Assembly: GCA_021777375.1 (NCBI GenBank)
Contig: JAJYDV010000004.1
Span: forward strand, 1-64,000
Source: a bacterium
GTDB taxonomy: Bacteria; Patescibacteriota; Saccharimonadia; Saccharimonadales; UBA4665
Reading direction: 5' to 3'
DNA: 64,000 nucleotides
Shown: one piece after another, positions 1 to 64,000 of the stretch
Numbering within the stretch: position 1 is the first letter of the stretch
Layout: the number at the start of each line of letters is the position of its first letter
Notes under the pieces: generated by a model
What the model saw: the letters and a program-made list of their open reading frames with translations, nothing else
Told to the model about the DNA's origin: nothing
Databases searched by the model: none
Made by a program: the position numbers and the translations under genes

Positions 1-1104
1 TCCGGGGCACTAAGCATTGGCACTACTACGGCTACTGCCGTAACCATTGGTAACGTAACCAATACTGCCACAACCTCACTCATTGCTAACACCACCATTA
101 ACGTTGGCAACAATGCTAATAACAAAACCATCAACCTAGGAGCTACTGCAGCTACTGCTAACACTACAGCACTAAACCTTGCAACTTCTACCGGAGCCGC
201 TCAAACCATTGACATAGGCGGCACTGGAGCCGGTGCTGGCTCTAATGCCTCTACTACTATAAACATCCAAGCTGGAGCCACTAACCTCAACATTACTAGC
301 TCAGGCGCAACCTTACAGACCTTTACCAACTCCACTACAGCCTTCCAGATCCAGAACGCAAGCAGTTATGATGTGGTTACGGCGGACACAAGTAGCAACC
401 AATTGTTGCTAGGTTCAACCACGCACTTAAGCGGTCAAGTGGCGTTTGCTAACTCCACAAACAGTAATTTAGTGTCTCTTAATGTAGCAGCTGGTTCAGC
501 TGCATATACGCTCACTTTGCCATCAATCTCCCCGTCACTTAGCCAGTGCCTAGAATCAGGTTCATCTACAGCTGGACTTTTGCAGTGGGCTTCCTGCTCG
601 GGCGGATCATCTAGCAGGGTTGAGAAGATAGTGTTGACTCCTGAATATGCCAATGCAGTACTTGATTCAGCTAGCGATGCATCGTGCGCTAGCGCCAATA
701 CTGGAACAATGACCAGTGGTCTGTATAACAGCGGTTCCACCTTTCAAAACTATTACAAATGGGCTGGTGGACAGACCGGTACTCAGTGTTATGACGTTGT
801 GGTACAGATACCGATTCCTGCTGGTTTCACCAGCTGGTCGGCTGCACCGACCATTAGTGGTTACAGTTCGGATGGTACAGCCGCCCTGAATGTCGATGTT
901 CGCGACACTACCGGCACTCTGGACGGTACAGCTTACCAAGCAGTTACACTAGGCACTGGAACTTGGACAACTGCAACTCTAGGATCGCTTACGGGCACTT
1001 ACACACCAGGAGGAATGATGACTATGCGGATCCGGATGAGCGCATCAACTACGGATTATGTCGAACTCGGTACCATTACCCTAAGCTACAACAACACGTA
1101 CTAG
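1..1104 (+). CDS. Large repetitive surface protein, C-terminal part (5' end outside window)
   Basis: The frame is open from base 1 to the TAG at 1102, so this is the last 367 residues of a longer gene. Residues 1 to about 110 are Thr/Ala/Asn-rich with short recurring units of the type TIxIG and INVG, as in beta-helical or tail-fibre-like stalks. A segment reading AFQIQNASSYDVVTADTSSN follows; a motif of this shape (F.IQNA...DT..N) recurs in CPR surface proteins. The last 170 residues form a distinct domain with a few cysteines and many Gly/Thr/Tyr, perhaps a head or binding domain. No membrane anchor is visible in this part. The role is inferred to be an extracellular adhesin or stalk; the family is not identified. 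Confidence 0.75.
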   Translation, partial: SGALSIGTTTATAVTIGNVTNTATTSLIANTTINVGNNANNKTINLGATAATANTTALNLATSTGAAQTIDIGGTGAGAGSNASTTINIQAGATNLNITSSGATLQTFTNSTTAFQIQNASSYDVVTADTSSNQLLLGSTTHLSGQVAFANSTNSNLVSLNVAAGSAAYTLTLPSISPSLSQCLESGSSTAGLLQWASCSGGSSSRVEKIVLTPEYANAVLDSASDASCASANTGTMTSGLYNSGSTFQNYYKWAGGQTGTQCYDVVVQIPIPAGFTSWSAAPTISGYSSDGTAALNVDVRDTTGTLDGTAYQAVTLGTGTWTTATLGSLTGTYTPGGMMTMRIRMSASTTDYVELGTITLSYNNTY

Positions 1105-1108
1105 AATG

Positions 1109-1137
1109 GGGTCTAAAGGCTGCACCTTTAGATACCC
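1109..1137 (+). terminator. Hairpin just after the surface-protein gene
   Basis: CTAAAGG (1113-1119) pairs with CCTTTAG (1125-1131), and GGGT can pair with ACCC outside it. The hairpin begins 5 nt after the stop codon, where a terminator is expected, but no clear U-run follows, so termination is uncertain. Confidence 0.4.
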
Positions 1138-1230
1138 TATAGCGTGCAGAAACCCAAATAGATCGTAGACAATACTAACTTGTAAAATAGTTATGGAACT
1201 AAAAAAACTAATCTACGAATAGAGACAAAT

Positions 1231-1548
1231 ATGTCTAACCGTGTCGGATCATCTGCGATCTATACATCAATTCTACCAACAGGAACCAACTTACGCTCAG
1301 TAAGTTTAAGTAGAGAAGCAAAACACAGGCTTATGGTAATTGAATACTACCTAGGATGCCGTAGCGTATCACTAACCTGTAGACACTTCGGTATTTGTTG
1401 CAGCTACTTCTACAAATGATATAAACGTTTTAATCCTCATAACCTAAAGTCACAAGAAAGCCAGAGCTGTAAACCTCATAGGGTTAGGCCGGTTACCTTT
1501 TATGTTGCAAAGGTGTTGAGATATTACGCAGCTATTGTAAATATATAA
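1231..1548 (+). pseudogene. Remnant of a transposase N-terminal helix-turn-helix (IS481/IS3-like)
   Basis: An ORF of 62 codons (1231-1419) ends at a TGA and the same frame then continues for 42 more codons to a TAA at 1546. Joined, it reads like the start of an integrase-type transposase: a helix-turn-helix with CRHFGICCSYFYK, the TGA, then YKRF, followed by HNLKSQ and KPHRVR. In such transposases the TGA position is normally Trp (FYKW.KRF), so a TGG to TGA nonsense change is the simplest reading. The DDE catalytic core is absent because the frame stops after about 105 codons. The fragment is dead and the original element cannot be named more closely. Confidence 0.65.
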
Positions 1549-1569
1549 TGTTATGGTAAAATATGTTTT

Positions 1570-2142
1570 ATGATCAGGAGTCGGCATCTACATTTCATTA
1601 TAGGAATGGGCTTGGCTATAATTTTAGTCATCGTATTGCTTGCTCTCATTATTTTTCAGCACAGTGGTCCCAAGGTGAAGACTCCGTTAGTAATGGCTTC
1701 TTATGCCAATAATCGAACAGCCCAAGTAGCCATGCTTATTGACGGTCCGGTAAACGCAGTCTCTTTGCACAACCAGGTTCAAGTGGTAGTTACTAATTCA
1801 GTCACTACTTTTAATATTTTTGTCGGATACGACGATCAACTTGTCTCAACTCACAGTTATCCTATGACCGTAGCCTCTTTTCACGTTTTTCTTCGTTCGC
1901 TAGAGTTCGCCAATTTTAATAGCGGTTCTAACAACCCATCTCTAAGTCAGGCTAGTGGCTACTGCCCGACCGGCGATAGGTATATTTTTAGTTTTGATGT
2001 CAATAGCCGACAAGTTGAGCGCTATTGGGCTACTAACTGCGCCGGTCCTCACACTTATTACGGAGACCTTAGCCTAACCCTAGCCTTGTTTCAGGCTCAG
2101 GTTCCGAATTACCAAGACATGATCAGCTCTCTAAACCTCTAG
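1570..2142 (+). CDS. Membrane-anchored exported protein of unknown function
   Basis: 190 residues. A short basic N-terminus (MIRSRHLH) is followed by one hydrophobic helix at residues 9-30, then a soluble extracellular domain rich in Ser/Asn/Tyr with two cysteines (YCPTG and NCAGP) that could form a disulfide. I do not recognise the domain. There is no Shine-Dalgarno sequence, but TAAAAT at 1557-1562 lies 7 nt before the ATG, so the mRNA may be leaderless. Its last 4 nt overlap the convergent gene at 2139. Confidence 0.65.
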   Translation: MIRSRHLHFIIGMGLAIILVIVLLALIIFQHSGPKVKTPLVMASYANNRTAQVAMLIDGPVNAVSLHNQVQVVVTNSVTTFNIFVGYDDQLVSTHSYPMTVASFHVFLRSLEFANFNSGSNNPSLSQASGYCPTGDRYIFSFDVNSRQVERYWATNCAGPHTYYGDLSLTLALFQAQVPNYQDMISSLNL

Positions 2143-2378
2143 CCAATCCGAAACCGGATTCGTTTAGTTGTTCCTGCGGCTCGTGCGAGGGCGGGAGCAT
2201 TTAATTTTAGACTGCCAATTAAACTGGCACTACGACTAATAATAGTAATCTCTTGGTTTGATAATTTAACCGTCACATCTCGATTATCATAATTTTCAGC
2301 AACAAACGCTTTAATGGCTTTAACTTCTTCCGGAAGGGAGAAGTTCTTACTTGCCAATATTTCTGCTAATGAATCCAT
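2139..2378 (-). CDS. Small DUF721/DciA-like protein
   Basis: 79 residues. The C-terminal half (VTVKLSNQEITIISRSASLI, then LKLNAPALARA and IRFRIG) resembles the compact DUF721/DciA domain, in which a short beta-hairpin precedes an L-rich helix and a final I.F.I strand. DciA proteins load or stabilise the replicative helicase; here only the domain core is present, so function is inferred weakly. It is divergent from mutM across a 44 nt gap containing a palindrome, and convergent with the upstream gene with a 4 nt overlap. Confidence 0.45.
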   Translation of the reverse strand: MDSLAEILASKNFSLPEEVKAIKAFVAENYDNRDVTVKLSNQEITIISRSASLIGSLKLNAPALARAAGTTKRIRFRIG

Positions 2379-2393
2379 AAAATTCTAATAACA

Positions 2394-2407
2394 TTAAGTA
2401 TACTTAA
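2394..2407. promoter_or_regulatory. Perfect 14 bp palindrome in a divergent promoter region
   Basis: TTAAGTATACTTAA is a perfect palindrome in the 44 nt between the divergent small DUF721-like gene and mutM. It contains TATACT reading both ways, so it could serve as a -10 element on either strand or as an operator. Confidence 0.35.
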
Positions 2408-2422
2408 AGATAGAGAAAGTAG

Positions 2423-3334
2423 ATGCCTGAACTTCCTGAGGTTGAGACAATTAGGCGTGGCTTAGATAATTTAGTTATCGGTAAGCAGGTGAGTGCTGTG
2501 GATTTCGATACTGCTAAAAGTTTCCCAAATTCACCAAGCGATGTCAGAAAGTTTCTTATCGGCGCAAAAGTAAAAACTATCAATCGCCGTGGCAAGGCAT
2601 TAATAATCCAGCTGGACAGCGGCTACTCACTGATCATCCATTTAAGAATGACCGGACAGTTGGTTTATGACGACGGTACAACGCATTTTGGGGCAGGGCA
2701 CCCAAACGACTCACTTGTTAGTAGTTTGCCGGACAAGTCGACACGGGTTAAACTGACATTTACTGGCGGTAGCCGATTGTTTTTTAATGATCAACGTAAA
2801 TTCGGCTGGGTACGGCTATATCCCTCTTTGATGATTGATGAGATAGATTTCTTTCGGCGTCTCGGGCCGGAGCCGTTAGCTCCGGATTTCACATGGCAGA
2901 ACTTCCGCGGTCGATTATTGCTTCGCCCCCGATCGTCAATTAAGGCCACATTACTGGATCAAAGTGTTGTTGCTGGGGTGGGTAACATATATGCCGATGA
3001 GTCACTTTGGGAGGCTAGAATTCATCCGTCCACAACGGTCAACTCACTTACCGTCAAAGACTTTAAGAACCTGCACTTAGCTCTGATAAAAGTTTTAAAT
3101 TTAAGCTTAGATTACGGTGGTTCAACCGATCGAAATTATGTTAATGTCGAGGGAAAGCGGGGAAGTTACCTGGAATTTGCATCTGTTTTTAGGCGTCAGA
3201 ATCAACCTTGTCCCCGCTGTAGCATGTTAATTGAAAAGATACGCGTTGCCGGCAGAGGAACTCATTATTGTCCGCACTGCCAGAAACTTAAGCCGACAAA
3301 TAAGCGCTCAGTGTATACAATGGAGGACAAATGA
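2423..3334 (+). CDS. mutM: Formamidopyrimidine-DNA glycosylase (Fpg/MutM)
   Basis: 303 residues, typical to slightly long. The N-terminus MPELPEVE supplies the catalytic Pro and Glu after Met removal. The beta-lyase core motif GVGNIYADE is present, and the C-terminal zinc finger is complete (CPRC and CPHC flanking VAGRGTHY). It removes 8-oxoguanine and other oxidised purines in base-excision repair. TATACT at 2398-2403 with a purine-rich AGAGAAAG before the ATG suggests its own promoter and a weak Shine-Dalgarno. It overlaps holA by ATGA, so the two are translationally coupled. Confidence 0.95.
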   Translation: MPELPEVETIRRGLDNLVIGKQVSAVDFDTAKSFPNSPSDVRKFLIGAKVKTINRRGKALIIQLDSGYSLIIHLRMTGQLVYDDGTTHFGAGHPNDSLVSSLPDKSTRVKLTFTGGSRLFFNDQRKFGWVRLYPSLMIDEIDFFRRLGPEPLAPDFTWQNFRGRLLLRPRSSIKATLLDQSVVAGVGNIYADESLWEARIHPSTTVNSLTVKDFKNLHLALIKVLNLSLDYGGSTDRNYVNVEGKRGSYLEFASVFRRQNQPCPRCSMLIEKIRVAGRGTHYCPHCQKLKPTNKRSVYTMEDK

Positions 3335-4281
3335 GCGTAACTACACTTTGCGGTACAAATCGCTATGAGATTTGGCGCGAGCTGAATTCCCGAATCCAGC
3401 AGTTCCTGGATACGAATCATAATCCGGAAGGTATTGAACGCCTCGACGCTTCTGAGCTAGAAATTGAAAAGGCCGGGGAATTCATTGCCCAGCTCGGAGC
3501 ACCTTCTTTGTTTGCGAAAGAGAGACTAGTGATTATTCGTTCACTAAGCGAAAACAGCGAGCTAAGCCAAAAGTTTATTGATTGGCTGGATCTGCACCCG
3601 AAAGATAATCAAGAAGGCGTGCAAGTAATAATTTTTGAGCCTAATCTGGATGGACGTGTCAAGTTGTATAAAGCGCTTAAAGACGAGACTGACTTTAAAG
3701 AAGTTTTTCCTTTAAATGAGCCTTTGCTATCACATTGGCTGGATGAGTACGTTCGCAGTAACGGCGGAAGCATAAGTAAGGATGCTGCTTCTTATTTGAT
3801 TAATCTGGCTGGAAGTGATCAACAAAGGCTAGTTTCTGAAATTGACAAGCTCCTGACATATAATCCGGTTATCTCTAAATCGACAATCGATACTTTGGTT
3901 GAGCCTGGAATTGAGAGTGATACATTCGAATTAGCTGCAGCAGTATTTGCACGTAACGACCGGGCGAAAGCTTTACGACTTTACCAGGAACAGCGTGATT
4001 TACGGGTTGAGCCAATTCTTATCATCGGCTCGTTAGCCTGGCAACTACATATGCTGACTCTAATTAAAACGTCTCGAGAAAATAGTAGTGTAGAGGAAAT
4101 TGCTCAAGATTCAGGATTTAACTCTTGGTCAATTTCAAAAGCAATGCGCCTTGCCGTCTCTATAAGTTACCAGGATCTGATCGAGGCCATAGATAAGTTG
4201 TCACTTATTGATAGAAAAAGTAAATCAGTGAGCGGTTACAATACTGATGATGCGTTAAAACACTTTTTACTAAGTATCTAA
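3331..4281 (+). CDS. holA: DNA polymerase III delta subunit (HolA)
   Basis: 316 residues with the family order: degenerate AAA+ N-terminal domain (TTLCGTNRYEIWRELN), a middle region with FAKERLVIIRSLSEN, and an alpha-helical C-terminal collar domain. It opens the sliding clamp as part of the clamp loader. The start overlaps the mutM stop (ATGA) and the 3' end overlaps convergent rpsT by 4 nt. Assignment rests on the overall pattern (F...RLV.I) and length, not on catalytic motifs, as the family has none. Confidence 0.85.
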   Translation: MSVTTLCGTNRYEIWRELNSRIQQFLDTNHNPEGIERLDASELEIEKAGEFIAQLGAPSLFAKERLVIIRSLSENSELSQKFIDWLDLHPKDNQEGVQVIIFEPNLDGRVKLYKALKDETDFKEVFPLNEPLLSHWLDEYVRSNGGSISKDAASYLINLAGSDQQRLVSEIDKLLTYNPVISKSTIDTLVEPGIESDTFELAAAVFARNDRAKALRLYQEQRDLRVEPILIIGSLAWQLHMLTLIKTSRENSSVEEIAQDSGFNSWSISKAMRLAVSISYQDLIEAIDKLSLIDRKSKSVSGYNTDDALKHFLLSI

Positions 4282-4613
4282 GCTTTTTTATTCTTAACTG
4301 CAGGTTGCTTTTTAGGGGTCGCAACCTTTTTAGTAGTCTTTTTTGTTGCAGTTTTGGCAGGAGTAAATTTAACATTAGCTTGCTTGCTAACTGCTGCAGC
4401 TCGCTGTTTAAGTCGAGCGGCTTTGCGTTTACTAATTAATTTCTTCTTAAGAGCGATATCCACCCGGCTCTGAGCCTTAGAATGAGTTTCGGTGCTAGGC
4501 TTAGCCCCAAGGTTCTTGAGAGCAACTTTTAGACCGCGTTTAGTTTTAGTATTTCGAATAGCTGCTTTACGAGCAACGCGCACTCTTTTCTTGGCTGATT
4601 TAATGATTGGCAT
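4278..4613 (-). CDS. rpsT: 30S ribosomal protein S20
   Basis: 111 residues. The N-terminus MPIIKSAKKRVRVARKAAIR, followed by a long basic helical pair, is typical of S20. A Lys/Ala/Thr-rich C-terminal tail of about 25 residues exceeds the usual 85-90. There is no clear Shine-Dalgarno; a small hairpin (TGAAG/CTTCA, 4622-4636) lies 8 nt before the start, which could matter for autoregulation, a known property of S20 genes. TATAGT on the minus strand near 4660 is a candidate -10. Confidence 0.9.
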   Translation of the reverse strand: MPIIKSAKKRVRVARKAAIRNTKTKRGLKVALKNLGAKPSTETHSKAQSRVDIALKKKLISKRKAARLKQRAAAVSKQANVKFTPAKTATKKTTKKVATPKKQPAVKNKKA

Positions 4614-4765
4614 AATTTTAGTGAAGTCCCGCTTCAGTTAGATTAATTACGGCTTATTACTATACAAGAGGATATATTGATGTTGCAAATGTCATATGGA
4701 CAATTGGCCGCGAAATATGCTATCGTTATCGTTAAATAACCCTAAAACACAAATAGATAATAAGC

Positions 4766-6172
4766 ATGGACAATAAAGCGCAACTAGCTGAAAAACTAAA
4801 GACGGCTAATAATGTGCTTGTCACTGTTAGTAATAGCCCTAGCGTTGATCAACTGGCAGCTTGTATTGGAATGACTATTTGGCTCAACAAAATGGGGAAA
4901 CATGCTACGGCAGTATTCAGCGGAGATATACCAAACACTCTAGAATTTCTTGAACCGGAGGATACGCTCGAAAAGAATACCGACTCACTGCGTGACTTTA
5001 TAATCGCACTTGATAAAAGTAAGGCCGACAAACTTCGCTATAAAGTCGAAGATCGGGTAGTAAAAATATTTATAACTCCGTATCGGACTAGCTTAAGTGC
5101 AGCTGATTTGGAATTTAGTCAGGGCGACTTTAATATCGATGCGATTGTAGCGATTGGCGTGACCAAGCAGGAGGACTTGGACCAAGCAATTACTGCCCAC
5201 GGTCGTATACTTCATGACGCCGTCGTGGCAACTATCAATACTAAAGAGTCAGGAGATATCGGTTCAATTAACTGGCGAGATGGTTCATCGAGTAGTCTTT
5301 GTGAGCTAGTTTATGACCTTTGCCAGGTGATCGATGCCAAACAAATTGATCCTCAAATTGCTACCGCCCTACTAACTGGTATCGTAGCTGAAACTAACCG
5401 TTTTAGTAACGACCGTACGACGCCAAATACCATGAGTACAGCTGCAGCCTTAATGGCCGCTGGCGCAAATCAACAATTGGTAGCGAATAAACTGTCCGAC
5501 AACTTAAGACCGCCGCAAGCTAAGACCGCCGCAAAAAGCGAGGACGGGACTCTTCAAATAGGCCATACAGAGCCCGCAAAGCCACCTGAAGTCGCCGTTC
5601 CGGTTTCTAATAATACATCCTCTCATGATCCTAATAATGAAAAGTCTTCACCGAGCCGAATGATCACCGAACCACCCATGCTCGGTGGACAATTGACCGC
5701 AAACTCGCTTGATCAAAACCAACTTGAACCGTCAACTGATCCCTTAAGCTTGCCACCAGTAGATACGGCCCAGCTTCTTAAAAATGAACCATTGACACCT
5801 ATTGTCGGGGAGCCGCAACCAAATGACATACCCATAGTTCAGCCAGCACCTGGGCCTGCGGAAGACCGAAATCTACCATTTTCAGAAGGCGGGATTGATA
5901 AAGAAAACCAGACACTGAGTGAACTAGAGCGGGCGGTAGGCAGCTCACATCTAAACAACACCCAAAATCTGTCAGTTTCTGAGCAAGACGACAGTAGTAC
6001 CGGTTCCAATCAGCCACCTTCAGAGTCCGACAGAGACAAATCACTCCAGTTTAATCCGGCTAATTTCGGCATTGATGACGATTCGGAAATTTCAGCTGAC
6101 ACACCACCACAAGTTCCGCCACCTATCATTTCACCGGACTTTCTTCCCCCTGAACCTCCCCCCGGTATATAG
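4766..6172 (+). CDS. DHH-family phosphoesterase-like protein with a disordered tail
   Basis: 468 residues. Residues 1-240 have the DHH/nanoRNase fold signature (LVTVSNSPSVDQLAACIGM, later NWRDGSSSSLCELVYDL and TALLTGIVAETNRFSN). Position next to truB fits the RecJ-like/NrnA-like gene often found between rbfA and truB in bacteria. The first metal motif is degenerate: the usual SH.NPDGDA is NSPSVDQ, keeping one Asp only. Residues 250-468 are a Pro/Asn/Ser-rich, probably disordered tail. It is either an altered enzyme or a catalytically dead scaffold. truB follows with essentially no gap. Confidence 0.7.
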   Translation: MDNKAQLAEKLKTANNVLVTVSNSPSVDQLAACIGMTIWLNKMGKHATAVFSGDIPNTLEFLEPEDTLEKNTDSLRDFIIALDKSKADKLRYKVEDRVVKIFITPYRTSLSAADLEFSQGDFNIDAIVAIGVTKQEDLDQAITAHGRILHDAVVATINTKESGDIGSINWRDGSSSSLCELVYDLCQVIDAKQIDPQIATALLTGIVAETNRFSNDRTTPNTMSTAAALMAAGANQQLVANKLSDNLRPPQAKTAAKSEDGTLQIGHTEPAKPPEVAVPVSNNTSSHDPNNEKSSPSRMITEPPMLGGQLTANSLDQNQLEPSTDPLSLPPVDTAQLLKNEPLTPIVGEPQPNDIPIVQPAPGPAEDRNLPFSEGGIDKENQTLSELERAVGSSHLNNTQNLSVSEQDDSSTGSNQPPSESDRDKSLQFNPANFGIDDDSEISADTPPQVPPPIISPDFLPPEPPPGI

Positions 6173-6178
6173 TTGATT

Positions 6179-6874
6179 ATGGAGGGGTTGCTCCTAGTTG
6201 ATAAACCTGCCGGTTGGACCAGTTTCGATGTAGTTAAATATGTGCGTGGTTTAGTCGCTCGGGCCAGTAGCAAACCGCACAGAAAGATTAAAGTTGGACA
6301 TACTGGTACCTTGGATCCTTTTGCAACCGGACTACTCATACTTTTGATCGGTAAAACCTATACCTCTCGCTCCGAGCAAATGCTCAAGCAGGATAAGTCA
6401 TATCAGGCCATTATGGAGTTTGGTCACACCAGTAGTACAGGAGATCCAGAGGGAAAGTTAACTGAATCAAATCCTAATTCGCTGCATCCTGAAACAGACG
6501 AACTGCTTAAAGCACTAGCTAGTTTTAAGGGTAATATCTTACAAACTCCACCAGCCTTTTCGGCTATAAAAGTTAATGGAGTCCGGTCCTATAAGTTAGC
6601 CAGGCAAAACCAAGAGGTTGAACTTAATGCTAGAGAGGTGAACGTTAAAACCTTAGAGTTAATTAGCTATAACTATCCTCAAGCCGAAATTAGAACAACT
6701 GTATCGTCGGGAACATATATTCGCTCTCTGGTTCAAGACATTGGTTTAAGCCTTGGCGTTGGAGCATATACCAAAGAACTGCGCCGCCTATCCATAGGAA
6801 GTTATTCAATTGATTACGCGAAACAAATCGAACAAATTAACGAACAAACAATTGGCTCATTTTTGATCACCTAA
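6179..6874 (+). CDS. truB: tRNA pseudouridine-55 synthase (TruB)
   Basis: 231 residues from the ATG at 6179. A TTG at 6173 is in frame, but MEGLLLVDKPAGWTSFDVV matches the usual TruB N-terminus better. The catalytic-Asp motif GHTGTLDPFATG is intact, as are PPAFSAIKVNG and RSYKLAR. It makes psi55 in the tRNA T-loop. It lacks the C-terminal PUA domain, as shorter bacterial forms do. It lies 6 nt after the DHH-like gene and upstream of rpsO and pnp, the order common in bacteria. Confidence 0.95.
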   Translation: MEGLLLVDKPAGWTSFDVVKYVRGLVARASSKPHRKIKVGHTGTLDPFATGLLILLIGKTYTSRSEQMLKQDKSYQAIMEFGHTSSTGDPEGKLTESNPNSLHPETDELLKALASFKGNILQTPPAFSAIKVNGVRSYKLARQNQEVELNAREVNVKTLELISYNYPQAEIRTTVSSGTYIRSLVQDIGLSLGVGAYTKELRRLSIGSYSIDYAKQIEQINEQTIGSFLIT

Positions 6875-6941
6875 TAATAACCTGTAACAATTCGTTACAA
6901 TCTATTGCAAAAGTAGTCAATATTTGATAGATTAGTGGGAG

Positions 6942-7208
6942 ATGATAACCAGTGAACAAAAGGCTGCAGCTATTAAGAGCGTAGCGGTCAAGACCGGAGA
7001 TACTGGCGGATCCAGTGCCCAGGTGGCCATTCTAAGTGAACGAATTAAACAGTTAACCGAACACTTAAAAGGTAATCAGCATGATTTTATGGCTAGGCGA
7101 GGATTGCTACAACTAGTCGGCAAACGCCGGCGTTTGCTTCAATATGTAGCTGGAACAGACAGCCAAAAGTATTTAGAGCTAATTTCTAAGCTCGGTATTC
7201 GCAGGTAG
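6942..7208 (+). CDS. rpsO: 30S ribosomal protein S15
   Basis: 88 residues, the standard length. GDTGGSSAQVAILSERIKQL and the H.DF..RRGLLQLVGKRRRLL block are diagnostic. It binds the 16S rRNA central domain. A Shine-Dalgarno-like GGGAG precedes the ATG, and a small hairpin (TGTAAC/GTTACA, 6883-6899) lies 43 nt before the start, in the region where S15 is known to autoregulate in other bacteria. The following 228 nt to pnp hold no convincing gene. Confidence 0.97.
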   Translation: MITSEQKAAAIKSVAVKTGDTGGSSAQVAILSERIKQLTEHLKGNQHDFMARRGLLQLVGKRRRLLQYVAGTDSQKYLELISKLGIRR

Positions 7209-7436
7209 GCCAAAAGCGGTATGTGCTTGAACCATTCTTCTTAGGGTTGTCCTTAAAGAGGGAAAGCTTGTGCACATTAAACGATAATAACGAACTAGAA
7301 ACACTTAAGGTAGAGACACAGATATATTGCGTACCAAGTCCAGCGAATTGGACCAGCACAAGCCCAATATATTTGCACCCTGCCTTAAGCGATCCCGAAG
7401 GCTTTTAGCTTGTAGGACATCAAGAAAGGAACTATT

Positions 7437-9572
7437 TTGAGCGAAATTATTAACCCATTTGGTAGCCCGATTATATCCGTGGAAACTGAGTTTTGTGGGA
7501 GACCCTTGAGTTTGGAAGTCAATCGCGTTGGCTTTAGGTCAACCGCCTCCGTACTGGCCCGTTACGGTGATACTGTCGTTCTTGGCACCGCGATGTTATC
7601 TAATAATGTAGTTCAGGGAATGGATTACTTTCCTTTAAGCATCGATTATGAAGAGAAGTTTTATGCAGCCGGCAAAATCAGCGGTTCGCGTTACATTAAG
7701 CGTGAAGGTCGTCCAAGCGACGACGCAATTTTAGTCGGGCGCTTAATTGACCGTCCAATTCGTCCGCTCTGGCCAAAAGGTTATCGCCATGAAGTGCAGG
7801 GAATCGCCACGGTTCTATCAATGGATCCGTCTTTCCGCCCGGACATGATAGCTTTAATCGCTACTAGCATGGCGCTTATGCTGACTGGAGCTCCTTTTGA
7901 TGGACCGGTCGCTGGACTGCGCGTTGGATTGGATAAGAATGGCAAGTTAGCCGCTTTCTTGAGCTCTGAACAACTGGCTGCCGGTGGTTTAGATTTAGTT
8001 GTAGCCGGCACAAAAAACGGCGTAATGATGGTCGAAGCTGGAGCTAGTGAAGTTAGCGAAGAACAAATTGTTGAAGCGATTAACTATGCGCAAACTGCCA
8101 TGCAGCCGGCAATTGATTTACAGAACGAACTACTGGGTAAACTTAAGCCAACCAAGCAACAATTCACTTTAGTGCTTCCGGATGAAACGATCCAGAAAAC
8201 TGTCGATAGTTGGGTAAAAGATAAACTGGGTTCTAACTTGCGAGTACCATATCCTGAACGCAATGACTTGCTCCAAAACTTACGCGACGCCATGCATGAC
8301 GAACTTGCCCCGACAATTGAAGATTATGAAACGCATCGCGGTGATTACGATGAAGCTTTTACCATGGCGGTACATAAGGATGTACGTGAGGGAATTATTA
8401 AGGACCGTACCCGACCTGATGGTCGGAAACTGACCGAAATCCGCCCCCTTAGCAGTCAAGTAGGCTTTTTGCCCCGTGCACACGGTTCAAGTTTGTTTAC
8501 AAGGGGTATTACTCAGGGAATGAATATTGTAACTCTTGCTCCGCTTAGTTATGCGCAATCTATCGACACTATGGAAACCACCGGTGAGAGGCGCTACATG
8601 CACCACTACAATGCACCCGGCTGGACAGTAGGTGAAGTTAGGCGTCTTGGTAGCCCGGGAAGACGGGAAATTGGACACGGTTATCTTGCCGAACGGGCTT
8701 TAACTCCTGTATTACCTAGCGAAAGCGTTTTTCCATATGCGATTCGTTCAGTTACCGAGATTATGAGCCAGAACGGTTCGACTTCAATGGCCGCAACCTG
8801 TTCCAGCTGCTTGGCATTAATGGACGCCGGCGTTCCAATTAGTGCGCCAGTCAGCGGTATCGCCATGGGCTTAATGTTGGACAGCGATCAGCCCTACATA
8901 TTAAGCGATATTGCGGATGCTGAAGATTTCGCAGGTGACATGGACTTTAAAGTTGCCGGTACAGCGAAGGGTATAACAGCCCTTCAAATGGATATGAAGG
9001 TTCACGGACTGAATGTAGATATCTTAAAGCAGGCACTTGTTCAAGCTAAGGACGGGCGAGCTGCCATCCTAGAGCACATGCTTACGACTATAGCGGCTCC
9101 AAGAACCGATCTAAGTGTTTATGCGCCTCGTGTTGAATCAATCCAAATTAACCCGGACAAAATCCGCGAAGTAATTGGAAAGGGTGGTGAAACTATCCAA
9201 AAGATTACTGGCGAAACAGGTGCCGAGATAGATATTGAAGATGACGGAACAATCCGCATTTCCAGTCCAGACAAGGACAGTATTAATGCCGCAAAGCAAT
9301 GGATCCTAAATATTACTGCCGAACCTGAAGTAGGTAAGATATATGAAAATGTACCAGTTGTAAGTGTTTTAGATTTCGGGGCATTCGTCCAGATTCTGCC
9401 AGGAAAGGACGGATTGGTGCATGTCTCTGAGATTAGCGACCAAAGAGTAAACCACCCGAGTGATGTTCTAAAAGAAGGCGACCGAGTAACCGTAAAACTG
9501 GTGGCGATTGATGATCGTGGCAGGTTACAGCTTTCAATTAAGGCTGCAAAAGCCGGTAAACCGACTAAGTAA
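7437..9572 (+). CDS. pnp: Polyribonucleotide nucleotidyltransferase (PNPase)
   Basis: 711 residues, full length. Two RNase PH-like cores (N-terminal GRPSDDAILVGRLIDRPIRPLWP; C-terminal SQNGSTSMAATCSSCLALMDAGVP), then KH (IREVIGKGGETIQKITGETG) and S1 (VPVVSVLDFGAFVQILPGKD) domains. It is a phosphorolytic 3'-5' exoribonuclease, likely working with the RNase J encoded about 900 nt downstream. The start is TTG, chosen because AAGAAAGGA sits at the right spacing and no ATG is near. The 228 nt leader after rpsO may host the autoregulation known for pnp elsewhere, though I see only weak stems. Confidence 0.97.
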   Translation: MSEIINPFGSPIISVETEFCGRPLSLEVNRVGFRSTASVLARYGDTVVLGTAMLSNNVVQGMDYFPLSIDYEEKFYAAGKISGSRYIKREGRPSDDAILVGRLIDRPIRPLWPKGYRHEVQGIATVLSMDPSFRPDMIALIATSMALMLTGAPFDGPVAGLRVGLDKNGKLAAFLSSEQLAAGGLDLVVAGTKNGVMMVEAGASEVSEEQIVEAINYAQTAMQPAIDLQNELLGKLKPTKQQFTLVLPDETIQKTVDSWVKDKLGSNLRVPYPERNDLLQNLRDAMHDELAPTIEDYETHRGDYDEAFTMAVHKDVREGIIKDRTRPDGRKLTEIRPLSSQVGFLPRAHGSSLFTRGITQGMNIVTLAPLSYAQSIDTMETTGERRYMHHYNAPGWTVGEVRRLGSPGRREIGHGYLAERALTPVLPSESVFPYAIRSVTEIMSQNGSTSMAATCSSCLALMDAGVPISAPVSGIAMGLMLDSDQPYILSDIADAEDFAGDMDFKVAGTAKGITALQMDMKVHGLNVDILKQALVQAKDGRAAILEHMLTTIAAPRTDLSVYAPRVESIQINPDKIREVIGKGGETIQKITGETGAEIDIEDDGTIRISSPDKDSINAAKQWILNITAEPEVGKIYENVPVVSVLDFGAFVQILPGKDGLVHVSEISDQRVNHPSDVLKEGDRVTVKLVAIDDRGRLQLSIKAAKAGKPTK

Positions 9573-9599
9573 ACTCAAGGGCAGTGCATCTATAGAATA

Positions 9600-9806
9600 A
9601 TGCGAAGCAAGCATCAACAATCCCGGGCAATACCTTCCAATTTTGGACTGAGCGTAGTATTTATTGGGTTGGCTTATCTGTTTTTTTCTTTGAGTATCGA
9701 CAAGGGTAATTTGTTCTACTACCTGTTTACGCTTATTGCTTTAGTCCTCTTCCTTAAATTTGCAGCTCGTCTAGTTAAAGGAATATATCATGCCGTTTTT
9801 AAGTAA
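9600..9806 (+). CDS. Small two-helix membrane protein
   Basis: 68 residues with two hydrophobic helices (about 18-33 and 40-57) and basic ends; an inner-membrane hairpin by charge pattern. No family recognised. It ends 17 nt inside the next gene, which suggests translational coupling with the uracil-DNA glycosylase. Confidence 0.55.
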   Translation: MRSKHQQSRAIPSNFGLSVVFIGLAYLFFSLSIDKGNLFYYLFTLIALVLFLKFAARLVKGIYHAVFK

Positions 9807-10410
9807 AAACGAGGCCTTGGAGCAGGTTAAACAAAATATCCTAAAGGACAAAGTTTGCCCGGATTTAGCTGCTGGTGCAACGCAACTGGTGTTTGGCGAC
9901 GGCGATCCGAACAGTAGCATCGTTTTTATAGGTGAAGCACCAGGCAAAGCGGAGGATAGCACTGGCTTGCCATTTGTTGGCGCCGCCGGTAAATTCCTAA
10001 ACGAAATGCTTGAGACAATTGACCTAAAACGCTCTGCAGTTTACATTACGAATATTGTAAAGTATCGTCCACCGAATAACCGCGATCCCATGCCAGAAGA
10101 AAAGAAAGCTTTTCTGCCTTATTTACAGCAGCAACTCGAGGTTATTCAGCCAAAGATTGTTGTGGCTCTAGGCAGGCACGCGGCTAGTTGCTTCCTACCA
10201 CAACTAAAAATTAGCCAAGACCATGGACATGCCAAACGGATCACCTTGGCCTTTAGAGACCAACCCTTCACGATCGTCTTGCTGCCTTTATTTCACCCCG
10301 CTGCAGCGCTGTATAACGGATCAATGCGCCAGACCCTAATTGATGATTTCTCGCTTATCCCGGACATCATTAGTCAGCTTGATAACTCGGAATTAGTTTT
10401 AAATAAGTAA
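9790..10410 (+). CDS. Uracil-DNA glycosylase, family 4-like, lacking most Fe-S cysteines
   Basis: 206 residues. The catalytic block FIGEAPGKAEDSTGLPFVG, the middle motif TNIVKYRPPNNRDPMPEE and the C-terminal FHPAAAL identify a family-4 uracil-DNA glycosylase, which removes uracil from deaminated DNA. Family-4 enzymes normally carry four cysteines holding a 4Fe-4S cluster (CxxC near the N-terminus, VKCRPP and a Cys in the following helix). Here only one remains (KVCPDL); the others read Lys, Tyr (VKYRPP) and Phe (KKAFLPYL). The catalytic residues look intact, so I infer an active, cluster-free enzyme. Confidence 0.88.
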   Translation: MPFLSKNEALEQVKQNILKDKVCPDLAAGATQLVFGDGDPNSSIVFIGEAPGKAEDSTGLPFVGAAGKFLNEMLETIDLKRSAVYITNIVKYRPPNNRDPMPEEKKAFLPYLQQQLEVIQPKIVVALGRHAASCFLPQLKISQDHGHAKRITLAFRDQPFTIVLLPLFHPAAALYNGSMRQTLIDDFSLIPDIISQLDNSELVLNK

Positions 10411-10469
10411 CCAATTAATAACTTTAGCGTTAAAGACGCAAAAGAAAGGAAGAGTTCAAATTAAAAGAT

Positions 10470-12500
10470 ATGAACCAACCAAAACCCCCCACCAACAATA
10501 ATCAAAGAGTAAACCGTAATGCCAATTCTGGCACTCCGGCCAATACTCTAGGAAGCGGTCTAAGCGTGCCGCGCTCTGAGGCTGTGCGTGCTTCCAAGCG
10601 TTCACAAATGGATGCTCAGAAAATCGCTAATCAATACAATCGCGCCGAGGTTTCCCAGCGTCCGCGTGCTAATGTCATCAAAGACGATACCGGAAAGCTT
10701 AAGATTAGTTATCTTGGCGGTCAGGAAGCAATCGGAGAAAAGAACATGCAGGTCGTGGAATGGGAGAATGATGCTCTTATTCTGGACTGCGGAAACCATC
10801 TAGGGATTGAACTTCCCGGCATTAACTACACAATTGCGGATACTACCTACCTCGAATCAATTAAGCATAAGCTTAGGGGCTATGTTATTAGCCATGGCCA
10901 TCTCGATCACCTAGGTGGACTTAAACACATTGTACCTAAATTTCCTGCTCCGATTTACGGATCGCGATTTACGTTGGGCGTAGTCGCCAAAACGTTCGAA
11001 GATGCCTTTGCCGAATCAGGCTTAGAGTTTAATCCTGAGCTAATTGTCATGAATATGGATAGCCATGAACGTCTAAAAGTCGGTGCCTTTTTTATTGAAC
11101 TTGTAAGGATTACGCACTCCGTACCTGAATCGGCATCAATCGTTGTTGATACCCCAGTTGGTAAAATAATCAATACCGGAGATTGGAGATTAGACCCTGA
11201 ACCGTTAGACGAAAAACCTACCGATGCGGAGCGCTTGCGTCAACTCGGTGATGAAGGCGTACTATTGCTAATGAGTGATAGCTGTAATACCCCTTTGCCG
11301 GGTCGTACGCCAACCGAGCACACTTTGCAGCAAAGCTTCCATGATATTATCGGACACGCGCAGGGAAGAGTATTTGTGGCTATCTTCTCCTCTAATATGA
11401 ACCGAGTACAGATGATTGTTAACTCGGCTGCAGCCAGCGGACGTCGTGTAGCGCTTGACGGACGAAGTATGATCGCCTATGCCGAAATTGCTGTCCGCCA
11501 AGGCATCTTAAAGATTCCTAAAGGTACGGTATTGCCAATGCGAGAGATTGCCAACATACCCGATCAACAAGTATTAGTAATTTGTACAGGTGGACAGGGT
11601 GAACCTGGCGCTGCTTTACAAAGAATGGCTGATGGTCAGCACAAGCATATTAAGCTTAAAGAAGGGGATACGGTTGTGGTCAGCTCTACGCCTATTCCTG
11701 GCAACGAAGTCAGATATGAGGAAATTGGCAATGAGTTAATTAAGCGTAACGTCAGGTTGTACCGCCATCCTACGCACGAAGTTGATAATGTCGGGCCTCT
11801 TCACGTTTCAGGTCATGCTCGTCGTGATGAGTACCGTGAAATGCTTCACTTGGTTCGTCCAAAGTATTTTCTCCCTATTTACGCCGGAGCGCTTAACCGA
11901 AAATATTATGCCGAAATGGCAATTGAAGAAGGATGGAAAAGGGAAAATGTCATTTTGGCCAATAACGGCGACTCAATTCTTTTGACCCCGGATAGTTTAG
12001 AAATGGGACCTAGCGTTCCCTATGGAAGCTTGTTAGTAGATCAAACAGGCTCGATAGTTAGCAACGTGGTCGTCAAGGACAGAGTACTGCTAAGCGAAGA
12101 AGGTTTAGTAGCAGTTATTTTGACCATTGACCGCAAGAGCGGAAACTTACTAACCTCTCCGGATATCATCAGCCGTGGTTTCATATACATGCGCGACAAG
12201 GAAGATGTCATGAACGGTCTAAGACAAGAGTTAAAACGAGCGGTTGCCCAGCGTTTCAAGCGGGTTGATCTAGATCGTTTTAAAGCCGAACTAAAAGATC
12301 ACGTTACGCACTACCTATTTGAACAGACCCAGCTCAGCCCAATTGTTATTCCGGTAGTGAATGTCATTTCAGGAAAGGTAGGCGAAACAAAGACAGTTCA
12401 TACTAACCAGACCAAAAGTGACGAGGAGTTGGCTGCCGAACAACAACGTCGTTTTCAGGAAATGCGAGCCCGTCTACTTGGCCAGGATCAGCCGGATTAG
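10470..12500 (+). CDS. rnj: Ribonuclease J
   Basis: 676 residues. A 60-residue, Asn/Arg-rich, probably disordered N-terminal extension precedes the metallo-beta-lactamase core. The zinc motif is SHGHLDHLGG at about residues 141-150, followed by HSVPES, GDWRLD and the beta-CASP region with GGQGEPG; HPTHEVDNVGPLHVSGHARRDE is the conserved C-terminal zinc-ligand segment. It is a 5'-3' exo- and endoribonuclease, the likely main mRNA-decay enzyme here beside PNPase; no RNase E is in the window. An AAGAAAGGAAGAG purine run supplies the ribosome site. Confidence 0.95.
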   Translation: MNQPKPPTNNNQRVNRNANSGTPANTLGSGLSVPRSEAVRASKRSQMDAQKIANQYNRAEVSQRPRANVIKDDTGKLKISYLGGQEAIGEKNMQVVEWENDALILDCGNHLGIELPGINYTIADTTYLESIKHKLRGYVISHGHLDHLGGLKHIVPKFPAPIYGSRFTLGVVAKTFEDAFAESGLEFNPELIVMNMDSHERLKVGAFFIELVRITHSVPESASIVVDTPVGKIINTGDWRLDPEPLDEKPTDAERLRQLGDEGVLLLMSDSCNTPLPGRTPTEHTLQQSFHDIIGHAQGRVFVAIFSSNMNRVQMIVNSAAASGRRVALDGRSMIAYAEIAVRQGILKIPKGTVLPMREIANIPDQQVLVICTGGQGEPGAALQRMADGQHKHIKLKEGDTVVVSSTPIPGNEVRYEEIGNELIKRNVRLYRHPTHEVDNVGPLHVSGHARRDEYREMLHLVRPKYFLPIYAGALNRKYYAEMAIEEGWKRENVILANNGDSILLTPDSLEMGPSVPYGSLLVDQTGSIVSNVVVKDRVLLSEEGLVAVILTIDRKSGNLLTSPDIISRGFIYMRDKEDVMNGLRQELKRAVAQRFKRVDLDRFKAELKDHVTHYLFEQTQLSPIVIPVVNVISGKVGETKTVHTNQTKSDEELAAEQQRRFQEMRARLLGQDQPD

Positions 12501-12514
12501 CTAGTCCTGACCAC

Positions 12515-12542
12515 TTTAGATTGGCATTTTTTGGTGTATAAT
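12515..12542 (+). promoter_or_regulatory. Promoter of ftsK, apparently giving a leaderless mRNA
   Basis: A perfect -10 TATAAT at 12537-12542 lies 7 nt before the ftsK ATG; TTTAGA at 12515-12520 with a 16 nt spacer is the best -35. The predicted start site falls at the A of the ATG or 1 nt before it. Confidence 0.6.
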
Positions 12543-12549
12543 TATCTAA

Positions 12550-14802
12550 ATGCCAAAAAAGAAAAAAAACCGTTACTCAAATAGTCGTAAACGTTCAACT
12601 AGCAAAGATCGTAAGTCTAAAAGCACTCCTAAAGTAAGTAACGGCTTTGGCTATTACGCGTTTGCTGTTGGCCTAGTCCTCCTGGCAATACTCTTAGCTA
12701 TTGGGGCTTTTAATACTGGAGGAAAACTCCCGGTAACGCTCTACCACGGATTTTATTGGACTCTTGGTTGGGCTGCACCAACAGTGCCGCTTTTACTAAT
12801 TATCTCGGCTGTTTTAATATTTCGTAACGAAGAGGCAGAGCTACCAACTTCCAAACTGGTTAGTCTCTTGTTTTCATTGCTGTTTTTTAGCGGATTAGGT
12901 TATGTAGTTTTCGCAAACAAATCGAGTGACGGAAGTTGGGCTGGTGGGCACGGTGGGAATGTAGGTAGTGTAATTGGCGGCGCTGTCCTAGGTGCTTTAG
13001 ATAAAATACCCGCACTTCTAGTCTTTTTTATTCTGGCAGTTCTAGCTATAAGTTATGCTCTTGGCTTGACGGCCAAAGACTTGCTTAAGTTATTTAAGCG
13101 AACGGCAAAGGCCGAGACAGACACCGACCTGGCAGAACTAAAGGCCAAAGCTGAAAGTACTTTTAAACTAAATGAAGGCGTGCCAATTGAGCACCATTCC
13201 CAGGTTGAAACGCTATCTAACGAACCGTTGCGCAATACTAATTTCCGGAATACAGCCCAAAAACTAAGTAAAGATGAAAACCATGCCGCACTTACTACGC
13301 CCGGGGATCCGGATTGGAAGTTTCCACCAACCAGCCTGTTAAACCAAAAACAGGATAAGGCGGATCCGGGAGATGTCAATGCTAATGCTCGCACGATTCA
13401 TGATACGTTGGCCAATTTTAATATAGACGTGCAGATGGAAGGTGCTAATATTGGGCCGCGAGTCACTCAATACTCTCTTAAACCACCTTCCTCGACAAAA
13501 CTTACAAAGATTACCGCGTTGGAGAGCAACCTAGCTTTGGATCTGGCCGCCCATTCAATCCGGATTGAAGCTCCGATTCCGGGCAAAAGAGCGGTTGGCA
13601 TTGAGGTTCCAAACGTCAAACCGGCGATTGTAAGAATCAGCTCTATATTAGAATCACAGGAGTGGGCGGGTCTTGAGAGTCGATTAGGATTCGTTCTAGG
13701 GAAAGATATTGCCGGTAAGCCGGTAGTAGCCGATTTGAATAGGATGCCGCATATGTTAATTGCCGGTCAAACCGGATCCGGTAAATCGGTCATGATTAAC
13801 ACTTTTATAACCAGCTTACTGTACCGCAATACTCCCTCGGACCTAAAACTTATTATGGTCGATCCTAAGCAAGTAGAGTTGGCATTTTACAATGATATTC
13901 CGCACTTGTTGACTCCAGTAATTAATGAACCTGAAAAATGTATCAGTGCCTTAAAATGGGCTGTGGCCGAAATGGAGCGCCGTTTGCGTACGATGGCCGA
14001 AGTAGGAAAGCGAGACATCGGACAGTATAACTTAGCCAAAGCTGAAGCCGGAATGCCTTACATCGTAATCGTAATTGACGAGTTAGCTGACTTGATGATG
14101 GTTGCCGCGCGAGATGTTGAATCTTTAATTGTACGCTTGGCCCAAAAGTCCAGAGCTGCTGGAATCCATTTAGTTATTGCCACACAGCGGCCCTCAGTAG
14201 ACGTAATTACCGGACTAATAAAAGCTAATGTGCCGACACGAATAGCTTTTACGGTAAATAGTCAGGTGGATAGCCGGACGATTATTGACCAGGCTGGTGC
14301 TGAGAAGTTACTGGGTAGCGGAGATATGCTATTTTTGACCTCAGAAATGCCTAAACCGAAACGGGTACAGGCCGCTTTAATTGAGGAGGAAGAGACTAAG
14401 AAAGTTGTCGAATTTATACGTATGCAGCGCCCGCCGCAGTATGATGACGAGGTAATCAGCCAGCCGGTACAACTATCCGGTAAAGGTAGCGTGGTCGCCG
14501 AAATGGGCACAGGTAACGGTATCGATGACGACATGTGGCATGATGCTGTACACGTAGTGCTGGAAAACCGTAAAGCGTCAACTTCTTTGCTGCAGCGCCG
14601 CTTACGAATCGGTTACGGAAGGGCGGCTCGCTTAATAGAAACTATGGAAGAGAGCGGTATTGTTGGTCCCGCCGATGGCTCAAGACCTAGAGAGGTGTTA
14701 ATTAGTTCTATGGATGAGGTTTTTGGAATAGATGAAAACGGGTTAAGCCAGAGTCCGGATATAGACGACGAAAGTGGCCAAGACAGTTATTTGAACAACT
14801 AG
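12550..14802 (+). CDS. ftsK: DNA translocase FtsK/SpoIIIE
   Basis: 750 residues. A basic N-terminus and four membrane helices (about residues 35-170) anchor it at the septum, a short linker follows, then the RecA-like motor with Walker A GQTGSGKS (about 405-412) and Walker B VIVIDELADLM. The C-terminal gamma winged helix (DAVHVVLENRKASTSLLQRRLRIGYGRAARLIETME, given here in outline) binds chromosome-orienting sequences. It moves DNA during division, working with a Xer recombinase such as the one at 39348. No Shine-Dalgarno precedes the ATG. Confidence 0.96.
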   Translation: MPKKKKNRYSNSRKRSTSKDRKSKSTPKVSNGFGYYAFAVGLVLLAILLAIGAFNTGGKLPVTLYHGFYWTLGWAAPTVPLLLIISAVLIFRNEEAELPTSKLVSLLFSLLFFSGLGYVVFANKSSDGSWAGGHGGNVGSVIGGAVLGALDKIPALLVFFILAVLAISYALGLTAKDLLKLFKRTAKAETDTDLAELKAKAESTFKLNEGVPIEHHSQVETLSNEPLRNTNFRNTAQKLSKDENHAALTTPGDPDWKFPPTSLLNQKQDKADPGDVNANARTIHDTLANFNIDVQMEGANIGPRVTQYSLKPPSSTKLTKITALESNLALDLAAHSIRIEAPIPGKRAVGIEVPNVKPAIVRISSILESQEWAGLESRLGFVLGKDIAGKPVVADLNRMPHMLIAGQTGSGKSVMINTFITSLLYRNTPSDLKLIMVDPKQVELAFYNDIPHLLTPVINEPEKCISALKWAVAEMERRLRTMAEVGKRDIGQYNLAKAEAGMPYIVIVIDELADLMMVAARDVESLIVRLAQKSRAAGIHLVIATQRPSVDVITGLIKANVPTRIAFTVNSQVDSRTIIDQAGAEKLLGSGDMLFLTSEMPKPKRVQAALIEEEETKKVVEFIRMQRPPQYDDEVISQPVQLSGKGSVVAEMGTGNGIDDDMWHDAVHVVLENRKASTSLLQRRLRIGYGRAARLIETMEESGIVGPADGSRPREVLISSMDEVFGIDENGLSQSPDIDDESGQDSYLNN

Positions 14803-14812
14803 CTTTCCGGGA

Positions 14813-14842
14813 TTGACTTTTATCCCTGATTGACGCTATAGT
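14813..14842 (+). promoter_or_regulatory. Promoter of the rpsF operon
   Basis: TTGACT (14813-14818) and TATAGT (14837-14842) are separated by 18 nt. Transcription would start near 14849, just upstream of the structured leader. Confidence 0.6.
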
Positions 14843-14855
14843 TTAAGTTCACGTT

Positions 14856-14917
14856 AACACTTCAGCTCGTGGCACTCCAAGGTATACGGGCTGTCCGTCA
14901 AAGTGTTTTATTGACGG
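14856..14917 (+). promoter_or_regulatory. S6:S18-binding leader (rpsF leader-type motif)
   Basis: Helix 1: AACACTT (14856-14862) with AAGTGTT (14901-14907). Helix 2 stacks directly on its 5' side: CAGCTCGT (14863-14870) with ACGGGCTG (14886-14893), 8 bp including one U-G. The 3' strand has a 7 nt bulge (14894-14900) containing CCG. A CCG bulge between two helices upstream of rpsF is the hallmark of the known S6:S18 autoregulatory leader, which mimics the 16S rRNA site. CCGTCA (14895-14900) can alternatively pair with TGACGG (14912-14917), hiding the CCG: a possible switch. The motif lies upstream of the rpsF-ssb-rpsR operon. Confidence 0.65.
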
Positions 14918-14945
14918 TAACCAAGGGAAGGATGAGTTAAGTATT

Positions 14946-15323
14946 ATGAATAGTTATGAGCTAGCGGTGCTATATCACCCAAGCTTAGAGGTTGATTTAA
15001 GTAAGGCCGAAGACCGGGTAGTAAAGATTTTGACCGATAATGGCGGCAAAGTGGTAGCCACCGATAACTGGGGCAAGCGCAAACTGGCTTATCCTATAAA
15101 GAAAAACGAACACGCAATTTATGTGTTCTACACTGTCGAACTACCAGGTAACAGCGTTGCTAAAGTCGAGTCAACGTTAAACATTACCGATGAGGTCATC
15201 CGCTTTCTAATAACCAAGCCTGATTTAAAGGCAATTGCCAAAGCCGAGGCCGCCAAAGCCCTTAAGGCAGAACACGCCGCCAAAAGGGGCGAAACTACTG
15301 AAGAGGAAAGTGAAGAAGAGTAA
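14946..15323 (+). CDS. rpsF: 30S ribosomal protein S6
   Basis: 125 residues. YELAVLYHPSLE, the central DNWGKRKLAYPIKKNEHAIYV and ITDEVIRFLI are typical of S6, which pairs with S18 on the platform of the 30S subunit. The acidic Glu-rich tail (TTEEESEEE) resembles S6 proteins that become glutamylated elsewhere. An AAGGGAAGGA ribosome site precedes it. First gene of the operon with ssb, rpsR and efp. Confidence 0.95.
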   Translation: MNSYELAVLYHPSLEVDLSKAEDRVVKILTDNGGKVVATDNWGKRKLAYPIKKNEHAIYVFYTVELPGNSVAKVESTLNITDEVIRFLITKPDLKAIAKAEAAKALKAEHAAKRGETTEEESEEE

Positions 15324-15433
15324 AAGAGGTCTAGATTATATTTTTCTTAATCTCAGCTTGACTCGGATTTGCTCCAAGCGTAGGGTTAAAGCAACAAAGT
15401 AGAGAGATGTAAAGAAGGAAAGGAGGAATAGTT

Positions 15434-15904
15434 ATGGCACGCAGCGTAAACCAAGTATTTCTAATGGGTAATTTGACTCGCGACCCGGAGCTTAGACAGA
15501 CTCCCAATGGACAAAATGTTTGTAGCTTCAGTATCGCACTTAACCGTAGTTATCGGGATGCCAATAGTGAGTGGCAAGAGGCTACTGATTACGTCGATAT
15601 TGTAGCTTGGGCGCAATTAGGTGAACGGGTCTCCCAATATTTAAGTAAGGGGCGGCGGGTGCTTGTTCAAGGTCGACTGCAAAGTCGTAGCTGGGAACAA
15701 GACGGTCAGAAACGTAATAAACTTGAAGTTATTGCTAGTGACGTAACGTTTCTTGATGGCCGAGGTGCTGAGGCTGCTGGTAGCCATGACGAAGCAAACG
15801 AGACAAACAAGCCGGTTTCGAGTAAAGGCTCAGCCGCTAAAAAAGATGTAGTAATTGAAGATGTCAGTGATGAGCCGATTAATCTTGATGACATCCCATT
15901 TTAA
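15434..15904 (+). CDS. ssb: Single-stranded DNA-binding protein
   Basis: 156 residues. OB-fold motifs NQVFLMGNLTRDPELR, YVDIVAWAQLGERVSQYL and KGRRVLVQGRLQSRSW are intact. An acidic disordered tail ends in DDIPF, the tip that recruits repair and replication partners. It is preceded by AAGGAAAGGAGG, one of the strongest ribosome sites in the window. Sits between rpsF and rpsR as in most bacteria. Confidence 0.96.
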   Translation: MARSVNQVFLMGNLTRDPELRQTPNGQNVCSFSIALNRSYRDANSEWQEATDYVDIVAWAQLGERVSQYLSKGRRVLVQGRLQSRSWEQDGQKRNKLEVIASDVTFLDGRGAEAAGSHDEANETNKPVSSKGSAAKKDVVIEDVSDEPINLDDIPF

Positions 15905-15932
15905 TTGATTATTAAGGAGAAGAACTAAATAA

Positions 15933-16136
15933 ATGGCTAAAATATTTAAGCATAGCACTGACGTAGCATATTTTGACTACAAGGACTTTAAAACCCTGCA
16001 GCGTTACGTTAATGCTTATGGACAAATAGAATCAAGGAAAAAAACTGGTCTAAGTGAATCGCAGCAGCGTCATTTGGCAATCGCGATTAAGCGAGCTCGC
16101 CATATTGGGTTATTGCCGTTCGTTGCAAGCTATTAA
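15933..16136 (+). CDS. rpsR: 30S ribosomal protein S18
   Basis: 67 residues. YFDYKDFKTLQRYVNAYGQI and KTGLSESQQRHLAIAIKRARHIGLLPF are diagnostic. It is the partner of S6 both on the ribosome and, by inference, on the leader at 14856. AAGGAGAAG precedes the start. It has no N-terminal Cys zinc motif. Confidence 0.96.
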   Translation: MAKIFKHSTDVAYFDYKDFKTLQRYVNAYGQIESRKKTGLSESQQRHLAIAIKRARHIGLLPFVASY

Positions 16137-16159
16137 TTAAATTAGAGTCAAGGCGAGCT

Positions 16160-16723
16160 ATGTTAGACATCACTGACCTTAAAAAAAATGTTCTTTTAGT
16201 GTTGAATGATGAACCCTACCGGGTCATTGAGTATAGTCAGAAAGTTATGGGTCGCGGTGGTTCAATCGTCAATGTTAAGATCAAGTCACTTATTAATGGC
16301 CGAGTTTTGGATAAGACTTTTAAAGGCAATGAACAACTTGAGAGTGCCGATATTACCACTAGTAGCGTCCAGTATCTATATAACGACAATGATGTTTTCT
16401 ATTTTATGGACCAGACTAATTTTAATCAGTTTGAAGTTCCCTCCGATATTATTGGCGACCAAGCCAACTACATAAAAGATGGCGACACAGTCCAACTGCA
16501 GTTTTTTAAAGAGCGCCCGATTAGTCTGGCTTTGCCTAAAAACGTAACTTTAAAAGTTGAATTTAGCGAAGAAGCGGTAAAAGGAGACACTTCTACCGCA
16601 ATTACTAAAAATGTAGTTTTAGAAACCGGTTTAAATGTTAAAGTGCCGGCCTTCATTAAAGTTGGAGATCTTGTTTCGATAGATACTCTAAGCGGGACTT
16701 ACCGCGAACGCGTTAAAAACTAG
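16160..16723 (+). CDS. efp: Translation elongation factor P
   Basis: 187 residues, three beta-barrel domains as usual: the KOW-like domain 1, the OB domain (VPSDIIGDQANYIKDGDTVQL) and the C-terminal domain (TGLNVKVPAFIKVGDLVSID). It relieves ribosome stalling at poly-proline. The modified tip loop of domain 1 reads VMGRGGSI, with Arg where E. coli has the lysylated Lys. No EarP-like or EpmA-like gene is seen in this window, so whether it is modified is unknown. Last gene of the rpsF operon. Confidence 0.93.
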   Translation: MLDITDLKKNVLLVLNDEPYRVIEYSQKVMGRGGSIVNVKIKSLINGRVLDKTFKGNEQLESADITTSSVQYLYNDNDVFYFMDQTNFNQFEVPSDIIGDQANYIKDGDTVQLQFFKERPISLALPKNVTLKVEFSEEAVKGDTSTAITKNVVLETGLNVKVPAFIKVGDLVSIDTLSGTYRERVKN

Positions 16724-16758
16724 TTCTTGTTCGTTGCGCAAAGGTAGATACTTTAGTT

Positions 16759-17358
16759 ATGAGTAAGAGTAGTTATAAGTATCAACAAGCCGCCGGAAAG
16801 AAGTACGTCAGCCGCGCTGCATATAAACTGGATTCTGTTTGCGTGACACTTGGTATCAATTTTAAAAACCGGGTCGTTCTCGATATCGGATCTAGTAGCG
16901 GTGGGTTTAGTGATTATGCCTTGCAGCATGGTGCCGTGAAAGTGATAGCAGTAGAAAAAGGTACCAAGCAAATGGATCCCAGACTGCTAACAAACCCGAG
17001 GTTGGAGCTGCACGAAAAGACAGATATTCGGGCTTTTCATTCAACTGCGAAAATTGATCTAATCCTAATAGATGTTTCTTTTGTATCGCTTGAGCAAATT
17101 CTGCCTGCATTATTGAGCAATGGTTTAGTAGATTCGGACAGCGTAATTATTGCAATGGCTAAACCGCAGTTTGAAACTACGGATCCAAAGTTAAAGAATC
17201 GTGGTGTAATTAAGAATGAACATATTAGACGCCAGCTACTAGCCAACCTAGAGCTGTGGCTAAAAGCACATTTTGTTATTCAAGCAAAAGCCGACTCTAG
17301 CTTGAGTGGTGTTAGAGGTAACCGTGAGCGTTTTTACAGGCTTAAAGTAGCTAAATAA
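16759..17358 (+). CDS. tlyA: TlyA-family rRNA 2'-O-methyltransferase without the S4 domain
   Basis: 199 residues against the usual 250-270. The FtsJ-like methyltransferase is intact: KYVSRAAYKL, the SAM-binding DIGSSSGGFSDYAL, AVEKGTKQMDPRL, DVSFVSLEQILPAL and the AKPQFE motif. The N-terminal S4 RNA-binding domain is missing; the gene starts at MSKSSYKYQQAAGKKY, directly at the methyltransferase. TlyA methylates 16S/23S rRNA cytidines. TAGATA and TTTAGTT precede the ATG without a clear Shine-Dalgarno. Confidence 0.85.
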   Translation: MSKSSYKYQQAAGKKYVSRAAYKLDSVCVTLGINFKNRVVLDIGSSSGGFSDYALQHGAVKVIAVEKGTKQMDPRLLTNPRLELHEKTDIRAFHSTAKIDLILIDVSFVSLEQILPALLSNGLVDSDSVIIAMAKPQFETTDPKLKNRGVIKNEHIRRQLLANLELWLKAHFVIQAKADSSLSGVRGNRERFYRLKVAK

Positions 17359-17400
17359 CTTGAGCTTTTGCTAAAGGGTAGCTAAACTCCCTTATATCAC

Positions 17401-18057
17401 ATGTATTTTTCATCGAGGTTACAAGCTGGGCGTATGCTGGCTAGCAAAATTGCGCCAAAGTATAGGTATGAAAACTGTATAGTAGTTGCGCTTGATGACG
17501 GCGGGGTAATGGTTGGTGCACAAATTGCGATTCAGCTCCACTGCATAATTACCTTTTTGCAAACCAGAGAAATAACTTTACCCAAAGAAATTGAAGCAAT
17601 AGCTGGAATAACCGACAGAGGCGACCTCGTTTTTAATAAAGATTTTTCGGAAGGTGAAGTAGATGAAATGGTTGGTGAGTTCCGAGGTTACCTTGAAGAA
17701 GAAAGAACTACAAAAATCCATGAGATAAATCAAATGCCCGGCAGCGAGGGCTTAATAAGCTTAGATATGCTAAGACACATGAATGTCATATTAGTATCCG
17801 AAGGTATGTCCAATTCAATGAAGCTCGACCTTGCGGAGGAATATTTAAAGCCGGTAGAGATCGAAAGTTTAATTGTTGCTCTGCCGATAGCTAGCGTTGA
17901 GGTTATTGATCGTATACATGTGATGGCCGATGCCATTTACTGTCTAAACGTAACTGATGATTACATGGAAACTAATCATTATTATGACAAAAATGACATG
18001 CCAAGTCACGATAAGATTATTAAGACGATTGAGAATATTATTTTACACTGGAAATAA
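17401..18057 (+). CDS. Phosphoribosyltransferase-like protein with a degenerate PRPP loop
   Basis: 218 residues. The start (F.SRLQAGRMLASKI) and the segment IVVALDDGGVMVGAQIA are typical of type I phosphoribosyltransferases of the kind used in nucleobase salvage or competence (ComF-like). The PRPP-binding motif, normally VDDG.aTG.T, reads VSEGMSNSMKLDLA and has lost both acidic residues and the Thr. The protein is therefore likely non-enzymatic or altered. It lies 42 nt after tlyA and converges with the Crp-like regulator. Confidence 0.6.
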   Translation: MYFSSRLQAGRMLASKIAPKYRYENCIVVALDDGGVMVGAQIAIQLHCIITFLQTREITLPKEIEAIAGITDRGDLVFNKDFSEGEVDEMVGEFRGYLEEERTTKIHEINQMPGSEGLISLDMLRHMNVILVSEGMSNSMKLDLAEEYLKPVEIESLIVALPIASVEVIDRIHVMADAIYCLNVTDDYMETNHYYDKNDMPSHDKIIKTIENIILHWK

Positions 18058-18064
18058 GCTGCTA

Positions 18065-18718
18065 TTATTCGAGAAGCTTTTTTAATGCCGGTAGGTTTCT
18101 TAGGGTATAGTACGATCGGTCTTTGCTGATAAGACCTTTTTTAATTAGTGCAGATATTTCCCGGCTAGTGGTTTCCCGAGTCGAATTTACGGAGCTTGCG
18201 ATATCCTGATGACGCAACGGCGCCTCAATTAACAGTCCGTTCTTAGTATTCCTGCCGACCCTTTGAGCCATAGTAAGTAAAAATGAGACAATTCGCTCAC
18301 GAACTGTCCGATACTCCAGGTTCAAGATTCGCTCGCTATGCAGCCTATACATTTCAAGAGTCATGTCCAGTAAAGGAGCCAGAGCGCCAGGATGTTCTGA
18401 AATTTCGGTTTCAAATTGCTGTTTTGTTATCTCGAGCGTTACTGTAGGTGCTAAGGCTCGGTAGGCTACTTGACGCTCCTGGCCGGTAACCGCCCAAATA
18501 AGTGGAAAAATCTCATCTTGCTTACGAATTATTAGTAGGTTTTCTTCTCCGTACTTTGAGATATCATAGGCCTTGACTAGGCCTTGAGTTATATAAAAAA
18601 CCCCGGGCGGTTGCTCCCCGGGGTGAATGACAAAATCGCCCTTTTTGTATGTTTTTCGCACCCCGTATTTTGAGAATACGTTTACCAATTCAGCCATTTG
18701 CTTTAAATTGGCTATCAT
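18065..18718 (-). CDS. Crp/Fnr-family transcriptional regulator
   Basis: 217 residues. Residues 1-130 are a cyclic-nucleotide-binding-type beta-barrel (KKGDFVIHPGEQPPGVFYITQGLVKAY). A long dimer helix follows, then a C-terminal Crp helix-turn-helix (LRHQDIASSVNSTRETTSREISALIKKG). The phosphate-binding cassette of true cAMP receptors (GE....ARSA) is not visible, and there are no clustered cysteines for an Fnr cluster, so the ligand is unknown. Target genes cannot be told from this window. Confidence 0.88.
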   Translation of the reverse strand: MIANLKQMAELVNVFSKYGVRKTYKKGDFVIHPGEQPPGVFYITQGLVKAYDISKYGEENLLIIRKQDEIFPLIWAVTGQERQVAYRALAPTVTLEITKQQFETEISEHPGALAPLLDMTLEMYRLHSERILNLEYRTVRERIVSFLLTMAQRVGRNTKNGLLIEAPLRHQDIASSVNSTRETTSREISALIKKGLISKDRSYYTLRNLPALKKLLE

Positions 18719-18862
18719 ATCCTAATTTAAACACAAATTCTAATTCCTAATCAAGCTTGACTGCGAGAACATGATCTTAATCACGCTTTATTGGTAACCA
18801 ATCTTACGGCCTAAACGGAGGTGCATAAATTAGAATTAATATACCAACAAAAAGGAGGGCTT

Positions 18863-19762
18863 GTGGTTGATCGAGATTACATCGAACGTCAGCTAAAAGA
18901 AATCGGTTTTGCGAACAGACGCCTCAATAGAGCCGAGATTAGAGAGCTTGAAAATATCCTCCTTCCTGAAGAGACAATCTATGAATGCGTAAACGGCTAC
19001 TATGAAGGCGGAGTAGCTTTGCTGGTCGCGACCGATATACGAGTACTGCTTATTGATAAAAAACCGATGGGATTTTTAAATGTTGATGATCTACGCTTTG
19101 ATATGATTAGCGATATCGACTATAGCCATCGTATCTTTGGAGCTCAGATAAACATTAATTGCGGTATGCGTAATCTAGTATTTAAAAGTTATAACCAACC
19201 TCGCTTACGTAAAGCAATCGGACATATTCAACAGCGAATGAGCGAAATTAAGAAAGAACAATCTCAACATGCTAATGAGCAGCGAAATCACCTTGAAGAG
19301 ATTAATCACCAACTTCAGATCTATCTTTTAGCTCAGCAGCAACACCTTGAACAGCAGTTATCTATGAATCATGATGTTCAGTTACCGAAGCCGAGTCCTA
19401 AGCTCGCGGACTACCTGTTTGCCCAAAGGCTATTAGAAGATTTTCAAAATCGTGGCATCGATCCAGATACCCCAAAGACTAACCCAACGGGAGTAAATTC
19501 TGCCGACAAGTTAGATATTGAATTTGTCCCTGTTGATCACATGGACAAAAAACTACTTGAAGAGATGGCTGAAGAGGGTAGGCGAGAGGTACTTGGCGAG
19601 ACAATACAAGTTGCTAATGATGCATCATCCCCGGCGTTGCAGTCCTCAATTCAAGGCGGAATAAACGATGCCCATAGTTTCGACTTGTCTCCTTTTAGGA
19701 TTGCCTACTCCAAACTTCCTTATCTGCTGCGCTCGAGAAGATACCATACCAAAGGTAGTTAA
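18863..19762 (+). CDS. PH-like domain protein of unknown function
   Basis: 299 residues from the GTG at 18863, chosen because AAAGGAGG (18851-18858) sits 4 nt upstream; an in-frame GTG at 18821 would add 14 residues but its GGAG touches the start codon. Residues 1-125 include a bacterial PH-like domain (VALLVATDIRVLLIDKKPMG, then FDMISDIDY and NLVFKSYNQPRLRKAI) of the kind that binds membranes or partners. A Gln/His-rich coiled coil follows (about 130-180), then an unrecognised tail. No membrane helix. Ends 2 nt from convergent ychF. Confidence 0.65.
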   Translation: MVDRDYIERQLKEIGFANRRLNRAEIRELENILLPEETIYECVNGYYEGGVALLVATDIRVLLIDKKPMGFLNVDDLRFDMISDIDYSHRIFGAQININCGMRNLVFKSYNQPRLRKAIGHIQQRMSEIKKEQSQHANEQRNHLEEINHQLQIYLLAQQQHLEQQLSMNHDVQLPKPSPKLADYLFAQRLLEDFQNRGIDPDTPKTNPTGVNSADKLDIEFVPVDHMDKKLLEEMAEEGRREVLGETIQVANDASSPALQSSIQGGINDAHSFDLSPFRIAYSKLPYLLRSRRYHTKGS

Positions 19763-19764
19763 GG

Positions 19765-20847
19765 CTATACGTTAAACTTAAACTCCACGATATCGTCGTC
19801 TTGCATAATGTAGTCTTTGCCTTCAGTTCTAACTTTACCTGCTGCACGTGCCCTAGACCATGAACCTAAGGATATGAGATCGGAGTAGTTAACTATATCG
19901 GCAGCAATAAAACCGCGTTCCATATCGCTGTGAATTGCTCCGGCGGCCACCTTGGCGCTTGAACCAGCTTTAATCGTCCAGGCTCTAACTTCTTTTTCGC
20001 CCGCCGTAAGGAAGGTTTGCAAACCGAGCGTTTTAAAAGATAAGGTCACTAACGTCTCTAGCCCCGACTTATTAACGCCGTAACTTTCTCTTAGTTCAGC
20101 GGCATCATAATCTTCTAATGCAGAAAATTCACTTTCCAACTTAGCGCAGACAAACATAGATGGTGCCGGAGAGACCAAGGTTGATAGTGAATCTAATTTA
20201 GCTTGGTTGACTAAATCAGCTTCGTCAACATTAAAAGAATAGATAATGGGCTTTGCCGTTAGCAAACCTAAGTCGGATAATGACTCAAGTTCTTCTTCGC
20301 TCAATGCATGGTATAACGGCCGAGTTTCGTCGAGAATAGCCAGTGCCTTATTAACTATTTCGCCTTGAGGTTTAAGCTTCGGATTTGCCTTAATTTCCTT
20401 ATCTAGTTTTGCCAAATGTCGAGTGAGAGTGCCCAGATCAGATAAGGCGAGTTCGGTGGTAATTGTACTAATGTCCCTGTGAGCATCAATACTTTCATTA
20501 ACGTGCACTACCTGGCTATCTGTAAAAGCTCTGACTACTTCAATGATGACTGAGACATTTCGGATATGCGACAAGAACTGATTACCCAAACCTTCACCCT
20601 TGCTTGCCCCAGCCACTAGCCCTGCAATATCCACAAACCGTATGCTTGCCGGCACAATTTTTGTTGTATTGAAAAGTCTTGCTAACCGGCCCAAGCGTTT
20701 ATCCGGTACGGCGACAATCCCAACATTTGGTTCAATGGTTGCAAAGGGGTAGTTAGCCGCTAAAACCGAAGCTTTAGTCAAAGAATTAAATAAGGTCGAT
20801 TTTCCGACATTGGGTAAACCGACGATGCCACAACTTATACTACTCAT
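19765..20847 (-). CDS. ychF: Redox-regulated ATPase YchF (OLA1-like P-loop protein)
   Basis: 360 residues from the ATG at 20847; an upstream TTG at 20868 lacks support. Walker A GLPNVGKSTLFNSLTKA, FATIEPNVGIV, DIAGLVAGASKGEGLGNQFL and the C-terminal TGS domain (TFLTAGEKEVRAWTIKAGS...) are intact. The base-specificity motif reads SFNVDE in place of the usual NVDE context, consistent with ATP preference. A ribosome-associated, stress-linked ATPase conserved in all bacteria. Confidence 0.95.
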   Translation of the reverse strand: MSSISCGIVGLPNVGKSTLFNSLTKASVLAANYPFATIEPNVGIVAVPDKRLGRLARLFNTTKIVPASIRFVDIAGLVAGASKGEGLGNQFLSHIRNVSVIIEVVRAFTDSQVVHVNESIDAHRDISTITTELALSDLGTLTRHLAKLDKEIKANPKLKPQGEIVNKALAILDETRPLYHALSEEELESLSDLGLLTAKPIIYSFNVDEADLVNQAKLDSLSTLVSPAPSMFVCAKLESEFSALEDYDAAELRESYGVNKSGLETLVTLSFKTLGLQTFLTAGEKEVRAWTIKAGSSAKVAAGAIHSDMERGFIAADIVNYSDLISLGSWSRARAAGKVRTEGKDYIMQDDDIVEFKFNV

Positions 20848-20906
20848 GCTTATTAATCCTCTGCACAAATAGTACAGTGTTTAGCACAAAAATGTCAATA
20901 AAACCA

Positions 20907-20935
20907 TTGACAAAAAAGTTGACATAATCTAGACT
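20907..20935 (+). promoter_or_regulatory. Consensus promoter of the Phd/PIN module, leaderless
   Basis: TTGACA at 20907-20912, 17 nt spacer, TAGACT at 20930-20935. The expected start, 7 nt downstream, is 20942, exactly the A of the antitoxin ATG. A second TTGACA at 20919 overlaps the spacer. No Shine-Dalgarno exists. Confidence 0.75.
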
Positions 20936-20941
20936 TAAAGT

Positions 20942-21226
20942 ATGACAAAAGTAAACACAATAACTAGTAGGGAGATCCTAAGAAACTATAAAGCTGTTTT
21001 TGATAAAGTTAAAAATACCAAACAGCGAACAATTGTCGTTAGTCATAAAGAACCACAAGTTGCTATTGTTAGCCTTGATGATCTAGAACAGCTTCAGCAA
21101 TTGCAATACAAAAATTCCACAAAAAGCCTACTGGACTTTACTAGTAAAGTACATGCGATCCTTCAAGAAGAGAAATTACCGAAAGATCTTGCTATCAACC
21201 ATGATAATTATCTTTGGCAAGGTTAA
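20942..21226 (+). CDS. Phd/YefM-type antitoxin
   Basis: 94 residues. The N-terminal TITSREILRNYKAVFDKVK, followed by TIVVSHKEPQVAIVSLDDLEQLQ, matches the Phd/YefM DNA-binding fold; the C-terminal helix would wrap the toxin. It represses its own promoter in known systems. The PIN toxin follows 22 nt later. Confidence 0.82.
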   Translation: MTKVNTITSREILRNYKAVFDKVKNTKQRTIVVSHKEPQVAIVSLDDLEQLQQLQYKNSTKSLLDFTSKVHAILQEEKLPKDLAINHDNYLWQG

Positions 21227-21248
21227 TACGGTGGGTTAGGAATAGCTT

Positions 21249-21671
21249 ATGAAAACAGTTATTGTTGACTCAGATGCATTAATAGCTCTGTTAAATAAAG
21301 ACGATCTGTTAACCGATAAAGCCGTAAAGACCCTTGAAGGTCTATACAGACTGGACACTAGACTATTTTATCCTGCCACGACACTTGTTGAAACTACTAC
21401 CGCCCTACAAAGAAAATTAAGCAATGCTGCACTCACTAAGGACATTGTTAAAATGATCAGAGATAGTCAATTCCCGGTTATAGCAGTTGATCAAGAAATT
21501 CTTGAATCGGCAGAATCGCTTTTTAACTCAAATGGCAGCAAGCAAAACACTCTTTTTGATGCTGTAGTTGCCGCAATCGCAAAAAGTCAAAAGGCCGACG
21601 CAGTATTTAGTTTTGATTCATGGTACGAAAAGATAGGACTAACTTTAGCTTTCAACATTCTAGAGAACTAA
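21249..21671 (+). CDS. PIN-domain toxin (VapC-like)
   Basis: 140 residues. PIN acidic positions are visible: VIVDSDALIALLNKDD (first Asp), TLVETTTAL, the central LFDAVVAAIAKSQKAD (Asp) and FSFDSWYEKIGL (last Asp). VapC-type toxins are Mg-dependent endoribonucleases, often cutting tRNA or rRNA. It is paired with the Phd-type antitoxin directly upstream, a common mixed arrangement. The 146 nt after it hold no gene I can support. Confidence 0.82.
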   Translation: MKTVIVDSDALIALLNKDDLLTDKAVKTLEGLYRLDTRLFYPATTLVETTTALQRKLSNAALTKDIVKMIRDSQFPVIAVDQEILESAESLFNSNGSKQNTLFDAVVAAIAKSQKADAVFSFDSWYEKIGLTLAFNILEN

Positions 21672-21817
21672 AAACTTAACTCTGTTCCAATTCTCTTAAC
21701 GTAAGCCGGCGAATAACCTCGAGTTCTTTTATCATCTGGCTTTAGAGGTCGATATTCTATCTCAAAAGGTAGGGTTGTGTCATAACCATGCCGCAACTTG
21801 CACTACTTATTATTTAT

Positions 21818-23656
21818 CTAAACTTTAGGATTGATTATTACTTTCTGATTTGGCGTGCAGGCTCTCGGATCCCAGGCGGCAAGCGGTTGGACTGCTTGGT
21901 TAGGTGTCGAAAGACCAGACGCTTGCATTGAGTTACTAGTTGAGCTAGGTGAAGCTTGGCTAGAAGTACTTGAGGTAGCAGAAGCGCTACTAGAAGGACT
22001 ATTTACTGTAAGGTCAGAGCCTGTTACGACAGTAACTTTAGAGCCTGAAGATACTAGGCCTGAGTTTAAAGATAGAATAACCGGTCCAGTTAACTGTCTG
22101 GCGACAGCTTCAGCATCTGCTTCAGTGCTATTGCTAGCATAGGCTACGACTGTTTCAAGGGTTTGTGAGCTTGCAGGGGTTATAGATGTAGGCTGCCCAA
22201 CCATATTAAATCCAAGAGCTTGCAGGGCTGAGCTTGTTTGTGTACCTTGGCCCGAAACTCCGCTTCCATTTACTACACTCACACTAATAGAGTTTGGACT
22301 TGGCAAAGGCTTGCCAGTCATAGTATCGGTAGAGTTTGATACGCCAAGAAATTCGTTGATAATTTGCTGATCAATGCTTTCAGATGGGAACGTAACAGAA
22401 CCATAGTCCAGACCGTTATAGTTATAGTTACTAAATGTGGTTACCGAGACTGGCAAGGTGTACTGACTTACATTGTTAAAGTTGACTGAGTGGAACTCAC
22501 TCGCCAGCTGGAGCATTACGGAAGTTGTAAATCCCGAATCTACTCGTACTTGTGGCGCGACCGCGTTAAGCAGTTTTTGATCAGTTATTGGATTTCCAAA
22601 ACCTTTAGTCACGACCGCGTTAGCCAACACCTTTAAGAACTCATGCGTTCTAGCTATTCTGGCTATATCACTTTGCAGTTCCTGTGGCCAGTAGTAGTGA
22701 TTATTAGTAGTAATTGACGGTGGTTTGTACTGTAAGTGCCTTGCTCTAATGACTTGCAGGGCTTGTACGCCGTTCAGCTGATAGCACCCAGGAGTTTGAA
22801 CATTTAAGTAAGACTCTGCATCAAAAACCGGTTCCGGAAAGTAGAGCTTAATCCCCCCGACCGCATTTACAATGTTAACAAAACCGTCGAAATTTAATTC
22901 AACATAGTGTTGGATTGGAATACCAAAGTCTTCCTCGACCGCATTAACCAACTGAGTCGGTCCTTCGTACAGAGCTGCATCAATTTTGAAGGCCTGATTG
23001 CCGGAGCGGGCGTTTGGCACAAACGTGTCTCTCGGAATAGATAAGACACTAACAGCGTGAGTTTTAGGTACAAAATGAACTACAAAAATGATGTCGCTAT
23101 TGACATCTGGGCCTTGCGTACAAAAACCCCACTGAGGATTTTGCACAGTAAGATTGCAACGATTAGTAGATCCGGCAACCAGTATGTTCTCGGCGCCTCC
23201 GACAGATGTTCGCAAGTTACCAACTGCTAAGTAGTTTATCTTATGAAGATCTTGCCAAACCTGCCACGATCCGGCGGCCACAATAATTAAGAACAGCGCG
23301 AGAATCGAGAATAAAGTAATTTTCTTCTTGCTGCGTTTCTTGTGTTTATGAACAATGTTTGGTTGGCTGGCAGCTCCTGATAGGGAAGAGCGGGAGATTG
23401 ATCCGGGGATTGTCCGGTTTAATAGCGTGTTGTTCTGCGGTGGAATATTAGGTCGAGAGTACGAGGGCAGTAAGTCTTTTTTATCATTCGGCACGTTAGG
23501 CAGTCTAGTGGGAGTAGCTGAATTGTTCCTGACAATTCCCAGATTATTAAGTTGACTGATCCGATCTGTCGGATTAGAACCTCTAGGACCTATAAATCCA
23601 TCAATGTTACCAGATTTGGATCTACGTCTTGGACGATTTTTATCATTGTTTTCCAT
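21818..23656 (-). CDS. LytR-CpsA-Psr (LCP) family cell-wall glycopolymer transferase
   Basis: 612 residues. A disordered basic N-terminus of about 110 residues ends in KHKKRSKKK before one membrane helix (about 113-133). The extracellular LCP domain has SDIIFVVHFVPKTHAVSVLSIPRDTFV (given in outline), HYVELNFDGFVNIVNAVGGI and IRARHLQY. A LytR_C domain (SVSVVNGSGVSGQGTQTSSAL) follows, then a Ser/Thr-rich tail. LCP enzymes attach glycopolymers to peptidoglycan or to surface proteins. Divergent from the pilus locus across 290 nt that carry AT-rich promoter-like sequence and no gene. Confidence 0.9.
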   Translation of the reverse strand: MENNDKNRPRRRSKSGNIDGFIGPRGSNPTDRISQLNNLGIVRNNSATPTRLPNVPNDKKDLLPSYSRPNIPPQNNTLLNRTIPGSISRSSLSGAASQPNIVHKHKKRSKKKITLFSILALFLIIVAAGSWQVWQDLHKINYLAVGNLRTSVGGAENILVAGSTNRCNLTVQNPQWGFCTQGPDVNSDIIFVVHFVPKTHAVSVLSIPRDTFVPNARSGNQAFKIDAALYEGPTQLVNAVEEDFGIPIQHYVELNFDGFVNIVNAVGGIKLYFPEPVFDAESYLNVQTPGCYQLNGVQALQVIRARHLQYKPPSITTNNHYYWPQELQSDIARIARTHEFLKVLANAVVTKGFGNPITDQKLLNAVAPQVRVDSGFTTSVMLQLASEFHSVNFNNVSQYTLPVSVTTFSNYNYNGLDYGSVTFPSESIDQQIINEFLGVSNSTDTMTGKPLPSPNSISVSVVNGSGVSGQGTQTSSALQALGFNMVGQPTSITPASSQTLETVVAYASNSTEADAEAVARQLTGPVILSLNSGLVSSGSKVTVVTGSDLTVNSPSSSASATSSTSSQASPSSTSNSMQASGLSTPNQAVQPLAAWDPRACTPNQKVIINPKV

Positions 23657-23995
23657 AAATAAACTTAGTTAATCTTATCACTAACGGAAACACATAAAAG
23701 ACTTTGATTTGTGGTTATCTATTTCTTTCAACTTGTTTAACCATATTTAACTAAAATCTACTCTATTATACGGACTAGAAAACTAATTTGTTTTATATAG
23801 ATAGCAAAATCAAAATAGTGGTCATTTGATAGTCTTTGAACCCATATGGTTGTAGACCGAGTTAAACTATATAAAACTTAAATATTTGCTAAAAGTATTT
23901 GCATAGGGTTCTGCAAACCAAGTAGATGATGCTGTATTTTTATATTGCCGTGCATCCTTATTATGCTAAAGTTTAATGTAGGAAAAGACTCAAGA

Positions 23996-24547
23996 ATGGA
24001 AGAAATTAAAATCGGAAGCTTTGATGGAAAAAAGTATTTTGGCAATCGTAACCTAAAGCCAGCTAGTTTAATATCTATTGTTGTTGTTTTGATAGTGTTA
24101 ATTACAGCTGGAATTTATTTTATGCAGCGTTCTAGGTCTACTTCACCTAAAGTTACCTACAATATTCCGGCTAACTTAACGCCAAATCAAAAAGCGTTGT
24201 ATCTTGCAAACTCCAATCAGTACCAAGCAGCTATGCAGGTTTATAAGCAAGAACTAACCGATACCAATAGCTCAAGTTCCAAGCTTAATATCTACTTCAT
24301 GATGTCAGCATTAGCTCTTCGGTTTAATGACTATTCTAATGCTAGACTTTATGCGAACGAGGCTAAGCTATTAGTGCCTAAATCTTCGGATCCTTATGTT
24401 TCTTTAGCACAATTAGCTACCGCGGAAGGTAACGCTAGCGCAGCTAAACAATACTGGCAGGAAGCAATTAATAATCTGGACCCTAACCAACCAGGATATA
24501 ATTTGATTAAGGAAGACTATCAAAGAAGTATGGCCGAGCTTAAATGA
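23996..24547 (+). CDS. Membrane-anchored tetratricopeptide protein of the pilus locus
   Basis: 183 residues from the ATG at 23996, chosen for AGGAAAAGA upstream; an in-frame TTG at 23945 and ATG at 23963 are alternatives, and TATGCT at 23961-23966 would fit a -10. One membrane helix (about residues 24-43) precedes TPR-like helices (NQKALYLANSNQYQAAMQVY, NDYSNARLYANEAKLL, ASAAKQYWQEAINNL). Tetratricopeptide proteins often act as pilotins or scaffolds for pilus assembly. It overlaps the next gene by ATGA, which supports a shared function. Confidence 0.7.
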   Translation: MEEIKIGSFDGKKYFGNRNLKPASLISIVVVLIVLITAGIYFMQRSRSTSPKVTYNIPANLTPNQKALYLANSNQYQAAMQVYKQELTDTNSSSSKLNIYFMMSALALRFNDYSNARLYANEAKLLVPKSSDPYVSLAQLATAEGNASAAKQYWQEAINNLDPNQPGYNLIKEDYQRSMAELK

Positions 24548-27500
24548 AAAGAACTACACTAATTAAACTAACGGTCTTTATATTTTTTTCCATGGTGGGT
24601 TATATGTATACCCCGCACATGCGTCCGGCGTCGGCATCAGCATCAGCAATATGGTGCGCTATGCTTGCCCCTGCATATAATCCGAATGATTGTTTGGCCG
24701 GACAAGACTATAATACCTGCACGGTCGTAATACGTAGTGATGTAGCTTTAGGCTGTAGCTCACTGAGTAAAATGTCTAGTGATCAGTTAAAAAGGTCACT
24801 TATTAACAATCTTAATTATTTTTCATCATCTGGACAGCCTTTCCAACAATACAGCGCTGATTGGATAGATAATGCTCTTGGGCCTAATTGGCAAACTTAT
24901 ATTATGGCATCAGGTATAACATTACGGGTGGAATCTTATAGCTTTAATATAAATAGGGCTTATAACCCAGGTCCTCCACCGAGTATAGTTTCATATCCTG
25001 AAATAAAGACAACCACTGCTCTAGTTATATACTCTAATGGCGTTCCAATAGATAAAATAAAGTTAAATTGTGGGAATATGGTAGGAACGCATATGCCCAT
25101 ACCTCAACCTACTCAAAAGATAACCATATCGGGGGCTATATACTTTCATAATAATTCCAACAATTCCAACAAGTATCTAAGCTCTGTGAATGTAATATAT
25201 GAGTCTTGCAATACGGGCAGTACTTCAGTTAATACCAATGGGTCATTGGGCGATAATTTTAGTATTCCTTTAAAGCCAGGATCCGATTTCTGTGTATCAG
25301 TGCCCAGTACTTATACTGCTACTGACGGTACCGTTTATAGCAAACCCGTTATTACGCCGGGATATATTCTAGGCTCAACATCTCCACCGTCAGGTGCGAA
25401 GGGCGACTGTAATGGCTTTAATCAATGGTATAGGGGTCAAATTGCAGGTTCAGGCACCAATACTAGTGCCGGTTTTTGTAACTACGGTATAACTGATAAC
25501 GACTACAATATTGCATATCAAAGTGCAAATATAAATAAAAAATGTACTTCAAACTGTTGTTCAATACTCTCTACATGTCCAGTTATAGTTCAGCCATGCA
25601 CTTTACCCGCATCAGGGCAATATCCAGAACCAGAGACATTGCCTAATGCTCCTAACCCCGGAGGTGCTTCGGTGCCCTCATCATCTAGTTCTGAAGGTTC
25701 AGTGTTCGTGTTAGGTACACCTGGCGGCTTTCAAATAACAAGTGCTTATGATCAGTATCAACCAAATCCCACCACGATTACTTGGACGCCGTGGTCTTCA
25801 AATTCCAATACTTACTTCTCTAATCCATTTACCTTGAACTACTATAACTATATTGCACAATATCCTTACGACGACCATGCGACGACAATAAACTATACTC
25901 AGGAATATACAATGCAAGAATATATAGCAGATACTCCGATATATAATTACTACTGCTCTGGTGGCGGAACTCCGATGAGTTGTGCGTATACAGTACAAAC
26001 TCCATCTGGATGTACAGGTACGGCATGTACTAGTACTACCGAATACGGCACGTTGGAAGAATATACCACTTATGGCTATAGTCCCGTTGGCTCTACCTAC
26101 CAAGATCTTTCATTTGCAACTACGAGCGGGCCGGCATTTCCTGAATGGTGCCCTAGGAATTTTGAAGTTTTACCCCCAACCAATACTGATGTGAATGGAG
26201 TTTCGATTAGGGCTAATAAAAGTACTCCCGACCAACCAAACTCAGTCACTATAAATACCCAAACTACGGTGTATTTTGATGCAACTGCAGCGTGGTGGAT
26301 TCAGAATGCGGTCAGGCATCCATTTAGCGTTAACCCTATAAACTACACCGGCAACTACTATATTGAACCTGCAAGTGGCGGCTATCAGGTACCGTTTAAT
26401 AGCCCGGACAACCAGACGTTTAATATTGTTGGTACGACAAGCCCCGGCAACGTAACTTACCCATATAATCCGAGTTTTCCAGTTAGCGCACCTCCGTTAC
26501 AGGTTGGTGATCAGATTTGCGCTCAGTTTAGTGATTCCCCTCAATCAGGCCAAACTGATGAGAACGGTAATATAACCTACATAAATTCTTATGGGCCAGT
26601 TAACTCAAGCCAGATTCCATCTAACAATACGTGCAGCAATCCGGTAGCCAATTATCCATATAGCAGAGCTTATGGTAATGATGTAATGACCGGCACCAAT
26701 TTCAGCGGCGCTCCTGTAGACCAATGTAATAGCACGGCTTCAATAATCGCGAGTATTTCTCCAGATAGCTTCGCTCAACCTCGCGGATCGGGTACTCAGT
26801 TTGCAGATCTTGCACTTGGGCAAATCCAAAATTATGCGAGTGCATTTCTAAGAAGCGCTACCGAAACCGCTATCAACGGGCTATCTTTAGCTAACACTAC
26901 CGGTGGGTATGGCGGTGAATATAGCACAGCTTGTCAACCAATATATAACTATTACTTAAATCGCAATCAAAACTTGACACCAGTACCCGTTAACGACGGC
27001 CAAACTTACGGAGTAACAGATAATTCTGGCGCTGTGAGTCTTAATTTTATCAATAATAGCGGTAACTATATAACATTAGTCTCTAACTCGGGCAATTCTG
27101 ACACTAAAATTACAGGCCAACACGTAATTTATATTAACGGTAACGTGTTTATTCCAAATAACATCACCTATCATACATCTAGTATTACCTACAATGCTTC
27201 GGACGGTACAGTCTCAAATGTTCCCAATCTATATGTTATAGCCAGCGGCAACATATATATCGGACCTAACGTTACTAATCTAGACGGTGTTTATGTTGCC
27301 CAATCAAGTTGCGACTGGTCTAACAGTAATCCTTGTACAGGTGGTACAATTAACACATGTTCAGACCCATCAGGTGTCGCCAGCGCTAGCCAAAGTAACG
27401 GATCAGATAATTTTCCGCCAGCAGATTTATTTGTAAACTGCACAAATCAACTTGTCATACGGGGTTCTTTAGTTGGGCATAATGTAAAGCTGGAGCGAAC

Positions 27501-27723
27501 ATATGCTTCGATGCGTAATAGTGTAGGCGGTGAAAACCCGCTTAGCGGACAACTTCATGATTGTTCAGCTGGCAACGGCCAAACATTTAGCCCGCCTGCA
27601 CAAAACACCGATTGTTCTGCCGAAGTATTTAATTTCGATCCGCTTAATTATCTTGGAAATCCAAATTTTAGCGCCAATGGTTATAATATCGATTCCATAA
27701 TTAGCTTACCGCCGGTACTATAG
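24544..27723 (+). CDS. Large exported, Cys- and Tyr-rich protein of the pilus locus
   Basis: 1059 residues. A signal peptide (basic start, hydrophobic helix about 8-24, A-S-A-S-A near 34) shows export. The rest is Asn/Ser/Thr/Tyr/Pro-rich with many cysteines (for example NKKCTSNCCSILSTC), suggesting a disulfide-bonded extracellular protein. Near residues 860-930 strands such as GQHVIYINGNVFIPNNI and YVIASGNIYIGPNV look like a right-handed beta-helix. It occupies the place of a PilY1- or adhesin-like component, but I see no PilY1 signature. Probably the host-contact protein or tip adhesin of the pilus; this is inference from position. Confidence 0.65.
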   Translation: MKRTTLIKLTVFIFFSMVGYMYTPHMRPASASASAIWCAMLAPAYNPNDCLAGQDYNTCTVVIRSDVALGCSSLSKMSSDQLKRSLINNLNYFSSSGQPFQQYSADWIDNALGPNWQTYIMASGITLRVESYSFNINRAYNPGPPPSIVSYPEIKTTTALVIYSNGVPIDKIKLNCGNMVGTHMPIPQPTQKITISGAIYFHNNSNNSNKYLSSVNVIYESCNTGSTSVNTNGSLGDNFSIPLKPGSDFCVSVPSTYTATDGTVYSKPVITPGYILGSTSPPSGAKGDCNGFNQWYRGQIAGSGTNTSAGFCNYGITDNDYNIAYQSANINKKCTSNCCSILSTCPVIVQPCTLPASGQYPEPETLPNAPNPGGASVPSSSSSEGSVFVLGTPGGFQITSAYDQYQPNPTTITWTPWSSNSNTYFSNPFTLNYYNYIAQYPYDDHATTINYTQEYTMQEYIADTPIYNYYCSGGGTPMSCAYTVQTPSGCTGTACTSTTEYGTLEEYTTYGYSPVGSTYQDLSFATTSGPAFPEWCPRNFEVLPPTNTDVNGVSIRANKSTPDQPNSVTINTQTTVYFDATAAWWIQNAVRHPFSVNPINYTGNYYIEPASGGYQVPFNSPDNQTFNIVGTTSPGNVTYPYNPSFPVSAPPLQVGDQICAQFSDSPQSGQTDENGNITYINSYGPVNSSQIPSNNTCSNPVANYPYSRAYGNDVMTGTNFSGAPVDQCNSTASIIASISPDSFAQPRGSGTQFADLALGQIQNYASAFLRSATETAINGLSLANTTGGYGGEYSTACQPIYNYYLNRNQNLTPVPVNDGQTYGVTDNSGAVSLNFINNSGNYITLVSNSGNSDTKITGQHVIYINGNVFIPNNITYHTSSITYNASDGTVSNVPNLYVIASGNIYIGPNVTNLDGVYVAQSSCDWSNSNPCTGGTINTCSDPSGVASASQSNGSDNFPPADLFVNCTNQLVIRGSLVGHNVKLERTYASMRNSVGGENPLSGQLHDCSAGNGQTFSPPAQNTDCSAEVFNFDPLNYLGNPNFSANGYNIDSIISLPPVL

Positions 27724-27794
27724 AGAAAAGATATCATATATATGAACAGGTGGGTGTCAATAAACATGATTCAACTAACAGATAAAAGCCTAAG

Positions 27795-27821
27795 CGGAAC
27801 AGATGCCGCTTATGGTATAAT
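27795..27821 (+). promoter_or_regulatory. Hairpin and extended -10 upstream of pilM
   Basis: AAGCGG and CCGCTT (within 27792-27812) form a hairpin with loop AACAGATG. It abuts an extended -10, TGG-TATAAT (27813-27821), 9 nt before the pilM ATG. The gap of 107 nt after the large exported protein thus seems to hold a fresh promoter. Confidence 0.5.
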
Positions 27822-27830
27822 CGGCTTAAC

Positions 27831-28868
27831 ATGAGTATTTTAAACGGAAAAATAGGTGATTTTTTCGGCCTGGATATTGGTACTAGCGGAATTCGTCTGG
27901 TTAAAATAGCTCACCCGTCAAATGCTCTACAGGCATATGCTTATATGCCATTGGATATTAAAATCGCTATCAGCGATTCCAAGTCTGACCAACAAAAATT
28001 AGCTCAATCCGTAAAAACCTTAGTTGCAAAATCCGGAATAAGAACTAAAAATGTTGCTGTAGGACTTCCATCGCAAAGGGTATTTACGGCCGTTGTTGAC
28101 ATCGAGAGGCTAAATAACGATGAATTGTCAAAAACTATTCGTTTGCAGGCCGATTCATTAATCCCCACGCCAATTGCTGAGTCAAAAATTGATTGGGAGT
28201 TAATCGGCGACTCTCCTCAAGATAAAACCAAAGTCGAGGTGTTACTTTCGAGCGTGCCAAATAACTACGTGGAGAACCGTCTAGACATTCTTGAGAATGT
28301 AGGTTTAAACGTTATTGCTTTTGAACCAGATAGTTTGGCTTTGGTTCGGGCACTTATTGCACCGGATTCGTCTCAAGCTCAAATGGTGTTGGATATGGGC
28401 AATTTCTCCACCGATTTAGTAATTATCTTAAACGGTTCACCGAGGCTTATTCGCTCAATTCCTACGGGATATGATCAAATCATCAAAGCAGCAATACAAA
28501 ATCTAAACATTGACGATGCGCAAGCCAGGCAATTTGTAACTAAGTTTGGTCTGAATCCGCAAAAACTTGAGGGCCAAATTTTTCATGCGATATCTGGTGT
28601 CGTAGACTTGCTAATGAATGAAGTTGATAAATCAATAAAGTTTTTTAGTTCAAGATACCAGGTTGCTAAAATTGAGCGAATAATTGTTGCCGGGAATGCC
28701 AGTTCATTGCCAGATTTTCCAGTCTATCTTGCCAATAAGTTTAATCTTAACGTTGAAGTCGGGAATGCTTGGCGTAATGTTAACTATAATCAAGATCGAC
28801 AGAATGAATTACTAACGCTTTCGTCTCAATTTGCTGTGGCGGTTGGTCTAGCTGAGAGGCATGTATGA
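27831..28868 (+). CDS. pilM: Type IV pilus assembly protein PilM
   Basis: 345 residues. Actin-like ATPase fold: FFGLDIGTSGIRLVKI (phosphate 1), VAVGLPSQRVFT, AQMVLDMGNFSTDLVIIL (phosphate 2) and IIVAGNASSLPDFPVYLANKF (adenosine). PilM is a cytoplasmic ring component that binds the PilN N-terminus and links it to PilB. The GTG-like terminal overlap ATGTATGATA places pilN's start inside its stop. Confidence 0.93.
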   Translation: MSILNGKIGDFFGLDIGTSGIRLVKIAHPSNALQAYAYMPLDIKIAISDSKSDQQKLAQSVKTLVAKSGIRTKNVAVGLPSQRVFTAVVDIERLNNDELSKTIRLQADSLIPTPIAESKIDWELIGDSPQDKTKVEVLLSSVPNNYVENRLDILENVGLNVIAFEPDSLALVRALIAPDSSQAQMVLDMGNFSTDLVIILNGSPRLIRSIPTGYDQIIKAAIQNLNIDDAQARQFVTKFGLNPQKLEGQIFHAISGVVDLLMNEVDKSIKFFSSRYQVAKIERIIVAGNASSLPDFPVYLANKFNLNVEVGNAWRNVNYNQDRQNELLTLSSQFAVAVGLAERHV

Positions 28869-29545
28869 TACAGTTTAACCTACTGCCGGACATTAAACTT
28901 GAATACCTAAAGGCCGAAAGGAACCGCCGCATAGTAATCTCCGTGTCAGCATTAGTCACGATTGCTGCTGTATTGTTGGTGGCCGGGCTGTTTTCTTACA
29001 CTCAGGTTCAGAAGTCGCAGATCAACAAACTTAACTCTGATATTAAGCATCAAGGTTCAGTGCTTTCTAGTCAGGCCAATATTAATTCAATTCTTACTAT
29101 TCAGAACCAGATTCAAACTCTTACCAGCTTACATGAGCAAGAGCCAAACGTTACTAATCTTTCTACCTATCTGTATCAAATTATTCCTATAACAACCAGT
29201 TTAAGTAGTTTAGCAGTAGATTTTAATGCGGATACCATGATTATGTCCGGCAATGCGGACTCTCTAGTAACAATTAATCAGTTGGTAGATAGTCTCAAAT
29301 TTGCAACCTATTCGATAAAAGGAGTAGCTGGTTCTAAGCCAGCTTTCTCAAATGTTGTTCTTGCGGATTTTGGCCTTACGAATAACGTGGCTAGCTTTAC
29401 TATTAATTTAAGTTTTGATCCAACCCTGTTTAATAATACCGAAACAGTAACTCTAAACGTTCCAAGTAAAGTTACCACAAGGTCGCAAATTGACCAGCCA
29501 ATCACACTGTTTAATCAACCGTCAACCAGTGGGGTTAAGGGATAA
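28865..29545 (+). CDS. pilN: Type IV pilus assembly protein PilN
   Basis: 226 residues. It begins IQFNLLPDIK, the PilM-binding INLLP-type motif, followed by one membrane helix (about 23-45), a coiled coil and a ferredoxin-like periplasmic domain. It forms the inner-membrane alignment complex with PilM and PilO. Overlaps pilM by 4 nt. Confidence 0.9.
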   Translation: MIQFNLLPDIKLEYLKAERNRRIVISVSALVTIAAVLLVAGLFSYTQVQKSQINKLNSDIKHQGSVLSSQANINSILTIQNQIQTLTSLHEQEPNVTNLSTYLYQIIPITTSLSSLAVDFNADTMIMSGNADSLVTINQLVDSLKFATYSIKGVAGSKPAFSNVVLADFGLTNNVASFTINLSFDPTLFNNTETVTLNVPSKVTTRSQIDQPITLFNQPSTSGVKG

Positions 29546-29554
29546 GCAATAATT

Positions 29555-30238
29555 ATGAATACGAAAGCCAATGTATCATTAAAAAAGTTAGCACTATCTA
29601 AAGCTAATGCTCAAATCGTTGCGGTAACATCTATAGCGGCATTTATTACAGTCTTTTGTCTGGTTGGCTCTAACTATTTGATGGGATTAAAAAGCTATCA
29701 GGCGAAGATAATTTCCGCTGACCATACTGCAGACAATAACCTCATTGCAGACAATAAGGCCAAAAGGAACCTAGTTAGTGCCTATAAGAATTTTGTTGAC
29801 CAAAATCCAAACGTTTTGGGGTCCAATAATCAGCCTATCGCCACCAATTACGTATACAATAACGCGACAATTATTCTTGATGCTTTACCTAGCACATACG
29901 ACTTTCCGGCTCTTACATCATCACTACAAAAACTGCAAACGCTGGGAGGTTTTAGCTTTAGTTCAATTGGAGGCAGCGATGAATCGGCAACCATTTCAAG
30001 TGCGCCGTCTCCCAACCCATCTCCTATCCCAATGCCGTTTACCTTTACTATTAACCAAACGAGCTATCAGAACATACAGAACCTCTTTAGTATCATGCAA
30101 AAATCAATTCGTCCACTGCAAATTGACTCAATAACAATAAGTGGATCTGATACAAATATTACTCTTACCGTGGACGCTCATACTTACTTCCAGCCAAGTA
30201 AACAATTTAATATTACATCAGGGACTATTGCAAGATGA
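29555..30238 (+). CDS. pilO: Type IV pilus assembly protein PilO
   Basis: 227 residues. One membrane helix (about 22-45), a coiled coil with QAKIISADHTADNNLIAD, then a periplasmic domain with a Pro-rich loop (SSAPSPNPSPIPMP). The topology matches PilN, as expected for the PilN-PilO heterodimer. The sequence is poorly conserved, so the call relies on position after pilN. It ends in TGA overlapping the next ATG. Confidence 0.8.
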   Translation: MNTKANVSLKKLALSKANAQIVAVTSIAAFITVFCLVGSNYLMGLKSYQAKIISADHTADNNLIADNKAKRNLVSAYKNFVDQNPNVLGSNNQPIATNYVYNNATIILDALPSTYDFPALTSSLQKLQTLGGFSFSSIGGSDESATISSAPSPNPSPIPMPFTFTINQTSYQNIQNLFSIMQKSIRPLQIDSITISGSDTNITLTVDAHTYFQPSKQFNITSGTIAR

Positions 30239-30492
30239 AGTCAAGAGACGTCGGTATAATTGGAATCGCTATAATCCTAGCCATAATTTTTTCGGTAATT
30301 ATTAGTAAATTTGTTTTTGTTGCGCATTCATCTGGACAGAAAGTGGAGGTTGTTCCATTAATTTCATCAAACTTTTCGAAACCAGACAGTCGCTATTTTA
30401 ATGCAAATTCAATTGATTTAACGCAGTTTATAAGTATTGGTAATAATTCTAACTCCAATCCGTTTCAGCAGACCAGCTCAACAAATCCATAG
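30235..30492 (+). CDS. Small single-helix membrane protein between pilO and pilB
   Basis: 85 residues: a short basic start, one long hydrophobic helix (about 7-30) and a short Asn/Ser-rich extracellular tail. It sits where pilP is found in other bacteria, but the pilP lipoprotein motif and HEAT-like domain are absent. Coupled to pilO by ATGA overlap. The function is unknown; a reduced PilP-like or alignment-complex subunit is possible. Confidence 0.6.
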   Translation: MKSRDVGIIGIAIILAIIFSVIISKFVFVAHSSGQKVEVVPLISSNFSKPDSRYFNANSIDLTQFISIGNNSNSNPFQQTSSTNP

Positions 30493-30513
30493 TGCAGAGA
30501 AAATAGGCATACC

Positions 30514-32292
30514 ATGAGCATCCTGTCCTTAACCAGCGAACAGCAAGTAGAAGATCTGTTAGTCAGTAACGGAATAATAGATGCTCAACAACTGGAACAA
30601 TTAAACCAAGAAGCAAAGGCCCAAAAAACACCCATATTCGCCTACTTAGTTAAAAATGGCAATATTAGCGAGGAAGATCTAACTCGAATTACCGCCAAGG
30701 CAACCCATCTTCCTTATGTTAATTTATCTACAGCTCGAATCGATCCTGAGATTTTAAAATTGTTGCCTCAGGATATCGCCGAACGCTATATGGCAGTTCC
30801 GCTTGGCGAAATGCAGCACAAACTTGTCGTTGCCATGCTTGATGCTGGAAATGTCCAAGCCGTTGATTTTTTAAGCAATAAAGTCGCACGCCCACTTAAG
30901 GTATACGCAGCGAGCGAAAGTGGAATAAAACAAATTTTAAGACAGTATTCTACTCGCTTGGATACTTCTATTGGCAGCAAGCTTAATTTAGAAGAGTCTA
31001 CATCCGAGGTTTCAAAATCAACCACGGACATTAAAACGATTGTTCAGGACTCACCTATATCCAAAGCTCTAACTGCAGTATTAAATTTTGCTGCTCAAAA
31101 TCGAGCAAGTGACGTTCACGTCGAACCGACCGAAACTGACCTAAAGATTAGGGTGAGAATTGATGGAATCTTAAGAGAAATTATGCGCATGCCTAAAGCC
31201 AGTGAGCCGGCAATGGTCAGCCGTATAAAAATTCTAGCTAATCTAAAAATTGATGAGCATCGAATCCCGCAAGACGGTCAGTTCACAATCCGGGTAGATG
31301 AGAAGGTGATTGATTTAAGAATTGCCATTGCTCCGATTGTCTGGGGAGAGCAGGTGGTTATTAGGCTCTTAGACAAAACAGGTACGTCACTAAAGCTCGA
31401 AGACATGGGGTATTCTGGTCGCCCGCTTAGATTAATTAGGGAATCGATCAAACTAAGTACCGGCATGGTTTTAACTTCCGGTCCTACCGGATCGGGCAAG
31501 TCTACTTCGCTATATGCTTTAATCCAAGAAATTAAAGATGACTCAATCAATATTGTGACCCTGGAAGACCCGGTTGAATACAAGATGAGTGGAATAAATC
31601 AAATTCAAGTCAATCAAGAAGTTGGTTTAACTTTTGCATCTGGACTTCGCTCAATTTTGCGTCAGGACCCAGATGTTATTATGGTCGGTGAGATTAGAGA
31701 TGCTGAAACCGCTCAATTAGCAGTTCAATCGGCACTAACGGGTCATTTGGTTTTCTCTACATTGCACACAAATTCTGCCGCAGGCATTTTACCGCGTTTG
31801 CTGGATATGGGAGTTGAGCCATTCTTAATAGCCTCAACAGTTAAGACGGTCATTGGCCAACGTCTTGTCAGGCGTGTCAGTAATAACGCAGAGAGGTATC
31901 AGTCAACAGCTGCAGAAACACAGGCCATAAAAGAAGCAGTCGGATCACTATTGCCTCAAACCAGTGATAAAGTAAGTGCAGTTAGTGCCGATCTAGGGTT
32001 TAAAAACTTGCCCTTGGCAACACAAAACGCTTATACTTTGGTTAGGGGCAAAGATACTGTTGATACCCCAGGTGGCTACAAAGGGAGAATGGGCATATAT
32101 GAGGTCTTCTCAGTGACCGAGCAAATTCAGGAATTAATTATGAAACGTGCTACGACAGGAGACATAGAGAGAGTTGCGAAAGCTCAGGGTATGATTTCCA
32201 TGCGCCAAGACGGATTTTTAAAAGCGCTCGTTGGCGAAACTACCCTCCAAGAGGTAAACCGAGTGGCTGCAGCTGAACTGGGCGGAGACTAA
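30514..32292 (+). CDS. pilB: Type IV pilus extension ATPase PilB
   Basis: 592 residues. N-terminal GspE/MshE-type domain, then the hexameric ATPase: SDVHVEPTETDLKIRVRIDG, Walker A GPTGSGKSTS, Asp box NIVTLEDPVEY, Walker B DPDVIMVGEIRDAETA and the His box TGHLVFSTLHTNSA. The zinc-binding tetracysteine region usual in PilB/GspE lies after RLVRRV and before YKGRMGIYEVF; here that stretch has no cysteine. It drives pilin polymerisation. Part of the pilM-to-pilC operon. Confidence 0.95.
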   Translation: MSILSLTSEQQVEDLLVSNGIIDAQQLEQLNQEAKAQKTPIFAYLVKNGNISEEDLTRITAKATHLPYVNLSTARIDPEILKLLPQDIAERYMAVPLGEMQHKLVVAMLDAGNVQAVDFLSNKVARPLKVYAASESGIKQILRQYSTRLDTSIGSKLNLEESTSEVSKSTTDIKTIVQDSPISKALTAVLNFAAQNRASDVHVEPTETDLKIRVRIDGILREIMRMPKASEPAMVSRIKILANLKIDEHRIPQDGQFTIRVDEKVIDLRIAIAPIVWGEQVVIRLLDKTGTSLKLEDMGYSGRPLRLIRESIKLSTGMVLTSGPTGSGKSTSLYALIQEIKDDSINIVTLEDPVEYKMSGINQIQVNQEVGLTFASGLRSILRQDPDVIMVGEIRDAETAQLAVQSALTGHLVFSTLHTNSAAGILPRLLDMGVEPFLIASTVKTVIGQRLVRRVSNNAERYQSTAAETQAIKEAVGSLLPQTSDKVSAVSADLGFKNLPLATQNAYTLVRGKDTVDTPGGYKGRMGIYEVFSVTEQIQELIMKRATTGDIERVAKAQGMISMRQDGFLKALVGETTLQEVNRVAAAELGGD

Positions 32293-32316
32293 CAACTAAA
32301 GGTGGAAGATTAAACA

Positions 32317-33387
32317 ATGACACAAGGTTTACCAAGAATCGAAGTACTCTTAGAAGAGGTAATTAAGAAAAAAGCCTCTGATCTCCATGTTCAAGTCGGG
32401 CTTCCGCCAATGCTTCGAGTCGACGGATCTTTAATTGCAGTACAAGGAGCGGATGTTCTAACCGAAGAAGGAGTGGAAGCTTTAGTATTTGCTATTTTAG
32501 ATGAAGATCAAAAGCAAATACTACTAAAGGATAAAGAGTTTGATTTTAGTTTTGCTTTTGGCGATCTTGGTAGATTCAGAGTCAATGCTTTTCATGAAAG
32601 GGGTAACTTAGCAGCAGCTATGCGCTTAATACCAAATGAGATACTGAGTGTTGAACAGTTGGGCTTGCCTTCTGTAGTAAATAAGTTTTCAGATTTTCCG
32701 AGGGGGCTTGTGTTAGTAACCGGACCCACTGGGTCAGGAAAGTCGACAACTCTAGCAGCCATGATCCATAAGATTAATAATGAAAAGCCTCTACACATTG
32801 TGACAATTGAAGACCCTATTGAGTATACTCATAAATCAATTAAGTCAGTGGTTGTGCAACGCGAAGTTCACTATGACACCTATAGTTTTAATGCCGCTTT
32901 ACGCTCAGTGCTAAGGGAAGACCCAGATGTTGTTTTAGTTGGGGAAATGCGAGATCTAGAAACAATCGCCAGCGCTATTACAATTGCCGAAACTGGGCAT
33001 TTAGTGCTAGCAACCCTGCATACAAATAGCGCCGCTCAATCTATCGATAGAATGATTGACGTTTTTCCTCCCCACCAACAACCCCAAATCCGTTCTCAAC
33101 TGTCCAACATATTAATGACCATAGTCTCGCAACGCCTGATTCCAAAGATCGGTGGCGGGCGAATTGCAGCAGCTGAGATACTGGTCGCAACACCTGCTGT
33201 TCGTAACATCATTCGAGAAGGCAAGAGTCATCAGTTAGATGCAGTAATTCAGACCGGGGCCGAGTTTGGTATGCAATCAATGGACAAAACACTTGTCGGT
33301 TTGATTCACCAGGGCACTATTAGTTATGACGAAGCACGTAATTTCGCAGTCGATATTGACGAGCTGGATCGATTAATGCGAGGCTAA
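32317..33387 (+). CDS. pilT: Pilus retraction ATPase PilT
   Basis: 356 residues. KKASDLHVQVGLPPMLRVDG, Walker A GPTGSGKSTT, EDPIEYTH, Walker B DPDVVLVGEMRDLETI and the PilT signature AETGHLVLATLHTNSAAQSIDRMIDVFPPHQQ (in outline) distinguish it from PilB. It depolymerises pili and powers twitching and DNA uptake. A GGTGGAAGA ribosome site precedes the ATG. Confidence 0.96.
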   Translation: MTQGLPRIEVLLEEVIKKKASDLHVQVGLPPMLRVDGSLIAVQGADVLTEEGVEALVFAILDEDQKQILLKDKEFDFSFAFGDLGRFRVNAFHERGNLAAAMRLIPNEILSVEQLGLPSVVNKFSDFPRGLVLVTGPTGSGKSTTLAAMIHKINNEKPLHIVTIEDPIEYTHKSIKSVVVQREVHYDTYSFNAALRSVLREDPDVVLVGEMRDLETIASAITIAETGHLVLATLHTNSAAQSIDRMIDVFPPHQQPQIRSQLSNILMTIVSQRLIPKIGGGRIAAAEILVATPAVRNIIREGKSHQLDAVIQTGAEFGMQSMDKTLVGLIHQGTISYDEARNFAVDIDELDRLMRG

Positions 33388-33397
33388 GGCATATAAA

Positions 33398-34615
33398 ATG
33401 CTTACATATACATATGAGGCTCGAAATACCGTAACTGGCCAACGTGTAAAGGCTGAGGTGCAGGCAGATAATGAGCAAACCGCTGCTAAGTTAATTAAGG
33501 AGCAGGGACTTACGCCCCTAAGCATTAAACTTAGTCGTCAAGCTTTTAGTGGATATTTTAAGAGGATTAGCACCAAAGATAAGGTAATGTTTAGTCGCCA
33601 ATTGGCTACTTTAATTAACGCTGGTCTGCCATTAGTCCAAAGTTTGCGCAATGTTGGTCAGCAAACCACATCAAAACCGATGAGAGTTGTCATCAATAAC
33701 GTAATCTCAGATGTCGAATCAGGTAAAGCTTTTTCTCAGGCCTTATCTAAGCATCCTAAAGTATTCAATAGGGTGTTCGTAAGTCTGGTTGCGGCGGGTG
33801 AAACTTCCGGAACGCTTGATACGGGACTCGAAAGACTTGCCGATCAGCAGGAAAAAGACGCAGATGTTATTAGTAAAGTTCGAGGTGCAATGATTTATCC
33901 CGCTATTGTATTGCTCGTTATGATTGCGGTAGTTGGTTTTATGATAGTTAAAGTGTTGCCTCAAGTTCAAAGTATCTATGCCGGACTTCCCGGAGTTAGC
34001 TTGCCCCTACCGACCAGAGTAATGCTGGGAATATCCCACTTCATCACTAATTATTGGTGGATCGTAATAATTATTATCGTTTTTTTAATTGTCGCCTTTA
34101 CGCGCATTTCTCGCTCGATAGCGGGAAAAAAGATAGTGGACAAAGTTAAGATGCGTTCATGGCCGTTTGGCCCACTGTTTATGAAGATGTATATGGCTCG
34201 GTTTGCGCGTACCGGTACTACGTTAGTAGCGAGCGGCGTTCCCTTACTTCAAGTTTTAGAGATAACTGGTGATGCCGTTGACAATGTACATATTTCTAAA
34301 TCTCTTAAGTTAGCAGCTGATAAGGTCAAAGGAGGTAAGGCATTATCTGACTCTTTAGCGAATGATCCAAACTTCCTAGAGCTTATTCCTAATATGATTA
34401 AAATCGGTGAACAATCCGGCTCATTGGAAACAATGCTTGATAAAGCTGCCAGTTATTTTGAGAAAGAGGTGGATAACGAGATAAAAACTATCTCCACTAT
34501 TATTGAGCCGGTATTGATGGTTATAATGGGGGCTGTAGCCTTAACAATTGTCGCGGCTGTTTTGCTACCAATTTACGGTTTGGTTAATCAATCCGGCTTT
34601 ACTAACAATATCTAG
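33398..34615 (+). CDS. pilC: Type IV pilus inner-membrane platform protein PilC
   Basis: 405 residues. Two repeated GspF domains with three membrane helices. FSRQLATLINAGLPLVQSL and the second copy FARTGTTLVASGVPLLQVLEI are diagnostic, as is the C-terminal IIEPVLMVIMGAVALTIVAAVLLPIY (in outline). PilC couples the ATPases to pilin insertion. Last gene before a promoter for the pilin. Confidence 0.96.
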   Translation: MLTYTYEARNTVTGQRVKAEVQADNEQTAAKLIKEQGLTPLSIKLSRQAFSGYFKRISTKDKVMFSRQLATLINAGLPLVQSLRNVGQQTTSKPMRVVINNVISDVESGKAFSQALSKHPKVFNRVFVSLVAAGETSGTLDTGLERLADQQEKDADVISKVRGAMIYPAIVLLVMIAVVGFMIVKVLPQVQSIYAGLPGVSLPLPTRVMLGISHFITNYWWIVIIIIVFLIVAFTRISRSIAGKKIVDKVKMRSWPFGPLFMKMYMARFARTGTTLVASGVPLLQVLEITGDAVDNVHISKSLKLAADKVKGGKALSDSLANDPNFLELIPNMIKIGEQSGSLETMLDKAASYFEKEVDNEIKTISTIIEPVLMVIMGAVALTIVAAVLLPIYGLVNQSGFTNNI

Positions 34616-34631
34616 AAATTGTACTTAACTA

Positions 34632-34660
34632 TTGTTAAAATATTAACAAATCGATAATAT
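34632..34660 (+). promoter_or_regulatory. Promoter of the pilin gene with an overlapping inverted repeat
   Basis: TTGTTA (34632-34637), 17 nt, TAATAT (34655-34660). The -35 lies inside an inverted repeat TTGTTAA/TTAACAA (34632-34649, 4 nt loop), so a regulator could compete with polymerase. It gives a leader of about 35 nt with AGAGGGGG as ribosome site. Confidence 0.6.
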
Positions 34661-34701
34661 ATAAACGTAAGCGCACATAGGCAATCAGAGGGGGCATTTG
34701 A

Positions 34702-35262
34702 ATGCAAACTAAACTAAAAAATAAACAAGGGTTCACGATTATAGAAATCATGATTGTTCTTGCAATTGCAGGACTAATCATGCTAATTGTATTTTTGGCG
34801 GTTCCTGCTCTTCAGAGAGCATCTCGCAACACTAGCCGGAAAAATGATGCCGGCAACATAAGCAGCGCACTTAGTACGTGGATTAGCAATAATAATGGTA
34901 CATTGCCCGGTATGGAGTCTGGATCCTATGTACAAAATACATGTAACACTGATTTAACCGGAATAGCTAACAGTGTAAAGCTTGGTTATTACACGGCCTC
35001 GAATATAACATGCGCTAACGGTACAGGGGCTATAATTAACTCATGTACTACAGCAGGTACGGGCTGCGGTGTGGGTACAGTAACAAATGTGGGCACTGAA
35101 AATATTATTTTTGATGAGGGTGTAGTTTGTGAGACAGCTCAACCATCTCCCGGTACATCAGGCCCAATGACAACCACGACTGCTGCGAGCACGCGAAGCT
35201 ACGTTATCTTATATGCCGTAGAGACCGGCGGTGCACCGCAAGCAGAATGTATAGGCGGGTGA
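34702..35262 (+). CDS. pilA: Type IV major pilin-like protein
   Basis: 186 residues. Class-III signal KNKQG^FTIIEIMIVLAIAGLI with Phe+1 and Glu+5, then the hydrophobic spine and a globular domain with several cysteines (NTCNTD, ITCANG, NSCTTAGTGCG, VVCETA). It has its own promoter and the best ribosome site in the locus (AGAGGGGG), suggesting high expression and thus the major subunit. Confidence 0.9.
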   Translation: MQTKLKNKQGFTIIEIMIVLAIAGLIMLIVFLAVPALQRASRNTSRKNDAGNISSALSTWISNNNGTLPGMESGSYVQNTCNTDLTGIANSVKLGYYTASNITCANGTGAIINSCTTAGTGCGVGTVTNVGTENIIFDEGVVCETAQPSPGTSGPMTTTTAASTRSYVILYAVETGGAPQAECIGG

Positions 35263-35330
35263 GTACTAGTTTTAATAACTAACAGTTTTCCGATTTTTGG
35301 ATTCTGTTAATTAGGGCTATCGTTTTAGAT

Positions 35331-36119
35331 ATGGCCATAACGCTTTTAGTTATTTTAGGTTTAGCTTTCGGTAGTTTTGTTAATGCCTTTGTTTGGCGGA
35401 TTCACGAGAAAAAACCTTGGGTTAATGCTCGTTCTATGTGTCCCAATTGTCAGCACGAACTTAAAGCTATAGATTTGATACCTATACTAAGTTGGCTTTG
35501 GCTTAGAGGAGTCTGCCGCTATTGTCACAAAAAAATATCCTTGCAATATCCAATTGTAGAAGCTAGTGTTACAATTTTATTTTTGCTCTCTTATATATTA
35601 TGGCCATCAATGCTTCGGGGCACCGAGATAATAATATTTGCGTTGTGGATTTTTATAATAACAGGCCTGGTTGCTCTTGCGCTTTATGACTTGCGTTACA
35701 TGATATTACCAACGAAACTTATCTATAGTTTGCTTGGAGTAGCAATTATTATGTCAGCGCTGATTGTTTTTTCGTCCGGTATTTATTTAGTGAGTTTTTT
35801 GAATCTAGCGCTCGGATCGATAATTGGCGGCGGTATTTTCTATGTTATTTATTTGATATCTAGAGGAAAATGGATTGGCGGGGGAGATGTTCGGCTTGGG
35901 TTTCTGCTTGGTTTACTTGCAGCTAGCCCGGGAAGAAGTTTGCTCGTAATCTATGTTGCCTCGATAATTGGTGCTGCCGTATCTTTAGCGCTAATTTCAT
36001 TAAAACGGCTTAAGAGATCTAGTCTTATTCCTTTCGGCCCTTTTCTAATTTCTGCCTTATTCATAGTTCAATTTTATGGGCAGCACATTATGCATTGGTA
36101 TAGGGGCCTATTTCTTTAG
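35331..36119 (+). CDS. pilD: Prepilin peptidase PilD
   Basis: 262 residues. N-terminal GSFVNAFVWRIHEK, the four-Cys methyltransferase motif (CPNCQHELK and CRYCHKK), and the two aspartates of the protease: ALYDLRYMILP and WIGGGDVRLGFLLG. Multi-pass membrane enzyme that cleaves and N-methylates prepilins. TATCGT at 35318-35323 lies 7 nt before the ATG and there is no Shine-Dalgarno, consistent with a leaderless mRNA. Confidence 0.95.
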   Translation: MAITLLVILGLAFGSFVNAFVWRIHEKKPWVNARSMCPNCQHELKAIDLIPILSWLWLRGVCRYCHKKISLQYPIVEASVTILFLLSYILWPSMLRGTEIIIFALWIFIITGLVALALYDLRYMILPTKLIYSLLGVAIIMSALIVFSSGIYLVSFLNLALGSIIGGGIFYVIYLISRGKWIGGGDVRLGFLLGLLAASPGRSLLVIYVASIIGAAVSLALISLKRLKRSSLIPFGPFLISALFIVQFYGQHIMHWYRGLFL

Positions 36120-36128
36120 TTAAAAAGA

Positions 36129-36157
36129 TTGTTACTTAACTCCTTATGTTTTATACT
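36129..36157 (+). promoter_or_regulatory. Promoter of the minor pilin cluster
   Basis: TTGTTA (36129-36134), 17 nt, TATACT (36152-36157), 9 nt before the ATG of the first minor pilin. The leader would be 2-3 nt, with no room for a Shine-Dalgarno. Confidence 0.6.
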
Positions 36158-36166
36158 TAATATCTA

Positions 36167-37009
36167 ATGGCGGGGGGAAAACAAAAATCGCCGATGGGTA
36201 AAGGCTTTACTATAATAGAGGTAATGATTTTCCTGGCGATATCAGGCTTTACTTTTCTTATTGCTGCAAGTTTTATTAACGGTAAAGAGTCCCAAGCCGA
36301 ATTTAGCACGGGCATGAATAACGCCAATGGATTGATCGCATCTTTAATAAATAATGTCTCTAATGGCGACTATCCTTTATCTGCGACTTCATTTTTTAAT
36401 TGCAATGTTGCATCTGGCTCTTTAACAATAACCCCATCTACAAGTCAAATTATTACTCCAGGATGTGCTCTGATTGGTAAAGTTATAGCTCCGGAAACTA
36501 ACAACGATCCATTTAAGTATAGTATTTATTCTGTTGCTGGCTGTGAATTCTATGTAAACAATAATTGTTCATTAGATCAAGGATTACCCCCAATGACGAT
36601 TGCTCAAGAACAGCCTACGGTTGTAGGCTCGCTAACCCGGTCCAATGAGTGGCCAAACGGCATTTCAATTTCAAAGCTACTACTAGTAAATGGCGCAAAT
36701 GAGCATTCTTTGGGTGTTTTCGGCGTGTTCAGTGCTTTGCCCCAAAACAGCGGCGCCATACTTGTGTCCGGCGGACAGACAGCCGACCCCGTTATTATTA
36801 CTAATTCTCTCCTTTCTACTAATAACGACTCTAACGTTTCAGCGTTAGTCCACGACTCATCGGCCTTATTGCCAATTAATAATTATATTGTAATGTGTTT
36901 TACGGGCGCAAATAATCACAAGGCTAGCATTACGATTGGTAGCATAAATGGAGGTGGCCAGCTGACAACCACACTTCAAATGGAATCAAATGAGGCTCCA
37001 CAATGCTGA
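36167..37009 (+). CDS. Minor type IV pilin
   Basis: 280 residues. Prepilin signal GKG^FTIIEVMIFLAISGFTF, then an Asn/Ser-rich domain with several cysteines. Start at 36167 fits the leaderless promoter; an ATG at 36194 would give a shorter signal. Overlaps the next minor pilin. It probably forms the priming tip complex with the following three proteins. Confidence 0.85.
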   Translation: MAGGKQKSPMGKGFTIIEVMIFLAISGFTFLIAASFINGKESQAEFSTGMNNANGLIASLINNVSNGDYPLSATSFFNCNVASGSLTITPSTSQIITPGCALIGKVIAPETNNDPFKYSIYSVAGCEFYVNNNCSLDQGLPPMTIAQEQPTVVGSLTRSNEWPNGISISKLLLVNGANEHSLGVFGVFSALPQNSGAILVSGGQTADPVIITNSLLSTNNDSNVSALVHDSSALLPINNYIVMCFTGANNHKASITIGSINGGGQLTTTLQMESNEAPQC

Positions 37010-37479
37010 AACGAATAAGAGGCACCTCCGGTGACACAATTGTCGAAGTGCTTATTTCTCTTGCAGTACTCTCAATGGCATTTGTAATTAGCTATGCCAC
37101 TGCTAACCGCGCACTTATTGATACGCAAAATGCTCAAGAACATAGTATGGCACTTGAGTATCTTGATTCGCAGATAGAAGCTCTGCACTATTATTTAGGA
37201 CAACCGGGTCAATCTTTGCCAACAGGGAGTTTTTATATGCAACCAAACCTAAATAATGGAACGGTTCAATTTAGTCAAGGAGTTCTTAACGAGCAAGGAA
37301 ATGGTTTTGTATATGAGGTATCTATATCCCTAGATCAAAATATTCCGAAATCCCTAGATCAAAATATTCCGAAATGCCTAGATCAAAATATTCCGAACAC
37401 ATATCATGCAGTCGTTACCTGGCCGGGGCTAGGAAGTTTACCTGAACAATGCGAAGAATTGAGTTACAGGATCTATTAG
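37003..37479 (+). CDS. Minor type IV pilin (PilV-like) with an internal 8-residue repeat
   Basis: 158 residues. Signal TSG^DTIVEVLISLAVLSMAF has Asp at +1 and Glu at +5, an atypical but recurring form. Three tandem 24 bp repeats encode SLDQNIPK, SLDQNIPK and CLDQNIPN at residues 109-132. The second Cys of a possible disulfide pair is near the end (EQCEEL). Overlaps the upstream pilin and sits 4 nt before the next. Confidence 0.82.
   Translation: MLKRIRGTSGDTIVEVLISLAVLSMAFVISYATANRALIDTQNAQEHSMALEYLDSQIEALHYYLGQPGQSLPTGSFYMQPNLNNGTVQFSQGVLNEQGNGFVYEVSISLDQNIPKSLDQNIPKCLDQNIPNTYHAVVTWPGLGSLPEQCEELSYRIY
37327..37398 (+). repeat. Three tandem 24 bp in-frame repeats
   Basis: Copies at 37327-37350, 37351-37374 and 37375-37398. 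The first two are identical; the third differs at 2 positions (TG for TC at its start, C for A at its end). In frame with the minor pilin, so copy-number change alters length without frameshift. Confidence 0.95.
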
Positions 37480-37483
37480 ATAT

Positions 37484-38182
37484 ATGAAAACAAAACTTAA
37501 TGTTAAAGGTTTTACGATCATGGAGCTAATGATCGCCATTAGTATCCTATCAATTATCTTACTAATTAGCTCAATGGTTTTAGTGGGTATTGGTAATATC
37601 TACTCTAAAGGAGCCGACTTATCTAATGTTCAAAATGTGACACGAAATATTATTGAAAATGTCACTTCTACGGTTCAATTTAGTGGTGCACAGCTTAATA
37701 ACGGAGCTATTGCGCCAGTTACGCAGGATTATTCTTTTGATGGGAAAAATGTTCCTGTATCGGCCTACTGTTTTGGCCAAGTTCGGTATAGTTTTGTTAC
37801 CGGTTTTTTGCCTAATGGGTGGTCGCACTTACTTTGGTTAGACAAAATGGTCACCCAAAGTAATTGCTTTCCACTCAATATTAGTGAAGTTGTCCCGTCA
37901 TGCGACGGTGATTTAAATTGTATAGCTTCTCAAAGTTCTAGTGGCAGCGAACTAATTGGGCCCAATATGCATTTAGCTAATTTTAAAATTGTGCAGTATA
38001 ACCCCCAGCTATATGGTATATCTGTTGGGGTGGCTTTTGGGCAAGAAGACATGTTTGTTTCTAGCGGCAACACACCAAGGTTAGTTAAAGATAATAATTA
38101 CCAATGTAGCGATAATGCTGGACAACAGTACTGTGCTACGAGTTATTTAACAACTTTTGCGACGGAGAGACTAACTCAGTAG
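37484..38182 (+). CDS. Minor type IV pilin (PilW-like)
   Basis: 232 residues. Signal NVKG^FTIMELMIAISILSIILL. The globular part has four or more cysteines (SNCFP, PSCDGDLNC, YQCSDN, QYCATS). Similar role as the neighbouring minor pilins, inferred from the signal and position. Confidence 0.85.
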   Translation: MKTKLNVKGFTIMELMIAISILSIILLISSMVLVGIGNIYSKGADLSNVQNVTRNIIENVTSTVQFSGAQLNNGAIAPVTQDYSFDGKNVPVSAYCFGQVRYSFVTGFLPNGWSHLLWLDKMVTQSNCFPLNISEVVPSCDGDLNCIASQSSSGSELIGPNMHLANFKIVQYNPQLYGISVGVAFGQEDMFVSSGNTPRLVKDNNYQCSDNAGQQYCATSYLTTFATERLTQ

Positions 38183-38208
38183 AAGGATAATATGTTGGAG
38201 TAATATAT

Positions 38209-39351
38209 ATGTATATAGATATGAAAAAGATTAAAAAACTTTCAGAAAACGGTTTTGCCCCAATTATTGTTTCAATTATTATTGTTATTGTGCTGAGTTT
38301 ACTAACGATCGGATTCGTTACTTTAGCTAACAACAATACTAAGAGTGCGTTGAACAGGCAATTAAGCAATGATGCATATTATGCTGCAGAGACCGGAGTT
38401 AACGACGCAGTCGCTGCTATTACGCATGGCTATACTAGCAATAAAACCGCTTGTGGATTAGATGGAGTAGACAAATCAGTCAACGGATATACATATCTCG
38501 AAAATAATTTAGTGGGGGGCCCCCAGGACTATTATTCATGCCTATTAATTAATCCTACTCCAGCTACTTTGCAATATAGCAGTGTAACACCTAATCAACC
38601 GACAGTGGCATTGTTGTCAACAGTCAACTCAAGCGGTAATGCAGAAGTGCCAACGGATATAGTTTTTAGTTGGCAACCTTCAGCTCAAGTTGAAACTGCG
38701 CCATATCAGTTTGCCCCATCGTCATATTTTCCTAATTGTAATTATTTAGGCGTCAGTGGTGCTTGTTTGCCTCCAGCAACGAATTGGCAAATCGGCAATG
38801 AGCCTATTACCGGCATATTAAGAGTAGCATTAACGCCAATTGCTAATGGGAGTATGCCAACGGACACTTCTACGACCTATACTGCTTTTCTATATCCTCT
38901 AAATGGATCAGGAACCATAAATTTTGCTCCAGCTTACTCACCAAGCACTGTAGGTGCTAACTCGGGTCTAGAGGTAAGTGGTAATTGCAGCGCCACTTAC
39001 ACTGGGCTTAATCGAGGCCCAGAGGATTGTAGCGTTGAAATACCCCTAGGCGGTTATTCCGCCTATATAATGTCTGTAAGATCCCTTTATACCAACAGTC
39101 AGGTCACTGTCGAGGCACTTAAGAATAATTCAAATCTATTCTTTAGAAATGCCCAGATACTGATTGATTCAACAGGAAGTGACCATGGCATACAAAGAAG
39201 AATACAAGTGCGCGTTTCCTCGTTGAATTACAACGGTTTTCCGGCTTTTGATATCGCTTCATCAAACTCAATATGTAAAGACTTGCAGGTTTATCCTAAC
39301 AATGCCTCTACTGGTAATCCGGGTAATGCTTTAACTAGTTGCGGTCTCTAA
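38209..39351 (+). CDS. PilX-like pilus assembly protein
   Basis: 380 residues. A basic N-terminus and one membrane helix (FAPIIVSIIIVIVLSLLTIGF), then NDAYYAAETGVNDAVAAI, the pattern of PilX-type proteins. It has no G^F processing site with Glu+5. A Ser/Asn-rich extracellular domain follows. GGAG lies 8 nt before the ATG at 38209; a start at 38221 is possible. Its last 4 nt overlap convergent xer. Confidence 0.75.
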   Translation: MYIDMKKIKKLSENGFAPIIVSIIIVIVLSLLTIGFVTLANNNTKSALNRQLSNDAYYAAETGVNDAVAAITHGYTSNKTACGLDGVDKSVNGYTYLENNLVGGPQDYYSCLLINPTPATLQYSSVTPNQPTVALLSTVNSSGNAEVPTDIVFSWQPSAQVETAPYQFAPSSYFPNCNYLGVSGACLPPATNWQIGNEPITGILRVALTPIANGSMPTDTSTTYTAFLYPLNGSGTINFAPAYSPSTVGANSGLEVSGNCSATYTGLNRGPEDCSVEIPLGGYSAYIMSVRSLYTNSQVTVEALKNNSNLFFRNAQILIDSTGSDHGIQRRIQVRVSSLNYNGFPAFDIASSNSICKDLQVYPNNASTGNPGNALTSCGL

Positions 39352-40265
39352 TTTTTCTTGCTATCGTGATATTGCTCGTAAGCTTTCTTTAAGTGCGGAT
39401 CGGTTATATGGGTGTAAATTTGAGTTGTAGCTATATTGCTGTGCCCGAGCATTACTTGAACCGTTCTAAGGTCGGCTCCGTTCATTAATAAATCGGTACC
39501 AAAGCTGTGACGCATAGTATGTGGACTGACATGTTTGGTTATTCCAGCCATTAGAGCGTAGCGGGCAACTAATCTTTGTACACTACGTACTGTTAAACGG
39601 CTATAGTTTCCGCTTAGGTCGACTTTCTTTGTTCCGCTATAGCGAATAAACAGTGGCTTTGTGTTATCGGTGCGCTTAGATAGGTATTGATTGATCCATT
39701 CGGCGGCTTCTTCACTCACAAAAACTAATCGATCTTTTTCTCCTTTTCCGCGAACCATGAACTCCCGTCGTTTTAAATTTATGTGATCACGATTTAGCCC
39801 AACTAACTCACTAACACGTAAGCCGCTAGCAAATAATAGCTCAAGTATTGCTCGGTCGCGCAGACCAACTATGGTGTTAATTTTAGGTTGAGCAAATAAA
39901 GTTTCAAGCTCCTCTTCGTTAAGGAAGGTTACTTGCTTTCGTTTAGTGCGGGCCAGTTCAATCTTCGCGGGATTTAAAGCAACAATGTCTCTTTTAGCGC
40001 AAAATTTCAAGAAACTGCGCAAAGCTATTAGATGGTAGTTAATAGTTGCCGGGTTAAGCTCGTCGCTAGTGTTGGTGCCAAGTCGGTTCAGCCAAAGACG
40101 CCATTTTCGAATTAATTCGGAGTTTATGCCCTCGACATTGATGTCTCCTGCAAAGTCAATTAGGCGAGTAAGATAATGGTCGTAGTTAGCAATCGTTTTC
40201 TGGGAACGGTTTTGCTCAATTTCAAGGTATTCAATAAAGTCTGTTTTAGCTTTAGCGAAGCGCAT
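39348..40265 (-). CDS. xerC: Tyrosine recombinase (XerC/XerD-like)
   Basis: 305 residues, normal for Xer. N-terminal SAM-like core-binding domain (FIEYLEIEQNRSQKTIANYDHYLTRLIDF, in outline), then catalytic residues ASGLRVSELVGL (Arg), Lys in FMVRGKGEKDR, HTMRHSFGTDLLMNG (His-x-x-Arg), LGHSNIATTQIYTH (His and nucleophile Tyr). The most likely role is chromosome-dimer resolution with FtsK. CPR genomes often carry a single Xer. It could instead serve mobile DNA, but no attachment site is adjacent. Confidence 0.9.
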   Translation of the reverse strand: MRFAKAKTDFIEYLEIEQNRSQKTIANYDHYLTRLIDFAGDINVEGINSELIRKWRLWLNRLGTNTSDELNPATINYHLIALRSFLKFCAKRDIVALNPAKIELARTKRKQVTFLNEEELETLFAQPKINTIVGLRDRAILELLFASGLRVSELVGLNRDHINLKRREFMVRGKGEKDRLVFVSEEAAEWINQYLSKRTDNTKPLFIRYSGTKKVDLSGNYSRLTVRSVQRLVARYALMAGITKHVSPHTMRHSFGTDLLMNGADLRTVQVMLGHSNIATTQIYTHITDPHLKKAYEQYHDSKKN

Positions 40266-40339
40266 TACCTTATTTTACGACATTAGCTTGAGATAGTATT
40301 ATGTAAGCTGATTGCCATCTGTTACAATTAACGCTAAGT

Positions 40340-40843
40340 ATGGAACAAACCCTAATTTTACTTAAACCGGATGCTTTACAAAGAGCGTTGGCTGGCGAAA
40401 TTATTACTCGTTTTGAACGAGTTGGACTAAAAATTGTTGCAGCTAAAATTCTAAATCCTTCTAAAGACCAATATTTCCATCACTACGAAACTATTGGGAA
40501 AATGATTTCGCGTCGTGGGCAGGAAGCTTTTGATGTGACGCTGGAATTTATGCAAGAAGGACCAGTTTTAGTGATGGTTCTAGAAGGAATTGAAGCGGTT
40601 GCGGTTGTAAGAAAAATGGTTGGAACTACTGAACCCAAGGCCGCTCAACCGGGAACGATCAGAGGCGATTATTCGCACATCAGCTTTAACTATGCATCTA
40701 AAAATGGTTTGTCGCTTCCAAACTTGATTCATGCATCAGGAAATCCTGTCGAAGCTAAACAGGAAATTGCTCATTGGTTTAATAAGAGTGAAATCTTTGC
40801 GTATGACACGGTACATGATAAGTTTACCCAAGGCAAGAAGTAG
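40340..40843 (+). CDS. ndk: Nucleoside diphosphate kinase
   Basis: 167 residues, about 25 longer than most. EQTLILLKPDALQRALAGEII, the variant region GPVLVMVLEGIEAVAVVRKMVGTTEP and GTIRGDYSH are typical. The catalytic His is in the segment LIHASGNPVEAKQEI (usual HGSD). It balances NTP pools. An extended -10 (TGT-TACAAT, 40320-40328) sits 11 nt before the ATG. tRNA-Arg begins directly after the TAG. Confidence 0.92.
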   Translation: MEQTLILLKPDALQRALAGEIITRFERVGLKIVAAKILNPSKDQYFHHYETIGKMISRRGQEAFDVTLEFMQEGPVLVMVLEGIEAVAVVRKMVGTTEPKAAQPGTIRGDYSHISFNYASKNGLSLPNLIHASGNPVEAKQEIAHWFNKSEIFAYDTVHDKFTQGKK

Positions 40844-40918
40844 GCCCCTATAGTTCAATGGATAAAATAGCTCCGTCCTAAGGAGAAGCTGTAGGTTCGA
40901 ATCCTGCTAGGGGCACCA
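40844..40918 (+). tRNA. tRNA-Arg(CCT)
   Basis: Cloverleaf with acceptor GCCCCTA/TAGGGGC, anticodon loop GTCCTAA (anticodon CCT), T-arm GTAGGTTCGAATCCTGC and an encoded CCA. Its first base follows the ndk stop codon with no gap, so it is probably cut from the ndk transcript. Confidence 0.95.
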
Positions 40919-40984
40919 GATAGTTGCCAGGCATACCATTCAACTATACGAAGAAAAAAGCGTTACAATAATAACTATAAAGTT

Positions 40985-41563
40985 ATGACTGAGCAGAAAT
41001 CGGGAACTCACTCTAAATACTTTGCTGATCAGTTTGATGATGAGGAAGTACTGTTCGTTTTTCGTAAGCACCCGATAGTCATGCGCAAGGGGCTAATTTT
41101 AGGTCTACTTGGCCCGCTTATCGGAGTAATACCTTCTGCACTCGATACTTCTTACGGCATGAAGGGGTTTACTATAGGTCTTTTCGCTGGACTAGCGCTA
41201 GGTTTAATTGTCTTTTTCCCGTCCTGGATTGGATGGCATTTCAGCGTGTTTATCGTAACCGATCAGCGCTTCCTTCAAATTAAGCAAAAGGGTCTATTTA
41301 GTAGAAGTGTATCCGATCTAGGCTTGCGTCAGATCCAATCAGTTAGTTATGAAGTTTCCGGGATTCAGGAAACTCTGCTTGGATTTGGTACAATTATTAT
41401 GCGGACTTATGTGGGCGAGATAGTAATTCATGATGTGCATCATCCGGCAAAGATCCAAAAGAGGTTTGTCGGTATACTAAGGGATATGGGCATCACTACG
41501 TCTGACTATCCAGGATCTATAATGCCCCAGTCTGAAATGAATGAGCAAATTGAAGAAGCCTAA
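40985..41563 (+). CDS. PH-domain membrane protein
   Basis: 192 residues. Two membrane helices (about 35-52 and 60-80) followed by a bacterial PH-like domain (FIVTDQRFLQIKQKGLFSRSVSDLGLRQIQSVSYEV in outline, then GTIIMRTYVGEIVIHDV), as in YdbS/YdbT-like proteins. The function of such proteins is poorly defined and membrane-associated. Overlaps the next gene by 23 nt. Confidence 0.75.
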   Translation: MTEQKSGTHSKYFADQFDDEEVLFVFRKHPIVMRKGLILGLLGPLIGVIPSALDTSYGMKGFTIGLFAGLALGLIVFFPSWIGWHFSVFIVTDQRFLQIKQKGLFSRSVSDLGLRQIQSVSYEVSGIQETLLGFGTIIMRTYVGEIVIHDVHHPAKIQKRFVGILRDMGITTSDYPGSIMPQSEMNEQIEEA

Positions 41564-42635
41564 ACTTTCATTACCGAAGCCAAAATTACCCTCTAAGGGC
41601 TTGTTTAAACGTCGCTTGCCTCCAGAAGAGCGAATAAAAGAAGCGTTCGCTAATGTACCGAAGATTACCGATGAGACAGTAGCTGAACACCGCGAGGATG
41701 TTTTATCCTCGGCGCGAAAGTATATATATCCTTTGCAACACTCACGTAAGCGGATAGTCTCAATTTCCACTTCGATTATTGTTCTAGCGGTTATTGTTTT
41801 GTTTTCTTATATCGGGCTCTCTTTGTACAGATTTCAGAACACTGGAAGTTTTATTTATGGGGTAACCCAAGTAATACCGTTGCCGGTAGCTAAAGTGGGC
41901 AGTTCCTGGATCTCATATGAAAGCTATTTGTTTGAGCTCAGGAGGTATATGCATTATTACGAGACCCAACAGCAGGTTGATTTCTCATCTAAATCCGGAC
42001 AAGCGCAGCTGGTTCGTTATAAGCAACAAGCAATGAACGAAGTAATTACCAACGCTTATGTCAACGAACTCGCCAGCCGTTACAACGTTAGTGTCAGTAA
42101 TCAACAAGTTGACCAAGAAGTTGCATTAGTTCAGAGCCAAAACCGGCTAGGTTCTAGTCAGAGCGAGTTCAACGATGTCTTAAGCGAGTTTTGGGGCTGG
42201 AATGAAGCTGATTTTAAGCGCGAGTTAAAAGCTCAAATGTTACAGCAGGCTGTAGTGGCCAAATTGGACACGGCTACCGAGCAACGAGCCCAAGAAGCGC
42301 TAAACAGTTTAAAGCATGGCGCAGACTTTGCTACATTAGCTGCACAAGTATCTGATGACACCTCAACTAAAAATAATGGCGGACAATTTCCAAATCTAAT
42401 TGGTCAAAACGATCCCAATATTGCTCCACAAATTACTCAAGCTTTATTTAGCCTAAAGGAGGGGCAGATTTCCGGAATTATTAACACCGGCTATACGCTA
42501 GAGATAGTCAAGGTAATTTCTGTTCAAGGTGGCTTGATTCAAGGCGCCCATATATCTTTTAATTTGAAACCAATTTCAGATTTTATAGCCCCACTTGAAA
42601 AGTCCCAGCCACGCCATGTGTTTATTCACATCTAG
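41541..42635 (+). CDS. Membrane-anchored parvulin-type peptidyl-prolyl isomerase
   Basis: 364 residues. A basic, Lys/Pro-rich cytoplasmic part, one membrane helix (about 73-95), a SurA-N-like chaperone domain (MNEVITNAYVNELASRYNVSV) and a C-terminal parvulin domain (HGADFATLAAQVSDDTSTKNNGGQFP in outline, ALFSLKEGQISGIINTGYTLEIVKV). It assists folding of exported proteins such as the many disulfide-rich surface proteins here. Translationally coupled to the upstream PH-domain gene. Confidence 0.85.
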   Translation: MSKLKKPKLSLPKPKLPSKGLFKRRLPPEERIKEAFANVPKITDETVAEHREDVLSSARKYIYPLQHSRKRIVSISTSIIVLAVIVLFSYIGLSLYRFQNTGSFIYGVTQVIPLPVAKVGSSWISYESYLFELRRYMHYYETQQQVDFSSKSGQAQLVRYKQQAMNEVITNAYVNELASRYNVSVSNQQVDQEVALVQSQNRLGSSQSEFNDVLSEFWGWNEADFKRELKAQMLQQAVVAKLDTATEQRAQEALNSLKHGADFATLAAQVSDDTSTKNNGGQFPNLIGQNDPNIAPQITQALFSLKEGQISGIINTGYTLEIVKVISVQGGLIQGAHISFNLKPISDFIAPLEKSQPRHVFIHI

Positions 42636-42657
42636 ATTTTCCAAGCATTGAACATAC

Positions 42658-43623
42658 TTATGATGCTTTATCCCAGGGGAAGTTATTGCCAAAATGGCCG
42701 TACTGGGCGGTTTGCTCAAACTGAGGCCGGTCAAGTTTTAAGAAACTAATTATGCCACTTGGTGTTAAATCATAGCCCGTTACCTGTTCCTCGACTCCAT
42801 CTACTGAGACAATAGCTTCTACGGGTTCAGCTACTCCAATCGCGTAAGCCAGTTGAGCAAATACCTCTTTTGCGCCGCGTTTTTTTAAATAGTCTACAGC
42901 AATCTTGCGGGCCATATAGGCTCCTGAACGATCAACTTTCGAAGCATCTTTGCCACTAAAAGCTCCTCCTCCGATTGGAATCCTTGGGCCGTAACTGTCA
43001 ACCGCAAGCTTCCTGCCGGTAAGTCCGGTATCAGCATCAAAACCGCCGATCTTCCAATCGCCCGCCGGATTAGCGAATATTTCGATATTTGAAAGGTGCG
43101 GGATGCTCTTTAGCCAGGAGTTAATTAAGGTCTCAAGCTCTTTTTTTGTGGAATGCTGAAAGCTGGCAACAATCGTCGCTACCTGATCGTTGTTTAGCGT
43201 TATTTGAGTCTTGCCGTCAAAAGGGAACTGTGTGTAGAGGTAACGATTTAGGGCTCGGCTGAGTTCTACTTCCAATGGCAGAAGACTCTTTGTCTCATTG
43301 GTGGCATAGCCAACCATAATTCCTTGATCACCAGCACCGCCAAGATCTACTCCGGAAGCAATCTCACTGCTTTGCTGTACCACCTGAACCCTAACCTCGT
43401 AACTATCATCAATGAAACGGCGAGCGATTTTAGTGTAGTCTATATCTGCATCACTACTTACTTCACCAATTACGGTAAGTAATTTGTGACCACCTAAGGT
43501 TTCAACTGCAACTCTTGAATTAGGATCTTGGGCTAGAGCCGCATCGACAATACTATCCGATATTTGATCACAAATTTTATCCGGATGTTTGGGGGATACA
43601 GATTCTGCGGTTCGTAGGTTCAT
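42658..43623 (-). CDS. metK: S-adenosylmethionine synthetase (short form)
   Basis: 321 residues against 380-400 usually. ATP and metal motifs remain: SPKHPDKICDQISDS, GAGDQGIMVGYAT, DTGLTGRKLAVDSYGP, GGGAFSGKDASKVDRSGAY and YAIGVAEP. The missing length falls mainly in the central domain. It makes SAM from methionine and ATP. Expression is controlled by the SAM riboswitch and terminator directly upstream, so this is classical product feedback. Ends near the convergent isomerase gene. Confidence 0.95.
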   Translation of the reverse strand: MNLRTAESVSPKHPDKICDQISDSIVDAALAQDPNSRVAVETLGGHKLLTVIGEVSSDADIDYTKIARRFIDDSYEVRVQVVQQSSEIASGVDLGGAGDQGIMVGYATNETKSLLPLEVELSRALNRYLYTQFPFDGKTQITLNNDQVATIVASFQHSTKKELETLINSWLKSIPHLSNIEIFANPAGDWKIGGFDADTGLTGRKLAVDSYGPRIPIGGGAFSGKDASKVDRSGAYMARKIAVDYLKKRGAKEVFAQLAYAIGVAEPVEAIVSVDGVEEQVTGYDLTPSGIISFLKLDRPQFEQTAQYGHFGNNFPWDKAS

Positions 43624-43626
43624 ATA

Positions 43627-43662
43627 TAAAAAATCCTTTCTACCATCACAGTAAGAAAGGAT
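43627..43662 (-). terminator. Intrinsic terminator abutting the metK start
   Basis: On the minus strand ATCCTTTC-T-TAC pairs with GTA-GAAAGGAT (one bulged T, 7 nt loop), followed by six U. It ends 3 nt before the metK ATG. The 3' arm contains AAGGA, the only candidate Shine-Dalgarno, so the same hairpin can stop transcription and hide the ribosome site. Confidence 0.85.
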
Positions 43663-43667
43663 AAACT

Positions 43668-43765
43668 AATATCTTCTCCGCATATGACGGACTAGATGGG
43701 GCACCTGTTTTATTCAGGTTGCCGGCAGGTCATCGAGCTAGATCTCTCGCTGCACTCAAAATATT
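43668..43765 (-). promoter_or_regulatory. SAM riboswitch (SAM-I/SAM-IV clan)
   Basis: Closing helix P1: AATATTTT pairs with AAGATATT over 8 bp (one G-U). Inside lie GAGTGCAGCGAG, GATGACCTGCCGGCAACCTG, CAGGTGCCCC and a hairpin TCCG-TCATATG-CGGA followed by GAAGATA. The GCCGGCAACC ... GGTGC core and the GAAGATA end are conserved in SAM-I/SAM-IV aptamers; GAGTGC and GGTGCCCC lean towards SAM-IV or the I/IV variants, the P4-like hairpin towards SAM-I. It precedes metK and its terminator. SAM binding would favour the terminator; the antiterminator strand was not resolved by eye. Confidence 0.85.
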
Positions 43766-43840
43766 TTAAATTGTTAATGCATAGACTAGTTTAGCATATA
43801 TCTCTAATCTTCCGGAACAGGCTTTTGAAATAGGCATATT

Positions 43841-43875
43841 GGCGGGGTGTAGCTGACCAGGTTTGGAACTATTTT
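43841..43875 (-). repeat. Inter-module repeat, copy A
   Basis: Plus strand GGCGGGGTGTAGCTGACCAG then GTTTGGAACTATTTT. It overlaps the stop of the dead PIN toxin. Shares GGCGGG, GTA and TGGAA-TATTT with copies B and C. On the minus strand it ends CCCCGCCA. Confidence 0.6.
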
Positions 43876-44248
43876 ATGACATTCACTAGCAGTTCCGTAT
43901 GACTATGTTCCTCAAAATGAGAATCAATTGTAATGATTTCATCACAGACTGCTTCTTCGGCTGAAACTGCCTGTAGGCAATCTTCAAAGTTCTTACCGTC
44001 ATATCTGATGCGTGCGGTAGACGTAGTCTTCTCCGTTATAGGCAATATTGGCTACACCGATAACAAACTATCTACAAGCTCGGTCTGTAGCTTATATCTT
44101 TCTGCCATATACCACACGATATGCACAGTTACGCCCTTATTGAACACTGATTATCTAAGTCTTGAATTAAAGATTGGCACTTCTCAGATAACTTTCTGTC
44201 AAAAAGTATTTCAAGCAGTACATTAGCATCTATAAAAACGTGTTTCAT
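43869..44248 (-). pseudogene. PIN-domain toxin, frameshifted and interrupted
   Basis: Minus strand starts MKHVFIDANVLLEILFDRKL and runs to a TAA at 44131. After a frameshift near there the reading continues as VTVHIVWYMAERYKLQTELV, then meets a TAG at 44054-44052, and goes on to FEDCLQAVSAEEAVCDEIIT and IDSHFEE up to the TAG at 43871. FEDCLQA..A and DEIITIDSHF are PIN catalytic regions. Total length (126 codons) is normal for VapC. The toxin is therefore dead while its antitoxin at 44267 is intact. Confidence 0.75.
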
Positions 44249-44266
44249 TTTAAGAATTTCTTTCGT

Positions 44267-44521
44267 CTAAAGCCTCTGAGTAAAGTTCTTTGGTTGTTTT
44301 AGCGTCATCTCTGTCAGGCCCCTGTTAAGCTCAAACAGTTTTCTGTTACGGTTTAACATTGCAGCAATAGTAGCACCATTGCCCTTTATACTATCTTGTA
44401 CAGGCCGGAGCGACCCGATTACTTCTGAGTGACGAATAATAAAAACTTCTTCGCCATTTTGTAGCCTATCTAAGTATTTGCTTAGATTAGTTCTCAAATT
44501 CTTCGCCGTAACAGTTATCAT
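44267..44521 (-). CDS. Phd/YefM-type antitoxin (partner of a dead toxin)
   Basis: 84 residues from the ATG at 44521, preferred to 44569 because AAAAGGA lies at proper spacing and the protein then begins MITVTAKNLRTNLSKYLDRL, the Phd N-terminus. QNGEEVFIIRHSEVIGSLRPV completes the DNA-binding fold. The PIN toxin gene 18 nt downstream is broken, so the antitoxin now has no active local target. It may persist as a repressor or an anti-addiction relic. Confidence 0.72.
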   Translation of the reverse strand: MITVTAKNLRTNLSKYLDRLQNGEEVFIIRHSEVIGSLRPVQDSIKGNGATIAAMLNRNRKLFELNRGLTEMTLKQPKNFTQRL

Positions 44522-44621
44522 AGGTATCCTTTTAGTTACATGTTTAGCGTACGTTATAGGAATATTCATGCCAATGCTTGGAAAGCAAAAATCTCCTTAA
44601 ACAGAGAGGTTTAAACATAAT

Positions 44622-44655
44622 GGCGGGCCGTAACCCTTCAGGTCTGGAATTATTT
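44622..44655 (-). repeat. Inter-module repeat, copy B
   Basis: Plus strand GGCGGGCCGTAACCCTTCAG then GTCTGGAATTATTT, 36 nt past the stop of the second PIN toxin. Minus strand ends GGCCCGCCA, identical to the last 9 nt of tRNA-Asp at 47956. Confidence 0.6.
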
Positions 44656-44691
44656 CTCGAATGAGGCCAGTCTATTACGCGTAAACCAAAT

Positions 44692-45069
44692 TTAGTCGGA
44701 TAGATACGCTTTATGCATAGGCTCATCAAACGTTTCAAGCCCTGTCTTCTCACGCCGAGCTCTTGCCAGTAAATAACAATCAGCAAAATCGAGCTTTATC
44801 TCAGTCAGTAATTTTGTAACATCCATAATCAATTCTTTGTTTTCGTACTTAAATGCATCCGTTCTGCCAACAAGCAATAGGGCTTCACTTGTCTGCCGAC
44901 GGTCACGACCTGTTCCTCTCAATACGTACACTATTTCGGCAACAATAACATCTGTCACTAGCAAGCTTGCTGGTTTTGCCTCTTGAATAAGATTTTCCGC
45001 CCTAGCACTTAACTCCTCGTGGTCACCAAGCAACCAACGCAATAATATATTTGCATCAACGAACGCCAT
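44692..45069 (-). CDS. PIN-domain toxin (VapC-like)
   Basis: 125 residues from the ATG at 45069 (MAFVDANILLRWLLGDHEEL). PIN residues: first Asp in VDANILL, VIVAEIVYVLRG (Glu), LDFADCYLLARA (Asp) and LETFDEPMH (Asp). Ribonuclease toxin by family. The start overlaps the antitoxin stop by 14 nt, so translation is coupled; no separate ribosome site is seen. Confidence 0.83.
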   Translation of the reverse strand: MAFVDANILLRWLLGDHEELSARAENLIQEAKPASLLVTDVIVAEIVYVLRGTGRDRRQTSEALLLVGRTDAFKYENKELIMDVTKLLTEIKLDFADCYLLARARREKTGLETFDEPMHKAYLSD

Positions 45070-45307
45070 ATTTTTTTGCCAATTGTGCACCAATACTCTG
45101 TTCTTTTTCTGAAGGCTTATCCTTAAACGAGGGTTTACTCAGTAACGCTCGTACTTCAGATAGATTTTTAGGAGAAGTGATAATGATTTCGTTTTTTTCG
45201 TTTATTTGAAGAGTAGCTTTACCTATCTTGTCGAGTCCAAGCTTCTCACGAAACTCTTTAGGAAGAGTGATTTGTCCCTTACTGGTAATACTATACGTAT
45301 AATTCAT
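45056..45307 (-). CDS. AbrB/MazE-type antitoxin
   Basis: 83 residues from the second ATG at 45307. NYTYSITSKGQITLPKEFRE is the swapped-hairpin AbrB DNA-binding domain. The acidic/basic tail with SEVRALLSKPSFKDKPSEK would neutralise the toxin. A TTGACA/AATAAT promoter gives an mRNA starting at this ATG. An inverted repeat over the promoter is the likely autorepression site. Confidence 0.85.
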   Translation of the reverse strand: MNYTYSITSKGQITLPKEFREKLGLDKIGKATLQINEKNEIIITSPKNLSEVRALLSKPSFKDKPSEKEQSIGAQLAKKYGVR

Positions 45308-45314
45308 ATTACTC

Positions 45315-45354
45315 ATTATTTATAAGTAATACATGCATGTCAATAGTATTACTT
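45315..45354 (-). promoter_or_regulatory. Promoter and operator of the AbrB/PIN module
   Basis: Minus strand TTGACA (45343-45338), 17 nt, AATAAT (45320-45315), 7 nt before the ATG at 45307. Perfect 9 bp arms AAGTAATAC (45324-45332) and GTATTACTT (45346-45354) span the -35 and part of the spacer, as expected for an autorepressor operator. The centre contains the palindrome CATGCATG. Confidence 0.7.
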
Positions 45355-45389
45355 GGCGGGCCGTAGCGGACGAAATCTGGAACTATTTT
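45355..45389 (-). repeat. Inter-module repeat, copy C
   Basis: Plus strand GGCGGGCCGTAGCGGACGAA then ATCTGGAACTATTTT. It starts at the base after the operator of the preceding module and reaches the stop codon of the third PIN toxin. Minus strand ends GGCCCGCCA as in copy B. Confidence 0.6.
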
Positions 45390-45759
45390 AGTTCTGTAAC
45401 GGGTCAAATGTCTTTAGGCTATGTACGCTCTCAAAATCTTTAGTGTTATGAGTCCAAAGAACTAAATTATTTACTAAAGCTGTAGCGGCGATAATTGCGT
45501 CAGGTAGTTTTATGTTAGTGGTTTTTCGTAGCTCAATAACCTTTTCGGTAACCTCTTTATTAAAGGCATAGTTTTTCATGCTATCAAAGAAGTCTCTGAA
45601 GAAACCAGCATCTTCTTGGTCCATAGCTTTATAGCCTAATACCTCTGTAATAACAATGTTACATGTACCAAGAGATGAACTCCTTAATATATCAATCGCT
45701 CTCTCATCTAACTGATTGTTGCGTAGGTAGATTATAGTATTAGTGTCTAGGAGTATCAT
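45388..45759 (-). CDS. PIN-domain toxin (VapC-like)
   Basis: 123 residues from the ATG at 45759 (MILLDTNTIIYLRNNQLDER). PIN motifs: LLDTNTIIYL, VITEVLGYKAM, IKLPDAIIAATALV and LWTHNTKDFESV. This is the best-conserved PIN protein of the three modules here. It overlaps the AbrB-type antitoxin by 20 nt. Confidence 0.87.
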   Translation of the reverse strand: MILLDTNTIIYLRNNQLDERAIDILRSSSLGTCNIVITEVLGYKAMDQEDAGFFRDFFDSMKNYAFNKEVTEKVIELRKTTNIKLPDAIIAATALVNNLVLWTHNTKDFESVHSLKTFDPLQN

Positions 45760-46009
45760 TTTGTAGGTTCTCTCTTCTATCTCCCCAGTCTCTCTGTTCA
45801 CGTTGCCATAGTTTAGGGTCAGCAATACCCTTTATAGACCCGCGTTTCTTGCTATGTTTAATTAAAGCGTCAAGTGCCTGTCGTTGTTTGGCTAGAGGCT
45901 CTTCAACGTTTACCGTGTCGCCTAGACTCAAGTTATTATCGTCAATGTATCGCTTAGGTACACGGATGGCATAAGAATTGCCAGTCTTAGTAATAATTCC
46001 TTGTATCAT
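45740..46009 (-). CDS. AbrB/MazE-type antitoxin
   Basis: 89 residues from the ATG at 46009, the second in the ORF. MIQGIITKTGNSYAIRVPKR is an AbrB-type hairpin; DNNLSLGDTVNVEEP follows. An ATG at 46018 lies inside the -10 TACAAT, so it cannot be transcribed from that promoter as a start. The tail is rich in Lys/Arg/Trp and likely contacts the toxin. Confidence 0.83.
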   Translation of the reverse strand: MIQGIITKTGNSYAIRVPKRYIDDNNLSLGDTVNVEEPLAKQRQALDALIKHSKKRGSIKGIADPKLWQREQRDWGDRRENLQNDTPRH

Positions 46010-46016
46010 ATCTACC

Positions 46017-46045
46017 ATTGTACTTACATGTACTTACATTGTCAA
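46017..46045 (-). promoter_or_regulatory. Consensus promoter/operator of the third TA module, leaderless
   Basis: Minus strand TTGACA (46045-46040), 17 nt, TACAAT (46022-46017), then 7 nt to the ATG at 46009. The spacer holds the direct repeat TGTAAGTACA-TGTAAGTACA, which also contains inverted half-sites (GTAC), a probable autorepression operator. Confidence 0.75.
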
Positions 46046-46070
46046 GGGTTTTTGACACTAAAACGCAGAT

Positions 46071-46418
46071 ATGCAAAGTGGTTTGGTAGGGCTTAGTCTG
46101 GATGACATCAATATAGCCCACCTTAAGCTCAAGGAACAACCGCTTAACTGGGACTATTGGCGAAAAGAAATGCTACCACAATTAGTAGCAACTAGTTTAG
46201 TTAGTGTAAGAAAACCTGAAATTGGCGATAAGCGCAAACCACACATCTTCCCGCTTCAATTTGACGATGAAGCCAAGGAGCAAACCGACGAAGATTGGTG
46301 CAAAACTAACTTAGAAAATGTCAAAAATGTCTTTGGCGAAGGAGCAATAGATGTTACTGATGAGATTGATGTACCAGACTTTGATAGCTATAAACCAAAA
46401 CAAGAAAGTCTGCTCTAA
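46071..46418 (+). CDS. Orphan protein of unknown function in the accessory island
   Basis: 115 residues, acidic overall, no membrane segment, no recognised motif. The middle (KEMLPQLVATSLVSVRKPEIGDKRKPHIFPL) looks structured and the end (DVTDEIDVPDFDSYKPKQES) acidic and flexible. It may be a fragment of a longer mobile-element protein. Divergent from the third TA module, start within 60 nt; no Shine-Dalgarno. Confidence 0.45.
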   Translation: MQSGLVGLSLDDINIAHLKLKEQPLNWDYWRKEMLPQLVATSLVSVRKPEIGDKRKPHIFPLQFDDEAKEQTDEDWCKTNLENVKNVFGEGAIDVTDEIDVPDFDSYKPKQESLL

Positions 46419-46425
46419 CTCTAAT

Positions 46426-46552
46426 AAACAAACTTGGATTGAGCGGTAGGAAGTAGCTTTAATAAAACGAACACTATCTGCCATAGCAGATCGTGGCCTT
46501 CTGCCACGACTGCCTATGGCTTCCTAACGCTGCTTCCAAATTAGTTTGCTGG
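46426..46552. repeat. Long interrupted hairpin of about 125 bp
   Basis: Nested pairings, from outside in: CAAAC with GTTTG, GGAAGTAGC (about 46450) with GCTGCTTCC (about 46530, one G-T), GCCATAG with CTATGGC, and CGTGGC with GCCACG around the loop CTTCT. The GCAGAT/ATCTGC pair offers an alternative fold. No gene lies here. The size and symmetry suggest a folded recombination site, a MITE-like element or an RNA. Confidence 0.6.
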
Positions 46553-46629
46553 TAGGGGTCGTAATAGCAATGAATCAGGAGGTAGTATTTTAATAAGTTA
46601 GGTCGTTTCAGGTTGAATCAAAATTACTG

Positions 46630-46888
46630 TTACGCCTGAATATAAGCAGGGACTGAACCAGCTTCAGTTAAAAACTGTTTAGCATAGGCAATCTCTTGAG
46701 AAATAGTAATGATAGCTGATTTGAGCTTTATCAACACGTCAGGTGCAGTCCGCCAATTACCATTTTCAACCATATTTTTAATTGCTTCAAACGGTTCTTT
46801 ATACTGATAAATTAGCTTTTCACCATCTAATTCCAGATTAGGAATAATGAAGTCTATTAGGAAGCGTTTTTGAGGGAGTTTTTGAGGG
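46630..46888 (-). pseudogene. C-terminal remnant of a large serine recombinase
   Basis: An open stretch without a start on the minus strand reads LPQKLPQKRFLIDFIIPNLE, then LDGEKLIYQYKEPFEAIKNM and ends QFLTEAGSVPAYIQA with TAA at 46632. The pattern (K..L...I..NL..DG..L...Y..PF) is the extreme C-terminus of site-specific serine recombinases common in CPR mobile elements. A 12 bp duplication (CTCCCTCAAAAA twice) marks its 5' edge, where the gene at 46895 ends. The catalytic and zinc domains are missing, so it is a relic. Confidence 0.6.
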
Positions 46889-46894
46889 AGTTAA

Positions 46895-47854
46895 TTAACG
46901 AGAGTTGAGCTTTTTAAGGTCGTCCAGAGGGTAATCTTTGTACATTCTTCGGCCCTGCTCATCAAAGCTTGCTACTAAAGCTAGGCCAGTATCTTTACGG
47001 ATACCCATGAATGTCCATTGATGCTCAACTTTACCAGATGTTCGTTGAACCTTTATCCAATCACCTTGCTCAAAGCCAGACCCTACACCCATATCAAGGT
47101 CGTCAGTTTCTTCTCTTGCGCTAGTAAGAGCCTCAAAACGGACAAAGCCAGCCTGGTGAGGGAATAACCTACCACGCTTTAGCTCAGCTTCTTTCATTCT
47201 TGCAATATCCTGTCTATAGGCCTGGATTTGTTCATCAGTAGCTCCATGGGCTTTGAAGTTAGATATAACAATTTCATCCTGCTTATCACGTTCTGCTTGC
47301 TTTTGTTGTAATTCATCTACTGAATTAGCTCCTAGTTCACTAGGGTCAGGGCTGAACTTGTCATCTGCAGACTGTTCAATATCATCTATCGCTTCAGCCA
47401 TTTTTTGCTCTGCTGTAAACTGTTGATACGCAGCATCAAGAGCATCATCTTGCTTAGCGGGGTCAATTCTAAACCGAGCTATGCTGTCAGGACGATAGTT
47501 AGTTTCGTTGCCCTCACGGTCTAGTAAAAAGCCTCTGGGCGATAATTCGCCTGAGAAATCTCTATCGAAGTCTTCTCTAGATATATCACTATCAGGTGAG
47601 TCAATATACTCCTGCAATGCTGGCATAAGTTTTTGTCCAGCAATACGATTAAACCGCTCTGTTCTATAAAGGTAGCGAATAGAATCTTGAGTAAGGTCTG
47701 CAAAGTGTTCTGCTTCAGGATGTTGAGCTATCGCTTCTATTGCTTCAGGAGCCATATATGCCATATGTTCAACTGCTGGTAAAAAGCTGGTCTGTGGTAC
47801 AAAATCACCATCTAAAGGCTGCTGATTGGGATTAGGGAATTGTTCTTGGCTCAT
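46895..47854 (-). CDS. Acidic orphan protein of the accessory island
   Basis: 319 residues, strongly acidic, Gln/Glu/Asp-rich, no membrane helix or signal. Long helical stretches (ELQQKQAERDKQDEIVISNF) suggest coiled coil. The last 60 residues look like a compact beta domain (GDWIKVQRTSGKVEHQWTFM, then DTGLALVASFDEQGRRMYKDYPLDDLKKL). No family recognised. It sits between the recombinase relic and the tRNA-Asp gene and is probably cargo of the former element. Confidence 0.65.
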   Translation of the reverse strand: MSQEQFPNPNQQPLDGDFVPQTSFLPAVEHMAYMAPEAIEAIAQHPEAEHFADLTQDSIRYLYRTERFNRIAGQKLMPALQEYIDSPDSDISREDFDRDFSGELSPRGFLLDREGNETNYRPDSIARFRIDPAKQDDALDAAYQQFTAEQKMAEAIDDIEQSADDKFSPDPSELGANSVDELQQKQAERDKQDEIVISNFKAHGATDEQIQAYRQDIARMKEAELKRGRLFPHQAGFVRFEALTSAREETDDLDMGVGSGFEQGDWIKVQRTSGKVEHQWTFMGIRKDTGLALVASFDEQGRRMYKDYPLDDLKKLNSR

Positions 47855-47955
47855 AGCTATATTTTATTTCTTTTTATCGTTTCGTATATTTATTTTTTAA
47901 CTTAGTGCTTCCTATACTAGCATAAGCTTGTTAAATTGTCAATTATTACGTGTTG

Positions 47956-48032
47956 TGGCGGGCCCGACCGGATTCGAACCGGCGATCTCCTCCGTGACAG
48001 GGAGGCGTGATAGGCCTCTTCACTACGAGCCC
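47956..48032 (-). tRNA. tRNA-Asp(GTC)
   Basis: Acceptor GGGCTCG/CGGGCCC, anticodon loop CTGTCAC (GTC), T-arm GCCGGTTCGAATCCGGT, encoded CCA. First of a tRNA cluster on the minus strand; its 3' end borders the accessory island and resembles the inter-module repeats. Confidence 0.96.
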
Positions 48033-48086
48033 AAATTTTAGCAACATCGGTAATAATACCAGACAAAAGCCTTGATATAAACAAGA

Positions 48087-48160
48087 TGGTGCGGGTGAGG
48101 GGAGTCGAACCCCTGTCTCAGCCTTGGGAAGGCCATATAATGCCGCTATACGACGCCCGC
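48087..48160 (-). tRNA. tRNA-Gly(CCC)
   Basis: Acceptor GCGGGCG with 3' strand CACCCGC (one C-A mismatch at pair 6-67), anticodon loop TTCCCAA (CCC), T-arm AGGGGTTCGACTCCCCT, encoded CCA. Confidence 0.93.
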
Positions 48161-48163
48161 AAC

Positions 48164-48239
48164 TGGAGCCACCTGTCGGGATTGAACCGACGACCTACAC
48201 GTTACGAATGTGTCGCTCTACCAACTGAGCTAAGGTGGC
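48164..48239 (-). tRNA. tRNA-Thr(CGT)
   Basis: GCCACCT acceptor, D-arm AGCTCAGTTGGTAGAGC, anticodon loop TTCGTAA (CGT), T-arm GTCGGTTCAATCCCGAC, encoded CCA. Only 3 nt separate it from tRNA-Gly. Confidence 0.96.
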
Positions 48240-48292
48240 ATTAAAGCACCGCGTAATTATAGCAAAAGCTGCTACAATATACCCTAGTAGAT

Positions 48293-48649
48293 ATGGCAAC
48301 CACGAAGACTTATTTCCGCGATCATTTCGTGTTGTTACTGCTTACGGTTAACGCATTTTTGGCGTTATTTGCCGCAAGCTTTGTGTTTTTGAAACTATCT
48401 ACTTCCCACAACAGCAGCTACATTGTCCAATATAGATCAAACCTGGGGGTTAGTGCTTTTCGCACCGGTGGGATCAGCGAAATAATTAGTTTTGCATTGT
48501 TTGCTCTACTTATTCTAGCTATAAATATAGTCCTTAGTGTGCGCACATACTCTATAAATCGTAATCTGACCGTTATCATACTTTCTATGGGCATACTACT
48601 TACAACACTAGACATAATAGTCAGTAATTCATTACTGGTTCTTCATTAA
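48293..48649 (+). CDS. Small three-helix membrane protein
   Basis: 118 residues with three hydrophobic helices (about 11-32, 56-78, 89-115). No family recognised. TGC-TACAAT (48270-48278) and TATACC (48279-48284) precede the ATG without a Shine-Dalgarno. The glycosyltransferase follows 19 nt later, so a joint envelope role is plausible. Confidence 0.65.
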   Translation: MATTKTYFRDHFVLLLLTVNAFLALFAASFVFLKLSTSHNSSYIVQYRSNLGVSAFRTGGISEIISFALFALLILAINIVLSVRTYSINRNLTVIILSMGILLTTLDIIVSNSLLVLH

Positions 48650-48668
48650 TAAATAATTGGCATAATTT

Positions 48669-50306
48669 ATGACAGACATCGATATCCCTCTAGAAAAAGA
48701 CCGCCATGCTCATTATCGCTTTTTTGAAATCCTACCAGGAGCTCTAAGTTGGATATTGCTCCTAGCACCGATATACCTTAGCTTTATCAATATTACCGTT
48801 GCAGTAATATTTATCCTTATCTACCTATTGGTGTATTTTGTGCGCTCCGTAGGCTTTAGTGTCGATGGCCTTAAAGGTTATCGCAGCATGAAACAGCATA
48901 TGAGGGAAGATTGGTTGGCGTTAATTGATGACGTCGAGAAAAGATCGATTGCGTCAGAGGATATTGCCAAGCGTCCTAAATGGCACGTAAGGAACATGGA
49001 GTTATTAAAAGAATATAACAACCCCTTTCATCCTTCAGATCTTATTCATGCCGTTATTATTGCCACCGTAAATGAGAGCCGTGAAGTACTCGAACCGACC
49101 ATCCGCTCTATTATTGATGGTCAGCAAGACAATAAAAAAGTTATTCTGGTTCTTGCTTACGAAGGAAGGGCCGGTGAGACTGCAGAGAAACGCGTCCTGC
49201 AACTGATTAGTGACTATAAAGATAATTTTCTTGATGCTTTTGCCGTCAAACACCCGCCCAAGGTGCCTGGAGAGATTATAGGCAAGGGAGCAAATATTAG
49301 TTGTGCAGGACGCAAGCTTCAGGATTATCTGGAAGATAAACAAATCGATCCGAAGAACGTCATTGTCACCACCTTAGACTCAGATAATCGTCCAGATAAA
49401 CGCTACTTTTTAGCAGTTAGTTATGCCTTTTGTGTTTCCCCGGATCCTCTCAAGGCTTCATTTCAGCCACTTCCGATGTTTACTAACAATATCTGGGACG
49501 CTCCAACTATGATGCGGGTGATTGCTACAGGTAATACCTTGTTCTATATCGTCGGTACCACAAGGCCACATCGCGTCCGTAACTTTTCCGCGCATGCTCA
49601 GTCTATGCGTTCGCTAATAGATATGAACTTTTGGAGTGTACGAACTATTGTTGAAGACGGACACCATTTTTGGCGCAGTTATTTCCATTTTGACGGTGAC
49701 TATAGAGTTTACGCGATAAGTATCCCAGTCTATCAAGATGCTGTACTTGCCGACGGGTATATAAAAACCATCAGAGCTCAATTCGTTCAGCTTAGACGCT
49801 GGACTTATGGAGTGTCGGATGTTGCTTTTGTAGCAGATAAGGGCTTTTTCCATAAAAACTCAATTTCTAAAACGGATCTTCTGTCTAAATTCTTAAATTT
49901 GCTTGAGGGTCATGTTACTTGGGCTACGGGTACTATCCTAATTTTTGGTGCAGCATTTATCCCGCCATTAATTAGTCCGCAAAGTTTTGCTGCAAATGAG
50001 ATACCGCTCCTAGTTAGCCGCATACAGATGATTGGCCTAATTGGTTTGTTGGCATCAGTCTATGTCTGCTTAGTAACGCTACCTCCTCGTCCATCCCGCT
50101 ACCGGAGTCATCGCTCTATTCTGATGGTCTTGCAGTGGGTACTTGCACCGTTTACCGGAGTGGTATTTGGTTCGCTCGCCGCATTTAACTCTCAGACCAG
50201 GCTAATGTTCAAGCGCTATCTAAATAAATTTGATGTTACCGAAAAAGCAGTCATTAATGAGGATAAGAGCAGGATTAGCACTGAAGCTGACCCCAAACAC
50301 GCATAA
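48669..50306 (+). CDS. Membrane glycosyltransferase, GT2 family (cellulose-synthase-like)
   Basis: 545 residues. Two N-terminal and three or four C-terminal membrane helices enclose the GT-A domain. Motifs: VIIATVNESREVLEPTIRSI, the DxD-type TTLDSDNRPDKRY, the acceptor/catalytic IVEDGHHFWRSYFHF and QLRRWTYG (QxxRW). Such processive-type enzymes build and export a polysaccharide; the product is unknown. A basic tail follows. Confidence 0.88.
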   Translation: MTDIDIPLEKDRHAHYRFFEILPGALSWILLLAPIYLSFINITVAVIFILIYLLVYFVRSVGFSVDGLKGYRSMKQHMREDWLALIDDVEKRSIASEDIAKRPKWHVRNMELLKEYNNPFHPSDLIHAVIIATVNESREVLEPTIRSIIDGQQDNKKVILVLAYEGRAGETAEKRVLQLISDYKDNFLDAFAVKHPPKVPGEIIGKGANISCAGRKLQDYLEDKQIDPKNVIVTTLDSDNRPDKRYFLAVSYAFCVSPDPLKASFQPLPMFTNNIWDAPTMMRVIATGNTLFYIVGTTRPHRVRNFSAHAQSMRSLIDMNFWSVRTIVEDGHHFWRSYFHFDGDYRVYAISIPVYQDAVLADGYIKTIRAQFVQLRRWTYGVSDVAFVADKGFFHKNSISKTDLLSKFLNLLEGHVTWATGTILIFGAAFIPPLISPQSFAANEIPLLVSRIQMIGLIGLLASVYVCLVTLPPRPSRYRSHRSILMVLQWVLAPFTGVVFGSLAAFNSQTRLMFKRYLNKFDVTEKAVINEDKSRISTEADPKHA

Positions 50307-50311
50307 GAGCT

Positions 50312-50716
50312 TCAAATGGCGTGAAATGCCCTGTAATGCGTGCTAGCCGTCTTATCAAAGCGGTTGAGGCTGACTATAACCGTGTTGGTTATAGTCCTAC
50401 TCTCAATTATGCCGTCTTTAGTTGTGCGACTCAGGTTGTTGATTACAGTTTGAGTAAGATGCTTGGCGTCATAGAGTGCAGTAGATCTATGCTTTAAACT
50501 TTCATAAATACTTAAGAAGAGTTTTTCTTTCGCAAATTCTTTCGCCGGTTTGCCCGGTTTCTTAACCATCCATGTTTGAGCAGGGTCGTGGCTCTCAATT
50601 GTCGAGAATATAGCCTGACAGCTTTTGCACAATCTACGTCGCCAGATTTGATTGGATCTAATTTGCGGTCTTGAGTTGACTACTCTTGTATCACCGCCAC
50701 AATATACACAAACCAT
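50312..50716 (-). CDS. nrdR: NrdR-like transcriptional repressor
   Basis: 134 residues from the ATG at 50716 (upstream in-frame starts reach into the ncRNA terminator). Zinc ribbon CVYCGG ... RRRLCKSCQAIF and an ATP-cone (VVKKPGKPAKEF.KEKLFLSIYESL) match NrdR, the nucleotide-sensing repressor of ribonucleotide reductase genes. Slightly short (about 150 usual). No nrd genes are in the window. Convergent with the glycosyltransferase, 5 nt apart. Confidence 0.85.
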   Translation of the reverse strand: MVCVYCGGDTRVVNSRPQIRSNQIWRRRLCKSCQAIFSTIESHDPAQTWMVKKPGKPAKEFAKEKLFLSIYESLKHRSTALYDAKHLTQTVINNLSRTTKDGIIESRTITNTVIVSLNRFDKTASTHYRAFHAI

Positions 50717-50782
50717 GTCTATATATTGACACAACGCTATAAATATAACTAGGGCAAAATACTGCCTGGACAAACAAGGAGA

Positions 50783-50952
50783 AATAAAAAAAGAGCCAAA
50801 ATTGCTTTTGACTCTTTTGCGACCCATATATTCTAGCGGGGTCGGCGTATTCGATTTGTAGGCTTGGAACCGAGATCTTCGTAAAACAACTGAAACGATC
50901 CAAGCACACTTGCTCTAGTGGTACTCAAAACTCCACTACTGCTCCGTTTAAC
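50783..50952 (-). ncRNA. Stand-alone structured small RNA, family unknown
   Basis: A complete minus-strand transcription unit of about 170 nt with no ORF. The promoter at 50987-50959 is near consensus. Stems, 5' to 3': TAGTGG/CCACTA; GCTTGGA/TCCAAGC enclosing ATCGT/ACGA-GAT; CGACCC/GGGTCG; and the terminator AGAGTCAAAA-gcaa-TTTTGGCTCT followed by seven U. No SRP, tmRNA, RNase P or 5S signature is visible. It may act in trans as a regulatory RNA. It lies between tRNA-Val and nrdR. Confidence 0.6.
50792..50815 (-). terminator. Strong intrinsic terminator of the small RNA
   Basis: AGAGTCAAAA (minus strand, 50815-50806) pairs with TTTTGGCTCT (50801-50792) with one A/G-type mismatch and a 4 nt loop, then TTTTTTTATTT. 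Confidence 0.85.
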
Positions 50953-50958
50953 CTGGAA

Positions 50959-50987
50959 ATGTTATCTGATGATAAGACTTATGTCAA
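50959..50987 (-). promoter_or_regulatory. Promoter of the small RNA at 50783
   Basis: Minus strand TTGACA (50987-50982), 17 nt spacer, TAACAT (50964-50959). Start expected near 50952. It lies 25 nt downstream of the tRNA-Val 3' end. Confidence 0.7.
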
Positions 50988-51012
50988 GCGGGAGTTCATA
51001 TTAATAATTTTT

Positions 51013-51089
51013 TGGTGGGCGATATAGGACTCGAACCTATGACCTCTTCCACGTCAAGGAAGCGCTCTAGCCAACTGAGCTAATCGCCC
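51013..51089 (-). tRNA. tRNA-Val(GAC)
   Basis: Acceptor GGGCGAT/ATCGCCC, anticodon loop TTGACGT (GAC), D-arm AGCTCAGTTGGCTAGAGC, T-arm ATAGGTTCGAGTCCTAT, encoded CCA. Confidence 0.96.
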
Positions 51090-51267
51090 AAATTTAAAAA
51101 GTACAATTCTACCTGCTGATGCATTATATAGACAATTGCTTAATCGTGAAACCAGGCATCCTAAAATCAGCATATGTCATAAATGGTATAAGTTAAAATG
51201 AGTTATCCACATTGTGGAATGTGCAAAATACAGCAAATATAGGCTAGCCATATAGTACTATCCTTGC

Positions 51268-51372
51268 TATCATACTTTCTACAGGTGAAGTTTTGACGAG
51301 AATGTTTTTCCCGCTCAAAGCAGTGAGTGTGAGGCGGTTGAATGAATTTGCGAGATCATTCAACCGCTTTTT
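51268..51372 (+). promoter_or_regulatory. thrS leader with terminator and candidate antiterminator
   Basis: TATCAT (51268-51273) is a possible -10. A perfect 12 bp stem GCGGTTGAATGA (51334-51345) / TCATTCAACCGC (51356-51367) followed by five T is an intrinsic terminator 34 nt before the thrS start. CCGC (51311-51314) can pair with GCGG of the terminator's 5' arm, giving an exclusive antiterminator. The T-box signature AGGGTGGNACCGCG is not present, so the ligand is unknown; ThrRS autoregulation or a new leader is possible. Confidence 0.65.
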
Positions 51373-51405
51373 GTATTAATACGAATATTTGATAAAGTTA
51401 CAGAT

Positions 51406-53241
51406 ATGAGTGAGATGAATATAAAAGAGTTACGGCATAGCTTGGCGCATATCCTAGCTGCTGCAGTTCAGCAGCTATGGCCGAATGCTCAATTTGGAAT
51501 CGGTCCTACTACTGAAGATGGCTTTTATTACGACATAAAAATTCCAGATTATGTCTTGTCTGGGGCAGATTTATCAAAAATAGAAACTGTGATGCGGAAA
51601 TTAATAAAATCTGACTTGGCTTTTGAGCGGTATAGTTTACCGATAGATGAAGCTATTAAGTGGGCCAAAGAAAACGCGCAGCCTTACAAAGAAGAGCTGC
51701 TTAACGATCTTAAGCGTTCGGGCACGACACTAGCGAGAGATTTAAGCCCTGAAGAAATGGGTACTATAAGCAAAGACAGTGCTAAGGTAGAGAGTGCATC
51801 TTTTTATAAGACTGGCGACTTTGTCGATTTGTGCCAGGGACCACACTTAACTTCTACGGGTAAAGCTGATAATTTCAAATTGCTTCGAGTAAGTGGCGCA
51901 TACTGGCGGGGAGATACTTCAAAGGACCAACTACAGCGAGTTTATGGTGTAGCCTTTAGAACCGAGAACGAGTTAAAGGCTTATCTGGAGAATATGCTGC
52001 AAGCTAAAGAGCGGGATCACCGGAAATTGGGCCAAGAACTGGATCTATTCGTAATCTCGGATCTAATAGGTTCAGGATTACCGTTGTTTACTCCTAGAGG
52101 TACGGTTCTCCGTAACCAACTAATTGCATTTTCAGAAGGACTTCAAAAAGAGGCAGGCTATGAAGAAGTGTGGACTCCGCACATCACCAAAGTTGAGCTA
52201 TATAAGAAGTCTGGTCACTACGACAAATATCCTGAACGGTTCGAAGTAAAGAGTACTGAGTCTGACGACGTGTTTATGGTTAAGCCGATGAACTGTCCTC
52301 ATGTGGCGCAAATTTATGCCTCGCGCCCCAGGAGTTACCGTGATTTACCGCAAAGATATATGGAGACTACGACTTTGTACCGAGACGAGAAGAGTGGGGA
52401 GCTACACGGCCTATCTAGAGTCAGGTCTGTTACTCAGGATGACGCTCACGTCTTTGTGCGTCATGATCAAATAGAAGAGGAGATGCGTTCAATTATTGGC
52501 ATGATTAAGCAGATGTACTTAGTGCTAGATATGCCTCTTTCCGTAGATTTGTCATTCAGAGACGATAGTGATCGTTATTTTGGTACAGAATCTCAGTGGA
52601 ACGAGGCAGAACATACGATTGAAAAGATTGCAAAAGAAGAGGATATGGACTATCAAATAGTTAGAGGGGAAGCTGCATTTTACGGACCTAAGATTGATGT
52701 GCACGTACGTGACGCTCTAGGCCGGAAGTGGCAATGCGCTACTGTACAGTTAGACTACGTTCAGCCAGAACGTTTTGACCTATGCTATACAGATAAAGAT
52801 GGCACTCTAAAGAGGCCGGCTATGATCCACAAGGCAATTCTAGGCTCAATAGAGAGATTTCTTAGTGTGTATATAGAGCACACTGCTGGCAAGTTTCCTG
52901 TATGGCTGGCTCCGGAGCAGATCAGGGTTGTCACTCTGAATCAAGAAGAAACAGTTCTAGCTTATGCTAAAGATGTCATCGAGAAGGGAGAACAGTTAGG
53001 TCTAAGAATGACTTTGGACGAAGCCAACGACTCAGTTGGTAAGAAAATCCGTCAGGCAGAGCTAATGAAAGTGCCATATGTAGTAGTGATTGGACCCAAG
53101 GAAGTTGAAACTGGCGATGTAGTTCCGCGTATCAGAACAGACATAATAGTGCAGGAGCGCAAAGAACCACTATCCATTAGTAATTTTTTAAAAACGGTGT
53201 CTAACGAAGCTAAAACAAGAGTTACTCACTCTTCACTATAA
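51406..53241 (+). CDS. thrS: Threonyl-tRNA synthetase without the TGS domain
   Basis: 611 residues. The protein starts at the HxxxH editing-type domain (LRHSLAHILAAAVQQLWP, then YYDIKIPD); the N-terminal TGS domain is absent. The class-II core is intact: motif 1 region ELYKKSGHYDKYPE, zinc ligands in MNCPHVAQIY and DDAHVF, motif 2 YRDEKSGELHGLSRVR, motif 3 AILGSIERFL, then the anticodon-binding domain. Charges tRNA-Thr, one of which is at 48164. A second ATG 9 nt in is possible. Confidence 0.95.
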   Translation: MSEMNIKELRHSLAHILAAAVQQLWPNAQFGIGPTTEDGFYYDIKIPDYVLSGADLSKIETVMRKLIKSDLAFERYSLPIDEAIKWAKENAQPYKEELLNDLKRSGTTLARDLSPEEMGTISKDSAKVESASFYKTGDFVDLCQGPHLTSTGKADNFKLLRVSGAYWRGDTSKDQLQRVYGVAFRTENELKAYLENMLQAKERDHRKLGQELDLFVISDLIGSGLPLFTPRGTVLRNQLIAFSEGLQKEAGYEEVWTPHITKVELYKKSGHYDKYPERFEVKSTESDDVFMVKPMNCPHVAQIYASRPRSYRDLPQRYMETTTLYRDEKSGELHGLSRVRSVTQDDAHVFVRHDQIEEEMRSIIGMIKQMYLVLDMPLSVDLSFRDDSDRYFGTESQWNEAEHTIEKIAKEEDMDYQIVRGEAAFYGPKIDVHVRDALGRKWQCATVQLDYVQPERFDLCYTDKDGTLKRPAMIHKAILGSIERFLSVYIEHTAGKFPVWLAPEQIRVVTLNQEETVLAYAKDVIEKGEQLGLRMTLDEANDSVGKKIRQAELMKVPYVVVIGPKEVETGDVVPRIRTDIIVQERKEPLSISNFLKTVSNEAKTRVTHSSL

Positions 53242-53245
53242 AAAT

Positions 53246-53563
53246 ATGGATCAGGACATACCGACTTTTAAAAAGGAGGTTGTTAATATAGTTATGGCTA
53301 TTCCTAAAGGTAGACTTATGACATACGGTCAAATTGCAGCGCTTGCGGGTAGCCCAAGGGCTGCACGAATCGTAGGATGGATTGCGCATTTCGGTGATCC
53401 TAATCTTCCTTGGCAAAGGGTAGTTAGTAAAGAGGGCTATTTGGCTCGAGGTTACCCTGGGGGCGTCTCAGGCAATAGTAAAGCCCTTGCTAGAGAGGGA
53501 GTTATTGCAGAAGACTATAAGGTGCCGATCGATAGGCTATTATGGTGGCCAGTTGAAAAATGA
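53246..53563 (+). CDS. Alkyltransferase-like protein (MGMT family, Cys lost)
   Basis: 105 residues. FKKEVVNIVMAIPKGRLMTYGQIAALAG and ARIVGWIAH are the DNA-binding helix-turn-helix of O6-alkylguanine alkyltransferases. The active-site PCHRV reads PWQRVV, so it cannot transfer the alkyl group. Such ATL proteins flag O6-alkylguanine for nucleotide-excision repair. Overlaps miaA by ATGA and lies 4 nt after thrS. Confidence 0.88.
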   Translation: MDQDIPTFKKEVVNIVMAIPKGRLMTYGQIAALAGSPRAARIVGWIAHFGDPNLPWQRVVSKEGYLARGYPGGVSGNSKALAREGVIAEDYKVPIDRLLWWPVEK

Positions 53564-54444
53564 AGAAACCTTTAATTGCAATAGTCGGTTCTACTGCGAC
53601 CGGTAAAAGTGAACTGGCCTTTAATCTTGCTAAACGATTTAACGCCGAAATCGTAAGTGCTGATTCCTGGCTGGTCAGAAGAGGTTTGGACATTGGGACA
53701 GCTAAACCATCTATCAATATGCTCCGAGAAGTGCCACACCATTTAATAGATATAATTGATCCTGAGCAAGATTTTTCAGCTGCAGAGTATAAAAAGTTAG
53801 CATCGAAATCAATTGAGGATATTCATTCGAACGGCAAGTTGCCTTTATTGGTAGGTGGGACGGGCCTATATATTGACTCCATCCTTTATGATTTTAGTTT
53901 TCTTCCGGCCTCAGATCAAAAAGTACGTCAACGCTTAAACGCTCTGCAATTAGGAGAACTATACTCTCTAGCAAAATCAAAAAAATTAGATCTAAGTCAA
54001 ATTGATATGCGTAATAAACGTCGGGTTATTAGATTCATTGAGTCAGACGGTAAGATAGCTACCAGGAACACACTTAGACCAAATACTTTGATAATCGGAA
54101 CTAGAAGCGAAACAGACGTTCTACGCCAACATATCGAAGAGCGAGTCGACACAATGATAAGTCTAGGCCTAGAAAGCGAAGTTAAAAAGCTAAGTGATTC
54201 ATTTGGATGGAGTTGCGAAGCACTTAAAGGCATTGGATATAGCGAGTGGGAACTGTATTTTAAAAACCTACAGTCTATGGCAATTACGAAGCAGAGAATA
54301 ATAAAAGACACGCTTGCATTAGCTAGAAGACAGCAGACTTGGTTTAAAAGAGACAAAAGTATTCACTGGTTTACTACCCCTGTTAATATTGCAGATATAG
54401 ATGCGTTAATAACATCATTTTTGAACAATTCCGTTATTGAATAA
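53560..54444 (+). CDS. miaA: tRNA dimethylallyltransferase (MiaA)
   Basis: 294 residues. P-loop GSTATGKSELAFNLAKRFNAEIVSADSW (in outline) and RRGLDIGTAKPS, PHHLIDIIDPEQDFSAAEYK, VGGTGLYIDSIL are typical. It adds a prenyl group to A37 of tRNAs reading U-codons. The usual DS.QVY before the RG is DSWLVRRG, so the conserved Gln and Tyr are changed; the catalytic Asp and Thr remain. Confidence 0.92.
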   Translation: MKKPLIAIVGSTATGKSELAFNLAKRFNAEIVSADSWLVRRGLDIGTAKPSINMLREVPHHLIDIIDPEQDFSAAEYKKLASKSIEDIHSNGKLPLLVGGTGLYIDSILYDFSFLPASDQKVRQRLNALQLGELYSLAKSKKLDLSQIDMRNKRRVIRFIESDGKIATRNTLRPNTLIIGTRSETDVLRQHIEERVDTMISLGLESEVKKLSDSFGWSCEALKGIGYSEWELYFKNLQSMAITKQRIIKDTLALARRQQTWFKRDKSIHWFTTPVNIADIDALITSFLNNSVIE

Positions 54445-54469
54445 CAAAAGTGCTGCTACAATACTAGAT

Positions 54470-55063
54470 ATGATCGAACAACTCTTTGGGTCTAAAACTA
54501 GAGTAAAACTACTGAAACTGTTTTATGGTAATCCAAGCAGGGCGTACTATGTTCGCGAGATTACGCGAAAAATAGACGAGCAGATCAACTCAGTTAGGAG
54601 GGAATTATCCAATCTATTGAGTGTAGGCATAATTACTTCAGATAATACCAATAACAAACTTTATTATGAGGTAAACCAAAAGTATGAATATTACGACCCA
54701 TTACTTGAAATATTTGGCGGCAAGAAACCTCTTTCCATAAAAAATAGCACTGAACCAAGCACTGGCGCAGAGGAAGAATTTAAGTTACTTGGTCATGTCG
54801 AACTAGTTGTATTTAGCGGTCAGTTTACGAGAGACAGCAGTGCACCAGTAGACGTATTAATTGTTGGCAGCGTTAACAAAAATGCCGTAGAGAAGTACAT
54901 CGCTGGTTTAGAAAAAGAGGAAGGCGGTAAGGAGATTAGTTATACTGTTATGAAGCTGGAAGACTTTAAATACCGAAACCAAATCCGAGACCGATTCGTC
55001 ACCCAGATTATTAATGCCAAAAAACAGGTAATATTAGATAGGCAGAACTTGCTTAATCAATAA
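54470..55063 (+). CDS. Winged-helix protein with a degenerate nucleotidyltransferase-like domain
   Basis: 197 residues from the ATG at 54470; the in-frame ATG/TTG at 54437 is upstream of a perfect extended -10 (TGC-TACAAT, 54454-54462) that starts RNA at 54470, and there is no Shine-Dalgarno. Residues 1-75 are a winged helix (LFGSKTRVKLLKLFYGNPSR, then YYVREITRKI and VRRELSNLLSVGII). The rest (HVELVVFSGQFTRD...VDVLIVGSVNK) looks like a minimal nucleotidyltransferase fold lacking GS.ARG. Similar proteins are frequent in CPR genomes; function is unknown. Confidence 0.7.
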   Translation: MIEQLFGSKTRVKLLKLFYGNPSRAYYVREITRKIDEQINSVRRELSNLLSVGIITSDNTNNKLYYEVNQKYEYYDPLLEIFGGKKPLSIKNSTEPSTGAEEEFKLLGHVELVVFSGQFTRDSSAPVDVLIVGSVNKNAVEKYIAGLEKEEGGKEISYTVMKLEDFKYRNQIRDRFVTQIINAKKQVILDRQNLLNQ

Positions 55064-55085
55064 TGTATAAAAAGGATAATTCAAT

Positions 55086-55709
55086 ATGGACATTCAGTTT
55101 TACGGAGCCAACTGTATCAGTATCAGTTATAAATCAACTAGACTGGTAGTTGACGACAATCTAAAACAACTTGGGAAGAAGCCAGTTTTAGCCAAAGAAG
55201 ATGTTGCTCTTTTTACTTCGTATATTGGTGAAAATACTCCTTTGAATGTTAAGTTAGCTATTGACTGCCCTGGCGAATTTGAGGTTGCTGACTTTTCGAT
55301 CGTTGGCATTGCCGCACAAGCGCACACAGGTGAACCTGACCAGTTAACGTCCACAATGTATAAAATTACGGCAAACAATATTAGTACCCTGGTAACTGGC
55401 CATGTCTTCCCGCAACTTAATGATAGCCAGCTTGAAGCAATCGGTATGGTAGATGTACTAATAATACCTGTCGGTGGCCATGGTTATACATTAGATCCGG
55501 AAGGTGCTCTGACAATTATTAAGGCTATTGAGCCTAAATTAATTATTCCTTCTCACTACGCGGATAATAGCTTGAATTACTCAGTACCTCAGCTGACTCT
55601 TAGCGAAGCTCTGAAGGGGGTTGCTATGGAGCCAAAAGAAACATTATCGAAGCTCAAGCTTAAGGCTACAGACCTCAGTGATGTTACCCAACTAATCGTG
55701 CTCCAGTAA
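55086..55709 (+). CDS. Metallo-beta-lactamase-fold protein lacking the HxHxDH motif
   Basis: 207 residues. The UlaG-like pattern is visible: MDIQFYGANCISISYKSTRLVVDD, CPGEFEVADFSIVGIAAQAH and the C-terminal IEPKLIIPSHY. The position of the metal motif reads LFTSYIGENTP, with no histidines, so metal-dependent hydrolysis is doubtful. It may be a dead member or bind a ligand only. Follows the winged-helix gene by 22 nt. Confidence 0.75.
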   Translation: MDIQFYGANCISISYKSTRLVVDDNLKQLGKKPVLAKEDVALFTSYIGENTPLNVKLAIDCPGEFEVADFSIVGIAAQAHTGEPDQLTSTMYKITANNISTLVTGHVFPQLNDSQLEAIGMVDVLIIPVGGHGYTLDPEGALTIIKAIEPKLIIPSHYADNSLNYSVPQLTLSEALKGVAMEPKETLSKLKLKATDLSDVTQLIVLQ

Positions 55710-55712
55710 AAC

Positions 55713-55901
55713 TTAAAGTAAACTTTTTTTCTTCAATGTCCGAATAGCCTGAGTACTTAGCTTCATACTAACCTTTTTGCCGTCAACTACTACAGTTTTA
55801 GTTTGCAAATTAGGCTTCCAAACCTTTTTGGTGTGGCGTTGGGAGAAGCTGACGTTATTACCGTACTGCTTACCCTTACCGGTTAAATCACATTTCTGCA
55901 T
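55713..55901 (-). CDS. rpmB: 50S ribosomal protein L28
   Basis: 62 residues from the ATG at 55901, preferred because GAGGAAG lies 8 nt upstream; an ORF start at 55928 adds 9 unlikely residues. MQKCDLTGKGKQYGNNVSFSQRHTKK and KVWKPNLQTK are characteristic. The C-zinc motif is absent apart from one Cys. Confidence 0.92.
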   Translation of the reverse strand: MQKCDLTGKGKQYGNNVSFSQRHTKKVWKPNLQTKTVVVDGKKVSMKLSTQAIRTLKKKSLL

Positions 55902-55978
55902 ATTTTCTTCCTCGAATTCAATCGCCATTCTAAACTATAAACAGATAGTGGTCAACGTTAAGTTATACTAATAAGCAT

Positions 55979-56608
55979 ATGTTTTCAAATCTAACGGGAA
56001 TCGAAATCCTATATTTCTTCGTTGCTCTTTTGATTAGCATGATCGCTCACGAAGTTATGCACGGAGTAACGGCCAAAGCTTTAGGGGATCCGACAGCAGC
56101 AGATATGGGGAGATTGACCCTGAATCCACTTAAGCATATCGATCTTATGACGACCATAGTCCTCCCTCTGGCGCTTGTTCTGGTGCATTTGCCCCCGATT
56201 ATGGCTGCTAAACCCGTGCCTTTTAATCCTAATAGAGTTAAGTTCGGTGACTACGGTGCGGCTTTAGTTGGTGCCGCCGGGCCAGCTACTAATTTTGCTT
56301 TGGCAATTATCGGTTCAATCCTGGCTCATATTGTAATAAACGGAAACCCGCAACTACTAGAATTCCTTGGCTTATTTATCCAAATTAACGTAATCTTGAT
56401 GGTCTTTAACTTAATACCAATCCCGCCACTAGATGGTTCGAGAGTTCTTTACGCTTTTGCGCCTGAGCCATTGCGCAGGGTTATGGAAAAAATTGAATCA
56501 ATGGGTTTTATGGCAATTCTATTAATCATTTTAATAGTCTTTGAGTTTATGTCTAATCAGATAATTGGCATTGAAAACGCGGTTTTACGAGTTGTAATAA
56601 ACCTTTAG
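55979..56608 (+). CDS. Site-2-protease-type membrane metalloprotease (M50)
   Basis: 209 residues. HEVMHGVTAKALGDPTAADMGRL holds the HExxH zinc motif in a membrane helix; NLIPIPPLDGSRVLYA holds the third ligand. Five or six membrane helices, no PDZ domain, as in the compact rhomboid-like Zn proteases of CPR and Firmicutes (YdiF/SpoIVFB-like minimal forms). TATACT at 55964-55969 precedes it with no Shine-Dalgarno. Confidence 0.88.
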   Translation: MFSNLTGIEILYFFVALLISMIAHEVMHGVTAKALGDPTAADMGRLTLNPLKHIDLMTTIVLPLALVLVHLPPIMAAKPVPFNPNRVKFGDYGAALVGAAGPATNFALAIIGSILAHIVINGNPQLLEFLGLFIQINVILMVFNLIPIPPLDGSRVLYAFAPEPLRRVMEKIESMGFMAILLIILIVFEFMSNQIIGIENAVLRVVINL

Positions 56609-56633
56609 GTGAATCTTCGATATAATGTACTTA

Positions 56634-56788
56634 GGTCGGGTATGAAGGTTTTAAAATACCTTTAGCCAAGTAATGATTATCTGAATACAAATCATTAGGG
56701 AGCCCGCATCACTTCGGCCGTGGTCGTAGTGAGAGGGCACCCACCTGGGAAATCTCAGGTTAATCAGCTTGGCGCCCGACTTATTTTT
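56634..56788 (+). ncRNA. Stand-alone structured RNA, multi-branched; 6S-like or new
   Basis: TATAAT at 56621-56626 would start RNA at 56633-56634. Ends close: GTCGGG (56635-56640) with CCCGAC (56775-56780), followed by TTATTTTT. Inside: a small hairpin AAGGT/ACCTT, then GCCAAG (56665-56670) with CTTGGC (56768-56773). This helix opens into three hairpins: TAATGATT/AATCATTA (56671-56697); GCCC-TCACT-CGGC against GTCG-AGTGA-GGGC (56702-56738); ACCTGG/TCTCAGGT (56743-56760). A closing stem, a large junction and a terminal hairpin recall 6S RNA, but the three-hairpin junction is not typical. No ORF. Confidence 0.65.
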
Positions 56789-56805
56789 AGAAAACTACAG
56801 ATTAA

Positions 56806-56880
56806 CGGGGTGTAGCGCAGCGGTAGCGCGTACGGCTGGGGGCCGTGAGGTCGCAGGTTCGATCCCTGTCACCCCGACCA
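56806..56880 (+). tRNA. tRNA-Pro(GGG)
   Basis: Acceptor CGGGGTG/CACCCCG, anticodon loop CTGGGGG (GGG), T-arm GCAGGTTCGATCCCTGT, encoded CCA. It begins 18 nt after the U-rich end of the structured RNA and could share its transcript. Confidence 0.95.
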
Positions 56881-57136
56881 AGGAAATGCATGCAACATTA
56901 TGTCGCGGCCCTTGATTTAGTAGATGCGTACCTAATTCATATGGGAAAGGGATAAATTATAAAGAGCATAACTCATATATGCTCCAATACTTTACTTTTA
57001 ATCTTTTGCTAACAGAAGCTCTACAATTATTTCCCTAAGAGGAATCCTTGATTTTTTGAGAATTCAAAACAGGTAATTAATAGACCCTTTTTAGTACGGA
57101 CTAATTTCTTCGAGGACTATTAATATCCTAGAGGCT

Positions 57137-57268
57137 ATGGGCGGAATGGCCGATAAGAGACAACAAGATACCATTGTCGAGAAGCGATTTAAAATAGGTG
57201 ACTTAGAAACTCTAAAGTTGCCAGGTCGTATCGACTACTATTTAAACCGTAAGCTATTGATTACATAA
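57137..57268 (+). CDS. Possible 43-residue small protein
   Basis: In the 558 nt between tRNA-Pro and the RNase H fusion, this ORF (MGGMADKRQQDTIVEKRFKI...) has a basic and amphipathic look and GAGG upstream. No family recognised. The rest of the stretch, AT-rich with no hairpin or repeat I could find, appears empty. Confidence 0.3.
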   Translation: MGGMADKRQQDTIVEKRFKIGDLETLKLPGRIDYYLNRKLLIT

Positions 57269-57438
57269 TCCATCTAACAACCTGAGATTAATTGTTCCAA
57301 GCCGACCGAACAAAGGGGGAAATAGAGACACACCAGAAAACTAATAGCTTTACTGTAACGTAAGTCTCATAGTTAATCTGGTTGTCTTAAAAAACTTTGT
57401 TTGCACTGAATCGATCTAATCACTAGTATAGATAGGAT

Positions 57439-58134
57439 ATGTGGCAAGAAACAAAACACGGACTATTTAAGCAATTCACGTTCATTAACTTTAAAGAAGC
57501 CTTTGACTTCATGACCCAGGTTGCGGCGGTCGCAAATCAGCAAAACCATCATCCAAGGTGGGAAAATGAATGGAACGTTGTAAAAATATGGCTTTCTACT
57601 CACGATCAACAGAATAAAATTACTGATCAGGACAAAAGATTAGCTGCTGCGATCGACGAGTTAGTAAAGGCTGGGGAGCCGATAGATAAGTGGGAACAAG
57701 AGGGCGTAGGCGTGAATCACATGAGAGTAAAACTCTACACTGATGGAGGATCCAGGGGTAACCCAGGACCAAGCGCCAGTGGCTACGTACTTTTTGATGA
57801 GCAGGACAAAATTATTGAAGATAAGGGAGTTTACTTAGGCATAACTACTAATAACCAAGCTGAATATACGGCACTGAAGCTAGGTTTAGAGGATGCTCTT
57901 AAGCACCAGGCTAGCATAGTTGATGTTTACATGGATAGTTTGTTAGTTGTTAACCAGATGAAAGGTAGCTTCAAAGTGCGTAATCGTGACCTATGGCCAA
58001 TTCATTCGGCAATTATGGATCTTACGCGTCAGTTTAAGCAGGTTAGTTTCACTCATGTCCCTAGAGAGCTGAATAAATTAGCCGATGCAGCAGTAAATCG
58101 TGCCCTAGACGAAGCTCTAGGCATAACCGGTTAA
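57439..58134 (+). CDS. Pterin-4a-carbinolamine dehydratase / RNase HI fusion
   Basis: 231 residues. Residues 1-80 form a PCD/DCoH domain: FKQFTFINFKEAFDFMTQVA, then the catalytic NHHPRWENEWNVVKIWLSTHD and ITDQDKRLAAAIDEL. From about residue 95 an RNase HI follows: KLYTDGGSRGNPGPSASGYV, NQAEYTALKLGLEDAL, DVYMDSLLVVNQMKG and LADAAVNRAL, i.e. the D-E-D-D carboxylates. The linker is short (EPIDKWEQEGVGVNHMR). RNase HI removes RNA from RNA-DNA hybrids. What the pterin dehydratase adds is unknown; biopterin hydroxylases are not seen here. TATAGA at 57427-57432 lies 6 nt before the ATG. Confidence 0.9.
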   Translation: MWQETKHGLFKQFTFINFKEAFDFMTQVAAVANQQNHHPRWENEWNVVKIWLSTHDQQNKITDQDKRLAAAIDELVKAGEPIDKWEQEGVGVNHMRVKLYTDGGSRGNPGPSASGYVLFDEQDKIIEDKGVYLGITTNNQAEYTALKLGLEDALKHQASIVDVYMDSLLVVNQMKGSFKVRNRDLWPIHSAIMDLTRQFKQVSFTHVPRELNKLADAAVNRALDEALGITG

Positions 58135-58146
58135 ATTCTGTATAAT
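58118..58146 (+). promoter_or_regulatory. Promoter of rnpB
   Basis: TATAAT at 58141-58146 with TAGGCA (58118-58123) 17 nt upstream. Start predicted near 58153-58155, the first base of the P1 stem. Confidence 0.65.
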
Positions 58147-58154
58147 TAGTGATG

Positions 58155-58511
58155 CCAGATTATCGGTTGGTCGCATGTCCGTTAAGGACATGAGGAAAGT
58201 CCGGGCAGCAAAGGGAAGGACAGTCGCTAACGGCGACCGGGCGTAAGCCTAGGGAAAGTGCCACAGAAACAATACCGCCTTTGGAATTTAAGGTAAGGGT
58301 GAAAAGAGCGGGGTAAGAGCCCGCAGCGCCATGTAGTGATACAAGGTGAATGGTAAACCCTGTCTGCTGCAAGGAGATGGATTCTCAAGGCCTAAAGCCT
58401 TAAGTGTCCCGCTCATAGGGATTCATCAATTCAATCCGCTCGATCCTGAAGGCAACTTTAGGACTAGATAGATGACCAACTAAAACAGAACCCGGCTTAC
58501 GGATAATCTGG
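58155..58511 (+). ncRNA. rnpB: RNase P RNA
   Basis: Ends pair as P1: CCAGATTATC (58155-58164) with GATAATCTGG (58502-58511). Universal elements are present: GAGGAAAGTCCGGGC, ACAGAAACAATACCGCC, GTAAGGGTGAAA, GGGGTAAGAGCCCGC, and the 3' block GATAGATGACC then AACAGAACCCGGCTTAC. About 357 nt, type A. The ribozyme matures tRNA 5' ends. A U-rich TCTTTATTGTTATT follows. Confidence 0.95.
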
Positions 58512-58527
58512 TCTTTATTGTTATTAA

Positions 58528-58878
58528 TTATTTTTTCTCGGAAGCTACTTTGACAACTTCGGTAAATGCTTTTGGTTCGTTTACGGCCAGTTCGGCAAGA
58601 ATTTTGCGGTTCAAAGTAATATTCGCGTGCTTTAGCCCAGCAATCAAGCGACTATAAGTTGTGTTGTTGAGCCTAGCCCCAGCATTAATTCGGGCATTCC
58701 AAAGCTGTCTAAATGTACGTTTACGATTCTTGCGGTCAACAGTAGCATGTTGAAGTGAGCGGGTAATAGCTTGCTTGCCACGCTTAACACTTACTCTATT
58801 AGGATGTGAGTAGCCTCTAGTGGCTTTCCTGATCTTGTTGTGTTTATGGTGTGTCGCGACTCCGCGTTTTACTCTCAT
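58528..58878 (-). CDS. rplT: 50S ribosomal protein L20
   Basis: 116 residues. MRVKRGVATHHKHNKIRKAT, YRDRKNRKRTFRQLW-type block (here VDRKNRKRTFRQLWNARINA) and LNRKILAELAVNEPKAF are diagnostic. Assembles 23S rRNA and, in other bacteria, represses its own operon by binding a leader; the infC leader upstream is a candidate. Last gene of infC-rpmI-rplT. Confidence 0.96.
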   Translation of the reverse strand: MRVKRGVATHHKHNKIRKATRGYSHPNRVSVKRGKQAITRSLQHATVDRKNRKRTFRQLWNARINAGARLNNTTYSRLIAGLKHANITLNRKILAELAVNEPKAFTEVVKVASEKK

Positions 58879-58890
58879 ATTATCTCCTTA

Positions 58891-59085
58891 CTATATGCCT
58901 AATGAGCGCTTGACGTCTCTGGCAATTTTTCCGCCATGCGTTTGAAGCCCGCTTAAACGACGCTTACGCGCACCACTCTTTTTTCCCAAAAAGTGATTCA
59001 TGTTAGGGTGTGCAAGGCAGACTTTACCATTCTTGGACACTCGTACGCGGTCTTTGGTACCGCTGTGAGTCTTAATTTTAGGCAT
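58891..59085 (-). CDS. rpmI: 50S ribosomal protein L35
   Basis: 64 residues. MPKIKTHSGTKDRVRVSKNGKV and KKSGARKRRLSGLQ are typical. AAGAGAGG precedes the start. Sits between infC and rplT in the universal order. Confidence 0.96.
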   Translation of the reverse strand: MPKIKTHSGTKDRVRVSKNGKVCLAHPNMNHFLGKKSGARKRRLSGLQTHGGKIARDVKRSLGI

Positions 59086-59130
59086 GTATTCCTCTCTTAA
59101 TTATTCTAATAACTTAGTGATTGTTGTTGG

Positions 59131-59655
59131 CTATGGCTTCTTATTATGTGCAGTGCCCCTTAGAACAAAGCTTAACTGGCGGCCGGCTAACTGTGGCGAT
59201 TGCTCGACAATAGCCCTGTCTGCAAAATCAGTAATAACTTTATCTGCCAGCTTAAAGCCAAGTTCCTTGTGTGCCTGTTCGCGTCCACGGTAAACAATAA
59301 TAAGTTTGACCTTGTGTCCGTCAGCTAAGAATTTATCTACCTTTCCGAGTTTAATTCCCAAATCGTGCTCGCCAATTTTTAGGCCAAAGCGCATTTGTTT
59401 AAGCTCGGTCGATTTGATGGATTTACGGCTCTTCTGCTGTTGCTTGCTACGCTGGTAATTATATTTACCCCAGTTTATGATGCGTGCGACAGGTGGCTTT
59501 GCGTCTGGCGATACTTCAACCAGATCTAGGTCCTTGCTCCTTGCTAGAGCCAGCGCCTCCTGTTTACTTAAGACACCAAGCTGTTTCCCGTTGTCGTCGA
59601 TAACTCTTAGCTCTGATGCCTGAATATGCTCGTTCAGGCGTGTGAACTTAGCTAT
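59131..59655 (-). CDS. infC: Translation initiation factor IF-3, apparent AUA start
   Basis: 174 residues if started at 59655. NEHIQASELRVIDDNGKQLGVLS, KQEALALARSKDLDLVEVSP and ARIINWGKYNYQ are the N-domain; KQMRFGLKIGEHDLGIKLGK the C-domain. AAAGGAGA (59668-59661) lies 6 nt upstream of an ATA codon and no ATG, GTG or TTG is near; the in-frame TTG at 59715 has no ribosome site. Rare start codons are known for infC because IF-3 itself discriminates against them (autoregulation). This gene likely follows the same rule. Confidence 0.9.
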   Translation of the reverse strand: MAKFTRLNEHIQASELRVIDDNGKQLGVLSKQEALALARSKDLDLVEVSPDAKPPVARIINWGKYNYQRSKQQQKSRKSIKSTELKQMRFGLKIGEHDLGIKLGKVDKFLADGHKVKLIIVYRGREQAHKELGFKLADKVITDFADRAIVEQSPQLAGRQLSFVLRGTAHNKKP

Positions 59656-59900
59656 AGCTCTCTCCTTTAGGATGTTAATACTCTGGATTTTAACAGATAA
59701 GGAAAAGGTGGTCAACGAAATCGGTAACTAAATACAAAAACACCCCGCTGACCTTGGAGCGAGGTGTTTCTATCTTTTGTTTTGGTTTAGATAATTTATA
59801 TCGATTTTTTCTATGGAACAACGGCTTGCGAGAAGCCGTTGTTTCATAAGCTTTTTGTTTTTGAGCACTTTTTTTATTCAAGTGCTAGCAATAATATATA
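59656..59900 (-). promoter_or_regulatory. infC operon leader with three hairpins and a terminator
   Basis: On the minus strand, in order: AGCACTT/AAGTGCT (59886-59864); AACAACGGCTT/AAGCCGTTGTT, 11 bp perfect (59843-59817); and AAACACC-CGCT/AGCG-GGTGTTT, one mismatch (59769-59738), followed by TTTTTGTATTT, an intrinsic terminator about 75 nt upstream of the infC start. Such leaders control infC-rpmI-rplT by L20 or attenuation in Firmicutes. The same arrangement is seen, but the L20-binding motif itself was not identified by eye. TATATT near 59900 is a possible -10. Confidence 0.6.
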
Positions 59901-60032
59901 TCCTTAATAGATGGTCGTCAATATCATTTATGCTTAAAAAATTAACAAACCTGTGCATAACTTTTAGCCATAATTTACAGTTGTTCGGGTAATCTAAATT
60001 TGACAGATATCACGCAGCATGTTAATTTGATT

Positions 60033-60094
60033 ATTGTAAGTACAAAAACAAAAATAAACTTACAATAATGAGTTTTCCGAATTCGTTGGAAAAC
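60033..60094. repeat. Two adjacent inverted repeats in an empty intergenic stretch
   Basis: ATTGTAAGT (60033-60041) with ACTTACAAT (60058-60066), 9 bp perfect; then GTTTTCC (60072-60078) with GGAAAAC (60088-60094). They lie in the 350 nt between the infC leader and the gene at 60254, where I find no coding sequence. Confidence 0.55.
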
Positions 60095-60253
60095 CCGAAA
60101 CGCTTAACTTGTAATTTATGCAGGTAGGCAATCAAACCAAAGCCAATAGTGGTAAGCGCTTATTAATCTATTACACATAGCGGATTTATCACGTTGGCTA
60201 TATGGTTTTTGGTATATATCTAAATCTAATGCTCGTAGCTGCCATATAGTTAG

Positions 60254-60631
60254 ATGAAGCGAATTTCTATCTTTTTAACGCATAAAAAAACTTTAATTGT
60301 CACGCTGCTACTGACCGACGTACTGTTTTTTACTTTAAGTGATCCAAGCCATATGGCGGTGACTGTTATGTCGATTGGTTGGCTACTAATTGCAGCAAGT
60401 ACCTATCTATTTTTTAGTTTTGGTTCCAAGCTATTTAAACTGGCCGGACTAGTTAAAGACGAAAGGCGTATCCGCATAATATCCTTGAGCAGCTTCATGT
60501 ATTTGCTACTGATATTACAGGCGGTTGGACAGCTGTCTTTACGAGATATTGCAGCTTTAATACCTCTTTTAATCATTGGCTACTTTTACCTCCGGCGAGT
60601 AAAGGCCCAAAAGTTTCCTTTCGACACTTAA
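60254..60631 (+). CDS. Small four-helix membrane protein
   Basis: 125 residues, four hydrophobic helices (about 13-30, 36-57, 75-92 and 96-115) with basic loops. No family recognised. It lies upstream of the conjugation-type ATPase with 30 nt to the next gene; related operon membership is possible. Confidence 0.6.
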   Translation: MKRISIFLTHKKTLIVTLLLTDVLFFTLSDPSHMAVTVMSIGWLLIAASTYLFFSFGSKLFKLAGLVKDERRIRIISLSSFMYLLLILQAVGQLSLRDIAALIPLLIIGYFYLRRVKAQKFPFDT

Positions 60632-60648
60632 AAGAAGATAAAAAATTG

Positions 60649-60654
60649 TATAAT
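60649..60654 (+). promoter_or_regulatory. -10 element giving a leaderless mRNA for the ATPase operon
   Basis: Perfect TATAAT, then AAAGTGC (7 nt), then the ATG at 60662. No convincing -35 and no Shine-Dalgarno. Confidence 0.55.
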
Positions 60655-60661
60655 AAAGTGC

Positions 60662-61006
60662 ATGGATCCTTATCAGACTATGCCTACTCCCGAATCGAGC
60701 AATAATCCTGTACTTCCGATGACAAAACCGGACTTAGCAGAACAGCCCACTCCCGAAAGCGCTGTTCTATATGATGGCAGCCAATCGCCATCAACGGACT
60801 CTAGTCCGCAGTCTGCAAGCTTGCCTAATGTGTCTGTCCCTAATATGGCGGATGATGTTGATCTGATTGAGAAAGAATGGGTCAATAAAACCAATGAAAT
60901 CATCCAAAAAACCAAAGGAGATCCATACGAACGAGCTCGTCAGCTCAACCTACTGAAAAGCGAATACCTACAGAGGCGTTTTCAAAAAACTATTAAACTA
61001 ACATAA
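60662..61006 (+). CDS. Small acidic protein upstream of a VirD4/TraD-like ATPase
   Basis: 114 residues. Residues 1-65 are Pro/Ser/Asn-rich and disordered; residues 66-114 form a charged helix pair (DVDLIEKEWVNKTNEIIQKT, then YERARQLNLLKSEYLQRRFQ). No known family. The next gene begins 5 nt after its stop, so they are likely one operon and may interact at the membrane. Confidence 0.6.
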   Translation: MDPYQTMPTPESSNNPVLPMTKPDLAEQPTPESAVLYDGSQSPSTDSSPQSASLPNVSVPNMADDVDLIEKEWVNKTNEIIQKTKGDPYERARQLNLLKSEYLQRRFQKTIKLT

Positions 61007-61011
61007 TCATT

Positions 61012-63966
61012 ATGACAACAATAATATGGGTAACGGTCTTAATATGTCTTGTGCTGATAACCGCTACAATCTTTTTTTTGCAGACACGTAAGGTATTTAG
61101 GGAACAAAAAGGTATCGAACGCGGTCTCAAAATGGTCCCTTTGTTTATTCATTTACCGCCACCGAGCGAAGATGTTGAAGGGGGGGGAAGAGATGCGCGA
61201 GATGTTGTTGAAGAGACTATATCTAAAGCCCAGACTATATATAACATCATATCTAGCACTGTTAAGTCAGGACTAAAGTCTAAGCTATATGGACAACGTC
61301 ACTTCGCTTTTGAAGTAATTGGTAGCCAAGGTTTTGTGTATTTTTACGCTGCCGTTCCAGTCGCTATGGTTGAGGTAGTAAAACAGGCTATCGTTAGCGC
61401 ATACCCCTCAACACGCATAGAGGAAACCACTGAGCACAATATATTTAGTCGGGTAGGTAAAACCCCTGGAACCTTAGGTGGAGAAATGCAACTTAAAGAA
61501 CCTTTCGCATACCCTATAGCGAGCTATCAGGATACAAAACGGGACGGGATGCAGGCGCTATTGAATGCTTTGGCTACGCTAAGTAAGGAAGACGGGGCGG
61601 CTATCCAGATTTTAATGCGGCCGGCATATGAACACTGGCGAGACTATTCGCGGGGCATCGCAGACAACAAGCGAAATGGTGGACACCAAAGTAAAGGTGC
61701 ATTACTTGGGTCATGGGTAAAAAGTTTCTTCATGGCCTTTGCTAAGCCTATTGATGAGAAGAAAGATGATAAGAAAAAAGAAATCTCTAACGCCGAACAA
61801 GCTAGCCTAGATGCTATTGATGCTAAAACGCGCGAAACAGGTTATGAAGTACTTATAAGGGTTGTTGTTTCGTCAAATATTTCTCAGCGCTCACAAGCAA
61901 TCCTAAGCAATATAGTGGCAAGTTTTTCTATCTATGACGCGCCAGGTAAGAATGGCTTCAAATATGTTCCAGCAAAAGAAATAGACAAGCTTACATCAGA
62001 CTTTCTATTACGCATATTCCCGCAAGAGAGAAGAAATATGATTCTTAATTCCACGGAACTGGCTAGCATCTTCCATTTTCCAGACCAACGCAATATTCCA
62101 ACATCTCAACTTACTCGTCAAGCATCTAAACAGGTTGATGGCCCGCGTGACGTTCCGGAAGACGGCTTGCTTTTAGGATATAACCTGTTCCGTGGAGCCA
62201 AGAAGCCAATCAGGCTTAGTCTGTCAGATCGACAGCGGCACGTATATGTTGTGGGCCAAACCGGTACCGGTAAATCTACATTTTTGGAAGACCTGGCTTT
62301 CCAGGATATGCGTCGGGGCAACGGCTTTGCTTTTGTTGATCCCCACGGAGATACCGCAGAGAGACTGCTGGCAATGGTGCCTAAAAGTCGAGTTGAAGAC
62401 GTAATTTATTTTTGCCCCGGAGATATGGACTACCCGATGGGATTAAACCTGTTTGAATTTCAATCACCTGACCAAAAAGACTTCTTAATCCAAGAAGCAC
62501 TAAACATGCTCTATAAGCTATACGACCCTAATCACACGGGTATTATTGGACCACGTTATGAAAATCTATTTCGGAACGCGGCTTTAACAATCATGGCTGA
62601 TCCTCAAGGTGGTACCTTTGTTGATATACCGAAATTGTTTCGCGATCCGCAATATGTAAAACAGAAGCTACAGTATGTCACAGATCCGACAGTCATTGAG
62701 TTTTGGGAGAAGGAGATGCCCCAATCTCAACGCTCAAACGATTTTGGTGAAGTGGTCAGTTGGTTTGTTAGTAAGTTTGGTGCTTTCTTGAGTAATGAAA
62801 TGATGCGCAACATTATCGGTCAGACTAAGAGCGCCTTTGATCTACGTAAGATAATGGATGAACGCAAGATTCTCTTGGTCAACTTGAGCAAGGGACGCAC
62901 AGGTGAATTAAACTCTAGCTTGCTAGGAATGATTTTTGTAATGAAGTTTCAAGCCGCAGCCATGAGTCGAGCTAATATACCGGAGAAAGACCGAGTTGAC
63001 TTTGGTCTATATGTCGATGAGTTCCAGAACTTCTCTACAGATAGCTTTGCCACTATCATGAGTGAAGCAAGGAAGTATCGTCTCAACCTTATTGTAGCCA
63101 ATCAGTTTACTACCCAGCTAACTGAGGATGTGCGAGATTCAGTATTTGGGAACATGGGCACTATTATTGCTTTTAGGGTCGGTCAGAATGACGTTGAGAC
63201 TTTAACTCGGTACTTCCAGCCTATTTTTGATGGAGAAGACCTATTGAGGGTACCTAACTTCAACACTATTGTCAGAACGCTCATAAATGGCGTACCGACT
63301 CAGCCTTTTAGTATGGCTACTCTTCCGCCGCTTGGTGAGCCAAAATCCGAATTGGCGGAAACCTTAAAGCAATTGTCGGCTGCTAAGTATGGGCGTCCGA
63401 GAAGTGTGGTTGAACGTGAAATTTTTGCACGTCTGGAGACCAAACCGACAGCTCAGACTACTCCTAATGCGACACTTCCATCATTTACCGCTCCGTCCGC
63501 AACTCGTGTATCGAATGTCCAACAGCCTTCGATGGCCTCGAGAATAGCCCCTCCAGGCACTAACTCTTTCCTAGATGAATGGATTGCAAAGAGGCAGAAG
63601 GTAGCTAATAATCCCTTACCAAATCCCACATCTCTATCTCCTCAGCGTCTAATGGCTTCCCCGGACGTTGTAGTGAATCCTATTACAGCGTCGTCCGCTA
63701 CGTCTAAACAATCTTTTAGCACTGCTCAAGCATATTCGAGTGCCAGCGAGAATATATCAAGCGAACTATTGGATAATCAGGAAGCTGTTAGTATTGCGCA
63801 CGAACTTGAAGGTAATATGCAGCAGGGCAAACTCACGGATACAAAGTCTGCTATCTCTACAAATTTGCCAGCAACAAACCTCCCAGATGTAAAAGAGTTT
63901 CCCCAAGAAGACACAATCCATATTGACAGAGACGGTAATTTAAAAACGGTTAACTTAAATGACTAA
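61012..63966 (+). CDS. Type IV secretion/conjugation coupling ATPase (VirD4/TraD-HerA type)
   Basis: 984 residues. One N-terminal membrane helix (about 3-25), then a large mixed domain. The FtsK/HerA motor has Walker A VVGQTGTGKSTFLEDL (about 413-428), FAFVDPHGDTAERLL, Walker B LYVDEFQNFSTDSF and the sensor VANQFTTQL. The N-terminal region and a Ser/Thr/Pro-rich tail (from about 800) are typical of the CPR TraD-like proteins annotated as conjugative DNA transfer. It may pump DNA or proteins across the envelope; no VirB4 or relaxase is within the window. Stops 34 nt before the window end. Confidence 0.85.
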   Translation: MTTIIWVTVLICLVLITATIFFLQTRKVFREQKGIERGLKMVPLFIHLPPPSEDVEGGGRDARDVVEETISKAQTIYNIISSTVKSGLKSKLYGQRHFAFEVIGSQGFVYFYAAVPVAMVEVVKQAIVSAYPSTRIEETTEHNIFSRVGKTPGTLGGEMQLKEPFAYPIASYQDTKRDGMQALLNALATLSKEDGAAIQILMRPAYEHWRDYSRGIADNKRNGGHQSKGALLGSWVKSFFMAFAKPIDEKKDDKKKEISNAEQASLDAIDAKTRETGYEVLIRVVVSSNISQRSQAILSNIVASFSIYDAPGKNGFKYVPAKEIDKLTSDFLLRIFPQERRNMILNSTELASIFHFPDQRNIPTSQLTRQASKQVDGPRDVPEDGLLLGYNLFRGAKKPIRLSLSDRQRHVYVVGQTGTGKSTFLEDLAFQDMRRGNGFAFVDPHGDTAERLLAMVPKSRVEDVIYFCPGDMDYPMGLNLFEFQSPDQKDFLIQEALNMLYKLYDPNHTGIIGPRYENLFRNAALTIMADPQGGTFVDIPKLFRDPQYVKQKLQYVTDPTVIEFWEKEMPQSQRSNDFGEVVSWFVSKFGAFLSNEMMRNIIGQTKSAFDLRKIMDERKILLVNLSKGRTGELNSSLLGMIFVMKFQAAAMSRANIPEKDRVDFGLYVDEFQNFSTDSFATIMSEARKYRLNLIVANQFTTQLTEDVRDSVFGNMGTIIAFRVGQNDVETLTRYFQPIFDGEDLLRVPNFNTIVRTLINGVPTQPFSMATLPPLGEPKSELAETLKQLSAAKYGRPRSVVEREIFARLETKPTAQTTPNATLPSFTAPSATRVSNVQQPSMASRIAPPGTNSFLDEWIAKRQKVANNPLPNPTSLSPQRLMASPDVVVNPITASSATSKQSFSTAQAYSSASENISSELLDNQEAVSIAHELEGNMQQGKLTDTKSAISTNLPATNLPDVKEFPQEDTIHIDRDGNLKTVNLND

Positions 63967-64000
63967 CGGCCCTTGGTTGTTCGGGATGCTTTAAGTACAA

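Follow-up and report, generated by a model that had tools for sequence, protein, structure and literature searches.

The window analyzed here, a 64,000-nucleotide stretch of a Saccharimonadales contig, carries on its forward strand a non-coding RNA gene of about 155 nt (56634-56788), followed by tRNA-Pro(GGG) on the same strand (56806-56880), a possibly co-transcribed downstream gene, and farther along by RNase P RNA (RF00010; 58155-58515). The upstream neighbor encodes an M50-family peptidase (55979-56608). A sequence-only reading of this DNA had proposed an independent structured RNA gene at 56634-56788, with its own promoter and U-rich end and without an open reading frame (ORF). Those coordinates proved right almost to the base: a covariance model built from 44 matches within the family only (R2; an earlier model, R1, was built from ten sequences) places the RNA at 56634-56789 on the forward strand with a score of 150.5 bits. 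The predicted fold has an energy of -66.2 kcal/mol, compared with -39.1 +/- 3.8 for shuffled sequence (z = -7.16), and none of 200 shuffles was as stable. Together with its conservation among relatives and the covariation of its helices, described below, this stability bears out the claim of an independent structured RNA. The absence of an ORF is likewise upheld, with none of at least 60 amino acids on the forward strand between 56609 and 57438. The 0.72-Mb source genome contains a single copy of the RNA.

The promoter exists in the form of a -10 box, TATAAT (56621-56626, forward strand), 7 nt ahead of the first helix, and the predicted 5' end of the RNA lies at 56633-56634. This box is perfect in 36 of the 44 family loci and matches at least five of six positions in all of them. 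Since shuffled upstream sequence reaches five of six in a third of cases, we give weight to the perfect boxes. No recognizable -35 box was found upstream of the RNA. At the other end, the U-rich tract that had been noted is present, extending to 56788, but no terminator is called there on the forward strand.

The fold begins with an outer closing stem, P1 (56634-56640 paired with 56775-56781), in which 94.8% of alignment cells are paired and all seven pairs show changes on both sides. On the 5' side of this stem sits a lineage-specific hairpin, P2 (56644-56663), with double changes in six of six pairs, a result repeated (6/6) on a sequence-only alignment. The inner closing stem, P3 (56665-56670 with 56768-56773), is 98% paired and also shows double changes; its 3' strand and that of P1 together occupy 56768-56781 and lead into the U-rich end. 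A short 6S-like downstream helix, UGAUUA/UAAUCA (56674-56679 with 56761-56766), then borders a central bubble. It is complete in 41 of 44 relatives and retains at least five of its six pairs in all 44, and locus L033 carries a compensated change (UGAUAA/UUGUCA). The 5' strand of the bubble (56680-56697) contains a nearly invariant UCUGA(A)UA. Beyond it rises an apical arm, GGGAGCC...GGGCACCC (56698-56742), with a conserved CCGUGG tip; its lower part is 98.7% paired, its GGG/CCC is invariant, and the arm is aligned by the Rfam 6S model RF00013. The 3' bubble strand, CCCACCUGG...CAGGU (56740-56760), forms a hairpin at 56744-56759 that is 97.3% paired. This strand matches the most conserved stretch of RF00013, and its hairpin part includes CCCACCU. 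All of these elements lie on the forward strand.

Relatives of the RNA were sought in sets of 93 family, 295 order and 380 phylum genomes. Plain DNA search recovered it in 68 of the 93 family genomes, and R2 matched 193 of the 295 order genomes, nearly always as one copy per genome. R2 found nothing in about a third of the order genomes and in most of the phylum genomes, through divergence, incompleteness or loss. Two genomes (G027 and G033) have two R2 matches each, representing a second copy or contamination. The named carriers of the core motif are Candidatus Saccharibacteria and one Patescibacteria group bacterium, the others being unclassified metagenome-assembled genomes, which makes the source a Saccharibacteria-type genome. 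No viral contig contains the exact core pattern, a result that speaks against a virus-borne origin.

Covariation among these homologues, which the sequence-only reading had suggested testing, supports the helices. In an alignment of 44 sequences, itself fitted to the structure, 92.3% of cells are paired and both partners change in 37 of 50 pairs; the covariation score of 0.472 compares with 0.193 for shuffles and at most 0.10 when pairing partners are slid. A sequence-only alignment of ten relatives gave a comparable score (0.444 versus 0.223 shuffled). RNAalifold applied to a plain MAFFT alignment dropped P2 and P3 owing to shifted registers, which was remedied with a hand-set structure and model-based alignment.

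What this RNA might be had been left between two options, a reduced 6S RNA of the Candidate Phyla Radiation (CPR) or an undescribed family, with an Rfam search suggested as the check. That search does return 6S: RF00013 matches 56677-56763 with 26.2 bits (E 0.0031), the genome's only match to the model at E values up to 10, but the score falls below the gathering cut-off of 46.4 bits, which is a curators' threshold and not a biological feature. None of the 93 family genomes exceeds this cut-off. At E values up to 1 the family yields 23 RF00013 matches, 21 of them on this RNA, and the best (43.9, 37.7 and 34.0 bits) extend over the whole model. Among the 380 phylum genomes, RF00013 matches 31 at E values up to 0.01, and R2 matches 85. 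Both models match in 22 phylum genomes, and in every one of these they place the RNA at the same position of the same contig and on the same strand. Four of these 22, the only four among the 380, have RF00013 matches over the cut-off (55.4-60.2 bits), and R2 matches all four with E values below 1e-5. R2 also matches each of the 20 best phylum RF00013 loci, with E values of at most 0.01 in 19. The reverse also holds, in that RF00013 matches the same place in non-family loci picked by R2 (L108, 38.8 bits; L102, 38.2 bits; L101, L103, L104 and L107).

R2 finds no match to E. coli ssrS, and the link to classical 6S RNA therefore runs through intermediates and is not direct. Such intermediates form a chain from the window RNA to accepted 6S RNAs, which supports common descent. 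Its architecture conforms as well, with a closing stem, central bubble and apical arm, although an extra hairpin interrupts the closing stem, and it is a free-standing gene with a conserved -10 box whose length falls within the roughly 150-200 nt expected of 6S. We conclude that the RNA at 56634-56788 is very probably a divergent 6S RNA (ssrS) homologue in a form typical of the Saccharibacteria order. Because it scores below the gathering cut-off, we claim homology to 6S and not formal membership of RF00013. Of the two options, the reduced CPR 6S RNA is thus borne out by the intermediate relatives and the agreement of the two models, while the graded series of RF00013 scores, running up to and over the cut-off, speaks against an undescribed family.

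The least improbable rival is an RNA like Ms1, which is structurally related to 6S but binds core RNA polymerase without sigma and does not act as a template. Actinobacteria are the usual hosts of cultured Saccharibacteria. Ms1 has a 6S-like outline in common with the window RNA and occurs in Actinobacteria (PMC9130861), as a family separate from 6S. Against it, the match is to RF00013 itself, whose cut-off four phylum members exceed; Rfam matches at E values up to 10 include none of Ms1 type; and UCUGAAUA, the predicted template strand, hardly varies, as would be expected if it is read. We regard an Ms1-like RNA as very improbable. Still less room is left for an undescribed family that resembles 6S by convergence. 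The sub-threshold score, the extra hairpin and bistable bubble, and the failure of R2 to match E. coli ssrS would fit such a family, but in all 22 genomes where both match, two independently made models point to the same coordinates and strand, and this, with the graded scores that reach and pass the RF00013 cut-off, largely refutes it.

The position of the gene bears on a further rival, that it serves the tRNA-Pro transcript as a leader or processing element and is not a separate RNA. In 26 of the 44 family loci, tRNA-Pro(GGG) lies 4-37 nt downstream on the same strand, and it is also found downstream in more distant loci (e.g., L102, L105 and L107). The gap is shortest at L038, where 4 nt leave no room for a terminator and co-transcription of the 6S homologue with tRNA-Pro is likely. 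In the other 18 family loci, by contrast, such a neighbor is absent, more distant or on the opposite strand, and several of these have a terminator hairpin directly after the RNA. This distribution leaves the leader reading with almost no credibility. Equally remote is the idea that the RNA is the signal recognition particle (SRP) RNA of Saccharibacteria, missed by the Rfam SRP models in the source genome. SRP RNA is indeed unaccounted for: RF00169 and RF01854 match nothing genome-wide, and RF00169, which is positive in most controls, gives nothing over its cut-off in 30 relatives. Yet the SRP models have no match at the 6S locus even at E 10, where the locus matches 6S, and the lone weak RF00169 match among the relatives (G095:C83:7309) is not the R2 site of that genome (G095:C34:8109). 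Either the group's SRP RNA has diverged strongly or it has escaped detection. RNase P RNA is rejected because its RF00010 match is the separate gene at 58155-58515, and tmRNA because neither ARAGORN nor Rfam calls one in the window; the earlier remark that the RNA lacks SRP, tmRNA and RNase P signatures is thus confirmed by these tools.

Comparison with studied 6S RNAs clarifies what is ordinary and what is unusual in the 6S homologue. Like the E. coli-type RNA (SsrS, RF00013), it is a free-standing gene with a closing stem, downstream helix, central bubble and apical arm, and it has the consensus GGG...CCCACCU around the bubble. It differs from E. coli 6S in being shorter (155 versus 183 nt), in its shortened closing stem with an inserted hairpin, in a 3' bubble hairpin that the free RNA is predicted to have formed already, in scoring below the Rfam cut-off, and in its linkage to tRNA-Pro in place of fau/ygfA. 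P2 is absent from five family loci (L033, L034, L035, L036 and L045), and because the first four are the family's top RF00013 scorers, P2 looks like a later insertion. The B. subtilis 6S-1 RNA offers another parallel: its 3' bubble hairpin is present in the free RNA and its downstream helix is unwound by product RNA, while the 5' bubble is open, its weak hairpin having gone unconfirmed by probing, and the 3' strand takes part in a collapse helix (PMC8876501). In its predicted fold, the Saccharibacteria RNA shares the 3' bubble hairpin and the downstream helix with 6S-1; unlike in 6S-1, the 5' strand of its downstream helix can also find a partner within the 5' bubble. A B. subtilis-like collapse helix, looked for by eye, is not consistently kept among the relatives, and we do not claim one.

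The extra closing-stem hairpin and a competing hairpin in the 5' bubble explain why this RNA does not look rod-like, and both are absent from those relatives that most resemble 6S. The sequence-only reading had described three hairpins meeting in a junction unlike the rod-shaped 6S fold. That description stands in part. The closing-stem hairpin and the 5' bubble hairpin are lineage-specific, but a 3' hairpin is known from several 6S RNAs (PMC8876501); moreover, the first of the three (56671-56697) competes with an alternative pairing, and a further hairpin exists at 56644-56663. The competition arises where 56671-56697 can close on itself as a 5' bubble hairpin, using the UGAUUA of the downstream helix. 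When the window RNA is forced into either form, the energies are -66.2 and -66.0 kcal/mol, the minimum-energy fold being the one with the downstream helix, and the two forms lie less than 3 kcal/mol apart in 31 of 44 family sequences. These energies lead us to predict a bistable bubble. The 5' bubble hairpin is wanting in several family members and the downstream helix in none, making the 6S-like form the safer ground state. 6S RNAs do not usually carry a hairpin in the 5' bubble of the ground state.

6S RNA docks on RNA polymerase by mimicking an open promoter and is released through synthesis of a product RNA. If established 6S biology applies, the Saccharibacteria RNA would imitate an open promoter, dock on RNA polymerase and hold the RpoD (sigma-70) form of the enzyme in starved cells. 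The usual target is present, since the genome encodes a canonical RpoD whose C-terminal domain scores over the NCBIfam cut-off. Polymerase would then read the 5' bubble strand as template, starting near 56686-56688, and the resulting short product RNA would unwind the downstream helix (56674-56679 with 56761-56766) and so free the RNA. We propose that the unwound strand can find a new partner inside the bubble (56671-56697), a step that could assist or fine-tune the switch. A fuller version of this idea, tentative and on balance doubtful, is a two-state 6S RNA in Saccharibacteria, in which UGAUUA (56674-56679), common to the downstream helix and the near-isoenergetic 5' bubble hairpin, would constitute a built-in switch between capture and release, with many members co-transcribed with tRNA-Pro(GGG) and RNase P cleavage shaping the 6S 3' end. 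Two long, divergent sigma-70-like proteins are encoded besides RpoD (L126, 973-2265, and L127, 367-2214, on contigs C13 and C15), unusual for so small a genome; they are possible partners in a sigma switch under 6S control.

6S RNA has been described from most bacterial phyla, and its spread is reportedly treated by Wehner et al. (2014). The CPR is almost blank to RF00013, with the four phylum genomes over the cut-off noted above. Our literature search, which covered titles outside subscription, found no paper joining "6S RNA" and "Saccharibacteria," and single matches for "Patescibacteria" and "candidate phyla" were unrelated to 6S; an earlier prediction is possible. If our identification is right, very reduced, host-dependent bacteria have retained a global control of RNA polymerase, and their 6S RNA would represent a natural variant of the capture-release mechanism. 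R2 would allow 6S to be annotated throughout the group.

Several other features of the window and related loci came to light. In the window and in seven order loci (L069, L094, L095, L097, L101, L102 and L103), the genes for RNase P RNA and the 6S homologue are no more than about 1.5 kb apart, sometimes with tRNA-Pro as well, and together they make a loose RNA gene cluster. Between tRNA-Pro and the next gene, about 550 bases (56890-57438) contain no listed ORF or Rfam match, a long interval for a compact genome. That next gene (57439-58134, forward strand) is a single ORF joining a pterin-4a-carbinolamine dehydratase domain to an RNase H domain. On the reverse strand at 42658-43767, a SAM riboswitch scoring just over its cut-off (47.0 bits) precedes a gene that reads as S-adenosylmethionine synthetase.
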